Origin: a virus | Direction: 5' to 3' (one strand) | Virus record (IMG/VR): IMGVR_UViG_3300038454_000025 | Coordinates: 1 to 38,428 of that record | Length of the DNA stretch: 38,428 nt | In this document: one piece after another, positions 1-38,428 of the stretch | Position numbering within the stretch: position 1 is the first letter of the stretch | Layout of the letters: each line of letters starts with the position of its first letter | The notes under the pieces: model-generated | The model's database searches: none | The model's input: only the letters and a program-made list of their open reading frames with translations | Told to the model about the DNA's origin: nothing | Position numbers and translations under genes: made by a program

Positions 1-127
1 TTGGATCTCCATGTACCTGCGCCCATACGTGACGATGGAACCTGCGTCAGAAACCTCCACTTGGTTTCTGGCTGGCTTGCCGTCTGGTGTCACCGCTGCC
101 GTGTCCCAATACGTCACACGGATCGCG
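1..127. repeat. Left copy of exact 127-bp terminal overlap
   Basis: These bases are identical to 38302-38428. The length of 127 matches a common largest k-mer in short-read assembly, so the repeat most likely marks a circular assembly rather than a biological terminal repeat. Joining the ends keeps one long tail reading frame open, which supports true continuity. Confidence 0.95.
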
Positions 128-1110
128 TTGCGGATGTCGAACAGATTGACACCAACCGATGTCATGTCCCTCTCTTCGTCGAGCCGGAACGTACGCACCG
201 TGCTGGTGGCGGTGCGCGGTGGCTCTGCGAGCGTGAATCGGAACCCGCTCCCAGGTTCGTACCATGACGACCTGAACGTCCACCCAAGCTGATCGACCAT
301 GGCCTTGACAGCATCGAGCACCGACTGACGTTGTTGCAGGTACGGCTTCACGTTCCACGACGGCGACACGGGCGTGTAGATGGGGAACGCCGAGAGCCCG
401 TTGTCGGCGAACAGCTGCGCGATCAGCGTCTCGAGCGGCACACCTGCCGAGTCTGACGTCACGCCAGATTCCGTGAAGACGATGTCTCCGTAGTCGCCCT
501 CCGTAATTGATCCGCTTCCAGTCAGCCATGTCGGCTCAGCAATCGTCGTGGTCTCTGGCACCACCGAAGTAACTCGATAGAAATGGCCGTTGCGGCGGGC
601 CTCGCTTGGGACCACGAGATCTCCGACCTGGAACCCGACGTCAGGCTTCCAGACATAGACGCCCTTCGTTGCGTATCCGCCTTGCGCCAGTCCGTAGACG
701 CGCTCGCGCTCGATCCACGTGTCGCGAAGCTTGGCCGTCTTGTCTGTAGCCACAATCTCCATCTCGTCAGACGGCCAATCCACAGAGTCGACGTACCCGT
801 CGAACGCAGTGAGCGCTACTCCGATGTCGATGTCAGAGGGCAGCACCGTTACCGCGATCACCACCCTCCATGCTAGACCAAACACGTACGGAGAGATGAT
901 CGGGATGTTCGAGCGCAACCCATACTGCCTTCGAACGTTCAGCTTGGCCGTGGTTGGCCCGTCTACTTCTGATGTTATTTCCACTCCAAGAATGTCCTCA
1001 TTGTTGATTGATACATAATACCCGTTGGAGTCCCACAGTGACACGGCCACTGTCGCGGTGTGGCCAGGGTGATTCAGGATCATGCTAGCCTGTGTAGACT
1101 TGGTGCGCAT
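1..1110 (-). CDS. Tail hub/receptor-binding protein, N-terminal part (continues at 38301)
   Basis: This is the first 370 codons of an 867-residue protein. The ATG at 1110 lies one base after the TGA of the upstream gene (1112-1114). I translated the frame by hand from 1110 to 1 and saw no stop; it resumes at 38301 and ends at 36808. The N-terminal part resembles the baseplate-hub end of siphophage tail-tip proteins: a beta-rich start, then a segment near residues 245-300 predicted as mixed alpha/beta, leading into a region with NLFDIRNAIRV near residue 325. This is consistent with a protein capping the tail tube and carrying the fibre domains encoded by the other part. The hub assignment rests on position and general character, not on a decisive motif. 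Confidence 0.85.
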   Translation of the reverse strand, partial: MRTKSTQASMILNHPGHTATVAVSLWDSNGYYVSINNEDILGVEITSEVDGPTTAKLNVRRQYGLRSNIPIISPYVFGLAWRVVIAVTVLPSDIDIGVALTAFDGYVDSVDWPSDEMEIVATDKTAKLRDTWIERERVYGLAQGGYATKGVYVWKPDVGFQVGDLVVPSEARRNGHFYRVTSVVPETTTIAEPTWLTGSGSITEGDYGDIVFTESGVTSDSAGVPLETLIAQLFADNGLSAFPIYTPVSPSWNVKPYLQQRQSVLDAVKAMVDQLGWTFRSSWYEPGSGFRFTLAEPPRTATSTVRTFRLDEERDMTSVGVNLFDIRNAIRVTYWDTAAVTPDGKPARNQVEVSDAGSIVTYGRRYMEIQ

Positions 1111-1111
1111 G

Positions 1112-1999
1112 TCAGACCTCGGTCAGCTTGACGGACAGAGCTACGGCCGTCTTGTCGTACGCTCCTCCGTGCCAATGCGGAGTCACCTGCATCTCCGTCA
1201 CATCTGCGATGGCTACGATCTTGTTCATGTATGTCCCGTAGGCCATCAGGCCCGATGGGAACAGGTCGCTGAGCATTACCACTCTTGGTGGATCAGGGTA
1301 GTAGTTTGTGTCGTATGTTGGATTTAGCCCCCATCCATTCAGGATTGAGTCGAGCTGGTCTGAACCAAAGAAACGTGGGAACCACATGAGTCGGCTGAAC
1401 GTGGCCGTAGTTCCTGTCTCAGTTGACGTCAGAAGCCGAGATGAAGTGCCAAACGAGAGAGTCTCGCTTCCTGTGTACGCCTGGCACGGCCCGTATGTTC
1501 CAGAAAGCAGCCTCTCTCTGGCATTGGTCACTGACGTCTCGTACCCGCGCCAACTCCACGCGAACAGTCGATCCGTAGATCCGTCTGCTCTTCTCCCGAC
1601 GATCGTATTGCCAGATCTCCCGGAAAGCGCGGTGAATCCGACAATCAGGTCCTGAGTCGGAGAAGGCACAGGTACAATCATCGTCTGCCCTGACGTGGTG
1701 GTGATGCCTGAATAGCTGACCGTACCCGTGCCGGTGATGAGAAGGCCCTTTGCCGAGTACTTGGTGCCGTACATGGCCCAGTAGTCGCCGGCGCACGAGA
1801 GCAGCTCCTTGTAGAGCATTGCCTCCTCGAGCGGCCGAGCCACGATGGCGAAGTTGTATTCGTGTCTGATGGCTCTGCGATCTGTAACCAGGTATCCGTT
1901 TGCGTTTCGAGTCGGCGACATCCCAACTGACGATGGCGTGATGCGCAAAGAGTCGATCGCGATTGGAAGATCGACCCCGTAGACACTCATGATGCTCAT
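1112..1999 (-). CDS. Candidate distal tail protein
   Basis: This 295-residue protein is encoded directly after the tape measure; its start at 1999 is one base beyond the tape-measure TGA (2002-2004). It is followed at once by the hub/fibre gene. In siphophages this slot usually holds the distal tail protein, which forms the ring joining tube and tip. The sequence is rich in Ser, Thr, Gly and aromatics, with few helices, as expected for a beta-rich virion protein. There is no signal peptide or membrane segment. I recognise no diagnostic motif, so the call rests on gene order. Minor tail protein is the main alternative. Confidence 0.75.
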   Translation of the reverse strand: MSIMSVYGVDLPIAIDSLRITPSSVGMSPTRNANGYLVTDRRAIRHEYNFAIVARPLEEAMLYKELLSCAGDYWAMYGTKYSAKGLLITGTGTVSYSGITTTSGQTMIVPVPSPTQDLIVGFTALSGRSGNTIVGRRADGSTDRLFAWSWRGYETSVTNARERLLSGTYGPCQAYTGSETLSFGTSSRLLTSTETGTTATFSRLMWFPRFFGSDQLDSILNGWGLNPTYDTNYYPDPPRVVMLSDLFPSGLMAYGTYMNKIVAIADVTEMQVTPHWHGGAYDKTAVALSVKLTEV

Positions 2000-2001
2000 G
2001 T

Positions 2002-4317
2002 TCAGCCACCTCTCTTTGCGTACCAGGATCCGGTTGCCTGAGCGTTGCGGACCGCATTCGACCGCACGATCTTCTGCGCGAACGACTCTGCGTCAACGGC
2101 ATCGCTGGTGATGTTGACGTTGCCTTGGATGGTCACGCTCGGGCCATCGGATACCAGTCCGCTTGGCCACACGTTTCCAGCTGGCTTCCACTTCGACCAC
2201 CCGGAGTTCACGTTGCCTGGTGCCGTCTTCGACTCCTGTGCTGGAATCGGCGTGTAGCCGCCCTCCGTCTTTGATCCTGGCGGAGCTGATGGGGCTGGAG
2301 CCATCCCGCCTGGTCCCTCCCCGGCGGCGAACATAGCGGAGTAGCGCGCATAGGCGATCTTGTAGCCGGCAGGCACGTTGAGGAGTTGCTCTGTCACTGC
2401 CGCAGTCGACGCGGCAAGTGCAGTGTTGGCTGCAGCTGCGTCCCAAGCCCCTGTGGTGGCTGCGTCGGTCGCCGCTTGCTGATCCCAAGTCGAGTTGGCG
2501 AGATCGGAAAGAGACTTCCAGTAGGCGTCCATGTCAGTCATATTTGCGCGCATTTCGGCAGCGGCCTTCTTGTTGCCGAAGAGATCGAGAAGCCACCCAA
2601 TGAACTGCTCGACCCAGTTGATGACTTGGATGACGGCCCCCAGCACGCCCCCGAGAGCAACAACGATGTACTTGACGACCTCCCATATGACCTTGATGAC
2701 GGGGCCAAGCGCCTTGAGGATTGCTCCGATTCCCTTCGCGAGCGCGTTGAGGATTGGCGCCAAGAGCTCGACGAGTTTCGAGATGAGGCCAAGGATCGGT
2801 CCAGTGCTGTTCACGAGCTCGGAGATTCCCTCGAAGATGGGGGCGATGGCGCTGATGATCTTGCCGATCATCTCCGTACCAACTGCGGTCTGAGTCGCGA
2901 TGAAGTCGAAGATCCACCCAAGGATGGGCCCAAGGAACTCGCCGAGCCTCTTGAGGCCGAGCTCGAAGAACCCCATCAGCCGCTGGAAGCCATCCATGCG
3001 CTTCGCCACCTCAAGGAAGGCAGCGGCGATGGCGCCCCAGATTCCTCCGGCCTTTGCTCCCTCAGCGATCGAGCTGATTGTTTGCCCGAGAGCTCCGAGC
3101 CCTCCGAGCACCTGTTGAGCGAACATCTTCTTGCGCTCGCTGATTGCTCTTCTTGCGTCTTCGTTGGCCTGCCTCTCTGCGTCATGCAGCCTGCTGAGGT
3201 CGTCGAGCTGCTCTTTCAGTCGAGCGTCTTCGGCGTTCTGCACCTCGTTCCATAGCGTGGCGTACCGATCGACGCGCTTCATCTCGTCTTCAAGGATCTG
3301 GATCTCCTTGTCGTACAGGGCCCCCATGTCGATGAGCCCAGAGTCCTTCCCGGGGGCACGCGGCGTCTTTGATGCGAGCCCTTTCCCGCCGAGACCGAGC
3401 GCGCCCATCACCTCGTCTTTGATGATCTTGAGCTCCTCCGTAAACGTCTGGCCGGTGGAGGTGGCGACGTTCTTCGCGAACTCGAGCGCCTTGGCGGTGA
3501 TGCCTCCGCCCCCCTGCATCGTGTCCTTCCATTGGCTGCGCAGCGCCTGAAGGACGTCGACGTTGGTGCCTCCGCCGAAGAGCTTCCGCCCGCTGATTTT
3601 CTCGGTCATCTGCAGCGCCTGCAGCACGCTGTCGATGAGCGCGAACGTGCCATCGAGGATGTCGGAGAACACACCCCTGAGCGATGTGGCCAGACTGGTG
3701 AAGACGTCGGTCATCCACAGCGCGAATTCCCGCGTCGCATCTTGGATTCCACCAAGGTTCGTGCGCCAAGCGCGGTGAAGGAGCACCACCACGCCCAGCA
3801 GTGCGGCGACCGCGGCGATGGGGCCGATCCCGACGGCAGCGAGCCCAGTCGCCACACCCGCGGCGATGCCTGCGAGCGAGGCCAGCACGTCTGCCAGGAT
3901 AGCCACTGTCTTCGCCGCGGTCCCGATTCCCACGACCCACAGGGCCCATGTTGCGATCTGCCGCTTGAGCTCCGGGTCGAGCCCCGCCACCCACCCGGCC
4001 GCAGACCGGAACACATCGGCGAGCCTCCTCACGGCCGGCTCGAGAACGTCGGAGACCTGGACAGCGAGAAGGGTGGTGGAGTCGGTGAGCCCCTTGAGCG
4101 ACCGGGCCGCACGGCTGTCGACGGAGGCCGCGAGCGCAACCGAAGCCCCAGCCATCGCCGTCACGGCAGCGGCTGCACCGGCCATCGGCTCGGCGACCTC
4201 CTTCACCTTCGACGAGAACTCCTTGACCGCGGTAGCTGCCTTCGCGAAACCTGAGGCGAACTCCTTGGCGTCGGAGTTGAGCTTGACGTACAGGGTGCCG
4301 AGAGACATTGAGCCCAT
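2002..4317 (-). CDS. Tail tape measure protein
   Basis: At 771 residues this is among the largest proteins here. It fits a tape measure, which spans the tail lumen, sets tail length and is ejected with the DNA. The N-terminus (LGTLYVKLNSDAKEFASGF) is typical of tape measures. Hydrophobic Ala/Gly/Val-rich stretches lie near residues 120-185 and 515-585, with charged helical coiled-coil segments between (about 330-400). The C-terminus is Gly/Pro/Ser-rich. I see no obvious peptidoglycan hydrolase domain. The gene lies after the gpG/gpGT chaperone and a small lipoprotein. ATG 4317 is used; ATG 4308 (MSLGTLY) is equally plausible. By proportionality of tape length to tail length, the tail should be of short to medium siphovirus length (inference). 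Confidence 0.93.
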   Translation of the reverse strand: MGSMSLGTLYVKLNSDAKEFASGFAKAATAVKEFSSKVKEVAEPMAGAAAAVTAMAGASVALAASVDSRAARSLKGLTDSTTLLAVQVSDVLEPAVRRLADVFRSAAGWVAGLDPELKRQIATWALWVVGIGTAAKTVAILADVLASLAGIAAGVATGLAAVGIGPIAAVAALLGVVVLLHRAWRTNLGGIQDATREFALWMTDVFTSLATSLRGVFSDILDGTFALIDSVLQALQMTEKISGRKLFGGGTNVDVLQALRSQWKDTMQGGGGITAKALEFAKNVATSTGQTFTEELKIIKDEVMGALGLGGKGLASKTPRAPGKDSGLIDMGALYDKEIQILEDEMKRVDRYATLWNEVQNAEDARLKEQLDDLSRLHDAERQANEDARRAISERKKMFAQQVLGGLGALGQTISSIAEGAKAGGIWGAIAAAFLEVAKRMDGFQRLMGFFELGLKRLGEFLGPILGWIFDFIATQTAVGTEMIGKIISAIAPIFEGISELVNSTGPILGLISKLVELLAPILNALAKGIGAILKALGPVIKVIWEVVKYIVVALGGVLGAVIQVINWVEQFIGWLLDLFGNKKAAAEMRANMTDMDAYWKSLSDLANSTWDQQAATDAATTGAWDAAAANTALAASTAAVTEQLLNVPAGYKIAYARYSAMFAAGEGPGGMAPAPSAPPGSKTEGGYTPIPAQESKTAPGNVNSGWSKWKPAGNVWPSGLVSDGPSVTIQGNVNITSDAVDAESFAQKIVRSNAVRNAQATGSWYAKRGG

Positions 4318-4361
4318 GTCTCGACACTACCAGTCGTCAGGCCAGATCCGAATCCGTCAGG

Positions 4362-4709
4362 TCAGAAGCCCTCGAGTAGCGACGCAAACGAGTCAAACGC
4401 ACGTCGAGTCCTGTTGCGAAGCGGGGCAGGGTACGGCCACCCTCCGATCTCCACCGTCGCCGCTGCGCTGTCCTCCGAGCACTGGACCTGGACGAGCCAG
4501 CCGCGCTCGAGAGGAACGCGGACGAACCCGGAGATGCGATCGGCCGTGTGCTCGACGAGTCCTGCGGACCTGACGCGCCGGAGCACGCGCTCGATGCAAG
4601 GGCCTCGACTTTCCGCGCTGCCGAGCACGACCACGGGGGACGACGGAGGGGCATGGAGGCAACCTGCCGCGACTGCGATGAGAACGAGCATGGCGATCTG
4701 TCTGGTCAT
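4362..4709 (-). CDS. Small lipoprotein in the tail cluster
   Basis: The 115-residue product from ATG 4709 starts MTRQIAMLVLIAVAAGC: a short basic n-region, a hydrophobic core and a lipobox ending at Cys17. It should be lipidated and anchored in a membrane. Leu at +2 would favour outer-membrane sorting in an enterobacterium-like host. The mature part has two further Cys that could pair. In-frame ATGs at 4727 and 4745 would lengthen the n-region; 4745 lies 2 bp after the gpGT stop. None has a good Shine-Dalgarno, and I chose 4709 because it gives a canonical lipoprotein signal. A lipoprotein between the tail chaperone and the tape measure is not a standard tail component. Superinfection exclusion is one possible role (see findings); a spanin subunit is another, though this is not a lysis locus. 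Confidence 0.72.
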   Translation of the reverse strand: MTRQIAMLVLIAVAAGCLHAPPSSPVVVLGSAESRGPCIERVLRRVRSAGLVEHTADRISGFVRVPLERGWLVQVQCSEDSAAATVEIGGWPYPAPLRNRTRRAFDSFASLLEGF

Positions 4710-4747
4710 ATCGCCATGCTCGCTCATGTCTCGATGAGAGTCCATAT

Positions 4748-5397
4748 CTACGGACTGCGAGCCTTGCTCTTCGCCTCTTCGATCGCCCGCTTGCGGTCCT
4801 CCTCTTGGAGCTCGTAGTACTCGAGCCATCCAGCCTCTTCGTCGAGCGTCATCCGCTCGGAGAGGTCGGCTACGGTCATCTTCAGGCGCTCGGCGAGGTA
4901 GTAGACGAATCGCTTCCTCGATGAGCGCCGGAGGCTTCCCCCGGGTCTGCTGACGACTCCTCTGGAGCATCGACCTTCTTCCCGGTGATCTTCGCGACGC
5001 AGTGCCTCCCGAGGAGCTCCATCCAGCTTCCGATTGGCGCGCTCGTCAGGGCGTCGAAGTCGGAGGACTCGAAGATGGGGCTGCCCACATCGTCGCAGGC
5101 GATCTTGAGCGTCGCCGCCGCTTGGAGCCTCGACATCGGCAGCGACAGAGGGTCGTTTGGGTCGAACTCCTCTGTCTGGGCGAAGGCCTGAGATCCGATG
5201 TTGCCCGAGCGCTTCGGGGAGCGCTGGGGGCGCGCCAGCTTGAAGACGGCGTCTCTGTCTGCCAGCGTCGGCGAGCGCAAATGGAACCACTCGCCCTCGA
5301 TCTCCACGGGCTCCAGCGGCTGGGCTCGCTGCGACATCAGGCGCTCGCGAAGAGCGCGCGCCTTGTTGGGGTACGTCATGGGTGCGGTCATGGTCAT
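4748..5397 (-). CDS. Tail assembly chaperone gpGT, -1 frameshift product
   Basis: Ribosomes starting at ATG 5397 read the gpG frame for 153 codons to the heptamer C CCG GGG (4939-4945), slip back one base and read 63 more codons to TAG at 4748. The result is a 216-residue gpGT fusion. The T part contains RKRFVYYLAERLKMTVADLS and a Glu/Lys-rich helical end, which is typical of siphophage T-domain chaperones. In lambda, gpG coats the tape measure and gpGT recruits tail-tube subunits. Frame arithmetic confirms that the T frame is -1 relative to G. The T frame has no good independent start near the overlap, which supports expression only by frameshifting. Confidence 0.85.
4882..5397 (-). CDS. Tail assembly chaperone gpG
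   Basis: This 171-residue acidic protein is encoded between the tail-tube genes and the tape measure, the standard gpG location. ATG 5397 is preceded by AGGAGA. The N-terminal 130 residues look folded (EPVEIEGEWFHLRSPTLADR), and the tail after residue 150 is Ser/Thr/Ala-rich low complexity, as expected for the part read only when frameshifting fails. The gpG protein is a scaffold during tail assembly and should be absent from the virion. The C-terminal 18 codons after the slippery site are specific to this non-shifted product. Confidence 0.87.
   Translation of the reverse strand: MTMTAPMTYPNKARALRERLMSQRAQPLEPVEIEGEWFHLRSPTLADRDAVFKLARPQRSPKRSGNIGSQAFAQTEEFDPNDPLSLPMSRLQAAATLKIACDDVGSPIFESSDFDALTSAPIGSWMELLGRHCVAKITGKKVDAPEESSADPGEASGAHRGSDSSTTSPSA
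4939..4945 (-). promoter_or_regulatory. Programmed -1 ribosomal frameshift site (C CCG GGG)
   Basis: On the minus strand the bases read CCCGGGG in the gpG phase GAC CCG GGG. This is a perfect X XXY YYZ heptamer (X=C, Y=G), where the P-site tRNA re-pairs on CCC and the A-site tRNA on GGG. The site lies 54 codon-bases before the gpG stop, inside the window where both frames are open. I did not fold the downstream RNA for a stimulatory structure. Confidence 0.8.
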
Positions 5398-5421
5398 TCT
5401 CCTGTGGGTGCTACGGTTGGG

Positions 5422-6072
5422 CTACGTGAGGGCGAACGATGCTCCGGCGCCCTGGGGTGCGAGCTCGAAGTTCGAGGTGCCTTCGACAAGCCCGTTGACG
5501 TCGGCCTTTTCCTCGACCCCAGAGAGGAGCGCCCACGCGCGGAAGTAGCTCGCTGCCGAGCCCAGACCGAACTCGAGCAACTTCGGGGTCGCATTCTCAA
5601 GGAACGCGTGCAGGGACTGATCTCCGCCGGTGCCCGTGTCGAGGTCGGCTGTGGCCAACGACAGGAATGCGAACGACCCGGAGCACGTCACCAGCCCTGC
5701 TTTCTTCGCCACCGCTCCACCCGAGTCGAACGAGGTGGAGTCGAGCAGATTCGGCTTCACCGAGAGGTTGAAACTCTTCACCTCTAGGATTGCCGCGACC
5801 GGGAGGTAGTACCCGTCGATCGTCACGGGCCCAGTTGCGATGTACCCAGACGAGAAAACAACGGTACCAGTGATGTAGTTGAAGCTCCACAACGTAGACG
5901 CGATGGTCGTGCCGTTGTCCTTTACCGTTACGGCTTGAGCCGGGTCGACGAGCCGCCTTGCAGCCGCGATGATCTGAAACGTCTGGTAGGCGATCGAGGT
6001 GCATGCCTCTCCAGTCATCGATACGGGCGTCCCCGACACCTTCACCGTCGATGCGTAGCCGGCGATCGCCAT
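5422..6072 (-). CDS. Second tail-tube-like protein
   Basis: This 216-residue protein follows the first tail-tube gene by 3 bp. Its C-terminal half echoes that protein: a LLDSTSFDSGG block here against LLDVTDFMDTTG there, and an ending EEKADVNGLVEGTSNFEL against EIKADVAGKVEFSGTLAF. The N-terminal half (about 95 residues) is an extra beta-rich region absent from the neighbour. It is probably a paralogue or partner in the tube, or a decorated tube subunit. The start is ATG 6072 without a clear Shine-Dalgarno, so translation probably depends on coupling. Which of the two is the main tube subunit cannot be settled from sequence alone. Confidence 0.8.
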   Translation of the reverse strand: MAIAGYASTVKVSGTPVSMTGEACTSIAYQTFQIIAAARRLVDPAQAVTVKDNGTTIASTLWSFNYITGTVVFSSGYIATGPVTIDGYYLPVAAILEVKSFNLSVKPNLLDSTSFDSGGAVAKKAGLVTCSGSFAFLSLATADLDTGTGGDQSLHAFLENATPKLLEFGLGSAASYFRAWALLSGVEEKADVNGLVEGTSNFELAPQGAGASFALT

Positions 6073-6075
6073 GGC

Positions 6076-6498
6076 TCAGACCGCGACAGGAAGGCCGGTG
6101 AAGGCGAGGGTGCCGGAGAACTCGACCTTGCCAGCGACGTCGGCCTTGATCTCAAACCCCTCGGCCTTGCACTCGACCTGGAAGCCCTTCTGTCCGGTCG
6201 TGCCCGATGGATTGAAGTGCAACGTCGCCCATACCGACGATCCGTCGCCTGACGCGGTCCTGAGGAGCGCCTGAGGAGCATCTGCGGCCTCGTAGTCTCC
6301 TCCGTACGAGATCGCACCGTCCCTGAGCCCGCCAAGTTTGAGCGCGCACCCGGTCGTGTCCATGAAATCGGTCACGTCGAGGAGATTCAGCTTCGGCGAG
6401 TACGTCACGGAGTTGAGTCCGTTGACCTCGTCTCCTGAGACAGGCGTGGCGCTCGTCGCCTTGATGTACACGACTACGGGGTGACCAGCGAGTGGCAT
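6076..6498 (-). CDS. Major tail (tube) protein candidate
   Basis: This 140-residue protein ends with the beta pattern of phage tail-tube proteins: FQVECKAEGFEIKADVAGK then VEFSGTLAFTG. In siphophages the tube is a stack of hexameric rings of such subunits. It carries one of the strongest ribosome-binding sites in the window (AAAGGAG, 7-8 nt before ATG 6498), as expected for an abundant virion protein. It lies between the tail terminator and a paralogous gene, upstream of gpG, which is the normal place. No signal peptide or membrane segment is present. Confidence 0.85.
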   Translation of the reverse strand: MPLAGHPVVVYIKATSATPVSGDEVNGLNSVTYSPKLNLLDVTDFMDTTGCALKLGGLRDGAISYGGDYEAADAPQALLRTASGDGSSVWATLHFNPSGTTGQKGFQVECKAEGFEIKADVAGKVEFSGTLAFTGLPVAV

Positions 6499-6543
6499 GG
6501 CGTGCTCCTTTGGATTGATACTGCACTTCTCGGGCTCATCCGT

Positions 6544-6978
6544 CTATCTCCTGTGCCCGAGCGCAAGGTTGAAGGTGAACAGGTGGGCTGCAGAGTCGTC
6601 TACGCCCAGATAGATCGGGTCGGACTCCATCGCCATCAACATGACGACTCCGGTGGGCTCATGGAGATGGGCCAGCGTCTGGAGCGCCCGGGCGAGCGCC
6701 TCCCCTCTCTGGAATTCGTCCATCGAGCTGCGCACCATCACCTGGACTGAGGTGACGTGCCAGGACTCGCCTTGCCCGAGGTATGGCGTCGGCTGGGCTC
6801 CACCACTCTGCAGCACGGCGACCTCGAGCTGAGGAGTCGAACCCGTGACGGGCCGAAGTGGACCGACTACGAGATTCGCTCCGTAAGCGAGCACTACGGA
6901 GGCCCCGCCCGGGGGGGAGGGCAGGGCCACCGTTCCGGCAAACAATTTCGCAACCTCGTCTGCCGCGTACATAATCAC
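6544..6978 (-). CDS. Tail terminator-like protein
   Basis: This 144-residue protein is encoded directly before the tube gene. Its start (GTG 6978, or ATG 6972) overlaps the upstream stop in a GTGA. The middle contains the strand-helix pattern of neck and tail-terminator proteins (VTSVQVMVRS followed by GEALARALQTLAHL), which in lambda gpU-like proteins forms a ring ending the tail tube. A Gly/Pro-rich loop occupies residues 20-30. The call combines gene order with this weak pattern. Confidence 0.72.
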   Translation of the reverse strand: MIMYAADEVAKLFAGTVALPSPPGGASVVLAYGANLVVGPLRPVTGSTPQLEVAVLQSGGAQPTPYLGQGESWHVTSVQVMVRSSMDEFQRGEALARALQTLAHLHEPTGVVMLMAMESDPIYLGVDDSAAHLFTFNLALGHRR

Positions 6979-7478
6979 CTACCAGTGCGTCGCTTCACGT
7001 TGCGTGCCGCGCGAGCCAGCCTAGCAGATTGAGATTTCTTCTTGCGATTGGAGTTGCTGACCCTCGGCCGTGTCGGCATGCCGGCCGTCGAAGCAAATCC
7101 GCCACCACGAGCTGCTTCCTCGGTCCACTGGGCGAGCAACTTCAGGGCCCGCGGAGATACTGAGCGAACTGCTTTCTCTAGGTACTTGGCCTCTCCACCT
7201 CGAGGATGTCGGAAGCTGCGATTCTCGTGCTGGGCGACTGCGTAGACGGTCCCGTATCCGAGCTCGACGTTCGACTTCTCCTTGTCTCGCATCGGTGGCG
7301 AGACGTAGTGGCTCGTCCTCAGCGGAGCGTACTCGACAGGTGTTCGAGGTAGAGCATCGGAGATGATGGCTACACCAAGCTTATAGATGGCAGATCCGAC
7401 TGCGTTTGGGTAGACCTTCTCCAGTCTCTTCAGTTCGGCGACAATCTCCTTGTCTCCACTGATCTCTACGCGCCTCAC
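6975..7478 (-). CDS. Head-tail joining protein, HK97 gp10-like
   Basis: This 167-residue basic protein has the usual start of this family: residues 5-35 hold ISGDKEIVAELKRLEKVYP and a helix, followed by SDALPRTPVEYAPLRTSHYV, the conserved stretch of gp10-type neck proteins. A central YAVAQHENRSFRHP segment and a His/Arg pattern also fit. The C-terminus is Arg/Lys-rich and probably disordered. GTG 7478 overlaps the upstream stop as GTGA. These proteins sit at the interface between connector and tail. Confidence 0.82.
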   Translation of the reverse strand: MRRVEISGDKEIVAELKRLEKVYPNAVGSAIYKLGVAIISDALPRTPVEYAPLRTSHYVSPPMRDKEKSNVELGYGTVYAVAQHENRSFRHPRGGEAKYLEKAVRSVSPRALKLLAQWTEEAARGGGFASTAGMPTRPRVSNSNRKKKSQSARLARAARNVKRRTGR

Positions 7479-7804
7479 GTCGTCGACTCGTAGTGGGTGA
7501 TGGTTCCGTCGAAGGCGACGCGACGCTTCACCCCAACAACCGCATGCCCGGTGTTGAGGTTGCTCGGGTCGTCCTCGGAGTAAAAGAGCAGGTCTCCAAG
7601 ACGCAGCTCTGTGACGGTGAGCACTCTCCCTCCGTATCTGCTTGCTCCGTTGATTCCCGTCGTCAGGTCGACCCAGTCGCGCTCGACTCGAGCCGCACAG
7701 ACGAACGTGGTGCCTCGCACGGGGTCGCCTCCAGTCGTCTGCGACGTGGTGCGCTTGACGGTAATGGTCTCGCGCATGGCGCGGCTTGGATCGAGGATCG
7801 TCAT
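7475..7804 (-). CDS. Head closure/head-tail connector protein
   Basis: The 109-residue product starts at ATG 7804, forming an ATGA with the stop of the adaptor gene. A longer open frame extends upstream to 8167, but that part runs antiphase under the adaptor gene and I reject it. The protein is beta-rich (RETITVKRTTSQTTGGDPVR, RLGDLLFYSEDD), as expected of the stopper proteins that seal the portal after packaging (SPP1 gp16-like). The position between adaptor and gp10-like genes agrees. Confidence 0.78.
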   Translation of the reverse strand: MTILDPSRAMRETITVKRTTSQTTGGDPVRGTTFVCAARVERDWVDLTTGINGASRYGGRVLTVTELRLGDLLFYSEDDPSNLNTGHAVVGVKRRVAFDGTITHYESTT

Positions 7805-8472
7805 GCGATCCTCCTGTAGGCGTCGACCATCGCAGCTATGGCTGGTGGGATGCCTCCGAAGTCCGCCGACGAGACGCCCCCAATCGCCCCGCGACTGACG
7901 GAAGCGTCGCCGTCCGACTCGGACACCACGTCCCCATCGACGCCCCTCCTGCGCCACAGGTGGGCCGCGAGCAGCGTGCACGCTTCGGCCACCTCGAAGG
8001 GCAAGAGCGGAGCGGTCTGGTCCGTGTCGTTCGGCAGCGCATATCCAGCGGTGTAGGTAACCGAGTAGGCCGAGCGCTCGCTCCCGGGCAGAGGCACCGG
8101 GATCGAGTCGATCGTCTGGACACCAGGCGCTGTCCACAGCCATCCGTCTTCGGCGAAGATGGACCACCCCTCTCCGCTCGAGGTGGTCTCGACCGTGTAG
8201 GATGAGGGGTCGACGATGTCTCCGTCCAGCGCCACCTCGGACACTGAGACGATCGGGCGCAGCGACGGAAGCAGGCGACAGGTCCCATGCCCAGGAAGAA
8301 TCTCGACGCGCGCAACCTGGCGACGGAACGAGCGCGAGCAGTACCGCTCGATCATCGCCGATGCGGCGAGGATGCGGCGCTCAAGCTTCGAGTCGCTCGC
8401 CGAGTCGGTGATGCCAAGGTCATCCTTGAGGTCGGAGAGGAGGCAGAGAGCGATGCGGTCGGTGAGAGCCAT
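7801..8472 (-). CDS. Head-tail adaptor (connector) protein
   Basis: This 223-residue protein begins with the helical pattern of gp6/gp15-type adaptors: LSDLKDDLGITDSASDSKLE then a helix ending IERYCSRSFRRQ. The middle is beta-rich, and a helix (PFEVAEACTLLAAHLWRRRG) follows. Such proteins form a ring under the portal. ATG 8472 lies 3 bp past the end of the large LamG/SGNH gene. It is unusual that this connector is separated from the capsid gene by four inserted genes. Confidence 0.85.
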   Translation of the reverse strand: MALTDRIALCLLSDLKDDLGITDSASDSKLERRILAASAMIERYCSRSFRRQVARVEILPGHGTCRLLPSLRPIVSVSEVALDGDIVDPSSYTVETTSSGEGWSIFAEDGWLWTAPGVQTIDSIPVPLPGSERSAYSVTYTAGYALPNDTDQTAPLLPFEVAEACTLLAAHLWRRRGVDGDVVSESDGDASVSRGAIGGVSSADFGGIPPAIAAMVDAYRRIA

Positions 8473-8475
8473 GGG

Positions 8476-11046
8476 TCACCCGTTTGAAACGCTGGCTTGG
8501 CTTGGCTTGAGCTGGCGCAAGCTGAGACGAAGTAGCTGACCGCCAGGTCCTACCATGTGATCCGAGGTCCTGGCCCCAACCGCGGCCACAGTCGAAGTCC
8601 CTGTCGCCGTTGCGACAGCTGCCCCTGCGCCCGCCGACACGCCAACAGCAAGCGCTGTCGAAGTCCCTGCGCTGGACCCGATGGCCGTGGCGGTTGAGGA
8701 GCCGACACCCACAGCTGTGCTCGTTCCGGCCGAAGACGCCACAGCAGCGGCCTCGGAACTCCCCACAGCCTCCGCGGTGCTCGACCCCGCCGACGCAGCC
8801 ACTGCAGCGGAGCCTGTGGTGTAGGCACCAACGGCAGAGGCCGTGGACGCACCGGAAGCAGACGCAACGGAGCTCGCGACAGAGGCCCCGAGCGCGGCCG
8901 CTGCGGAACTCCCGGAGCTGACAGCAACAGCACCTACAGAGGCCCTGCCCTCGGCTATGGCCGTGCTCGTGCCAGCCGATGCCCCAGCGGCTTCGGCTAT
9001 TGAGGCTCCAGCCGCGGCAGCTGCGCCAACGCCTGCGCTCGCAGCCACAGAAGCCGCGATTGATGCCCCCATTCCAGCCGCCGATGAGGTGCCTGCGCTC
9101 GACCCGACCGCGTCCGAGGTACCGCCTGACGCCACGCCTTGGGCCGAGCTCGACCCCGCGGCAACGCCTGTCGCTCCGATGACAGGGGCCACGACGTCGG
9201 CCCATGCCTGCATGATGTTGCGCTGGCCATCGGCGTTCGGGTGCGCGTCATCGACGACGGCGAAGTTTTCGCGGTTGAGCCAAAACCTCTCGTACAAGTC
9301 AGGACCAGCGCGCACCCCGAGCGTCGAGACGAGCCAGTCGACTCCGTTGTCGTTGAGGTACCGAGTCCCACACGTCTCGTAGTCGCCTCCTCCGTACGCC
9401 GCCGAACCGGTGTATGTGACGCGCGCAATGATTGGTATGCGCCCGGCCGCGACGATTGCGTTGAGCACGTATGTCATACGCGAACGCCACGATGTGATGC
9501 CGGCCGGCATCGACGCAGCGTCGTTCGTGCCGATGGCCACCAGCCAGTACTTGACGTCTGAGTGCATCGCCAGGAAGGCGTCGATATTTGATTCCCAGAA
9601 CTGCGCTCCTTGCCCAGTGGCTCCGCAGTTCACCTGCAATGGGAAGTGCCCGGGCCTATGCACCTGGCAGCGCGTCTGAAACGACGGCGTGTTCCCTCCT
9701 CCGAAGTAGGTGATGCGTTTTGACCAACCATCCGTGATGGAGTCCCCCAGCAGCGCGAACGTATCTGGCGTGCCGTTCGACGCGTCCCACACGTCGAGCT
9801 CGTCGAGCTGGGTTGCCGCGCAATCGTCCAGGATGAGCTTGACCCACGACTCACCGGTGAACGGCAACAGGTGCTCGCGAGTCACGACCCCGTTTCCGGT
9901 GACGGTGACGCGCGTCGTCCATGTGCCGTCAACGCCATTGGTGGAGTCATTCGACGTCTGGAGTCGGTACGCGGCGAAGGCGTTGGCGAGACACGAGCCC
10001 CCGGTAGCATCCGCGCTCAACCCGACCAACACCTGAGACGGGCCAGAGCCTACCTGTACCGCCACCCAACTTCCGGTCGTGCACGCCCAAGCCCCTGGGT
10101 CGTCGACGTAGTAGTACCCGCCATCGACCATTCGCCCTGGGACGCCCGATCCATACGCGGGCTTGCCGAGCGAAATGCGCGGCATCTGCGTTGACCAGTC
10201 GAGCCCGATCGCTGACCCCACTCCTGCAGCCACACCAGCGCCAGCGGCCGAACCGACGCTCTCGACACGGCTTGCACCGACACCGGCCACAGCGCTCGCT
10301 CCGGCCGCACTCCCGACCGCCTGCCCAGCGACGATGTAGGTCCCGACACCGACCGCATCCGATGTCCCTGTGCTCGTCGCGACTGATCCGGTCGGCCCGA
10401 GGTCTGGAGCCGACGTGTCGAGCGCGTGCGTGCCAGAGGTGGTGAGATCGTTGTTCGAGCTCGAGTTGTCGTTCAGGTAGTCCGACAACGTGACATCGGG
10501 CCGAAACCAGTCGCCCACCAGGCCCGACGTGCGCGCTGCCCCGACGTCATTGGAAAACTCTGCCTCCATCTCCGCGTTGGAGATCTCGGCGTTCCACAGG
10601 CGCACGCGCGAGAACGATCCGTTGAGGTAGCCAGACCCAGGGTACCCTCCGCCAATCGAGTACCTGACGGATGGGTCCGAGTAGCCGAACCCCAAGGTGT
10701 CGTCCACGCGCGTGAGAGATCCCCCGGCCTGACCGACCCAGGTGGAGACCGACAGATCCGATTTCACCCGGATCGCCACGAAGTACCATTCCCCAACCGT
10801 AAGCGCCCCGAGCGAGGCTCGCGACATCCACGTCAGTTTGCAGGTTGGGGTGACGCCATCGGTGTCGGTGCGAAGCGCGATGTACGGGTAGCCGTAGGTC
10901 GCCTCGATGGTGAACACCGGCGTTTCGTCGTTGAGGTCGGTGACGATCTTGATCCACCCGCACGACGTCCAACTCGCTCCAGCAGGTACAACCGTCTCGG
11001 TGTCGAGGCGATCTACGTCGGCATCGAGTCGGATCGCGTTCGCCAT
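8476..11046 (-). CDS. LamG-SGNH esterase with Ala/Ser/Gly repeats (fibre-like)
   Basis: This is an 856-residue multidomain protein. Residues 1-180 look like a LamG/concanavalin-type lectin fold (GWIKIVTDLND, GEWYFVAIRVKSDLSVSTWV, FSRVRLWNAEIS). Residues 219-280 are Ala/Gly/Ser/Val low complexity. Residues 300-425 are beta-rich and could bind carbohydrate. Residues 428-625 are an SGNH/GDSL hydrolase: GDS with nucleophile Ser436, Gly in GATGQG (475-480), GTND (506-509) and DDAH (599-602), giving the Ser-Asp-His set. Residues 625-826 are a second low-complexity run with recurring GTSTA and AVG motifs. The likely activity is de-esterification (for example deacetylation) of a surface polysaccharide. 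ATG 11046 lies 3 bp after the preceding stop. Its place among head genes leaves open whether it sits on the tail or on the capsid. Confidence 0.88.
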   Translation of the reverse strand: MANAIRLDADVDRLDTETVVPAGASWTSCGWIKIVTDLNDETPVFTIEATYGYPYIALRTDTDGVTPTCKLTWMSRASLGALTVGEWYFVAIRVKSDLSVSTWVGQAGGSLTRVDDTLGFGYSDPSVRYSIGGGYPGSGYLNGSFSRVRLWNAEISNAEMEAEFSNDVGAARTSGLVGDWFRPDVTLSDYLNDNSSSNNDLTTSGTHALDTSAPDLGPTGSVATSTGTSDAVGVGTYIVAGQAVGSAAGASAVAGVGASRVESVGSAAGAGVAAGVGSAIGLDWSTQMPRISLGKPAYGSGVPGRMVDGGYYYVDDPGAWACTTGSWVAVQVGSGPSQVLVGLSADATGGSCLANAFAAYRLQTSNDSTNGVDGTWTTRVTVTGNGVVTREHLLPFTGESWVKLILDDCAATQLDELDVWDASNGTPDTFALLGDSITDGWSKRITYFGGGNTPSFQTRCQVHRPGHFPLQVNCGATGQGAQFWESNIDAFLAMHSDVKYWLVAIGTNDAASMPAGITSWRSRMTYVLNAIVAAGRIPIIARVTYTGSAAYGGGDYETCGTRYLNDNGVDWLVSTLGVRAGPDLYERFWLNRENFAVVDDAHPNADGQRNIMQAWADVVAPVIGATGVAAGSSSAQGVASGGTSDAVGSSAGTSSAAGMGASIAASVAASAGVGAAAAAGASIAEAAGASAGTSTAIAEGRASVGAVAVSSGSSAAAALGASVASSVASASGASTASAVGAYTTGSAAVAASAGSSTAEAVGSSEAAAVASSAGTSTAVGVGSSTATAIGSSAGTSTALAVGVSAGAGAAVATATGTSTVAAVGARTSDHMVGPGGQLLRLSLRQLKPSQASVSNG

Positions 11047-11049
11047 GGC

Positions 11050-11259
11050 TCAGACTACCGCTTCCGCCCTCACGATCAGGTCGCGGGCGAAGAGCAGCCC
11101 GCGCAAGGCCGCCGACAGGTCGGGCCCGTGGACGTTCGCGGCGAAGAGATCATCGGCGATCTGCTTGATGGCGTTCCCGCTCGACTGAGACTTCTGAGGA
11201 AGGGACGCGACGTCGTCAAGGAACTGGAGCCAGTAGTCTGGGGGCGGAAGCGGCGCCAT
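11050..11259 (-). CDS. Small hypothetical protein
   Basis: A 69-residue protein in a tight chain: ATG 11259 is 2 bp after one stop, and its own TGA is 3 bp before the next ATG. It starts MAPLPPPDYW and is otherwise mainly helical, with alternating charges and Leu/Ala. It could be a small structural or chaperone partner of the LamG/SGNH protein encoded next. No family recognised. Confidence 0.62.
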   Translation of the reverse strand: MAPLPPPDYWLQFLDDVASLPQKSQSSGNAIKQIADDLFAANVHGPDLSAALRGLLFARDLIVRAEAVV

Positions 11260-11261
11260 TG

Positions 11262-11690
11262 TCAGTCCTCGGTGATCGCGCTCGCCGTGGTCAGCTGGGG
11301 CGTGATGCCGCTACCGCAGACGATGTTGGGCGTGACCGTTCCCGAGTAGAGGATCTTCCCGGCGCCCGTCGAGGCGGTCCCGATGCTCCAGTGAGTGGCG
11401 GTGCCGCTTCCCCCGGTACCGGCCGGGAAGGAGATGGTGGCCGCAGGGCTCACGCTGTTGCTGGTGACGGTCCACCCTCCCGACGTGCGCGCGACCGCCA
11501 CGCGCGCGTAGCTCGTGTAGGCGATCTCGTTCGTCGTCTGGTCTCCTGCCTCGCCCGGGTCTGCGGTGTGCAGCGCCGCATAGAGGTTGGTCAGCGGGCC
11601 TGTAGCCGCGTTGTCGGCGATGTTTGCGATCGCCGTTGCGTTGAAGATCAGCTTCAGAAAGTCGTTCTCGAACGTGTTGCCCTTGGACAT
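11262..11690 (-). CDS. Conserved phage virion-associated protein
   Basis: This 142-residue protein starts SKGNTFENDFLKLIFNATA and continues with LYAALHTADPGEAGDQTT. I recognise this as a widespread phage family, usually annotated as hypothetical or tail-fibre protein; its function is not established. The rest is a Ser/Thr/Gly-rich beta pattern ending in TPQLTTASAITED. The start is ATG 11690, 12 bp after the upstream stop. Its place next to a LamG/SGNH protein suggests a surface-exposed accessory of that protein (inference). Confidence 0.78.
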   Translation of the reverse strand: MSKGNTFENDFLKLIFNATAIANIADNAATGPLTNLYAALHTADPGEAGDQTTNEIAYTSYARVAVARTSGGWTVTSNSVSPAATISFPAGTGGSGTATHWSIGTASTGAGKILYSGTVTPNIVCGSGITPQLTTASAITED

Positions 11691-11702
11691 GTCTGTGGCT
11701 CC

Positions 11703-12041
11703 TTACCCGCGCCGTCTTCGGCTGGGCTGACTGGTGTTTGTTGGTGCGTCGCTTGGCATGTCGTCTTGTCGCCCGCCGATCGAAATCGGAGCTCGAGTCA
11801 CGGGGGCTACCATCGGGCCTGAAGGTGGCGCCATCACGAGATCCTTCGTCGGCTCTTCCTTGGGGTGCGAGTCGCCGTCGAGCCAAGCGGCGAATCCTGC
11901 CCTGACGAGGTACGCGGCCGAGGCTGGCGAGAATCCGGCGATCCAACCGGACAGAAACTCCTGACCGTTCGACGCACGGATCGGCTTGAGCAGCCTCACA
12001 GCCCTGTTCTCTCCGTTCCTGAGGATCTCGATGGCTTCCAT
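11703..12041 (-). CDS. Small protein after the capsid genes
   Basis: This 112-residue protein has a compact N-terminal half (AVRLLKPIRASNGQEFLSG, then an Ala-rich helix AAYLVRAGFAAWL). The Pro/Ser-rich C-terminal half ends in SRRRRG and is probably disordered. Small proteins with this first half are common beside phage capsid genes; their role is unknown to me. ATG 12041 is chosen over TTG 12050, which would add three residues. It is the first gene after the hairpin at 12059-12087, so its expression may be lower than that of the capsid genes. Confidence 0.65.
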   Translation of the reverse strand: MEAIEILRNGENRAVRLLKPIRASNGQEFLSGWIAGFSPASAAYLVRAGFAAWLDGDSHPKEEPTKDLVMAPPSGPMVAPVTRAPISIGGRQDDMPSDAPTNTSQPSRRRRG

Positions 12042-12048
12042 GGCCAAC

Positions 12049-12087
12049 AAAAGAACACGGCCCCCAGCCGATCACAAGCTGGGGGCC
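12049..12087 (-). terminator. Candidate partial terminator after capsid/decoration genes
   Basis: A perfect 10-bp GC-rich stem (12059-12068 with 12078-12087, 9-nt loop) lies 41 bp past the decoration gene. On the minus strand it is followed by GTGTTCTTTTGTTG, a broken T-run. On the plus strand the flank is not T-rich. This fits a leaky intrinsic terminator, or an RNA-stabilising hairpin, that lowers expression downstream of the capsid genes. Confidence 0.6.
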
Positions 12088-12127
12088 GCTTCCCGACGCG
12101 ATGACCAGTCGCATCCCCACACCTCAG

Positions 12128-12586
12128 TTACGCGGGGAGTCGGTCGGCTCCAGCCAAGATGACACCCGACCCGTAGACGAACGTGTCGGTGCCCGATGCC
12201 GACAGATCCAAGGTCACCTTGAAGCGCACGTACTGCTTGTACGCGGAGAGGTCGACGCCGAGCTCATAGGCGCCGGCCGCCGCGGTGAGGGCGCCTGTCG
12301 CAAGAGTGACGGCGCTCGCTAGGGTGGTGTCGCTTCCGAACGTCGTACCGTCATCCGAGTCGGCGATCTTCACGGTGGCCTTCAGCGTTGCGGCCGCGGT
12401 CAGCGTGGTGAGGTAGTTGATGACGAACAGACCGCTCAAAAAGCCGATCCCGCCGACGATCATCCTGTCGACGGCAGCAGAGGTCAGTTCGGTGTTGTCG
12501 CCCGTTCCTGCGGCAACGCCAGATTGCGCGGTGAGCCCGACCGCCTTCATCTGGCTGGCGGGGTCTCTGACGAGTTGGAATCCCAT
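12128..12586 (-). CDS. Candidate capsid decoration protein
   Basis: This 152-residue protein is encoded directly after the major capsid gene, where decoration or cement proteins are usual. It is rich in Ala, Thr, Gly and Val and looks beta-rich, with a jelly-roll-like alternation (ATLKATVKIADSDDGTTF, KQYVRFKVTLDLSASG). This resembles the small capsid-associated proteins found beside HK97-type capsids. A purine-rich AAAGAGAG precedes ATG 12586. There is no membrane segment. Function is inferred from position and character. Confidence 0.65.
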   Translation of the reverse strand: MGFQLVRDPASQMKAVGLTAQSGVAAGTGDNTELTSAAVDRMIVGGIGFLSGLFVINYLTTLTAAATLKATVKIADSDDGTTFGSDTTLASAVTLATGALTAAAGAYELGVDLSAYKQYVRFKVTLDLSASGTDTFVYGSGVILAGADRLPA

Positions 12587-12642
12587 TTTCGTGTCTCTCT
12601 TTCAGTCCTGATTTATGGGTTGATTGGTTCGGTGCCGAGCCC

Positions 12643-13959
12643 TTACGGAGCGCCCCAGCGGACCGCGACCACCACGAACGCGGACTGGTAGCGCAGCGCG
12701 AAATCCTCCTTCAGGATTGCGCGCACGACCGACTGGTCATTCGAGATTCCGCTCACGATCGTCCCGCTCCCGGTGGAGTCGTAGGTCGCGTTGGGGAAGA
12801 CCTCGAACTCGGTGGCCATCGACTCGCCGATGATGAACTGATCGAAGTCGCCGAAGATCAGGCGGGACTCATCGGAGGTTCCACCCAGGTTTTCAGGGAG
12901 CTGGTTCGTCACGACGAAGGGGCTTCCGGCGAGGTTGCCCGCGTCGAGCTGGCCCGAATAGATGCTGTTCCCATTCCCGTCGGTGATCCCGTAGAGGTAG
13001 GTCCAGGTCCGCGGGGACATGATCCATCCGAGTCGAGCCATCGGGATGTTGCCCGACATGAGCCGCCCCTTGGCCTTGGCCAGCTCGATCTTGACCTCTT
13101 GGAGGGTCGGAGCCTTGGGGGCGACTGCGGTCGCTGCGTACTGATTCGCCGTAGCAGTCAGCGACTCGATGCCGCGCGGGCTGAACTGACCTCCCTTTGA
13201 AAAGACGGCCGTGTAGTCCTCCTTCAGCGCCAGGACCTGCACCAGGTCGTTGCGGACGAACTCCTCGGCAGCGATCGACGCGTTGCGGATGAGGTCGTTC
13301 GAGATGGGCACGAGCGCCATCAGCTTCTTCTCGGCCAGAGCGATCCCGCCCAACGTCGGCTGGCTCGGGGTCACCGCCTGGTTCTCGCCCACCCAGTAGG
13401 CTTGCGCAGCCGAGGCCTGCGATGGGATCTGGAGCGCGGCGCCCATCGGGACGGTGCGAGCTCCGAGCCGTCTGACTGCGGTCTGGTTTCGCAACAGCTG
13501 GATGATCTCGGTGCTGTACTCGGTGGGAACCAGGGCCCCGCCATCGGCGAAGACGTTCTGACCGAGAGCTCGAACTCTGGCAAGCTCGCTGCTCACGCAC
13601 TCGAGCTCTGCGTTGTACCCCTGGGTCTTGAGAATGGCCTCGACCGGCATGCTGCGCATCTTGGCGAGCATCTGCGCCTTGATGACGCGAACCGCTCGGA
13701 TGCCCTTCGGCAGCTCGACCTCCTTCACATGGACGCTCCGACCTTCGGCGCGCTCGGTCGGCACTCCGTCCATGTGATTGGTGGCCGACTTCGAGGACTT
13801 GAGCGTCGCGACCTCGTCGCGCATGCCTTTGAGCTCGTCGCGCATTGGGCCCATCGCATCCGAGACGGCCTTGGCGATGACGGCCGCGGCTGACTCATTC
13901 CCTCCACCACCTCCTTCGCCATTCTCGGGGCTGAGGTGCTTCTTCATTTTTGGAATCAT
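12643..13959 (-). CDS. Major capsid protein, HK97 family
   Basis: This 438-residue protein has the two-part layout of HK97-type capsid precursors. The N-terminal region of about 130 residues (poly-Gly segment, then helix/coiled coil DAMGPMRDELKGMRDEVATL) should act as a delta scaffold and be removed by the protease encoded just upstream. The mature part starts near NVFADGGALVPTEYSTEIIQ, the usual HK97 opening, and continues through SNDLIRNASIAAEEFVRNDL. The ribosome-binding site is very good: AAGGAG, 5-6 nt before ATG 13959. The start forms an ATGA with the protease stop. Confidence 0.95.
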   Translation of the reverse strand: MIPKMKKHLSPENGEGGGGGNESAAAVIAKAVSDAMGPMRDELKGMRDEVATLKSSKSATNHMDGVPTERAEGRSVHVKEVELPKGIRAVRVIKAQMLAKMRSMPVEAILKTQGYNAELECVSSELARVRALGQNVFADGGALVPTEYSTEIIQLLRNQTAVRRLGARTVPMGAALQIPSQASAAQAYWVGENQAVTPSQPTLGGIALAEKKLMALVPISNDLIRNASIAAEEFVRNDLVQVLALKEDYTAVFSKGGQFSPRGIESLTATANQYAATAVAPKAPTLQEVKIELAKAKGRLMSGNIPMARLGWIMSPRTWTYLYGITDGNGNSIYSGQLDAGNLAGSPFVVTNQLPENLGGTSDESRLIFGDFDQFIIGESMATEFEVFPNATYDSTGSGTIVSGISNDQSVVRAILKEDFALRYQSAFVVVAVRWGAP

Positions 13960-14843
13960 TTGATCTCCTTTTTGCGCCTTGGGAACAACGTGTTTAAGGC
14001 GCCCTCAAGCGCCCGGCTCTGCTCATCCTGTTGCAGCTTGCCAGATCTGGCAACAGTACCGCTCATCAGCAACGATCTCATCTCTCCGAGGTGCGAGTTC
14101 GTTTCTCGGCTCGACTCGAGCAACGAGCGCATGAGGCTTACCAACTCCGTAAAGTCGGACTCATCTCTGTCTTGCTCGCTCTGCTCTGCCAGATCGTCTG
14201 CCGACTTGAGCCACATGGCCAACTCGGCGCTCCATGCCTTGGCCATCGGCGACGATTCGTCGTGTCGGCCCGCCCAGTCCCGTATCGCTCCGGCGAAGCC
14301 CTTGGAGTCCACCAGGGCGCCCGGGTTCGCGGGCACGGGCACCACGCTGATCTCGAGGAGCTCCTGCTTCACGAAGTGGTAGCCCAAAAACGATCCTGTC
14401 TCCGGGTCGCGACGCTCCTCCCACTGGATCGGCAGGAAGCCGACGCTGACCGTGTTCAGGAAGCCAGCCCTCACCATCTCGCCCACCTGCGCACCGAACG
14501 CATTCATCTCGGGCGGGGTCCACTCGATATCCTTGCACCTGAGGTCGCTCGAACCCTTCTCGAGCCTCCCCACCTTGCCGACTGGAGCCGTGTCGTAAGA
14601 GTGGGCCCAGAGCATCACTGGGTTCGCCTCGTAGTTTCCTGTCTCCCATCCCAGCTGATTGATGGTGTCCCCGTATCTATCCGGTTGCGACGTGCTGGCG
14701 ACGATTGAGAGCGAGCTCGACCCATCGCTCGCAGCCTCGCGTTGGATCGGAATGAACCGCGTGAGCGCTGCGATGCGCCCATCCTTCTGGAGCGATCTCC
14801 ACTCCGGCGCGCTTACGATTGGAGCTCGGTTTTTCGTCTTCAT
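13956..14843 (-). CDS. Prohead maturation protease, HK97 (S78/U35) family
   Basis: From ATG 14843 this is 295 residues. The open frame extends to 15188, but that part lies antiphase under the portal gene and I reject it. Family hallmarks are visible: NPVMLWAHSYDTAPVGK with conserved His81, TVSVGF with Ser133, and ELLEISVVPVPANPGAL. The enzyme should cleave the N-terminal scaffold of the capsid protein and itself during maturation. ATG 14843 is 10 bp after the portal stop (TAG 14854-14856). The C-terminal 100 residues are helical and charged, possibly a scaffold-interaction region. Confidence 0.92.
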   Translation of the reverse strand: MKTKNRAPIVSAPEWRSLQKDGRIAALTRFIPIQREAASDGSSSLSIVASTSQPDRYGDTINQLGWETGNYEANPVMLWAHSYDTAPVGKVGRLEKGSSDLRCKDIEWTPPEMNAFGAQVGEMVRAGFLNTVSVGFLPIQWEERRDPETGSFLGYHFVKQELLEISVVPVPANPGALVDSKGFAGAIRDWAGRHDESSPMAKAWSAELAMWLKSADDLAEQSEQDRDESDFTELVSLMRSLLESSRETNSHLGEMRSLLMSGTVARSGKLQQDEQSRALEGALNTLFPRRKKEIK

Positions 14844-14853
14844 GCCGATGAAG

Positions 14854-16980
14854 CTACCCGAGCGCGACGACTGCGTCACCCAACCACTCGCCGAACACCT
14901 TCGCTGCGCTGGATCCGATGGATGCCTGATACGACACCAGAGACGAGTCCCACTTGCGCCACTCGATGGCTCGCTCTTCGCCCTCTGGAGAGGCGAGATC
15001 CTTGATGACTGGGCGCAGGGTGCAGCGGCAGTTGATGTCTTCCTCCGCAACCCCGAAGAGGCCTGGCCCCTGGGTTCGAGCTCCGCTCGATGAGACGAAC
15101 TCACCGGTGATGCCAGTCCTCTGTCCGTCGAGATGGCGGTGCGTGTCTCGCGTCTGGCCGTCTTGCACTGCCAGCCACTCTTTGCCATCTACGAGTCCTG
15201 ATATTTGGTATGCGGCTAGGTTCGCAGCGTTGGCCGACGAGACGATTTCCGTGCGCGCGATGCGCTCAGCCCGGTAGTCGGCGGCTTGCTCGAAGTACCC
15301 GCGCAGACGTCTCCGCGCCTCGTCGATGCCGACGCCATCGGCCACAGCCCCCCTCAGAACGTCGGTGACGTCGGCCCGAGTGGTGGCGGTGATGCCGACG
15401 ATGCGCTGCTCTTTCCACGCGTCGAGGTACTCGGTGACGAGCGGGTTTCTGATATCGAACGATGCGACTGACCCGAGTTCGGTGAGCGTCTTGGTGCCCC
15501 ATGACTGCACCGTATCGACAATGGTGTTGGTGACCCGGTCCAGCCGCTCTGGCTTGAGGGACGAGATCACCCTGTCGATGTCAGCCTGCGATACCTGGCG
15601 TACGACTGGCCGAAGAGACCTCCCGGCCGACTTGGCCTCAGGGTCCTCGGTCTCGACCGGCTCTGCTGGTTCTTCCTCGTCCATCTCGTCTTCGGTCTGA
15701 TCCTCTGGGCCCTCGGTGGCGCTCGGCCCATCAGAGGGCGCTCCGGCTCCGAACGGCAGAGCCGATGGCGGCGACGGAAACTCCTCGTCCCATCCTTCGA
15801 TTGGAGGCTTCGACGCGAGCTCTCGCCACTCGTTTTTCGTGAAGAGGCTCGGCTGCGACTGCATGACCGACAACGAGAACGCCGCGTCCTCAGGCACCGG
15901 CGAGCAAAAGCCCACGGCGAGCGAGTCGTCTTGCCACTCTCGTCGGACGAACATCGTCCAGGCATCTGCCTGGTGCGCGAGTCGAGGCGAGACGACTCCC
16001 TTGGTGAGGAGGTAGTTTGCAGCGTCGATGGTTGCCCGGTTGCTGTTCTCAATGATCCCCATCGCCTCGGGAGGCATGGAGAAGACCTGTAGGATGATGT
16101 CGCGCTCCTGAGATCTCAGCTCTGGAAGCATCTGCTCTCGGAACGTCGAGCCGAGCTGCTTGATGTCGACCTTCCCGTTCGTCACGTGGACCTGATTGTT
16201 CTTGCCGCGACCGCCATGTTTCTGGCGAAGGATCTCCTCGTACTCCTTCGCTTGGGCCGCGTTTTTGATTCCCTCGACGTACAGGAAGACATCGGGCAGG
16301 GCTCTATTGAAGAACCATTGCTTGAGATGCTTTGTCGCGTACTCGTCTACGTCGATTTCATCTGACAACGTCTCGCCGAAGCCCACTCCTCGCCCGAATG
16401 GCTGCTCGAGATCCGGGTGCCTGATGTAGACGACGTCATCCTCAGGGATCGTCCTCTGCCAGCTGAGGTGGCTGAATCGGTAGAACGGGTACGCGCGGTG
16501 AGGGAGCTCGATGAGCCAGTTGGGAGGCACGGGCCACAGCTGCATCGGACTTCCTCCGGCTCCACGCTCCACCACAACGGGCACCTCACCCTTGGTGTCG
16601 AGGTACGCCGTGATGAGGTACTGAAACGCACCTCGACTCATGACCGGATTCGGGTTGCCCAAGAGCGTGAGGAATTCATGGCTCTCGATCTCGACGCTGT
16701 CCTTCGGCGAGTAGGCCACAGCCGATCTCGTGAATCGGCGCTCAGAGCGCGCGGATGGCTTCTTCGACCGATAGAGCTCCAGCGGATGCCCTCCGACATC
16801 GCTGGCAATTCGGTGCACCACTGCATGAAACCACGGGTGGGTTCGGTAGGCCTGCAGTAGCTCCAGCGTCCCACGTCTTGGCGCCAGTCCAGATTGTAGG
16901 ACTGATGCCATCAATCCACCCGCCGACTTCTCTGCCTCGCCGGAGCCGAAGATGCCTTTGAGTCGTGACCATGCGCTCAT
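14854..16980 (-). CDS. Portal protein fused to MuF-like head morphogenesis domain
   Basis: This 708-residue protein joins two normally separate functions. Residues 1-395 are an HK97-type portal (YRTHPWFHAVVHRIASDVGG, LEQPFGRGVG, a helical stem ending near FSMPPEAMGIIENSNRATID), the ring through which DNA passes. Residues 400-450 are an acidic Pro/Glu linker. Residues 455-665 are a Mu gpF/SPP1 gp7-type domain: RAERIARTEIVSSANAANLA (569-588), DGQTRDTHRHLDGQ (607-620) and NCRCTLRPV (650-658). The MuF domain may be packaged and ejected in other phages. Neither start has a clear Shine-Dalgarno; ATG 16980 is 25 bp after the terminase stop. Confidence 0.93.
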   Translation of the reverse strand: MSAWSRLKGIFGSGEAEKSAGGLMASVLQSGLAPRRGTLELLQAYRTHPWFHAVVHRIASDVGGHPLELYRSKKPSARSERRFTRSAVAYSPKDSVEIESHEFLTLLGNPNPVMSRGAFQYLITAYLDTKGEVPVVVERGAGGSPMQLWPVPPNWLIELPHRAYPFYRFSHLSWQRTIPEDDVVYIRHPDLEQPFGRGVGFGETLSDEIDVDEYATKHLKQWFFNRALPDVFLYVEGIKNAAQAKEYEEILRQKHGGRGKNNQVHVTNGKVDIKQLGSTFREQMLPELRSQERDIILQVFSMPPEAMGIIENSNRATIDAANYLLTKGVVSPRLAHQADAWTMFVRREWQDDSLAVGFCSPVPEDAAFSLSVMQSQPSLFTKNEWRELASKPPIEGWDEEFPSPPSALPFGAGAPSDGPSATEGPEDQTEDEMDEEEPAEPVETEDPEAKSAGRSLRPVVRQVSQADIDRVISSLKPERLDRVTNTIVDTVQSWGTKTLTELGSVASFDIRNPLVTEYLDAWKEQRIVGITATTRADVTDVLRGAVADGVGIDEARRRLRGYFEQAADYRAERIARTEIVSSANAANLAAYQISGLVDGKEWLAVQDGQTRDTHRHLDGQRTGITGEFVSSSGARTQGPGLFGVAEEDINCRCTLRPVIKDLASPEGEERAIEWRKWDSSLVSYQASIGSSAAKVFGEWLGDAVVALG

Positions 16981-17005
16981 GATGGCAACGGTAGCACCCG
17001 CGACG

Positions 17006-18331
17006 TCACGTGGCGATCAGACGCTTGGCTGTGGAATGCCATGTCAGCCCCCACACCAGAGCATCCATGCGGTCGGGCGAGGCCTCGCCGAGAAGTGGAG
17101 ACCACGTTGCCAGCTGGTCCTCGAGAGCTTCGAGGCCCGGCTCGTGCGTCACCCGGAACTGCTCGTAGAGGGCAGAGACGGGCTCGGCTCGCGTCTTCTT
17201 GCCGCGCGTCGCCGTGACGACCTCGACAGGCGCCGCGCCCGGGAGATCGATGGCATCCCATTCTGCCTGCAGGACTGCTGGTATCCAGTCACCACCGTTG
17301 TTCGTCTCGACGACGATCCGATCTGCCTCGAACGCTTGGAACGCTTGGATGGCGGCGCGCGCGCGCTCTGATGCGCTGCCGTAGATCGACGCATCGGCGA
17401 TGACATGGAAAAGGCGCCGCTCCCCCTCGTGCCAGCTCCCTGTGACGATGATTCCGGTCTCGTCGCTCGTCTCGGTGTTGGACGCCGCGGGGTCGATGGA
17501 CACGGCCACCAAGTCGAAGAGCTCGAGTTCGCGCGAGCGGCGGAAGCCAGGCGCATCGAACATCTTCCGTTGCCACAGCGACCCGGGCACGTCGTCGAGA
17601 AGCTCGCCCTTCAGCTCCTGTCGGCCCAGCCGCGTGCCCTCGTAGGCCTCTCGAAGCTCGGCGAAGAAGCTCGCGGCAAGGTTCGCCCGGTTCTCGTAGG
17701 TGGTGCCCCGGGTCACCACCGTGTTCGACTTCGAGAGGATCTCTCGCAAGACGGCGATGGGTCGCGGCGTGGTGGTAAAGAGGCATTGCGGCTGCTCGCC
17801 CTTGGGCCCCTCGAGGCGAAGGCCCATGTTGATCTGGTCGAACGTTTCGCGCGCACGCTTGTACTTCGCGAACTCGTCCGCCCACACCCAGTGATGCTGT
17901 GGGCCACGAAGCGCCTCGGGGTTGGCGCCCGAGTAGACCATCGCCTTCGTGCCGTTGGGCCACGTCACGAGCCCCTTCGATGCCTCCCATGTCGGGCGCT
18001 CGGCTTCGGGCGTGACGATGAGGATGCCCGCGGGGCCGTCGACGATCACCCGCCGCACCTCGTCTGGCGTCTGCCCCACGAGCGCCCCGAAGCTCCCGGG
18101 CATGTCGCGCACCTTTTCGCGCACCCACTCAGAGCCGCTGCGGGTCTTCCCGAAGCCGCGACCCGCCTGCACAACCCACCAGCGCCACGGGCCCGGTGGG
18201 GCCAGTTGTTCCGGTCGAGCGTTCGCCCGCCACGCGTACCGGAGTGCGGCTACCTGGACAGGGCTGAGTCCTGCGATGATCGCTTCAGGCCCTAGCGTGC
18301 GCGACAGGTTCTCGAGGAGGGAGGCGCCCAC
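17006..18331 (-). CDS. terL: Terminase large subunit
   Basis: This 441-residue packaging motor has an N-terminal ATPase: Walker A QAGRGFGKT (55-63), Walker B VWADE (149-153) and a coupling motif FTTTP (185-189). The C-terminal RNase H-like nuclease holds probable metal ligands Asp280 (VSIDP), Glu342 (VVETNNGG) and Asp423 (RMDALVW). It cuts concatemeric DNA and pumps it through the portal. The start is GTG 18331, one base after the TerS stop. The length is usual for T4/HK97-like large terminases. Cos and headful packaging cannot be told apart from this sequence by eye. Confidence 0.95.
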   Translation of the reverse strand: MGASLLENLSRTLGPEAIIAGLSPVQVAALRYAWRANARPEQLAPPGPWRWWVVQAGRGFGKTRSGSEWVREKVRDMPGSFGALVGQTPDEVRRVIVDGPAGILIVTPEAERPTWEASKGLVTWPNGTKAMVYSGANPEALRGPQHHWVWADEFAKYKRARETFDQINMGLRLEGPKGEQPQCLFTTTPRPIAVLREILSKSNTVVTRGTTYENRANLAASFFAELREAYEGTRLGRQELKGELLDDVPGSLWQRKMFDAPGFRRSRELELFDLVAVSIDPAASNTETSDETGIIVTGSWHEGERRLFHVIADASIYGSASERARAAIQAFQAFEADRIVVETNNGGDWIPAVLQAEWDAIDLPGAAPVEVVTATRGKKTRAEPVSALYEQFRVTHEPGLEALEDQLATWSPLLGEASPDRMDALVWGLTWHSTAKRLIAT

Positions 18332-18332
18332 G

Positions 18333-18881
18333 TCACTTCGCCTCCGTCGCCTCTGCCGTCTTTGCCGCCAACTTCCTCAGGTGATCGAGCACTTCGCGCG
18401 TGGTGGTGTCGGTGACAGCAAGCGGCCCGCCCTCTGCGCCGGTGAGCTCGGTGCGCTCCACGAAGAGCCGCAGGTGGCGCCCAAGCAAGTCGAGCCCCTT
18501 CACTTTGTCCCACCACTTCACCTTCGTGATGAGCACCCCCGTCTCGTCGGTGCGCACCTCGATCGACGAGATGGCCCGCCGCACCTCGACCGGCATCTTG
18601 CGGATGGGCAACAAGCTCCCATCTTCCGAGAACGCCCCGGCCGGATCCGACATGCCAAGCCGAAGTAGCTCTCGCAGCACGTCGTCTGCCTTCACCTCGA
18701 CGCGCTCGGCTCGACGTGCGAGGGCCTCGTCCACCAGGGCCTGGATCTGAGGTTTTCTGAGGAGGTCGTGCGCCTGCTCTGCGGCAGTGCGCTTGGAGTA
18801 CCCCGCCCGGATCGCCGCCTGCGTGGCATTGAGGTCGACAAGATACTCGTCGACGAAGCGTTGCTGTTTTGGTGAGATCAC
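18333..18881 (-). CDS. terS: Terminase small subunit
   Basis: This 182-residue protein opens with the Terminase_2-type DNA-binding region: ISPKQQRFVDEYLVDLNATQ then AAIRAGYSKRTAAEQA, a helix-turn-helix-like segment. A central oligomerisation region and a C-terminal helix follow. It recognises the packaging start site and loads TerL. The start is GTG 18881, preceded by AAGGTG. An overlapping upstream ATG (18883) leads at once to a stop. It directly precedes terL. Confidence 0.92.
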   Translation of the reverse strand: MISPKQQRFVDEYLVDLNATQAAIRAGYSKRTAAEQAHDLLRKPQIQALVDEALARRAERVEVKADDVLRELLRLGMSDPAGAFSEDGSLLPIRKMPVEVRRAISSIEVRTDETGVLITKVKWWDKVKGLDLLGRHLRLFVERTELTGAEGGPLAVTDTTTREVLDHLRKLAAKTAEATEAK

Positions 18882-18918
18882 ATGAGCACCTTGGATGTGG
18901 GGCCAGGCAATCGCGTCC

Positions 18919-19110
18919 TCACTTGAGCGACTTGTAGATGCGCTCCATTGCCTCGTTGTGGCGAGCCCATACGTCTTCGGTTCGACGCGTCTTCGCTCGG
19001 AACTTCCTGAATCGGTCGACCGCCATGTCGATCAGCGCGTCGAACGACAACGACACGATGACCGAGATGGCGACGGACACGATGATGACTGACGCGTGCG
19101 CATGAATCAT
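18919..19110 (-). CDS. Small membrane protein with N-terminal membrane segment
   Basis: The 63-residue product starts MIHAHASVIIVSVAISVIVS, a hydrophobic segment of about 20 residues, followed by a basic helix (DRFRKFRAKTRRTEDVW). ATG 19110 overlaps the upstream stop as ATGA. It is one of two consecutive small single-pass proteins just before terS. A holin or membrane-associated role is possible, but the lysis genes lie elsewhere. The small size and one membrane span are what the sequence shows; function is unknown. Confidence 0.6.
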   Translation of the reverse strand: MIHAHASVIIVSVAISVIVSLSFDALIDMAVDRFRKFRAKTRRTEDVWARHNEAMERIYKSLK

Positions 19111-19250
19111 TCGCCTCTCCTCCGGTAGAGCCTCTCGAGCATGCGCTGGCGCTCCTCCTCTCGCTCCCGAATAGTCCTCAGTCGTCTGATGACGAGCGCC
19201 ACGATGGTTGCGAACGCCACTGACCCGGAGATCCATGCCAGCGCGATCAT
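19107..19250 (-). CDS. Very small membrane protein
   Basis: This 47-residue protein has a hydrophobic segment at residues 2-21 (IALAWISGSVAFATIVALVI) followed by an extremely charged tail (RRLRTIREREEERQRMLERL). ATG 19250 overlaps the stop of the HU-like gene as ATGA, and its own stop overlaps the next start. The tandem pairing with another small membrane protein suggests the two act together. A longer open frame reaching 19295 is rejected because it runs under the HU-like gene. Confidence 0.58.
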   Translation of the reverse strand: MIALAWISGSVAFATIVALVIRRLRTIREREEERQRMLERLYRRRGE

Positions 19251-19552
19251 GTCGTCCCCTTGGCCAGCTTGGAGGCCTTCAGCCGAACGAGCCAAAATGC
19301 CGGTATGTCAACAGTCTTCCCGGTCTTTGGGTGGCGCACCTTCCGCGGTCGGCGCGACGTTTTTTGGAAAACTCCGAATCCTGGCACGTGCACCCGCTTG
19401 CCTTCTGCGACCTCGCCCTTGATCAGTGCGAACATGGCGTCGACGAGTGCACGTGCATCGGCGATCGTGATGTCGTAGGCGCGCGAGCCGCGACTGCATC
19501 GCTCAGCCGACTTGATGATTGATTCGAGAGGGATCTTTCCTTTGATGCTCAT
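19247..19552 (-). CDS. HU/IHF-like DNA-binding protein
   Basis: This 101-residue protein matches the histone-like fold: an N-terminal helical region, then GKRVHVPGFGVFQ (51-63), the conserved beta turn, and the arm region RRPRKVRHPKTGKTVDIPA (67-85), ending in LVRLKASKLAKG. Such dimers bend DNA in replication, recombination or packaging. GAGGA precedes ATG 19552 at good distance; the longer frame to 19684 is antiphase to the resolvase gene. Its place between the resolvase and the terminase genes fits a role in DNA processing or packaging. Confidence 0.9.
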   Translation of the reverse strand: MSIKGKIPLESIIKSAERCSRGSRAYDITIADARALVDAMFALIKGEVAEGKRVHVPGFGVFQKTSRRPRKVRHPKTGKTVDIPAFWLVRLKASKLAKGTT

Positions 19553-19559
19553 GTGGTCC

Positions 19560-20006
19560 TCATGGAGACAGGTATATCTCAACTCTTGCCCCATATTCAC
19601 GGACTCCGCCACGTTCTTGATCTGGCACCCAAACCACTCGCGGATCCCTGTCGTCGACTCCGAGCGCATCGGCAACGCCGTCACGTAGCGACTTCACCGC
19701 GCTGACAACACCGTCGTCGTCGAGCTGGCGCGGTCCGATGTAGACGAGACGGACCGAGCACGGGAGCGGAGAATATGCTGTGCCAAACCTCGAACCCTTC
19801 ACCAACACGGATTTCAAGATCCGCGACCTCACGGCCGCGCGCGTGAACGTGCGCACGACCTTCGCCCGTTTCGCCGTAGAGTGCCACCCGTCGCGGCTGT
19901 TGCTGGTGTTGCGCAGCCGCACCGGAACGTCCACTACGAGCATCGGGAGCTGCAAACCCATGATCGCCAACGCCTTCTCGAGACGTTCAAGTCGCTCGCT
20001 GATCAT
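19560..20006 (-). CDS. RusA-like Holliday junction resolvase
   Basis: From ATG 20006 this is 148 residues. The C-terminal half carries the RusA pattern: RQLDDDGVVSAVKSLRDGVA then DALGVDDRDPRVVW and QERGG. The clustered Asp residues are the metal-binding core of this endonuclease family, which cuts branched DNA during recombination and late replication. The N-terminal 50 residues (MISERLERLEKALAIMGLQL) form a helical extension. ATG 20006 overlaps the upstream stop as ATGA. The longer open frame to 20375 is rejected. Confidence 0.85.
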   Translation of the reverse strand: MISERLERLEKALAIMGLQLPMLVVDVPVRLRNTSNSRDGWHSTAKRAKVVRTFTRAAVRSRILKSVLVKGSRFGTAYSPLPCSVRLVYIGPRQLDDDGVVSAVKSLRDGVADALGVDDRDPRVVWVPDQERGGVREYGARVEIYLSP

Positions 20007-20320
20007 CGCACCCACCTCGGCATCCCACGCTCGTCGATGTCCTCTCGCCCGAACGGCCGCACCTCGAGTCCAGGCGACGCAAACGCCATAACGGTCAAGC
20101 CGTCTGCCGTGCGTACAGCGGCCACCAGGTTTTCGAGCTCGCGCCTCACCAGCGTCGCGTCGCATCCCGCCCGGTCTCGGCACACGCCGCCGTCGAGGTG
20201 GCTGAGCAGGATTCTGACGCCGCATCGCGAGCACGTGCCCCAGTTCTTCGTGTGCTGCCAGTTCTCGCGCCACCACTCGTGCTGGTCTGTCGGATCTGGC
20301 TTCATGTGGTCGTTCTCCAT
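20003..20320 (-). CDS. Small Cys-rich (putative zinc-binding) protein
   Basis: This 105-residue protein has a Trp-rich start (HEWWRENWQHTKNWG) and four spaced Cys (CSRC, then VCRDRAGC), consistent with a zinc-ribbon fold. The C-terminal half is mixed. ATG 20320 (MENDHMKP) is used; ATG 20305 has GGAG 9 nt upstream and may be the true start. It sits between a helical protein and the resolvase in the replication part. Function unknown; nucleic-acid binding is plausible. Confidence 0.68.
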   Translation of the reverse strand: MENDHMKPDPTDQHEWWRENWQHTKNWGTCSRCGVRILLSHLDGGVCRDRAGCDATLVRRELENLVAAVRTADGLTVMAFASPGLEVRPFGREDIDERGMPRWVR

Positions 20321-20324
20321 AATT

Positions 20325-20339
20325 CAAGTTTTGCACTTG
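20325..20339. promoter_or_regulatory. Small inverted repeat before a Cys-rich gene
   Basis: CAAGT at 20325-20329 faces ACTTG at 20335-20339 across 5 bases, just upstream of the start at 20320. It shares the words CAAG and TTGCACT with the inverted repeat in the 26.5-kb control region. It could be an operator, but both elements are short. Confidence 0.25.
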
Positions 20340-20371
20340 CGGCTTCTTCGAGGGCGAACAACGTTGCTGAC

Positions 20372-20602
20372 TCATCTGCTGAACGCTTCGTCGACTGTCT
20401 CGAGCGCCGGAATCGGCGCCTTCCCGGAGTCGCGCTCGTGGGCCAGGATCCAGTTGGTCAGGTTCTCGAGCGCCGCTGCAGTTGCGATGGCGCGCGCGAT
20501 CTCGACGTTGGTGGCCCCCAACACAGCACTCAGAAACGCGTTCATCTCATCGACGGAAAATGGTGCGGCCCTGGTCTCTTGCGGCTCGGATGTTTCGGTC
20601 AT
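20372..20602 (-). CDS. Small helical hypothetical protein
   Basis: This 76-residue acidic protein is mainly Ala-rich helix (VDEMNAFLSAVLGATNVEIA). ATG 20602 overlaps the stop of the replication initiator gene as ATGA, so it is probably translated with it. A helicase-loader partner or a small regulator of the initiator is conceivable. No known motif. Confidence 0.65.
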   Translation of the reverse strand: MTETSEPQETRAAPFSVDEMNAFLSAVLGATNVEIARAIATAAALENLTNWILAHERDSGKAPIPALETVDEAFSR

Positions 20603-21510
20603 CGAAGTATTCCCTGATTTGGATCAATCCTTCGCCCTTCGGTCTCGACCTCGCCCGTCCAGTGATCCCAGTGGCGCGCGAGTTCGAGCGGAGTCACTAC
20701 GGTCGGGTACTTGGACACCAGGGCGAGCCGCCAGCGGCGCACGACCTCGAACGGGTCGGCAAGAGCCAGCAGGTCGCTCACGCCCTTCGCCCACGCACCG
20801 TTGACGGCGCCAGGTGGCGCACCTCGGGTCTCTCCGAAGATGATCACCATGGCCTCCAGAAGCGGCTTGTGGCGAGGGTCGGTGGGCTTCTCGAGCTTCG
20901 GTGGCTTGGCAGGCTTGCTTTTGGGTGGAGGGGACGTGCTCGTGCTCGAGACCTGTGGCGGTACCGATTCGAAGAGCTCCCCAGAAGCCGCGGGCGCTTC
21001 GCCCGCAAGGCTTTTAACTGTCTCGTCTCGTCTCGTCTCGTCTCGTCTCGTACGTGCGCCGTCACGCGTGACGTCCGGTGGACTGTCCGCGTGACCGTCC
21101 GTGGACTGTCCGCGTGACGTCACGGCGCCGCTCCGCGTGACAGCTGCGCGACGGGAACGCTCGTTCCGCTTCCTTTCGGCGTCTTTCTCGGCCTTTACGA
21201 CGTACTGACGCTGAATTTCCCACCAGTCGTGAACCTCAAGCGTCGCGCCGTCTTCCTGTCCTTCGAGCTCGTCCACGAGCCCGACTTGGACGAAGGCGGC
21301 GAGGAGCGCGCCGGGCTCCCCGCGCCATCCGCACGCGTGCTCGATGGCCGTCCGTGCGCCGTCACGCGGACGTCCGCGCGCCGCGTAGCGTGACGTCCAC
21401 GCGAGCAGACGCACATAGTACCAGCCGGACAATGGATCGTTCAGCAGCTCGGCGAGGCGGAAGACTTTGGGGTGATCCACCAGATCGGCGTCAACGCGAA
21501 ACCAGCTCAT
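20599..21510 (-). CDS. Replication initiator/helicase-loader-like protein
   Basis: From ATG 21510 this is 303 residues. The N-terminal domain (SWFRVDADLVDHPKVFRLAE to about residue 110) resembles replisome-organiser/DnaD-type winged-helix domains of phage initiators. A charged linker (110-215) follows, rich in Arg, then Ser/Pro/Lys. The C-terminal domain (LEAMVIIFGETRGAPPGAVN, DPFEVVRRWRLAL) resembles the helicase-loading domain of such proteins. A TTG at 21603 would add 31 residues of unlikely composition, and I reject it. The linker DNA carries the iteron cluster and the pentanucleotide array described separately, as lambda O carries its origin. The 5-bp repeat units make the frame vulnerable to slippage. 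Confidence 0.83.
   Translation of the reverse strand: MSWFRVDADLVDHPKVFRLAELLNDPLSGWYYVRLLAWTSRYAARGRPRDGARTAIEHACGWRGEPGALLAAFVQVGLVDELEGQEDGATLEVHDWWEIQRQYVVKAEKDAERKRNERSRRAAVTRSGAVTSRGQSTDGHADSPPDVTRDGARTRRDETRRDETVKSLAGEAPAASGELFESVPPQVSSTSTSPPPKSKPAKPPKLEKPTDPRHKPLLEAMVIIFGETRGAPPGAVNGAWAKGVSDLLALADPFEVVRRWRLALVSKYPTVVTPLELARHWDHWTGEVETEGRRIDPNQGILR
21021..21050. repeat. Pentanucleotide array (TCTCG)6 in the initiator gene
   Basis: Six perfect copies of TCTCG lie in the linker region, coding on the minus strand for the repeated DETRR pattern. Since 5 is not a multiple of 3, gain or loss of a unit shifts the frame and removes the C-terminal domain. Confidence 0.9.
21053..21141. other. 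Candidate replication origin (four iterons, 23-bp period)
   Basis: GCGTGAC occurs at 21066, 21089, 21112 and 21135: four identical heptamers spaced exactly 23 bp, with the middle units alike over longer stretches. This lies inside the initiator gene, as in lambda O. The period is not a multiple of three, so protein repetition does not explain it. A partial second cluster lies at 21353-21394 (GTCACGC at 21361, GCGTGAC at 21388). No clear AT-rich unwinding element is seen; AGTTAAAAG (minus strand, about 21011-21019) is the nearest. Confidence 0.6.
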
Positions 21511-21519
21511 GAAAAAGTA

Positions 21520-21561
21520 CCCCAGCCACAGCGCGGTGTTGCCGCACCACGTGGGCTGGGG
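21520..21561 (-). promoter_or_regulatory. Leader hairpin before the initiator gene
   Basis: CCCCAGCC (21520-21527) pairs with GGCTGGGG (21554-21561), with an inner GCGG/CCGC stem, just before ATG 21510. The GGGG that could serve as Shine-Dalgarno lies inside the stem, so the structure could limit translation. Confidence 0.35.
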
Positions 21562-21650
21562 CTCCCATACCTCGGGACTGGGGGAATTTTGGTCTGGCGG
21601 CAACCCGACACGGATTGGACCCTACGGGGGCGAGATGGGGCGGTCAAGGC

Positions 21651-22031
21651 TCAGACTCCTCGCTCGAGATATGGCCGAACTCGCGAGACGAGGTGGCCCT
21701 TCATGGCTTCGCCTCGACGGACCGAGCGATTCCGAGCAGCACGTCGCGGAACTCGGGCGGGGTGGAAGCGGCAGCCTTGCTCGAGAGCCGAGGTCGGCCG
21801 TCGAACTCTCCGCGGGGCGCCTCCCGCCACGCTCGCCCGACCATCGGCCGAGAGGCGCGCGTCATCGGGCCATGGGTCGGCGTCCTCGGGCCACAGGTCG
21901 GCCTCGGGCCATGGGTCGGCGTCCTCGGGCCATGGGTCGGCCTCGGGCCATGGGTCGGCGTCATCGGGACACGAGTCGACGTCCTCTGGCCCGTAGTAGA
22001 CGCCGTTTCGGTGGACGAAGAGGGCGATCAC
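21651..22031 (-). pseudogene. Degenerate gene with tandem DPWPE repeats
   Basis: The frame from GTG 22031 starts VIALFVHRNGVYYGPEDVD, which resembles the opening of a phage protein family of unknown function. It then runs into a repeat region of DPWPEA/DPWPEDA units (21861-21980) and a tail of unlikely composition ending at 21651. In another frame the segment 21701-21800 reads FDGRPRLSSKAAASTPPEF and a plausible end, which suggests a past frameshift in the repeat. A short ATG 21704 frame follows. I judge this a truncated or repeat-disrupted gene. It overlaps the upstream stop as GTGA, so it was once coupled. Confidence 0.5.
21861..21980. repeat. Tandem 21/18-bp repeat array
   Basis: Six units: 21861-21881 (21 bp), 21882-21902 (21), 21903-21920 (18), 21921-21941 (21), 21942-21959 (18), 21960-21980 (21). 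The core is CTCGGGCCATGGGTCGGC, and the outermost units are the most diverged. All units are multiples of 3, so array changes keep the frame. There are no spacers, so it is not a CRISPR. Confidence 0.9.
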
Positions 22032-22300
22032 TCGCCACCTCGGGTCGCGACCCGAACCCCAGCGTACGCCGCGAGCCAGGCGAGGAGATCCACCGCGTCG
22101 ACCCACACAACGGTGTGGCCGTCCGCGTTCTCGCAGCAGGCCTCGCCCCACAGCGTCTTGACGCCCTTGGTCCCGCCGGCGACGCGCATTCGTCGGCGGC
22201 AGCCACACGGACGAGGGACGACGAGCTGTACGCGCTCAAGGCCTCGGGCGAGCCGGTCTGCGGCTGCTCGTGCGAGCTCGTCTGCGGTAGCGGGCGTCAT
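22028..22300 (-). CDS. Small Cys-containing hypothetical protein
   Basis: This 90-residue protein starts at ATG 22300 (ATGA overlap with the gene upstream) and overlaps the next start as GTGA. It has an Ala-rich N-terminal helix, then PRPCGCRRRMRVAGG with CGC, an ACCEN motif near residue 55, and an aromatic/hydrophobic end. The Cys could bind a metal. Not recognised; part of the tight small-gene chain. Confidence 0.65.
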   Translation of the reverse strand: MTPATADELARAAADRLARGLERVQLVVPRPCGCRRRMRVAGGTKGVKTLWGEACCENADGHTVVWVDAVDLLAWLAAYAGVRVATRGGE

Positions 22301-22548
22301 CGCGCACCCTCCGACCAGCGGACTGCGTCTGGAGCCACGAGCCTGACCTCGCCGCGTCTCCGACCGCATGATGTGGCCAGGAACCGGATCCTCAGCCGCT
22401 TGGGTGTGCGCCCGATGACCTCTACCGGCAGCCGCACAGCTCCAGCCCAGCTGTCGAGTACGACGTAAGGCTTCGGCCAATCGGCGCACACGAGACACTC
22501 GCCGGTCAGTAGGCGCGGATCGCAGAGGTGTTCTCGATGCGCGCTCAC
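22297..22548 (-). CDS. Small hypothetical protein with Cys cluster
   Basis: This 83-residue protein has LCDPRLLTGECLVCADW (Cys9, 18, 21) at the N-terminus and a beta-rich second half (VRLPVEVIGRTPKRLRIRFL). GTG 22548 overlaps the coiled-coil gene stop as GTGA. A zinc-binding role is plausible but unproven. Confidence 0.66.
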   Translation of the reverse strand: MSAHREHLCDPRLLTGECLVCADWPKPYVVLDSWAGAVRLPVEVIGRTPKRLRIRFLATSCGRRRGEVRLVAPDAVRWSEGAR

Positions 22549-23234
22549 GATCGGCCCCCGATCAGCGCCCGCGCGGCCTCGAGGTCGCGGAGCACGGTCT
22601 TGTCGCAGCAGATGGTTGCCGAAATGGAGGCGACGAGGTGGCGAAGTGCAGTGGTCACCGCATCGAGAGCGACGTGGTGCTCTCGGAACTGGGACTCGAT
22701 CCCTTCCCTGGCCTCGTCGCGCTCGGCGGTGAGTCGTTCGATGAGCTCGCTGTCGGCGCGGCGGTGATCGTCGAGTAGCTCGAATTTCGCGATGGCCTCG
22801 TCACGCTCGACGCGCACCTCGTCGAGCTCGGCGAGTGACGCATGGTGAGAGCGCTCCTCGATGTGGTGCACTCGAGTCCGAGCCGCGAGCGCTTCGACCG
22901 CGCGCTTGGCGGTCTCTTCGACGTTCTCGGGTCCGTTCGAGCCGATGGCCTCGATCAGGATCTGGGCGGCGGTGCGGCACCGGAAGAGGGTCTCGTTGTG
23001 CTCGCGCTCGGCTCGCCCTGCCGCCGCACACCACCGGGTCGCGACTCCGGTCATCTCCGCCAGCTCTCGGCGGAGCTTGGAGATCTCTCCGGCGATCTCG
23101 AGGTTCGTCGCCTCTTGCTCGATCCGCTCGCGCCGGAGTCTGGCGAGCTCGAGTTCGTCGGAGGTGAGCCCCTGCTCTCCGCCTGTGGCCTCGAGGCAAT
23201 GGGCAGGGCTCGGGCATTCGCATGGGAGGATCAC
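22545..23234 (-). CDS. Coiled-coil protein with N-terminal Cys motif
   Basis: From GTG 23234 (GTGA overlap with the radical SAM stop) this is 229 residues. The start holds LPCECPSPAHCLEATGG with three Cys, then long charged helices (ELARLRRERIEQEATNLEIA; later ELDEVRVERDEAIAKFELLD) typical of a coiled coil. It probably oligomerises. The direct coupling to the radical SAM gene could mean a shared process, but nothing in the sequence shows this. The longer frame to 23453 lies antiphase under the radical SAM gene. Confidence 0.7.
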   Translation of the reverse strand: MILPCECPSPAHCLEATGGEQGLTSDELELARLRRERIEQEATNLEIAGEISKLRRELAEMTGVATRWCAAAGRAEREHNETLFRCRTAAQILIEAIGSNGPENVEETAKRAVEALAARTRVHHIEERSHHASLAELDEVRVERDEAIAKFELLDDHRRADSELIERLTAERDEAREGIESQFREHHVALDAVTTALRHLVASISATICCDKTVLRDLEAARALIGGRS

Positions 23235-24208
23235 GGCCGCCTCGCTCTCGCGCCTGGCCCGAGCTCCTTCGCGAGGTCGCGCACCCGGTTGTTGTAATCG
23301 ACGCAGACGTCCAGGCAGTTCCTTCGGCAGATGTCGTCGCGGTGGCTGTCGTGCTTCTCGAACCACTTCGTCCGCTGCCTTCTCGCGTCGGGCCCCATGA
23401 GCCCGATGGGGGCGCCTCCCTCGCGAAGGTAGATGATGCATGGAAAGTGCCACTTACCGGCTACGGCCATATCATCCTTCACCAGGTGGCACTTGCCGCA
23501 GTCGGTGGGCTCGAGTCCTCGCACACGCCGCCCCTCGGACCGGTACTTGAGGATGGGGTGGCGGGCGAGAATCTCTTCAGGCACGTCGATCCTCGGCTGC
23601 TGGTTGTGCTGCGCTGCTGAGATGATGCGGATGTCCGCAACGCCGAGCTTGTGAGCCAGGTCGATGGTCCGGTGCATCTCTGCCAGGTTGTCCTCGGTGA
23701 GGACGACACCGACCGTCACGTAGGCGCGCTCTGAGAGGCGGCGAATCGCCTCAGTCACCTTCGCCCACGCCCCGCTGATGCCACCCGCCATCTCGTCGCC
23801 GGTGGAAGCACAGCAGGCATCCAGCGAGATGGAGAAGTCGTCGACACCCGCTTCAAGCAAGCGTTCGTAGACCTCCCACGCCGCCGAGCCGTTGCTGCTG
23901 ATCGCGATGCGGTGTGCTCCGCACGCCTTGACGTAGCGGACCATCTCGAGGAGCTCGGGGTGGAGGGTCGGCTCCCCGCCGGAGAAGCGAACATTCTGGA
24001 GTCCCTCGGCGACCCACGCCTTCAGAATGGGCTCCCATTCTCGGCGGCGCATCTTCCCGCGCAGCTCGGGCTTGGCCCCGCGGCAGTATGGGCACGCGAA
24101 GTTACATGCGCTCGTGATGAGGAGCTCGCATCGCGCCAGGGGGCCTTCACCTGCCCTCGCCGCGCGCTCGTCGCTCATCGTGTAGAAACCAATCTTCTCA
24201 AGCTTCAT
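23231..24208 (-). CDS. Radical SAM enzyme with extra cysteine cluster
   Basis: This 325-residue protein has the radical SAM signature C35-x3-C39-x2-C42 (SACNFACPYC), GGEPTLHP (77-84) and further core strands (ISSNGSAAWEVYERLL, DFSISLDACC). A C-terminal set of Cys (237, 240, 257, 294, 298, 302) resembles a SPASM/twitch-like site for an auxiliary Fe-S cluster. Such enzymes use a 5'-deoxyadenosyl radical to modify peptides, nucleic acids or cofactors. ATG 24208 overlaps the methyltransferase stop as ATGA, so the two are co-translated. Substrate unknown; I see no precursor-peptide gene next to it. Length and motifs appear complete. Confidence 0.9.
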   Translation of the reverse strand: MKLEKIGFYTMSDERAARAGEGPLARCELLITSACNFACPYCRGAKPELRGKMRRREWEPILKAWVAEGLQNVRFSGGEPTLHPELLEMVRYVKACGAHRIAISSNGSAAWEVYERLLEAGVDDFSISLDACCASTGDEMAGGISGAWAKVTEAIRRLSERAYVTVGVVLTEDNLAEMHRTIDLAHKLGVADIRIISAAQHNQQPRIDVPEEILARHPILKYRSEGRRVRGLEPTDCGKCHLVKDDMAVAGKWHFPCIIYLREGGAPIGLMGPDARRQRTKWFEKHDSHRDDICRRNCLDVCVDYNNRVRDLAKELGPGARARRP

Positions 24209-25188
24209 CGTCTCTCCTTGGTTGGTGGTGGTCTGGTCACGTTGCGGGCCCGACGCTCCGCCATCTCGGCGTACGCCGGATTGAGCTCGACACCCACAAA
24301 GCGGCGCCCTTCACGGAGCGCGACGACTCCGGTCGTGCCCGTGCCGGCGAACGGGTCGAGCACCGTGTCGCCCGGGCGACTGCCGGCGACGATGCAGCGC
24401 TGGGCGAGCGACTCGGGGAAGGCGGCGAAGTGCTCAAGCGAGCTCGGCTGTGTCTGGATTGTCCAGACATCGCGCCAGTTGCGAAACTCCACGACGTCCT
24501 TCACCGCGGAGCTGAAGGACGCATTCTGTCTGCCATTCCTGAGCCGAGCGGTGAATGCCTTGGCTGCAGCCTTCGGGTTGATGCCGGAGCCTCTCGAGTG
24601 CGCAGCGCCAGCGACGCAGCGCTCCCGCGCCTCCTCGGTGTTGTAGAAGTACCGCTCGGACTTCGAGATCAAGAACACGAACTCGTGCGAGACGGTCGGG
24701 CGATCGCGCACCGACTCAGGCATGGGGTTCGGCTTCGCCCAAACGACGTCCGAGCGCAGCCACCACCCGTCTTCCTGCAGCGCGAAGGCGACGCGCCAGG
24801 GGATGCCGAGCTTGTCTTTTGGCTTCAAGCCATCGAGCCGGCTCTTGAGCTTCAGTTGCGCGGCTCGTGCGGAGCGCTGCTGGAAGCCGCCGTTGATCGT
24901 CGAGTTCGCCCTGCGGCTGCAGCCCCATGCGTCGGACGCGTAGGTGTCGCCAAGGTTGATCCACGCGGTGCCGTCGGGTCGGAGTACTCGGCGGACCTCG
25001 CCGAAGACTTCGACGAGCCGCTGGACGTACTCCGCTCGGGTCGGTTCGAGCCCGATCTGTCCCTCGACTCCGTAGTCTCTGAGGCCGTAGTACGGGGGCG
25101 AAGTCACGCACGTCTGCGCGGAGTCGGCGGGGAGTGCGCGGAGCCGCTCGAGTGCGTCGCCGATGTGGAGATTGAAGGCGGGCGTCAT
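24205..25188 (-). CDS. DNA methyltransferase (N4-cytosine or N6-adenine, beta-type order)
   Basis: This 327-residue protein has the catalytic motif TSPPYYGLRDYG (29-40) first and the SAM-binding motif DPFAGTGTTG (278-287) near the end, the order of beta-class amino-methyltransferases. SPPY is most common in N4-cytosine enzymes but occurs in N6-adenine ones. The middle (residues 80-270) includes a probable target-recognition region. No restriction endonuclease gene is seen next to it, so it may protect phage DNA or act as an orphan enzyme. ATG 25188 overlaps the upstream stop as ATGA. Specificity cannot be read from sequence. Confidence 0.93.
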   Translation of the reverse strand: MTPAFNLHIGDALERLRALPADSAQTCVTSPPYYGLRDYGVEGQIGLEPTRAEYVQRLVEVFGEVRRVLRPDGTAWINLGDTYASDAWGCSRRANSTINGGFQQRSARAAQLKLKSRLDGLKPKDKLGIPWRVAFALQEDGWWLRSDVVWAKPNPMPESVRDRPTVSHEFVFLISKSERYFYNTEEARERCVAGAAHSRGSGINPKAAAKAFTARLRNGRQNASFSSAVKDVVEFRNWRDVWTIQTQPSSLEHFAAFPESLAQRCIVAGSRPGDTVLDPFAGTGTTGVVALREGRRFVGVELNPAYAEMAERRARNVTRPPPTKERR

Positions 25189-25568
25189 GACTGCCTCGCG
25201 AGCTGTCGCTCTGCCTGTTCAGCGCGGGCGGCGAGCACCTCTTTGCGGCGCTCCCTCCGAGCCTTTCGCTCGGCCTTCAGCCTGACCAGAGCGTCGGGCA
25301 CGGCGGCGAGCAGCGTCGCGCCGTCGCGGCCGGTGATCCGCACTCCGCGGCCGAGATTCACGACGAGCACGCCGTACTCGTCGATCGTGACGAGAGGGAC
25401 TCGAGTTCGGGCCTTTCCTCGGAACTTCTGCTTCACCCCGGCCTCGACGAGCCGGGCGTCGAGCGATCGGCGCTCGGTATCCCAGTTCATCTTGGCTGCG
25501 TCGATTTCCGCCCACGGGCTTTCTTTTTTCGAACGCGACGGCGGAACAGCACTGAATCCTGGTCTCAC
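25185..25568 (-). CDS. Basic hypothetical protein
   Basis: From GTG 25568 (GTGA overlap) this is 127 residues. The middle is beta-rich (VPLVTIDEYGVLVVNLGRGV), and the C-terminal 40 residues are a strongly basic helix (RLKAERKARRERRKEVLAAR). Such a tail suggests nucleic-acid binding. The position just before the methyltransferase could mean a partner role, but there is no direct evidence. Upstream Met starts at 25616 lie under another gene and are rejected. Confidence 0.68.
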   Translation of the reverse strand: MRPGFSAVPPSRSKKESPWAEIDAAKMNWDTERRSLDARLVEAGVKQKFRGKARTRVPLVTIDEYGVLVVNLGRGVRITGRDGATLLAAVPDALVRLKAERKARRERRKEVLAARAEQAERQLARQS

Positions 25569-25819
25569 GATCGCACCTCTCGCAGGCAACAGTCGACCAG
25601 TCGCCCGTCGAGCCACCTCGGCGCGTGGGGGCCGTCTCCGGCGTAGCGGAGGGAGCCGCAGTCGGGGCAGGTGACGATCTTGTTGAGCTGGTAGGCAACG
25701 GTGCCTTCGTTCTTGTGGCCCGGAGACCGGCTCGATGTCGTCGACCGGAACGAGTGGCCCACGGTCTGGGCTTGGTGGGCGTCCCAGTCGGAGGCCCAGG
25801 TGATGACGGGGCGACTCAT
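25565..25819 (-). CDS. Small putative zinc-ribbon protein
   Basis: This 84-residue protein has VTCPDCGSLRYAG (CxxC) and a later VDCCLREV, a probable four-Cys zinc site in the C-terminal half. The N-terminal half contains THis/Ser/Thr-rich sequence (AHQAQTVGHSFRSTTSS). ATG 25819 overlaps the upstream stop as ATGA. Unknown role. Confidence 0.68.
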   Translation of the reverse strand: MSRPVITWASDWDAHQAQTVGHSFRSTTSSRSPGHKNEGTVAYQLNKIVTCPDCGSLRYAGDGPHAPRWLDGRLVDCCLREVRS

Positions 25820-26112
25820 GGCTTCGCTTCCTGATCCGCGTGGTACGCAGCGATCGCGCGCGCCGCCGGCTCGATAGCCTGCCTTACCGCGACATCGAGC
25901 TCGGCCTCGAACGCGCGTGCGGCGGCGTCGTAGGTCACGGCCAGACGGTCGCAGTAGCTCGCGCAGGACTCGTCGTCTCCTCGTCGTCGGCGCGCATCCT
26001 CGGCTCGTCGACGAGCTTTATTGGCGAGAGAGCGGTGCTTGTAGGTCTCGCGCTTGAGGACCGAAATCAGGTCGCCGATGCAGCATAAGGCGTTGGCGCC
26101 GGAGGCTTTCAT
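25816..26112 (-). CDS. Helical hypothetical protein
   Basis: This 98-residue protein starts at ATG 26112 (ATGA overlap). It has a Cys pair near the N-terminus (ALCCIGDLISVLKRE), a very basic stretch (NKARRRAEDARRRRGDD) and an Ala-rich helical end. It looks like a helical bundle or a nucleic-acid-binding helix. Not recognised. A longer frame to 26142 is rejected. Confidence 0.65.
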   Translation of the reverse strand: MKASGANALCCIGDLISVLKRETYKHRSLANKARRRAEDARRRRGDDESCASYCDRLAVTYDAAARAFEAELDVAVRQAIEPAARAIAAYHADQEAKP

Positions 26113-26312
26113 CGCGCCCTCCTCTCGACTACGGCACGCCACTCGCCCGTGGCAGGCTGGATCCTGCGAGCGAGCTGGGCAATGGCTTCGGGATCGCGGC
26201 CGAACGCGAGCGGTGCTCCGTCTGTAGACCTGGTGATGACGAGCAGCCCTCGAGACGACAAGAGCTGTTCCTCCCGTGTCGCCGAGGCCCTGACGAGATC
26301 GGGCCCGATCAT
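26109..26312 (-). CDS. Small hypothetical protein
   Basis: This 67-residue protein starts at ATG 26312 (ATGA overlap with the first gene of the chain). It has a compact mixed pattern (REEQLLSSRGLLVITRSTDG, FGRDPEAIAQLARRIQPATG). No motif is recognised. The longer frame to 26456 is antiphase to the upstream gene and rejected. Confidence 0.6.
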   Translation of the reverse strand: MIGPDLVRASATREEQLLSSRGLLVITRSTDGAPLAFGRDPEAIAQLARRIQPATGEWRAVVERRAR

Positions 26313-26509
26313 GACATCACTCCGCCCGGCGGAGGGCCCATGATCCCGGCCGAGCGGCGGATCGCGAAAGCCACGATCGCCTCGTACGTGTCCCGAGTCA
26401 GCTCGGATTCGTTTGATGGCTTGGCGGCTGCGAGCGCGGACGCAGCGATCTGCCATGCCCTCCGTCTCTGTTCTCCTCGTGCTACTCGTCCGTCTTTCGG
26501 TTTTTTCAT
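26309..26509 (-). CDS. First gene of the minus-strand unit, small basic protein
   Basis: This 66-residue protein starts MKKPKDGRVARGEQRRRAWQ and continues with an Ala-rich helix. ATG 26509 is preceded by no good Shine-Dalgarno. A TACAGT lies 7 nt upstream with TTGCGT 16 bp before it, so a leaderless transcript is possible (weak). As the leading gene of the longest unit it may act early, perhaps as a DNA-binding regulator, but I see no helix-turn-helix. Confidence 0.6.
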   Translation of the reverse strand: MKKPKDGRVARGEQRRRAWQIAASALAAAKPSNESELTRDTYEAIVAFAIRRSAGIMGPPPGGVMS

Positions 26510-26681
26510 GTCGTCACTGTACGCCTTTTTTTTCCTCACGCAAGCCCTTGCACTAGGGCTCAAGTGGGTGTACACCTTGTCCACGGTCGCAAGGCCGCAC
26601 GGCGGGCGATGGGTGGTGACGAGGTAGAGCGGAGCAATCGAGGCCGAGCCGGAAACACGACGAAGAAGCAGGGGGAGCACC
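26510..26681. promoter_or_regulatory. Divergent control region
   Basis: The only divergent intergenic region. It holds an inverted repeat AGCCCT/AGGGCT (26543-26548 and 26555-26560), a perfect 10-bp palindrome GGTGTACACC (26567-26576), and an 8-T run (26526-26533). A possible plus promoter is TTGCAC (26548-26553), 17 bp, TACACC (26571-26576), so the palindrome overlaps its -10. A possible minus promoter is TTGCGT, 16 bp, TACAGT ending near 26516. Box matches are modest. Confidence 0.55.
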
Positions 26682-27044
26682 ATGGACGCAGAAACAGTTT
26701 CCGCACCGCCAGACACACCGAAGTGGCTGCACGATCACCTCCCGTCCGCCGAGCGCTGGTGGAAGCTCTGGCGGGCCGACCTAGAGGCTCTTCGACTTGC
26801 TCGCGAAGCCTGTGACACGCTTCCTGCGTCTCGAGGCGAACATCTGCTGGCAGAGCATGTTGCTGCCGAGCGAACGGCGTCGCTCTACTATCTGTCAGAG
26901 CTGATGGTTGCCTCGGACCATGCGACCTCAGCTCTCGCTGCGCATGACGTGCGGCCAGATGTCAGGTCCCGAGTCAAGGCGCGCAAGGCTCGTCTCGGCG
27001 ATCTGATTGCCGAGGTGCTGTCGGCAACGGGGTCGAGGCCATGA
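26682..27044 (+). CDS. First gene of the plus-strand unit, helical protein
   Basis: This 120-residue protein is largely helical (SAERWWKLWRADLEALRLAR, then an Ala/Glu-rich helix) with a basic stretch near the end (VKARKARLGDLIAEVL). A strong GGGGGAG precedes the ATG by 4-5 nt. The gene ends in an ATGA overlap with the next. As the first gene after the divergent promoters it should be expressed early. Function unknown. Confidence 0.78.
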   Translation: MDAETVSAPPDTPKWLHDHLPSAERWWKLWRADLEALRLAREACDTLPASRGEHLLAEHVAAERTASLYYLSELMVASDHATSALAAHDVRPDVRSRVKARKARLGDLIAEVLSATGSRP

Positions 27045-27322
27045 TTTACACGTATCAGCAAATAGAGGTGATCCGGGAGAGGTCCGCCGCGCTTGGTCTC
27101 TTCGCTCAGTGGCACGCTCAGCGTGCGGACGAAGAGGCCTGGCTTCGCGTGAGTCGAGGGGTGTCAGAGATTACCATGTGCTTCTTCCCGGGGCGTTCTC
27201 CGATCCTGTCGGTCCAGTCGTCAGAGCCCATGGAGCTCGCACACTCGGCCATCGAGATGGTTGCGCTGTTCTCGACTCTCACGTCTGGCCTGCGGATACC
27301 TCCAGCCGAGGTCGAGCCATGA
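27041..27322 (+). CDS. Hypothetical protein
   Basis: This 93-residue protein is coupled on both sides by ATGA. The N-terminal half is helical with aromatics (YTYQQIEVIRERSAALGLFA), and the second half is hydrophobic and mixed. I recognise no family. It is one of the small early proteins before the recombination genes. Confidence 0.68.
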   Translation: MIYTYQQIEVIRERSAALGLFAQWHAQRADEEAWLRVSRGVSEITMCFFPGRSPILSVQSSEPMELAHSAIEMVALFSTLTSGLRIPPAEVEP

Positions 27323-27624
27323 GCCGCTTCGAGGTCTTCGTGAGCGGTCACGCCACGATCGAGGTCGAGCGCCCGGTGCCGCTGATCACCGCGGATCCCG
27401 ACCTCGCGAGGCGGGTACTGTCGGTCGAGGTGCAGGTCACGGCCGGAGAGGTGACAGGCGCGACACTGGTGGGCTCGATGACGCCAGTGGTGCTCACAGA
27501 CGAGGAAGAGATCCGGGCTCTCTACCGGGTCGAGGACACGTACGACCCGGACGATCACTACAGCGACGACGTCTTCGCCGAGGCCAGGTGCGAGCGACGG
27601 CGGGAACTCTGGGAGGCGAGATGA
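27319..27624 (+). CDS. Acidic hypothetical protein
   Basis: The 101-residue product starts MSRFEVFVSGHATIEVERPV at ATG 27319 (ATGA overlap). It is a beta-rich N-terminus followed by an acidic stretch (DTYDPDDHYSDDVFAEARCE) and a short basic end. The acidic run could be a DNA-mimic-like or regulatory feature, but this is speculative. Not recognised. Confidence 0.68.
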   Translation: MSRFEVFVSGHATIEVERPVPLITADPDLARRVLSVEVQVTAGEVTGATLVGSMTPVVLTDEEEIRALYRVEDTYDPDDHYSDDVFAEARCERRRELWEAR

Positions 27625-27767
27625 GCTACCTCAGACGCATCGTGTGCCTGATGTTCGGGCACAGATTCCAAGACGGCATCAACCACTACCTGTCCATCTA
27701 CATGCACTGCGACCGCTGTGGGGAGCTCGTGCGAGGTGGACGCTCGACGAAGAGGGCACTGAGATGA
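27621..27767 (+). CDS. Very small Cys-containing protein
   Basis: This 48-residue protein starts at ATG 27621 (ATGA overlap) and contains an HCDRCGELV motif plus VCLMFGH nearer the N-terminus, so a small zinc-ribbon fold is plausible. The basic C-terminus is SKRALR-like. The next gene overlaps as ATGA. Included because both junctions are coupled and the Cys/His pattern is regular. Confidence 0.58.
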   Translation: MSYLRRIVCLMFGHRFQDGINHYLSIYMHCDRCGELVRGGRSTKRALR

Positions 27768-27958
27768 CGATCCACGAAGCTGCAATGCTTTTCAGGACTG
27801 CTCGCCATCCGACGAGCGACCTGGCCAGAGACCTCGCACTGAGTCGGATTGTCCTCATTGTCGCCAAAGAGCTCGCGCACGAGCACGGCATCAGCACACA
27901 GGAAGCGGCGAAGGGGCTGCAGGACGTCATTCGATCTCCGGTGGTCCAATGGCCCTGA
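27764..27958 (+). CDS. Small hypothetical protein
   Basis: This 64-residue helical protein (SDLARDLALSRIVLIVAKEL, HGISTQEAAKGLQD) starts at ATG 27764 (ATGA overlap) and ends 10 bp inside the YqaJ gene. It immediately precedes the recombinase pair, so it could be an accessory, but no motif supports this. Confidence 0.62.
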   Translation: MTIHEAAMLFRTARHPTSDLARDLALSRIVLIVAKELAHEHGISTQEAAKGLQDVIRSPVVQWP

Positions 27959-28809
27959 CATCAGAGCAGATCGCGATGCGCCGCACAGGCATCGGCGGAA
28001 GTGAGATCGCTGCGCTACTCGGAGAGGACGCCTTCTCGACTCCGTTCGACGTCTGGCTGGAGAAGACGCAGGGATGGGTGCGGCCATCGACTCCAGACAT
28101 GGAACGCGGGCTCCACCTCGAAGCTGGAATCGCGGAGTGGTACTCCGCCCGGACTGGCGCCGTTCTCGTCGAGTCGGCTACCCAGCGGCATGTCCGGGTC
28201 CCGCTGGCGTTCTGCACACCGGACCGCTTCGAGCGCGTGGCCTCGGCCACAGTCAGACTCATCAGCATCAAGTCTCCTCGGAGAGGAGATGCGTGGGGAA
28301 AGGACGGTACCGACGATGTGCCTCCCGGGTACCTGCTACAGCTCCAGTGGGAGCACGCCGTGTGTGGATCCATGATGTCCATCGCTCCCGACATGCGGCT
28401 CGTCGCACTCGTCGACGGCGATCTGCGCGTCTACGAGGCCAAGGCGGATCTGGAGCTCCAAGCATGGATGCTCGAGTACGCGCAGACGTGGTGGAAGCGG
28501 CACGTGGTCGGAGGCGAGCAGCCTCCGCTCGACGGGAGCAATGATGCAAACAGATGGCTGAGGACCAAGTTCCCACGCGACACGTCTCCTATTCGGCAGG
28601 CGAGCATGACAGAAGACCTCTGCATGCTCGAACTGCGATTCGTTGAGGCCGACCTCAAGCGACTAGAGGGCGAGGCCATGGCGCTGAAGCTCGATCTGAT
28701 GCAGGCGATCGGCGATGCCGGAGGGCTCGAGTCGCCAACAGGTGTAATCACGTACAGGGCAGACAAGAATGGTAAGCGCAGTTTCAGGACACGCTGGACG
28801 GAGGAGTGA
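27949..28809 (+). CDS. YqaJ-family viral recombinase (exonuclease)
   Basis: This 286-residue protein belongs to the lambda-exonuclease-like YqaJ family. Visible family marks are GIGGSEIAALLG (14-25), MERGLHLEAGIAEWY (51-65), CTPDRFE (89-95), IKSPRR (107-112) and VPPGYLLQLQWEHAVCG (124-140). Such enzymes trim 5' strands for RecT to anneal. The usual glutamate two residues before the catalytic Lys is Ser106 here (ISIK), so the E-x-K part of the core is not canonical; Asp92 and Glu52 are kept. A helical C-terminal part (LELRFVEADLKRLEGEAMAL) follows. The recT gene starts 1 bp after its stop, so the two are coupled. Confidence 0.9.
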   Translation: MALTSEQIAMRRTGIGGSEIAALLGEDAFSTPFDVWLEKTQGWVRPSTPDMERGLHLEAGIAEWYSARTGAVLVESATQRHVRVPLAFCTPDRFERVASATVRLISIKSPRRGDAWGKDGTDDVPPGYLLQLQWEHAVCGSMMSIAPDMRLVALVDGDLRVYEAKADLELQAWMLEYAQTWWKRHVVGGEQPPLDGSNDANRWLRTKFPRDTSPIRQASMTEDLCMLELRFVEADLKRLEGEAMALKLDLMQAIGDAGGLESPTGVITYRADKNGKRSFRTRWTEE

Positions 28810-28810
28810 C

Positions 28811-29632
28811 ATGGCCAACGAAATAGTGAAGGACACGTCTACAGTTGGGCAACTGACGTCGCTGCTGCAGTCGCGCATGAGTCAGATCGAGAAGCTTGTT
28901 CCTCAGCACATGACGGCCGCGCGTCTCATGAGGATTGCCGTCAACTGCGTAGCCAAGACACCTGCACTTGGATCATGCAGTCCGACCTCGCTACTCCAAT
29001 GCGTGCTCGTTGCTGCTGAGCTCGGTCTCGAGCCTGGCGGTGCGCTTGGGCACATGTACCTAGTGCCGTTCAAGGGAGTGGCGACTCCGATCATCGGGTA
29101 TCGAGGCCTCATCGAGCTGGCTCGGCGCTCCGGTGAAATATCGAGCATCAGGGCCGTGGTGGTCCATGAGCGGGACAAGTTCAGGTACTCCGAGGGCATC
29201 GAGCAGCACATCGAGCACGAGCCATGCCTAGATGGAGACCCGGGGGCTCTCAAGCTTGCGTACTGCGTGATCAGGCTCCGTGACGGCGGCGTGGTTGCTG
29301 AACTGATGACGAGGGCCCAGATCGACGCCATCAAGGCAACCAGCAAGACAGTGTCTCGAGACGATTCGCCATGGAAGCTGCACTACGACGAAATGGCCAA
29401 GAAGACGGTCGCTCGCCGAGCTCTGAAGTGGGCTCCCCTGTCAAGCGAGCGCTACTACAAGGCCATAGAGGCGGATGACGCAGACTACGTCGACGGCGAG
29501 TCGACTCCGGTAGACGTGGTGGCGCCAGCGCTCAAGGATCGCGTGAAGGCGAAGACGCGGCTGCTCGAGGTGCCGGAAGAGATTGAAGAGGTCCAGGTTC
29601 CAGATCCGAAGCCTACACCTCCGAAGGAGTGA
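28811..29632 (+). CDS. recT: RecT single-strand annealing protein
   Basis: This 273-residue protein has the RecT core: LGLEPGGALGHMYLVPF (71-87), IGYRGLIELARRSGEI (95-110) and HYDEMAKKTVARRALKWAP (191-209). The C-terminal 40 residues are acidic and Pro-rich, as in many RecT proteins. It binds the single strands made by the upstream nuclease and anneals them for recombination or replication restart. GGAGGAG precedes ATG 28811 by 4-5 nt. The longer open frame to 28769 is rejected. Confidence 0.95.
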   Translation: MANEIVKDTSTVGQLTSLLQSRMSQIEKLVPQHMTAARLMRIAVNCVAKTPALGSCSPTSLLQCVLVAAELGLEPGGALGHMYLVPFKGVATPIIGYRGLIELARRSGEISSIRAVVVHERDKFRYSEGIEQHIEHEPCLDGDPGALKLAYCVIRLRDGGVVAELMTRAQIDAIKATSKTVSRDDSPWKLHYDEMAKKTVARRALKWAPLSSERYYKAIEADDADYVDGESTPVDVVAPALKDRVKAKTRLLEVPEEIEEVQVPDPKPTPPKE

Positions 29633-29721
29633 CGTGGTGCGAGATGGAGGCCCGGCGACTCATGGCGCCAGGTGGCTCTCAAGGCCGTTCGAGTCGGCCT
29701 GTCTCGCTTGGCAGTGCAGGT

Positions 29722-29768
29722 CGCCCGAGCGCGGGGCTACCCCCGGTTCTGCGCTCGGGCGGCATTTT
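29722..29768 (+). terminator. Strong hairpin after recT
   Basis: A perfect 11-bp stem (CGCCCGAGCGC at 29722-29732, GCGCTCGGGCG at 29751-29761) with an inner GGGG/CCCC pairing in the 18-nt loop. It is followed by GCATTTTCG, which has only four T. This could be a weak intrinsic terminator or an mRNA-processing/stability element separating the recombination genes from those downstream. Confidence 0.55.
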
Positions 29769-29784
29769 CGAGATGGAGAACGCA

Positions 29785-30117
29785 ATGGAAGACGAGAAAC
29801 CGAGATCTGAGCGAGTAGTCAGGGACGGCATGGTTGCCGTGCTGGTGTCTCCCGGGTACGGAGCTGGGTGGTCCACCTGGGGCAACGATCGGAGCGAGGA
29901 GATGCTATTTTGTCCGCGCCTGGTTGCTGCAATTGAGGCCGGAGCCGATAAGTCCGAGAGGCGCAAGATCGCGGCCGAGGAGTTTTCTGGCGCGTACCTT
30001 GGCGGTGTCGACCAGCTCGTCATCGAATGGGTGCGCGAGGGCGAGCCCATTCGCATCGTCGAATACGATGGCTCGGAGCGAATTGAGTACGGCACCGAAG
30101 GCCTGGTGACGCCGTGA
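29785..30117 (+). CDS. Conserved phage protein of unknown function
   Basis: From ATG 29785 this is 110 residues; GGAG lies 6-7 nt upstream, which favours it over ATG 29773. The sequence (MVAVLVSPGYGAGWSTWG, YLGGVDQLVIEWVREGEPIR, IVEYDGSERI) matches a hypothetical protein family I have seen widely in phage genomes, of unknown role. It is the first gene after the recT hairpin. There are no membrane or zinc motifs. A longer frame from 29629 is rejected because it runs through the hairpin. Confidence 0.75.
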   Translation: MEDEKPRSERVVRDGMVAVLVSPGYGAGWSTWGNDRSEEMLFCPRLVAAIEAGADKSERRKIAAEEFSGAYLGGVDQLVIEWVREGEPIRIVEYDGSERIEYGTEGLVTP

Positions 30118-30365
30118 GTGAGACCAGACGCAACGCTCGACGAAGCCAGCTCAACGGCGCCCACACCGCCGAGTCGTGGAACGCCGCGCATCCGGTTGGC
30201 ACCCGGGTGAGGTACTGGCCCCCGATAGACGGCGCGCCCCCGCTCGACACCACGACCCGAAGCGAGGCATGGGCCTTGGATGGCGGGACCGTGATCGTCA
30301 AGATCGTCGGCAGGGCTGCCTGGGTGGGTCTGAGTCACATCGAGCTGATTGAGGGCAGGTCATGA
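30114..30365 (+). CDS. Small hypothetical protein
   Basis: This 83-residue protein starts at GTG 30114 (GTGA overlap). The mixed pattern (AHPVGTRVRYWPPIDGAPPL, WALDGGTVIVKIVGRAAWVG) suggests a small beta barrel. Coupled to the next gene by ATGA. Not recognised. Confidence 0.68.
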   Translation: MSETRRNARRSQLNGAHTAESWNAAHPVGTRVRYWPPIDGAPPLDTTTRSEAWALDGGTVIVKIVGRAAWVGLSHIELIEGRS

Positions 30366-30724
30366 GCGAGCCAAAGCAGCCGTGGACGCCTGGGCCGTGG
30401 GAGGCCTCACAACAAGACCGCGTGCTTTCCGGTCCGCTTCGCGAGGAGTACGCGAACTGGATCATCGTAGCTGGCGACGGTCCAGACGACGATGAAGGGT
30501 GGGTTGTGGCTGTGGTCTGCAATGAGGCAGGGAAGCGAACGGAAGCCAACGCTCGACTGTTCGCCGCTGCCCCAGATCTCGCCAAGGCGCTGGCCAAGTT
30601 CGTGCTCGGATACGAGGGCGCCCTCCGTCGCCGCGGTGGTCAGACGGCGCCAGCAGATCCGCCAGTGATTGCCTCCGCCCGTGCCGCGCTCGACGCCTGT
30701 GGTTGGCAGTGGGGTGGGCGATGA
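30362..30724 (+). CDS. Phage accessory protein (WTPGPW type)
   Basis: This 120-residue protein has two features common in small phage proteins: WTPGPWEAS near the start and EANARLFAAAPDLAKALAKF in the middle, both familiar from many phage genomes, where they carry no assigned function. The C-terminus (ARAALDACG) completes the family look. Coupled by ATGA on both sides. Confidence 0.75.
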   Translation: MSEPKQPWTPGPWEASQQDRVLSGPLREEYANWIIVAGDGPDDDEGWVVAVVCNEAGKRTEANARLFAAAPDLAKALAKFVLGYEGALRRRGGQTAPADPPVIASARAALDACGWQWGGR

Positions 30725-31188
30725 GCGCGGACGACTCGAAGCCGTGGGACGACGGGGCTGACTACTACTCGACGAGCGCTGACGACGAGCGGCTGCGCCA
30801 CAGGGAGCTCGACGACTGCATTGAGGCCGAGCTCGATGACCGACCCGAAGGCATCGAGGATGCCGTGTCTGGAGGACTCACAGTCATAGCGTGGGCCAGA
30901 GACGAGATCGACGTCGATGCCGAGGCGAAGGCGAAGCTAAAAGAGTTCGTCGAAGACCTGTGTGAGGAGCTCGCAGAGAATTACGGAGATGGCGAATTCT
31001 GGCAGGGCGGTCCAACAATCAAGGAAACCGAGGCTTTCGAGTCGGTCGCCATGCCTGCCATGAAGATCCTGCTCTCGAAAGTCCGACCCGAGACGTTCAG
31101 CGTGGTGGGCGAGCGCACGTTCACGCCAGACGAATTGCTCGCGTGGGTCCGCAAAAACAACCCGGAGTGGCTGGAGGAGACGTCATGA
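30721..31188 (+). CDS. Acidic hypothetical protein
   Basis: This 155-residue protein starts at ATG 30721 and is strongly acidic (DDERLRHRELDDCIEAELDD, EFVEDLCEELAENYGDGE). The end (FTPDELLAWVRKNNPEWLEE) is helical. It might mimic nucleic acid or bind a basic partner, but the sequence alone cannot say. Coupled by ATGA. Confidence 0.7.
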   Translation: MSADDSKPWDDGADYYSTSADDERLRHRELDDCIEAELDDRPEGIEDAVSGGLTVIAWARDEIDVDAEAKAKLKEFVEDLCEELAENYGDGEFWQGGPTIKETEAFESVAMPAMKILLSKVRPETFSVVGERTFTPDELLAWVRKNNPEWLEETS

Positions 31189-31673
31189 GCGACGCGAAGG
31201 TGCTGACGACGGCAGAAGTGGAGGCGCTCCCGGAGCGGATTCCGGGTGCGTGGGCCCTCGTTCGCCGCGACGATCTCCTCGCCACCACCCGGGCGCTCGA
31301 GACGGCAGAGGAGCGCATTCGCCGGCTCGGAGCCACTGCGACAAAGGAGGTCTCAGCGATGCTTCGCCTGAGCGGCGAGAGGGATGTGGCTCTTGCCCGT
31401 GCCGAGAAGGCAGAGCGCGATCTCGTCGGCATACACGACGTACTACGACAGCTCGGTATCGGGCCCGCCAACATTCCAGGCGAGATTCGAGCGCTCCGAG
31501 CCGAGAGAGACGATGCGCGGGCTGATCTGGCCGAGCTCAAATGCGACGTGAGCACCATCGTTCAACGGCTGCATGACGGGCACCAACAGGCTCCGGTCGA
31601 TGAGGTTCGGGCGTCTCTTGTCGATGATGTCCTCGCAGCACTCCGGGATGCGCTGGCGAAAGGGGTGGCGTGA
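31185..31673 (+). CDS. Coiled-coil hypothetical protein
   Basis: This 162-residue protein starts at ATG 31185. It has long helices with heptad-like charge (TTRALETAEERIRRLGATAT, LARAEKAERDLVGIHDVLRQ, ALRAERDDARADLAELKCDV) and should oligomerise. It stands before another coiled-coil protein, and its stop overlaps the next start (TGATG). Function unknown. Confidence 0.7.
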   Translation: MSDAKVLTTAEVEALPERIPGAWALVRRDDLLATTRALETAEERIRRLGATATKEVSAMLRLSGERDVALARAEKAERDLVGIHDVLRQLGIGPANIPGEIRALRAERDDARADLAELKCDVSTIVQRLHDGHQQAPVDEVRASLVDDVLAALRDALAKGVA

Positions 31674-32341
31674 TGCACTGCAACGAATGTGGTGCCTCGC
31701 TACCTCTGAGTGTCGTGGATGTATCCTGGAAGGATCGAGCAGTGGCGGCAGAGGCCGCGCTCGCCGAGGCGCACGCGTCCGACCTGGCGCAGCGTCTCGA
31801 GATGGCCGAGCGAGCGCGCGCCCAGCTTGCCGACGTGGCCGGAGCGACGGAGGCCCTCCGGTACGTCGATTTCGACGCAGGGGAGGAGGTGGTGGTGTCG
31901 GACGAGATCCGCGGCCACGCACTGTGGAGCTCCATGCGCGAGACGATCCGCGAGCGAAATGAGGAGAGGTCGCGACGCTACGAGGCGATCGCCGATCTCG
32001 ACCGGATCCAGAGACAGGTGGGGCCAGAACTGACGAGGCTTCGGGCACGGGTCGCGGCCCTTGAGACGGCATTCCTCGACGCGTGCCGAGAGAAGATTGT
32101 CCACAGCCACACGACTACGCTCTTGGTCACGGCCAAGCAGCTCGAGATCCCTGGAATCGAAGAACTGTGCGTCGATGCGGATCAGATTCGGTCTGAAGCG
32201 AAGACTTTGGTCAATGAGCTGGCGACAGTGTTGGAGTCGATCGTCTGTCATTGGTACGCTGACGTCGAGGGCAAGACGCACCAGGATCTGATCGACGCCG
32301 CCAGCGCCGCCCTGGCCAAGGCGAAGGGAGGCACGACATGA
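31673..32341 (+). CDS. Zinc-ribbon plus coiled-coil protein
   Basis: From ATG 31673 this is 222 residues; GTG 31670 would add one. It opens MHCNECGASLPLSVVDV with CxxC, which looks like half of a zinc ribbon; more Cys occur at the C-terminal end. Long helices follow (AEAALAEAHASDLAQRLEMA, RLRARVAALETAFLDACREK). It resembles the preceding coiled-coil protein in architecture. Role unknown. Confidence 0.7.
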   Translation: MHCNECGASLPLSVVDVSWKDRAVAAEAALAEAHASDLAQRLEMAERARAQLADVAGATEALRYVDFDAGEEVVVSDEIRGHALWSSMRETIRERNEERSRRYEAIADLDRIQRQVGPELTRLRARVAALETAFLDACREKIVHSHTTTLLVTAKQLEIPGIEELCVDADQIRSEAKTLVNELATVLESIVCHWYADVEGKTHQDLIDAASAALAKAKGGTT

Positions 32342-32745
32342 CTCCCGCAGCCTGGCAGAAGGGTCGCATCGTGCGGCGCACGCTCACGCTCGGAGACGAT
32401 GCGAAGCTCGTCCAGACGCTCGAGGCGTTCGACGCCACGGGCTCGGAGGCATGGAGCGTCTCCATGAGGCACCTGACCAAGCGTGCGCTCGAGTGGCTTC
32501 GGGCCCACCGCTCGGGACAGAAAAGGACGCCGTATGTCTCGCCCCCAGGGGTCTCGGCTTGCGGAGTGCGATCCGAGGACTGGTGCCGCACGGAGGACGT
32601 GCGAGCGATCATGGCCGGAGAACACCACGCCGTAGTCTGGAACGGTCCTCGCCGCACATTTCGCCGCCGAGTGTTGATGCCCACCTGCCCGAAGTGCGCT
32701 GTGCTCCTCGATGAAGCGCTTGAGAATGCCGAGGCCGCGCCATGA
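32338..32745 (+). CDS. Cys-rich protein, first of three related genes
   Basis: This 135-residue protein ends in TCPKCAVLLDEALENAEAAP, and has TKRALEWL and ACGVRSEDW before it. The 113-residue gene at 33410 has almost the same end (CPMCAVLLDQALENAEVAP) and the matching TKRALASL and ACGRTHEDW. These point to a shared Cys-bearing module, probably zinc-binding. ATGA couples it to neighbours on both sides. Confidence 0.75.
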   Translation: MTPAAWQKGRIVRRTLTLGDDAKLVQTLEAFDATGSEAWSVSMRHLTKRALEWLRAHRSGQKRTPYVSPPGVSACGVRSEDWCRTEDVRAIMAGEHHAVVWNGPRRTFRRRVLMPTCPKCAVLLDEALENAEAAP

Positions 32746-33413
32746 GAGAGCGACCACTGCCGTTCTCGGCGCAGATGGTGCGCGCCTATCTTGATGGACG
32801 AAAAATGCAGACCAGACTCGTGGCCAAGACCGTCGGGTCTGGATACGTCAAGGAGCCCCGCGGTCACCGTCGCTGGCACCCGGACGACCCGGAGGCCGTT
32901 GCAGCCTGCCCTTGCGGAGGGCCAGGCGATCGGCTGTGGGTCAAGGAGACGTGGCAGGCGTGGCAGTGCGTCTCGCACGAGTATGACGATTGGGAGCCAA
33001 TCACGAGAGAGGCACGAGGTGGCGCCAGGTGGGCGGAGTGGATGGAGACGAACGGCCGGCCGGATCGCATCGAGTACCGGGCGACAAGCAAGAGCCTGGG
33101 GCCCTGGATTTCAGCCATCCACATGCCGCGCTGGGCATCGCGCATCACTCTCGAGATCGCCGAGGTTCGTCTCGAGAGTCTGCAGAATATCAGCGAGGCA
33201 GACGCGGTGGCGGAGGGCGTAGGGGTTGCGTACCGAGACGTCCCTGTCGCCATGGGCAACTGTAAGGTCTGGCGCGACTACTCCGACATGACGCAATGGC
33301 AGACCAGCGCTCGATCGTCGTACCGCTCGCTCTGGGAATCTATTCACGGCCCTGGAAGCTGGGCGGAGAATCCGTGGGTGTGGGTGATAACGTTCCCGAG
33401 ATTCGCACCATGA
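32742..33413 (+). CDS. ASCH-domain phage protein
   Basis: This 223-residue protein has family marks of ASCH-type phage proteins: LPFSAQMVRAYLDGRKMQT near the start, GGPGDRLWVKETWQAW (residues 60-75), IHMPRWASRITLEI (126-139), SEADAVAEGVG and a NPWVWVITF ending. ASCH domains are RNA-binding barrels; phage versions are of unknown target. Coupled to both neighbours by ATGA overlaps, and sits between two of three related Cys-rich genes. Confidence 0.85.
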   Translation: MRERPLPFSAQMVRAYLDGRKMQTRLVAKTVGSGYVKEPRGHRRWHPDDPEAVAACPCGGPGDRLWVKETWQAWQCVSHEYDDWEPITREARGGARWAEWMETNGRPDRIEYRATSKSLGPWISAIHMPRWASRITLEIAEVRLESLQNISEADAVAEGVGVAYRDVPVAMGNCKVWRDYSDMTQWQTSARSSYRSLWESIHGPGSWAENPWVWVITFPRFAP

Positions 33414-33751
33414 ACCACGTCCATCGCCGCGATCCCTGCCTCTCGAACCACTCCGTCGACATCTGCCAGTGCGGGGCGATGCGTGTGGGCAAGCTCGACT
33501 GGATCGAACCGTTTGTCTGGGGTGAGCTGGTGATACACATCACCAAGCGTGCGCTGGCGAGTCTGACAGGATCTCCTACCGAAGACATCGCACCACGCGT
33601 GCTGGCGTGTGGACGCACTCATGAGGACTGGGCGCGGGTGACCTCGCTCGAATCCGTCTACTACGGCCTCACCCCTGAGAATCGTCCCACGTGTCCGATG
33701 TGCGCGGTTCTCCTGGACCAGGCCCTCGAGAATGCCGAGGTCGCGCCATGA
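33410..33751 (+). CDS. Cys-rich protein, second of three related genes
   Basis: From ATG 33410 this is 113 residues. It joins a first half like the 67-residue gene at 33748 (MNHVHRRDPCLSNHSVDICQ, CGAMRVGKLDWIEP) to a second half like the gene at 32338 (ACGRTHEDW, CPMCAVLLDQALENAE). It therefore looks like the complete two-module form. The regular Cys positions suggest two zinc sites. The longer frame from 33296 lies under the ASCH gene and is rejected. Confidence 0.75.
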   Translation: MNHVHRRDPCLSNHSVDICQCGAMRVGKLDWIEPFVWGELVIHITKRALASLTGSPTEDIAPRVLACGRTHEDWARVTSLESVYYGLTPENRPTCPMCAVLLDQALENAEVAP

Positions 33752-33951
33752 AGATCCACGTCCATCGCCGCGGACGTCTCTCGACCCCCTCAGTCGACGT
33801 CTGCGACTGCGGGGCGATCCTGGTGCTCGGCCGCAAAGAGTGGCTCGAAACGTCGTGGGTACCTCCGCCGCTGCGGCCGCTAGTTCGTGAGCGGCCTACG
33901 ACCCCGCTACCGCTGGCGCTGATCGACTTGCTCGCCGGGGTGTGCAGGTAG
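33748..33951 (+). CDS. Cys-containing protein, third of three related genes
   Basis: This 67-residue protein starts MKIHVHRRGRLSTPSVDVCD with a CDCGA motif, matching the first half of the preceding gene (VDICQCGAM, then DWIEP against EWLETS). It lacks the CPxC module, so it may be a truncated copy. It is the last plus-strand gene; TAG 33949-33951 is one base from the stop of the convergent gene. Confidence 0.68.
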   Translation: MKIHVHRRGRLSTPSVDVCDCGAILVLGRKEWLETSWVPPPLRPLVRERPTTPLPLALIDLLAGVCR

Positions 33952-33952
33952 C

Positions 33953-34246
33953 TCAGTCGTCCGTCGCAGCCGGCTCCTCGATCACCTCCAGCCACCCGAG
34001 GCGCACACGCGCCGCCCGACGCCACCACTCAGTTGCGTCGATGCCTTCGCGCTCGGCGGCGATCCGCACGGCCGCCAGCAGCAGTGCGGGGCCAGTCACC
34101 AGCGTCGAGGCCTCGGTGAGCGAGCCGGGTCGACCTCCGCGACGGGCGCGGATCTCGACCCAGCCTGTGCCGTTGCACGCTCGGCATGGCTTGGAGCGGT
34201 CCGTGCGGCCGGTGCCTCTACAGCGGCCGCATTGACGCCTAGCCAT
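33953..34246 (-). CDS. Small protein with DnaJ-like zinc motif
   Basis: This 97-residue protein starts MARRQCGRCRGTGRTDRSKP and continues CRACNGTGW: two CxxCxGxG motifs, as in the Cys-rich domain of DnaJ, which bind one zinc. The rest is a helical part (LVTGPALLLAAVRIAAEREG). It may help a host chaperone or bind nucleic acid. Its ATG at 34246 overlaps the upstream stop by 8 bp. It is the last gene of the minus unit. Confidence 0.75.
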   Translation of the reverse strand: MARRQCGRCRGTGRTDRSKPCRACNGTGWVEIRARRGGRPGSLTEASTLVTGPALLLAAVRIAAEREGIDATEWWRRAARVRLGWLEVIEEPAATDD

Positions 34247-34502
34247 GTTCGAGCGCCTCGTACGAGTCGAGACGAGCGTTGCCCTCCTCGACGACGAGGG
34301 CGGTGTGAGCGAACTCGGGGCCGTCCGCCCATCCAGGGAGCGCCCTGAGGATCTCGAGCTGCTCCGGCGTGACCCGGCCAGCGTCGATTGCCTTCTCGAG
34401 CGCCATGGCGCCGCCGTGAGCGCGGTCGTACGAGCGCAGCGCGTCCCACCACTGTTCTGCGTTGTTTTCCTCGTCGACTCGGACAGCGATCTTCTCGGTC
34501 AT
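34239..34502 (-). CDS. Small acidic helical protein
   Basis: This 87-residue protein starts at ATG 34502 with GGGAGA 6-7 nt upstream. It has an acidic N-terminus and helical middle (VRVDEENNAEQWWDALRSYD, GGAMALEKAIDAGRVTPEQL). No family recognised. It precedes the zinc-motif gene, with which it overlaps by 8 bp. Confidence 0.68.
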   Translation of the reverse strand: MTEKIAVRVDEENNAEQWWDALRSYDRAHGGAMALEKAIDAGRVTPEQLEILRALPGWADGPEFAHTALVVEEGNARLDSYEALEHG

Positions 34503-34534
34503 TTCATTCTCCCGGCGCTCGCGTGGTGGTACCT

Positions 34535-34582
34535 CCTCTGCCGGCGAGCGTCGGCAGAGGGTGGCGCCCGACTGGAGTCGGG
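34535..34582. repeat. Two adjacent hairpins in an intergenic gap
   Basis: Between 34502 and 34590 lie CCTCTGCCG/CGGCAGAGG (34535-34543 and 34552-34560, 8-nt loop) and CCCGAC/GTCGGG (34567-34572 and 34577-34582, 4-nt loop). Neither is followed by a T-run on the minus strand, so they are more likely mRNA structure than terminators. Confidence 0.55.
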
Positions 34583-34589
34583 CGGGGAG

Positions 34590-34793
34590 TCAGGCACGAA
34601 GATTCCAGGCCCACACGTCGACGAGTTCGCCCGGGAGATAGGACGGCCCTTCTGTGACTCGGACGATCCTGTTCCCTGCAACGAAGTACCCGTTCAGGTC
34701 CTGGCCATCGGAGCGAACGACTACCCCTCGCCCCGTCTTCACGTTCCCAGCGACCGCGAACTCGAAACCGACCGACTTGATTGTCTTGTTCAT
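34590..34793 (-). CDS. Small hypothetical protein after the late terminator
   Basis: From ATG 34793 this is 67 residues with a beta-rich pattern (TIKSVGFEFAVAGNVKTGRG, NGYFVAGNRIVRVTEGPSYL) like a small barrel. It is the first gene below the strong terminator at 34954-34984, so it should have its own promoter or rely on readthrough. An alternative start at 34823 adds 10 residues and is less likely. Confidence 0.62.
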   Translation of the reverse strand: MNKTIKSVGFEFAVAGNVKTGRGVVVRSDGQDLNGYFVAGNRIVRVTEGPSYLPGELVDVWAWNLRA

Positions 34794-34953
34794 GCTTCTG
34801 TACATATGCACGCAAGAGGCCACTCGGCGCCATTAGCAATGTCGAGTGCTTACGACTCGTATTCCAGTTCGAAACCGTCGTCTTTTCGGACGCGACACGC
34901 AACCGAGCGAATTCGCGCGCCCGATTCGAAGACACCGTCCGAATCGACGACAC
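34794..34953. promoter_or_regulatory. Gap below the terminator, possible control elements
   Basis: This stretch before the small gene at 34793 holds an inverted repeat CGATTCG/CGAATCG (34922-34928 and 34940-34946, 11-bp spacing) and a 10-bp palindrome GCGAATTCGC (34907-34916). I see no convincing -35/-10 pair on the minus strand. Possible operator or promoter region for the three distal genes. Confidence 0.35.
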
Positions 34954-34984
34954 AAAAAGACCCGGGCCGTCGAGCGGCACCGGG
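34954..34984 (-). terminator. Intrinsic terminator after the lysis genes
   Basis: On the minus strand a stem CCCGG-GCCG (with one bulged base) pairs with CGGC-CCGGG around a 5-nt loop (34961-34984), directly followed by TCTTTTTG (34953-34960). It lies 72 bp after the last lysis gene. This is the clearest Rho-independent terminator in the window. Confidence 0.82.
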
Positions 34985-35001
34985 CGGGTTATCTTTTCGG
35001 A

Positions 35002-35030
35002 GGCAGGCTATGGAATTCCGGGCAGGCTAT
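35002..35030. repeat. Two 10-bp direct repeats after the lysis genes
   Basis: GGCAGGCTAT occurs at 35002-35011 and 35021-35030 (19-bp period), between the lysis stop and the terminator hairpin. Meaning unknown. Confidence 0.6.
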
Positions 35031-35056
35031 AAAACCGGACATCTGTCCGCTCGAAG

Positions 35057-35425
35057 CTACTGCGCGGCGGTAGGCCGCGCCGCACTGGCCGCTGCCCAGC
35101 CGCCCGCGAACCCGAGTCCGGCCACGAGTAGCGCGACCCCGCCGACGAGCCAGACGACGAGGCTCGGAGCGACTGGAGGGGGCGCTGACTTCGCGGCCTC
35201 CTCTGTGGCCTGCGAGGCCTCGTACGCCGCGACCTTGGCGGCTGTGCTGACCGAGAGCTCCTCAGGCAGGTAGACGCCTCGCCCGACCTCAATGGGCGTC
35301 GTGGGGGCGTCGAGCGGACGTAGGGTGGCGCTCTCGACAGGCACGGCCACGAGACCGCCGTCAACCGGCTCGGCTCCCAGGGCGAGCTGCGAGGCCAGCA
35401 CCAGCGCCAGCAGAGCTCGTGTCAC
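35057..35425 (-). CDS. Membrane protein with signal-like start and C-terminal membrane segment (candidate spanin)
   Basis: From GTG 35425 (GTGA overlap with the holin candidate) this is 122 residues. It has an N-terminal hydrophobic segment resembling a signal peptide (MTRALLALVLASQLALGAEP), a helical linker (AAKVAAYEASQATEEAAKSA) and a C-terminal membrane segment (SLVVWLVGGVALLVAGLGF). This topology differs from classic Rz (N-terminal anchor) and from known unimolecular spanins (lipobox start). Its place at the end of the lysis cassette suggests a role in the final envelope step, but this is inferred. The longer frame to 36283 is rejected. Confidence 0.68.
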   Translation of the reverse strand: MTRALLALVLASQLALGAEPVDGGLVAVPVESATLRPLDAPTTPIEVGRGVYLPEELSVSTAAKVAAYEASQATEEAAKSAPPPVAPSLVVWLVGGVALLVAGLGFAGGWAAASAARPTAAQ

Positions 35426-35865
35426 CGGCCCGCCCGGGTCAGCACCTCGGCAGCGCCACGAGCTCCACCGAGGATCGGAGTGCGCGAAGCGTCGACGAAG
35501 GCGGGGTTGCCTGCGGTCGAGCCCAGCATCGGCAGCACGTGCCCGGTGAGCCAGCTGACAATGGCCGCCACGGCGAGCGCGACCGACTGAGGCCAGCCCG
35601 CTGGGATCATCGGCCAGAACTGGGTGAGCGCTCCGCCGAGCATGACCGCGACGCTGAGGGCAGCGCCCTGCAGCTTCGCGCTGCCCTCGATCGTGACAGG
35701 CGGGCGGGCGCTGAGTCCGGCCATGGCGCAGGCCAGGAATCCGGCGAGGCCGACGAAAAACGACCATGGCGCCGGAATGGCCGGAGAGAGGGTGACGAGA
35801 AGGGTTCCAACCGTGCCGACGATCGTGGCCGCGAGGCCTGAGAGGAGAGGTTTCGTGAAGTCCAT
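35422..35865 (-). CDS. Candidate holin, three or four membrane segments
   Basis: From ATG 35865 this is 147 residues with hydrophobic segments near residues 7-30, 35-52, 67-88 and 93-115 (LSGLAATIVGTVGTLLVTLS; FFVGLAGFLACAMAGLSA; ALSVAVMLGGALTQFWPMI; LAVAAIVSWLTGHVLPML). This is a plausible pore-forming holin. AAGGA precedes the start by 8 nt and overlaps the TAA of the endolysin gene. The frame to 36195 is rejected as antiphase. Position after the endolysin supports the call. Confidence 0.72.
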   Translation of the reverse strand: MDFTKPLLSGLAATIVGTVGTLLVTLSPAIPAPWSFFVGLAGFLACAMAGLSARPPVTIEGSAKLQGAALSVAVMLGGALTQFWPMIPAGWPQSVALAVAAIVSWLTGHVLPMLGSTAGNPAFVDASRTPILGGARGAAEVLTRAGR

Positions 35866-35876
35866 TGCGTGAGTCC

Positions 35877-36395
35877 TTATGGTGCTGCGGGTGGTGCCGC
35901 GACCTGCGGCGGGGTCGAGAGGATCCGGGTGACGGATCCGAATACCGAGAGCAGCCGGCGCGTGTACTCGGCAGGATCGAGCTCGTAGTAGCCGGCCTTG
36001 CCGAGCGCCCGGGCGAACGGCGCGCAGTGGCCGCCCTCGAGCTCGTCGCGCGCGTCGCGGTATCGGCCCCCGTTCGCGACCGGGCCGAGAAAACGCCAGT
36101 AGTCGATGAGGAACTCGGGCACCGAGTCGTAGATCCGCCATGTCTGGGTGATTTGAGCGCCGCGCCCGTCCGTGTCTCCTCCGATGTCGATCCACTTCCG
36201 GCCGAGCCAGTAGGGCCCCGAGGTGATGTTTCCGAGGTTGTGCCCGCGGCGAGCGGCCTTCGCTGTGCCATACCCGCTCTCAAGCGCCAGATGCGCGAGC
36301 ACCAGGTTCGTCGCAGCGCCCGAGAGAAACGGGAGCGTCGTGAAGATGTCGCTGTGGATCCTGATGCACCAATCGTGTCGCTCCTGTTCAGTCAT
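35877..36395 (-). CDS. Endolysin, glucosaminidase-like
   Basis: From ATG 36395 (GGAG, 9-nt spacing) this is 172 residues; ATG 36404 would add three. The motif VLAHLALESGYGTAKAARRG with NLGNIT matches the beta-N-acetylglucosaminidase family (FlgJ/GH73), with a likely catalytic Glu in LESGYG. A WRIYDSVPEFLIDYWRFLG stretch follows as in family members. It lacks a signal peptide, so holin-dependent export is expected. No cell-wall-binding repeat is seen. The open frame to 36470 is not needed. Confidence 0.88.
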   Translation of the reverse strand: MTEQERHDWCIRIHSDIFTTLPFLSGAATNLVLAHLALESGYGTAKAARRGHNLGNITSGPYWLGRKWIDIGGDTDGRGAQITQTWRIYDSVPEFLIDYWRFLGPVANGGRYRDARDELEGGHCAPFARALGKAGYYELDPAEYTRRLLSVFGSVTRILSTPPQVAAPPAAP

Positions 36396-36741
36396 CGCGT
36401 GCATCTCCGAAGTATTCGATCCGTGCCTTGAGAGAGGCGTGCCCGATCTCGAGCGCAGAGATCCTCTCATCGTGGTCGTCGACCCTGGACTTTGTTTCTA
36501 CTGCCGATGCCTGGTGGTGGATGAAGCGCTCGCCCATGAGCTCGATCGCCCCACGGACGCCAGTGACTTGCTCGAGTAGCTTTTTGATTACCTCGTCTCG
36601 GCCCTCTTCATCCTTGGCTTCGAGCGTTTCCGCTCTTTTTAAGATCCGCTCGACCAACGCCTTGATCAGGTATCCCACGAAGGCACCCCCAACAGCTGTG
36701 ACTTCTGGAGTCGTAGCCAGTGCTGCGAGGTCTGCAGACAT
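36388..36741 (-). CDS. Lysis-cassette protein with possible membrane segment and coiled coil
   Basis: This 117-residue protein has an N-terminal hydrophobic segment (VTAVGGAFVGYLIKALVERI, residues 14-33) followed by charged helices (AETLEAKDEEGRDEVIKKLL and a second coiled coil near the end). It begins the lysis cassette, just before the endolysin (17-bp overlap with ATG 36404, ATGA-like with 36395). A holin-associated or antiholin role is possible. The segment is only moderately hydrophobic. Confidence 0.65.
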   Translation of the reverse strand: MSADLAALATTPEVTAVGGAFVGYLIKALVERILKRAETLEAKDEEGRDEVIKKLLEQVTGVRGAIELMGERFIHHQASAVETKSRVDDHDERISALEIGHASLKARIEYFGDARDD

Positions 36742-36807
36742 GACAACAAGCTCTCACGGCTAGTGGATGAAGGCAACACACATGACGAAGAGTCCGTAGA
36801 CATGGCC

Positions 36808-38428
36808 TCACCGCGTATCGAACGTGATGCCCGACAGGCCAACTGCTGATGTCGGGTCGCCCTGGGTCAGATCTACGTTGCCGCTGGAATCAACCATCAC
36901 CTCGTAGTTTCCTGTCGTCGAAAATACCTCGACACCGGAAGGACGATACCCTGCAGGCAAGACGAAGAGCGTCGTGCTTGTACCGCTCGCCCTGGTGGCT
37001 GTGCCACGAAGGCGAACGAGCCCGCTCGAGTCTTTCATGTATCCGGCTCCGGTGTACCCGCCACCGAAGTTTCCCCAGCCAGAAGTGAACGAAGGCGTAG
37101 TCCATCCTTCTTGCGCTGATGGAGCGTCGTCGACGAAAAACACATCTCCAACCCTGAGCTCGTGAGACGCATTGGTGGTGTCTCTCCCGATCTCGATGAC
37201 GACGAAGTTGGTGTTGTTTGGGCAGGGAGTGAACTCGAACGGGTTGAGGTCGAAGATCTCCCACCCGCCAGCCGCAATTGGCTCGACGTACATGGTCGCC
37301 GTGCCAGTGCTCGAGGTGAGAGCGTAGTCTGAGTACATGCGGATCACGAGCCGCACCCGGTTCCCCGAGTAGAGCGTGGGCGTGTAGACGCTTATGTGGA
37401 CTGCCGCTCGCTTGACGCCTCGTCGGACCTCGAACGGACTCGAGAGCATCGAGCCTCGAGTCGACCCCTGTGCCCGGAAGACGACGTACCTACCAGATAG
37501 CGTGTCGGTGCCGTAGTAGAGGCTCCCTCCGCTGCCCCACGTCTCGCCTGAGTTGACGGCCCAGTGGTCCGGTGGAGTTGTCGTCAGACTCTCGGTCGCG
37601 TGCTCGAAATTGCCGTTGAGCGGGAGGTGGCTCTGCGTTGCCCCACTGTCGTAGTAGGCCGTCGTAGCTCGAGTCGCCACGAACGATGATTGCTCGCTCG
37701 GATCTCCTCGCACTACACGCCCGCCGTCGACCGAGAACGGCACAACTCTGGCGTAGTAGGTGGCGCCTGGAATCAGGTCGGAGACGACGCACGAGGTGGC
37801 GGTGCCCGACTGCACCAGGGTTGCCGACGATGGAGCGAAGCCCGATGTCTGCGAGACGTGGAACTCGAAGGAGCGGTCGAGCGAGCCCAGCATGAGCTGC
37901 GTCTGATCCACCGAGATCCTGACGCCGCCGACCGTGCGCGTAACTTCCAGGGTCGTGAGTCCGGTCTGAGCGAGCGTCGTCGGTGCGATCCCGAACGGAT
38001 CTGCTCGGGAGTCGAGCTGTAGCCACCCCTGGCTCTGCGCGACTGGGTGCCCTGAGAGCTGCAGCCGTGTAGACGAGTCGTTGCTCTTGATGGTGTGAGT
38101 GATCCCAACGATGGCAAGATTCTGATCCGCGGCCCACCTCAAGTTGTCGGATGGCAGAGTTACGATGTCTCCGAGCTCCAACCATGGATCGATCCCCGTC
38201 TCATAGCTCACCAGCATGAGAGGATCCTTGAGGTCTGCGAGCGCAGCAGTGGCCATACGAGTCGCCTCGTATGATGTGTCGATAGAGCTCGTATCGGCCT
38301 CTTGGATCTCCATGTACCTGCGCCCATACGTGACGATGGAACCTGCGTCAGAAACCTCCACTTGGTTTCTGGCTGGCTTGCCGTCTGGTGTCACCGCTGC
38401 CGTGTCCCAATACGTCACACGGATCGCG
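36808..38428 (-). CDS. Tail hub/receptor-binding protein, C-terminal part (continues from 1)
   Basis: This is the remainder of the 867-residue protein that starts at 1110; the last 127 bases duplicate the left end. Full-protein residues 486-576 form a fibronectin type III-like repeat (VVSDLIPGATYYARVVPFSV). Residues 596-763 resemble a carbohydrate-binding jelly roll: LPLNGNFEHATE is its typical opening and GGWEIFDLNPFEFTPCP lies in the core. Residues 769-867 (GWTTPSFTSGWGNFGGGYTG, LRGTATRASG, LPAGYRPSG) match the receptor-facing ends of many phage tail proteins. This is probably the main receptor-binding tip. Stop at 36808. The apparent Met at 38418 is an internal GTG valine. Confidence 0.9.
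   Translation of the reverse strand, partial: AIRVTYWDTAAVTPDGKPARNQVEVSDAGSIVTYGRRYMEIQEADTSSIDTSYEATRMATAALADLKDPLMLVSYETGIDPWLELGDIVTLPSDNLRWAADQNLAIVGITHTIKSNDSSTRLQLSGHPVAQSQGWLQLDSRADPFGIAPTTLAQTGLTTLEVTRTVGGVRISVDQTQLMLGSLDRSFEFHVSQTSGFAPSSATLVQSGTATSCVVSDLIPGATYYARVVPFSVDGGRVVRGDPSEQSSFVATRATTAYYDSGATQSHLPLNGNFEHATESLTTTPPDHWAVNSGETWGSGGSLYYGTDTLSGRYVVFRAQGSTRGSMLSSPFEVRRGVKRAAVHISVYTPTLYSGNRVRLVIRMYSDYALTSSTGTATMYVEPIAAGGWEIFDLNPFEFTPCPNNTNFVVIEIGRDTTNASHELRVGDVFFVDDAPSAQEGWTTPSFTSGWGNFGGGYTGAGYMKDSSGLVRLRGTATRASGTSTTLFVLPAGYRPSGVEVFSTTGNYEVMVDSSGNVDLTQGDPTSAVGLSGITFDTR
38302..38428. repeat. Right copy of exact 127-bp terminal overlap
   Basis: Identical to 1-127. Removing one copy gives a 38,301-bp circle. 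The overlap lies inside one gene and contains no start or stop of its own. Confidence 0.95.

Follow-up and report, generated by a model that had tools for sequence, protein, structure and literature searches.

A probable replication origin of iterons and a pentamer tract inside the initiator gene of a phage

An origin of replication situated within the gene for its own initiator is textbook knowledge for phage lambda; to our knowledge, few phage origins have been mapped. The locus studied here lies in a viral DNA of 38,428 bp (IMG/VR record IMGVR_UViG_3300038454_000025), the whole of which is referred to below as the window, and it raises the question whether a series of regularly spaced repeats inside an initiator gene marks such an origin. 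In the preliminary description, four copies of GCGTGAC were considered hard to explain by coding constraint and were proposed to form an origin bound by the product of the same gene, as with lambda O. The features discussed are collected in Table 1.

Table 1. Features in and around the initiator gene (window coordinates; a point indicates no strand)
Feature	Coordinates	Strand	Basis or remark
Replication initiator gene	20599..21510	-	phrog_9474 match, E 8e-22, alignment starting at ATG
N-terminal winged-helix domain codons (aa 1-125), presumed iteron binder	21136..21510	-	AlphaFold2 model
Predicted disordered linker codons (aa 126-214), host iterons and tract	20869..21135	-	AlphaFold2
Iteron 1 (gene order), GCGTGAC on + strand, GTCACGC on coding strand	21135..21141	.	
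Iteron 2, overlapping palindrome GTGACGTCAC at 21114-21123	21112..21118	.	
Iteron 3	21089..21095	.	
Iteron 4 (21066-21072) and inverted partner (21061-21067), together palindrome CGTCACGCGTGACG	21060..21073	.	
Pentamer tract, (ACGAG)6 on coding strand, (GTCTC) on + strand, codes RRDETRRDET	21020..21051	.	TRF
A+T-rich flank GCTTTTAACT adjoining tract	21010..21019	.	stability of 36-mers
Perfect hairpin GCGGGCGCTTCGCCCGC behind A+T-rich flank	20990..21006	.	best hairpin of gene
Second partial cluster, GTGCGCCGTCACGC and GCGTGACGTCC, two halves of iteron-4 region about 20 bp apart	21353..21398	.	in N-domain codons

The initiator gene and its iterons

The gene encodes a protein of 303 aa from an ATG at 21510, and its frame is open already from a TTG at 21603. 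Besides phrog_9474, which was the best PHROG match, the protein matched the initiator families 3926 and 2447. Among annotated homologues, the initiator of Myxococcus phage Mx9 comes closest, with 38.5% identity across the N-domain. Judged by these sequence matches, the gene is that of a phage replication initiator. No Pfam family was matched at E <= 0.1, and the RepA_N Pfam domain was thus not found.

In the AlphaFold2 model, the N-domain was predicted with fair confidence (pLDDT 60-88 for aa 11-120), pLDDT was below 50 for aa 128-214, and a small C-domain (aa 217-284) was modelled as helical with low confidence. Alignment of the N-domain model with PDB entries gave as best matches 4PQL, 4PT7 and 5KBJ (Z 6.1, 5.8 and 5.7, respectively), which are N-domains of plasmid RepA_N initiators, with an rmsd of about 3 A over 85-87 residues. 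These scores are low, and MarR-type regulators tie with them.

The positions of the four exact GCGTGAC copies (21066, 21089, 21112 and 21135) and their period of 23 bp were verified. On the coding strand, GTCACGC starts in gene order at 21141, 21118, 21095 and 21072, which places the site about 370-450 bp within the gene. A fifth, inverted copy overlaps iteron 4. The number of copies in the window is by itself not above chance (15 found, 13.3 expected). Among 7-mers present four times at a constant period anywhere in the 38,428 bp (periods of 8-79 bp tested), only GCGTGAC and its 1-nt shift were found, and no four-copy, constant-period 7-mer series of any kind arose in 3,000 shuffles in which the gene exchanged synonymous codons and kept its protein. 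As 23 is not divisible by three, the copies fall in frames 0, 1, 2 and 0; hence there is no protein repeat at that period. Coding constraint is thus indeed a poor explanation of the spacing, and the iteron series is supported as a DNA-level feature within codons of the predicted disordered linker.

The second cluster noted earlier is real but partial, consisting of a GCGTGAC copy in inverted orientation (21361-21367) and another in direct orientation (21388-21394). On the coding strand its halves read GGACGTCACGC and GCGTGACGGCGCACG. As both the second cluster and the iteron-4 region encode RDGART, a duplication at the protein level is also possible.

A tandem repeat of 18, 21 and 39 bp at 21859-21991 (133 bp), in a minus-strand ORF, encodes the acidic peptide DPWPEDADPWPEA. 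It was rejected as a rival origin, being an in-frame protein repeat with periods that are multiples of three, and it therefore provides an internal contrast to the frame-crossing iterons. GC skew, which had been suggested as a check for an origin near 21.1 kb, located none, since its broad cumulative minimum, extending over 20.5-26 kb, falls together with a change of gene orientation. Scans of the window for Rfam families and tRNAs found nothing. Upstream of the initiator gene, adjacent genes for a radical SAM protein (23231-24208) and an N6/N4 DNA methylase (24205-25188) were recognised; the methylase domain appears interrupted (287 aa matched against a profile of 221 positions). Genes for a RecE-like exonuclease and a RecT-like annealing protein (27949-29632) lie on the strand opposite the initiator operon.

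Close relatives of the initiator were not found in viral contigs, genome contigs or plasmids, and scans with the N-domains of Shimadzu and L165 gave no or few relatives. Phages that share the terminase (65% identity and below) have no replication module in common with the window; among 43 terminase-sharing contigs there was a single weak, C-terminal match to phrog_9474 and no (ACNAG)4 array. What distant relatives share with the window is the position and the layout, not the iteron sequence or the 23-bp period, and relatives with a similar N-domain have other iteron clusters at the corresponding position in the gene. The proposal that the gene product binds an origin within its own gene is supported by the initiator family, the linker position and the iteron clusters of relatives; the function itself is inferred.

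The pentamer tract and its recurrence in other initiators

A further element, absent from the preliminary description, is the pentamer tract, which TRF reported with 100% matches as (GTCTC)6.4. The order along the gene is four iterons, 8-9 bases, (ACGAG)6 from 21051 to 21020, the A+T-rich flank and the hairpin. The 5-nt periodicity of the tract exceeded that of every synonymous shuffle. The tract alone has 60% G+C and is only moderately unstable, belonging to the least stable 20% of its GC-rich gene, and 36-mers with starts at 21008-21014 rank within the lowest 4% of the window for stability. The tract and TTTTAA flank are situated 8-9 bp past the iteron palindrome, where the minimum of stability is moderate and local. 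The tract is proposed to be a strand-opening or helicase-entry tract. The hairpin (arms GCGGGCG and CGCCCGC around AAG) gave p = 0.099 against synonymous shuffles and is a possible third origin element; other initiators have an excess of hairpins behind the tract (12/48 and 7/42 at p <= 0.05), although such hairpins are not general.

The first search for relatives gave two initiators of little similarity that had in common the peptide DETRRDE, corresponding to an ACNAG pentamer array. Viral contigs scanned for five units of ACNAG yielded 96 stretches. Once duplicates, truncated ORFs and the long pure arrays, which form a class of their own, had been set aside, 45 arrays remained that lie well inside ORFs of at least 180 aa, nearly all of them directly behind an initiator-like N-domain. 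Many have short iteron-like repeats immediately 5' (for instance TGTCACA in L103, GTCACG in L133, GTCAC in L117 and CGTTACG in L166). Codon usage within these arrays was discarded as evidence, since for arrays picked by DNA pattern it is circular.

Arrays outside reading frames (L107, L121, L136, L144, L146, L158 and L185) were considered as non-coding origins and rejected, there being no recognisable initiator beside them. Those at L107, L121, L136 and L144 are near-identical ACTAG arrays with the same flanks on contigs from different samples. Near codon 55 of a phage ORF that was met repeatedly (FEQSGTFKNEFIKLGIPAEDY or closely similar; L106, L113, L119, L123, L124, L126, L147, L157 and L184) there are long, pure ACAAG arrays with 5-11 units, and at L092 an 11-unit ACCAG array lies immediately ahead of a methylase-like frame. 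These ACAAG arrays and the L092 array look like 5-bp phase-variation switches.

As the ACNAG set was chosen by the array and is biased accordingly, 48 initiator genes were gathered by N-domain homology instead. They comprise the window's own family (Mx9, Harrison, nd4, Shimadzu, Lagaffe, MT836645, Mwe1318 and Sc805-2), a Lin1244_N/DUF4373 family, and DUF1376-type and other named phages. The set has its own limits: 31 of the 48 genes come from one N-domain family and so cannot be counted as independent, members bearing arrays served as seeds for those families, and some records are near-identical (e.g. nd4 and MT836645). Many winged-helix proteins aligned with the DUF4373 model, among them again 4PQL (7.1) and the N-domain of DnaD, 2VN2 (7.0).

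Repeat clusters, scored as clustered 7-mers with the tract masked, exceeded shuffles in 20/48 initiators and in 8/110 control ORFs (p about 1e-6). Eighteen genes were significant for both repeats and tract, and in 16 of these the repeats are 5' of the tract. When three-letter pentamer motifs were ranked, the overlapping motifs AGAnn, GAnnA and AnnAG came first (27, 27 and 26 genes, respectively), followed by one with 12. ANNAG tracts scoring 18/18 were present within the window's PHROG family in nd4, Shimadzu, Lagaffe and MT836645. On the coding strand the tracts are A-rich (52%, as compared with 31% for the remaining gene) and T-poor. A strict 30-bp tract falls within the least stable tenth of its own gene in 32 of 49 cases, and A+T content in the initiator set peaks over the tract plus the next 20 nt.

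The arrays could be products of neutral slippage, if a disordered linker tolerates duplications and neither the 23-bp repeat nor the array of pentamers has a function. The predicted disorder of the linker, the perfection of the pentamer array and the close similarity of iteron units 1 and 2 (about 90%) agree with this, and recent tandem duplication does contribute, as two of the four 23-bp units are so alike. However, units 3 and 4 retain the GCGTGAC core despite a diverged spacer. Slippage selects neither a motif nor a place, whereas six ANNAG units (at least 17 of 18 positions) occur just behind the N-domain in 26/48 initiators and in 0/183 other ORFs of the same loci. Nor does it yield a constant A and AG with varying middle bases, as in nd4 (AGTAG, ACCAG, AGTAG, AGAAG, ATAAG and ACAAG in succession) and many other tracts. 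Slippage alone is thus an unlikely explanation.

It is also conceivable, though very unlikely, that the site is an operator for autoregulation or for control between replication and transcription, bound by the initiator or by a repressor, and not a place where replication starts. The paired inverted GTCAC/GTGAC half-sites are operator-like, and the second cluster lies within N-domain codons. Against this, a site so far into the gene is not in a promoter position and is coupled to the tract, and the precedents in lambda (PMC7466680) and pSK41 (PMC5703833) are origins.

Selection on the protein, with a conserved charged spacer peptide (TRRDETRRDE, TRLDK, EENRI and similar) that the DNA repeats merely follow, would account for the wide recurrence of such pentapeptides, which ANNAG encodes in similar charged form in every frame. 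The DNA-level excess speaks against it: a tandem tract of short period, almost always 5 or 6 bp, exceeded protein-preserving shuffles behind the N-domain in 41/48 initiators but in only 8/110 control ORFs (Fisher p about 1e-22). Where a gene lacks ANNAG, a different short tract usually takes its place, namely GGGACA in phi297 and Alize, GCCAGA in Mwe1318, GCCTAA in Sc805-2, CCGGAA in QDWS and CCTAA in Harrison; an ACCANN tract in Brusacoram did not exceed shuffles (p = 0.39). The hexamer tracts encode unlike dipeptides (GTGTGT in phi297, PEPEPE in Mwe1318), and the window's iterons, read in three frames, encode different peptides. Protein-level selection as the cause is thus most improbable. 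That 5-bp slippage in the pentamer array serves as a phase-variation switch by shifting the initiator frame is hardly credible, despite the perfect array of six units and the long pure ACAAG arrays in other phage ORFs (L106, L113 and L126), as most initiator tracts are short with the middle two bases interrupted, so that slippage is suppressed, and an essential initiator is a poor target for a switch.

Likeness to known systems

The annotated iterons of lambda O are four, spaced by 20, 24 and 23 bp inside O, and are followed by an A-rich stretch. The AT-rich tract of lambda is crucial to unwinding but not needed for iteron binding (PMC7466680). The window resembles ori-lambda (PMC7466680) in having four mid-gene iterons between the codons for the N- and C-domains and, 3' of them, an A-rich stretch that in the window is a proposed opening element, but the iteron sequence and the N-domain are different. 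Sequence homology to lambda O was not found, the matches being to PHROG 9474, 3926 and 2447 and to no Pfam family. No helicase or loader gene, and specifically no lambda P-like or DnaC-like loader, was recognised among the scanned window proteins. The lambda opening element is A+T-rich without a significant 5-6 bp tract (p = 0.36 for lambda O), whereas the proposed one of the window is a regular pentamer array. The rep gene of TP901-1 likewise has no significant 5-6 bp tract; hence such a tract is not universal.

In pSK41 Rep, an NTD of about 120 residues forms a winged helix and binds four boxes located centrally in rep; the protein can do without the linker that ori encodes, and has a separate CTD (PMC5703833). 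As proposed for the window, the RepA_N initiators of pSK41 and pTZ2162 thus have boxes inside their own gene for the NTD to bind, and ori DNA that encodes the linker. The window protein differs in belonging to a phage and not a plasmid, in lacking a Pfam match and in its low structural scores. For pSK41, the review section concerned mentions no tract comparable to that of the window. On the best reading, the window initiator would work like lambda O and the RepA_N initiators, but it is by sequence a member of neither group.

A third likeness is to the oriC of Bacillus subtilis, with its DnaA-trios and DnaD recognition element, where initiator boxes also adjoin a tract of short period. B. subtilis DnaD binds 5'-TnnT-3', the DnaD recognition element, as ssDNA (PMC10201434). 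Read on the non-coding strand, ANNAG yields one TnnT per 5 nt, and in the window the CTCGT repeats of the + strand (21020-21051) do so as TCGT, adjoining the putative initiator boxes; the criterion of at least two TnnT motifs on a single strand is thus fulfilled. The window tract differs in being intragenic and phage-borne, and the period is 5-6 nt rather than 3. Since the hexamer tracts (GGGACA, CCGGAA and GCCAGA) lack TnnT, this motif was rejected as a universal rule for the tracts, and the link to DnaD is only a hypothesis.

The proposed origin and its significance

The most plausible interpretation is an origin of replication within the coding sequence of the phage's own initiator, which we regard as probable in the absence of binding or replication data. 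The gene family, the iterons, the tract, the DNA-level excess and the recurring order of N-domain, iterons, tract and C-domain can be read directly from the DNA. Iteron binding, strand opening and helicase loading are inferred from them. The winged-helix N-domain would bind the four GTCACGC iterons as an oligomer, their 23-bp spacing corresponding to about two helical turns. Strain or capture of a single strand may then open the A-rich, T-poor (ACGAG)6 tract with its A+T-rich flank, and the C-domain would recruit the host helicase or its loader. As the protein needs merely a flexible linker at this place, the linker DNA is free to carry the origin.

A wider claim can be made only tentatively and remains somewhat less likely to hold than to fail: that initiator-specific iterons followed by a 5-6 bp tract, mostly A-N-N-A-G, form a general origin module of tailed phages, placed in the linker codons behind many unrelated N-domains. 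During opening and helicase loading, it is the single-stranded form of the tract that would be read, as a phage counterpart of the DnaA-trios or the DnaD recognition element. No description of the 5-6 bp tract or of the linker peptides was found in the open-access literature, outside which most subscription journals lie. Intragenic origins are already known; the recurring tract is apparently undescribed, as far as the open-access literature goes.

The same two-part layout occurs at the same place behind unrelated N-domains, while both the protein and the iteron sequence change, and the hosts of the phages concerned belong to the Proteobacteria, Firmicutes, Actinobacteria, Cyanobacteria and Myxococcota. 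Should the tract prove to be a true origin element, linker peptides such as TRLDKTRLDK, TRPDQTRPDQ and RRDETRRDE would be explained as DNA signals and not as features of the protein, and a testable question would be posed, namely what recognises a 5-6 nt period in ssDNA. The origins of uncultured phages could then be read directly from contigs.
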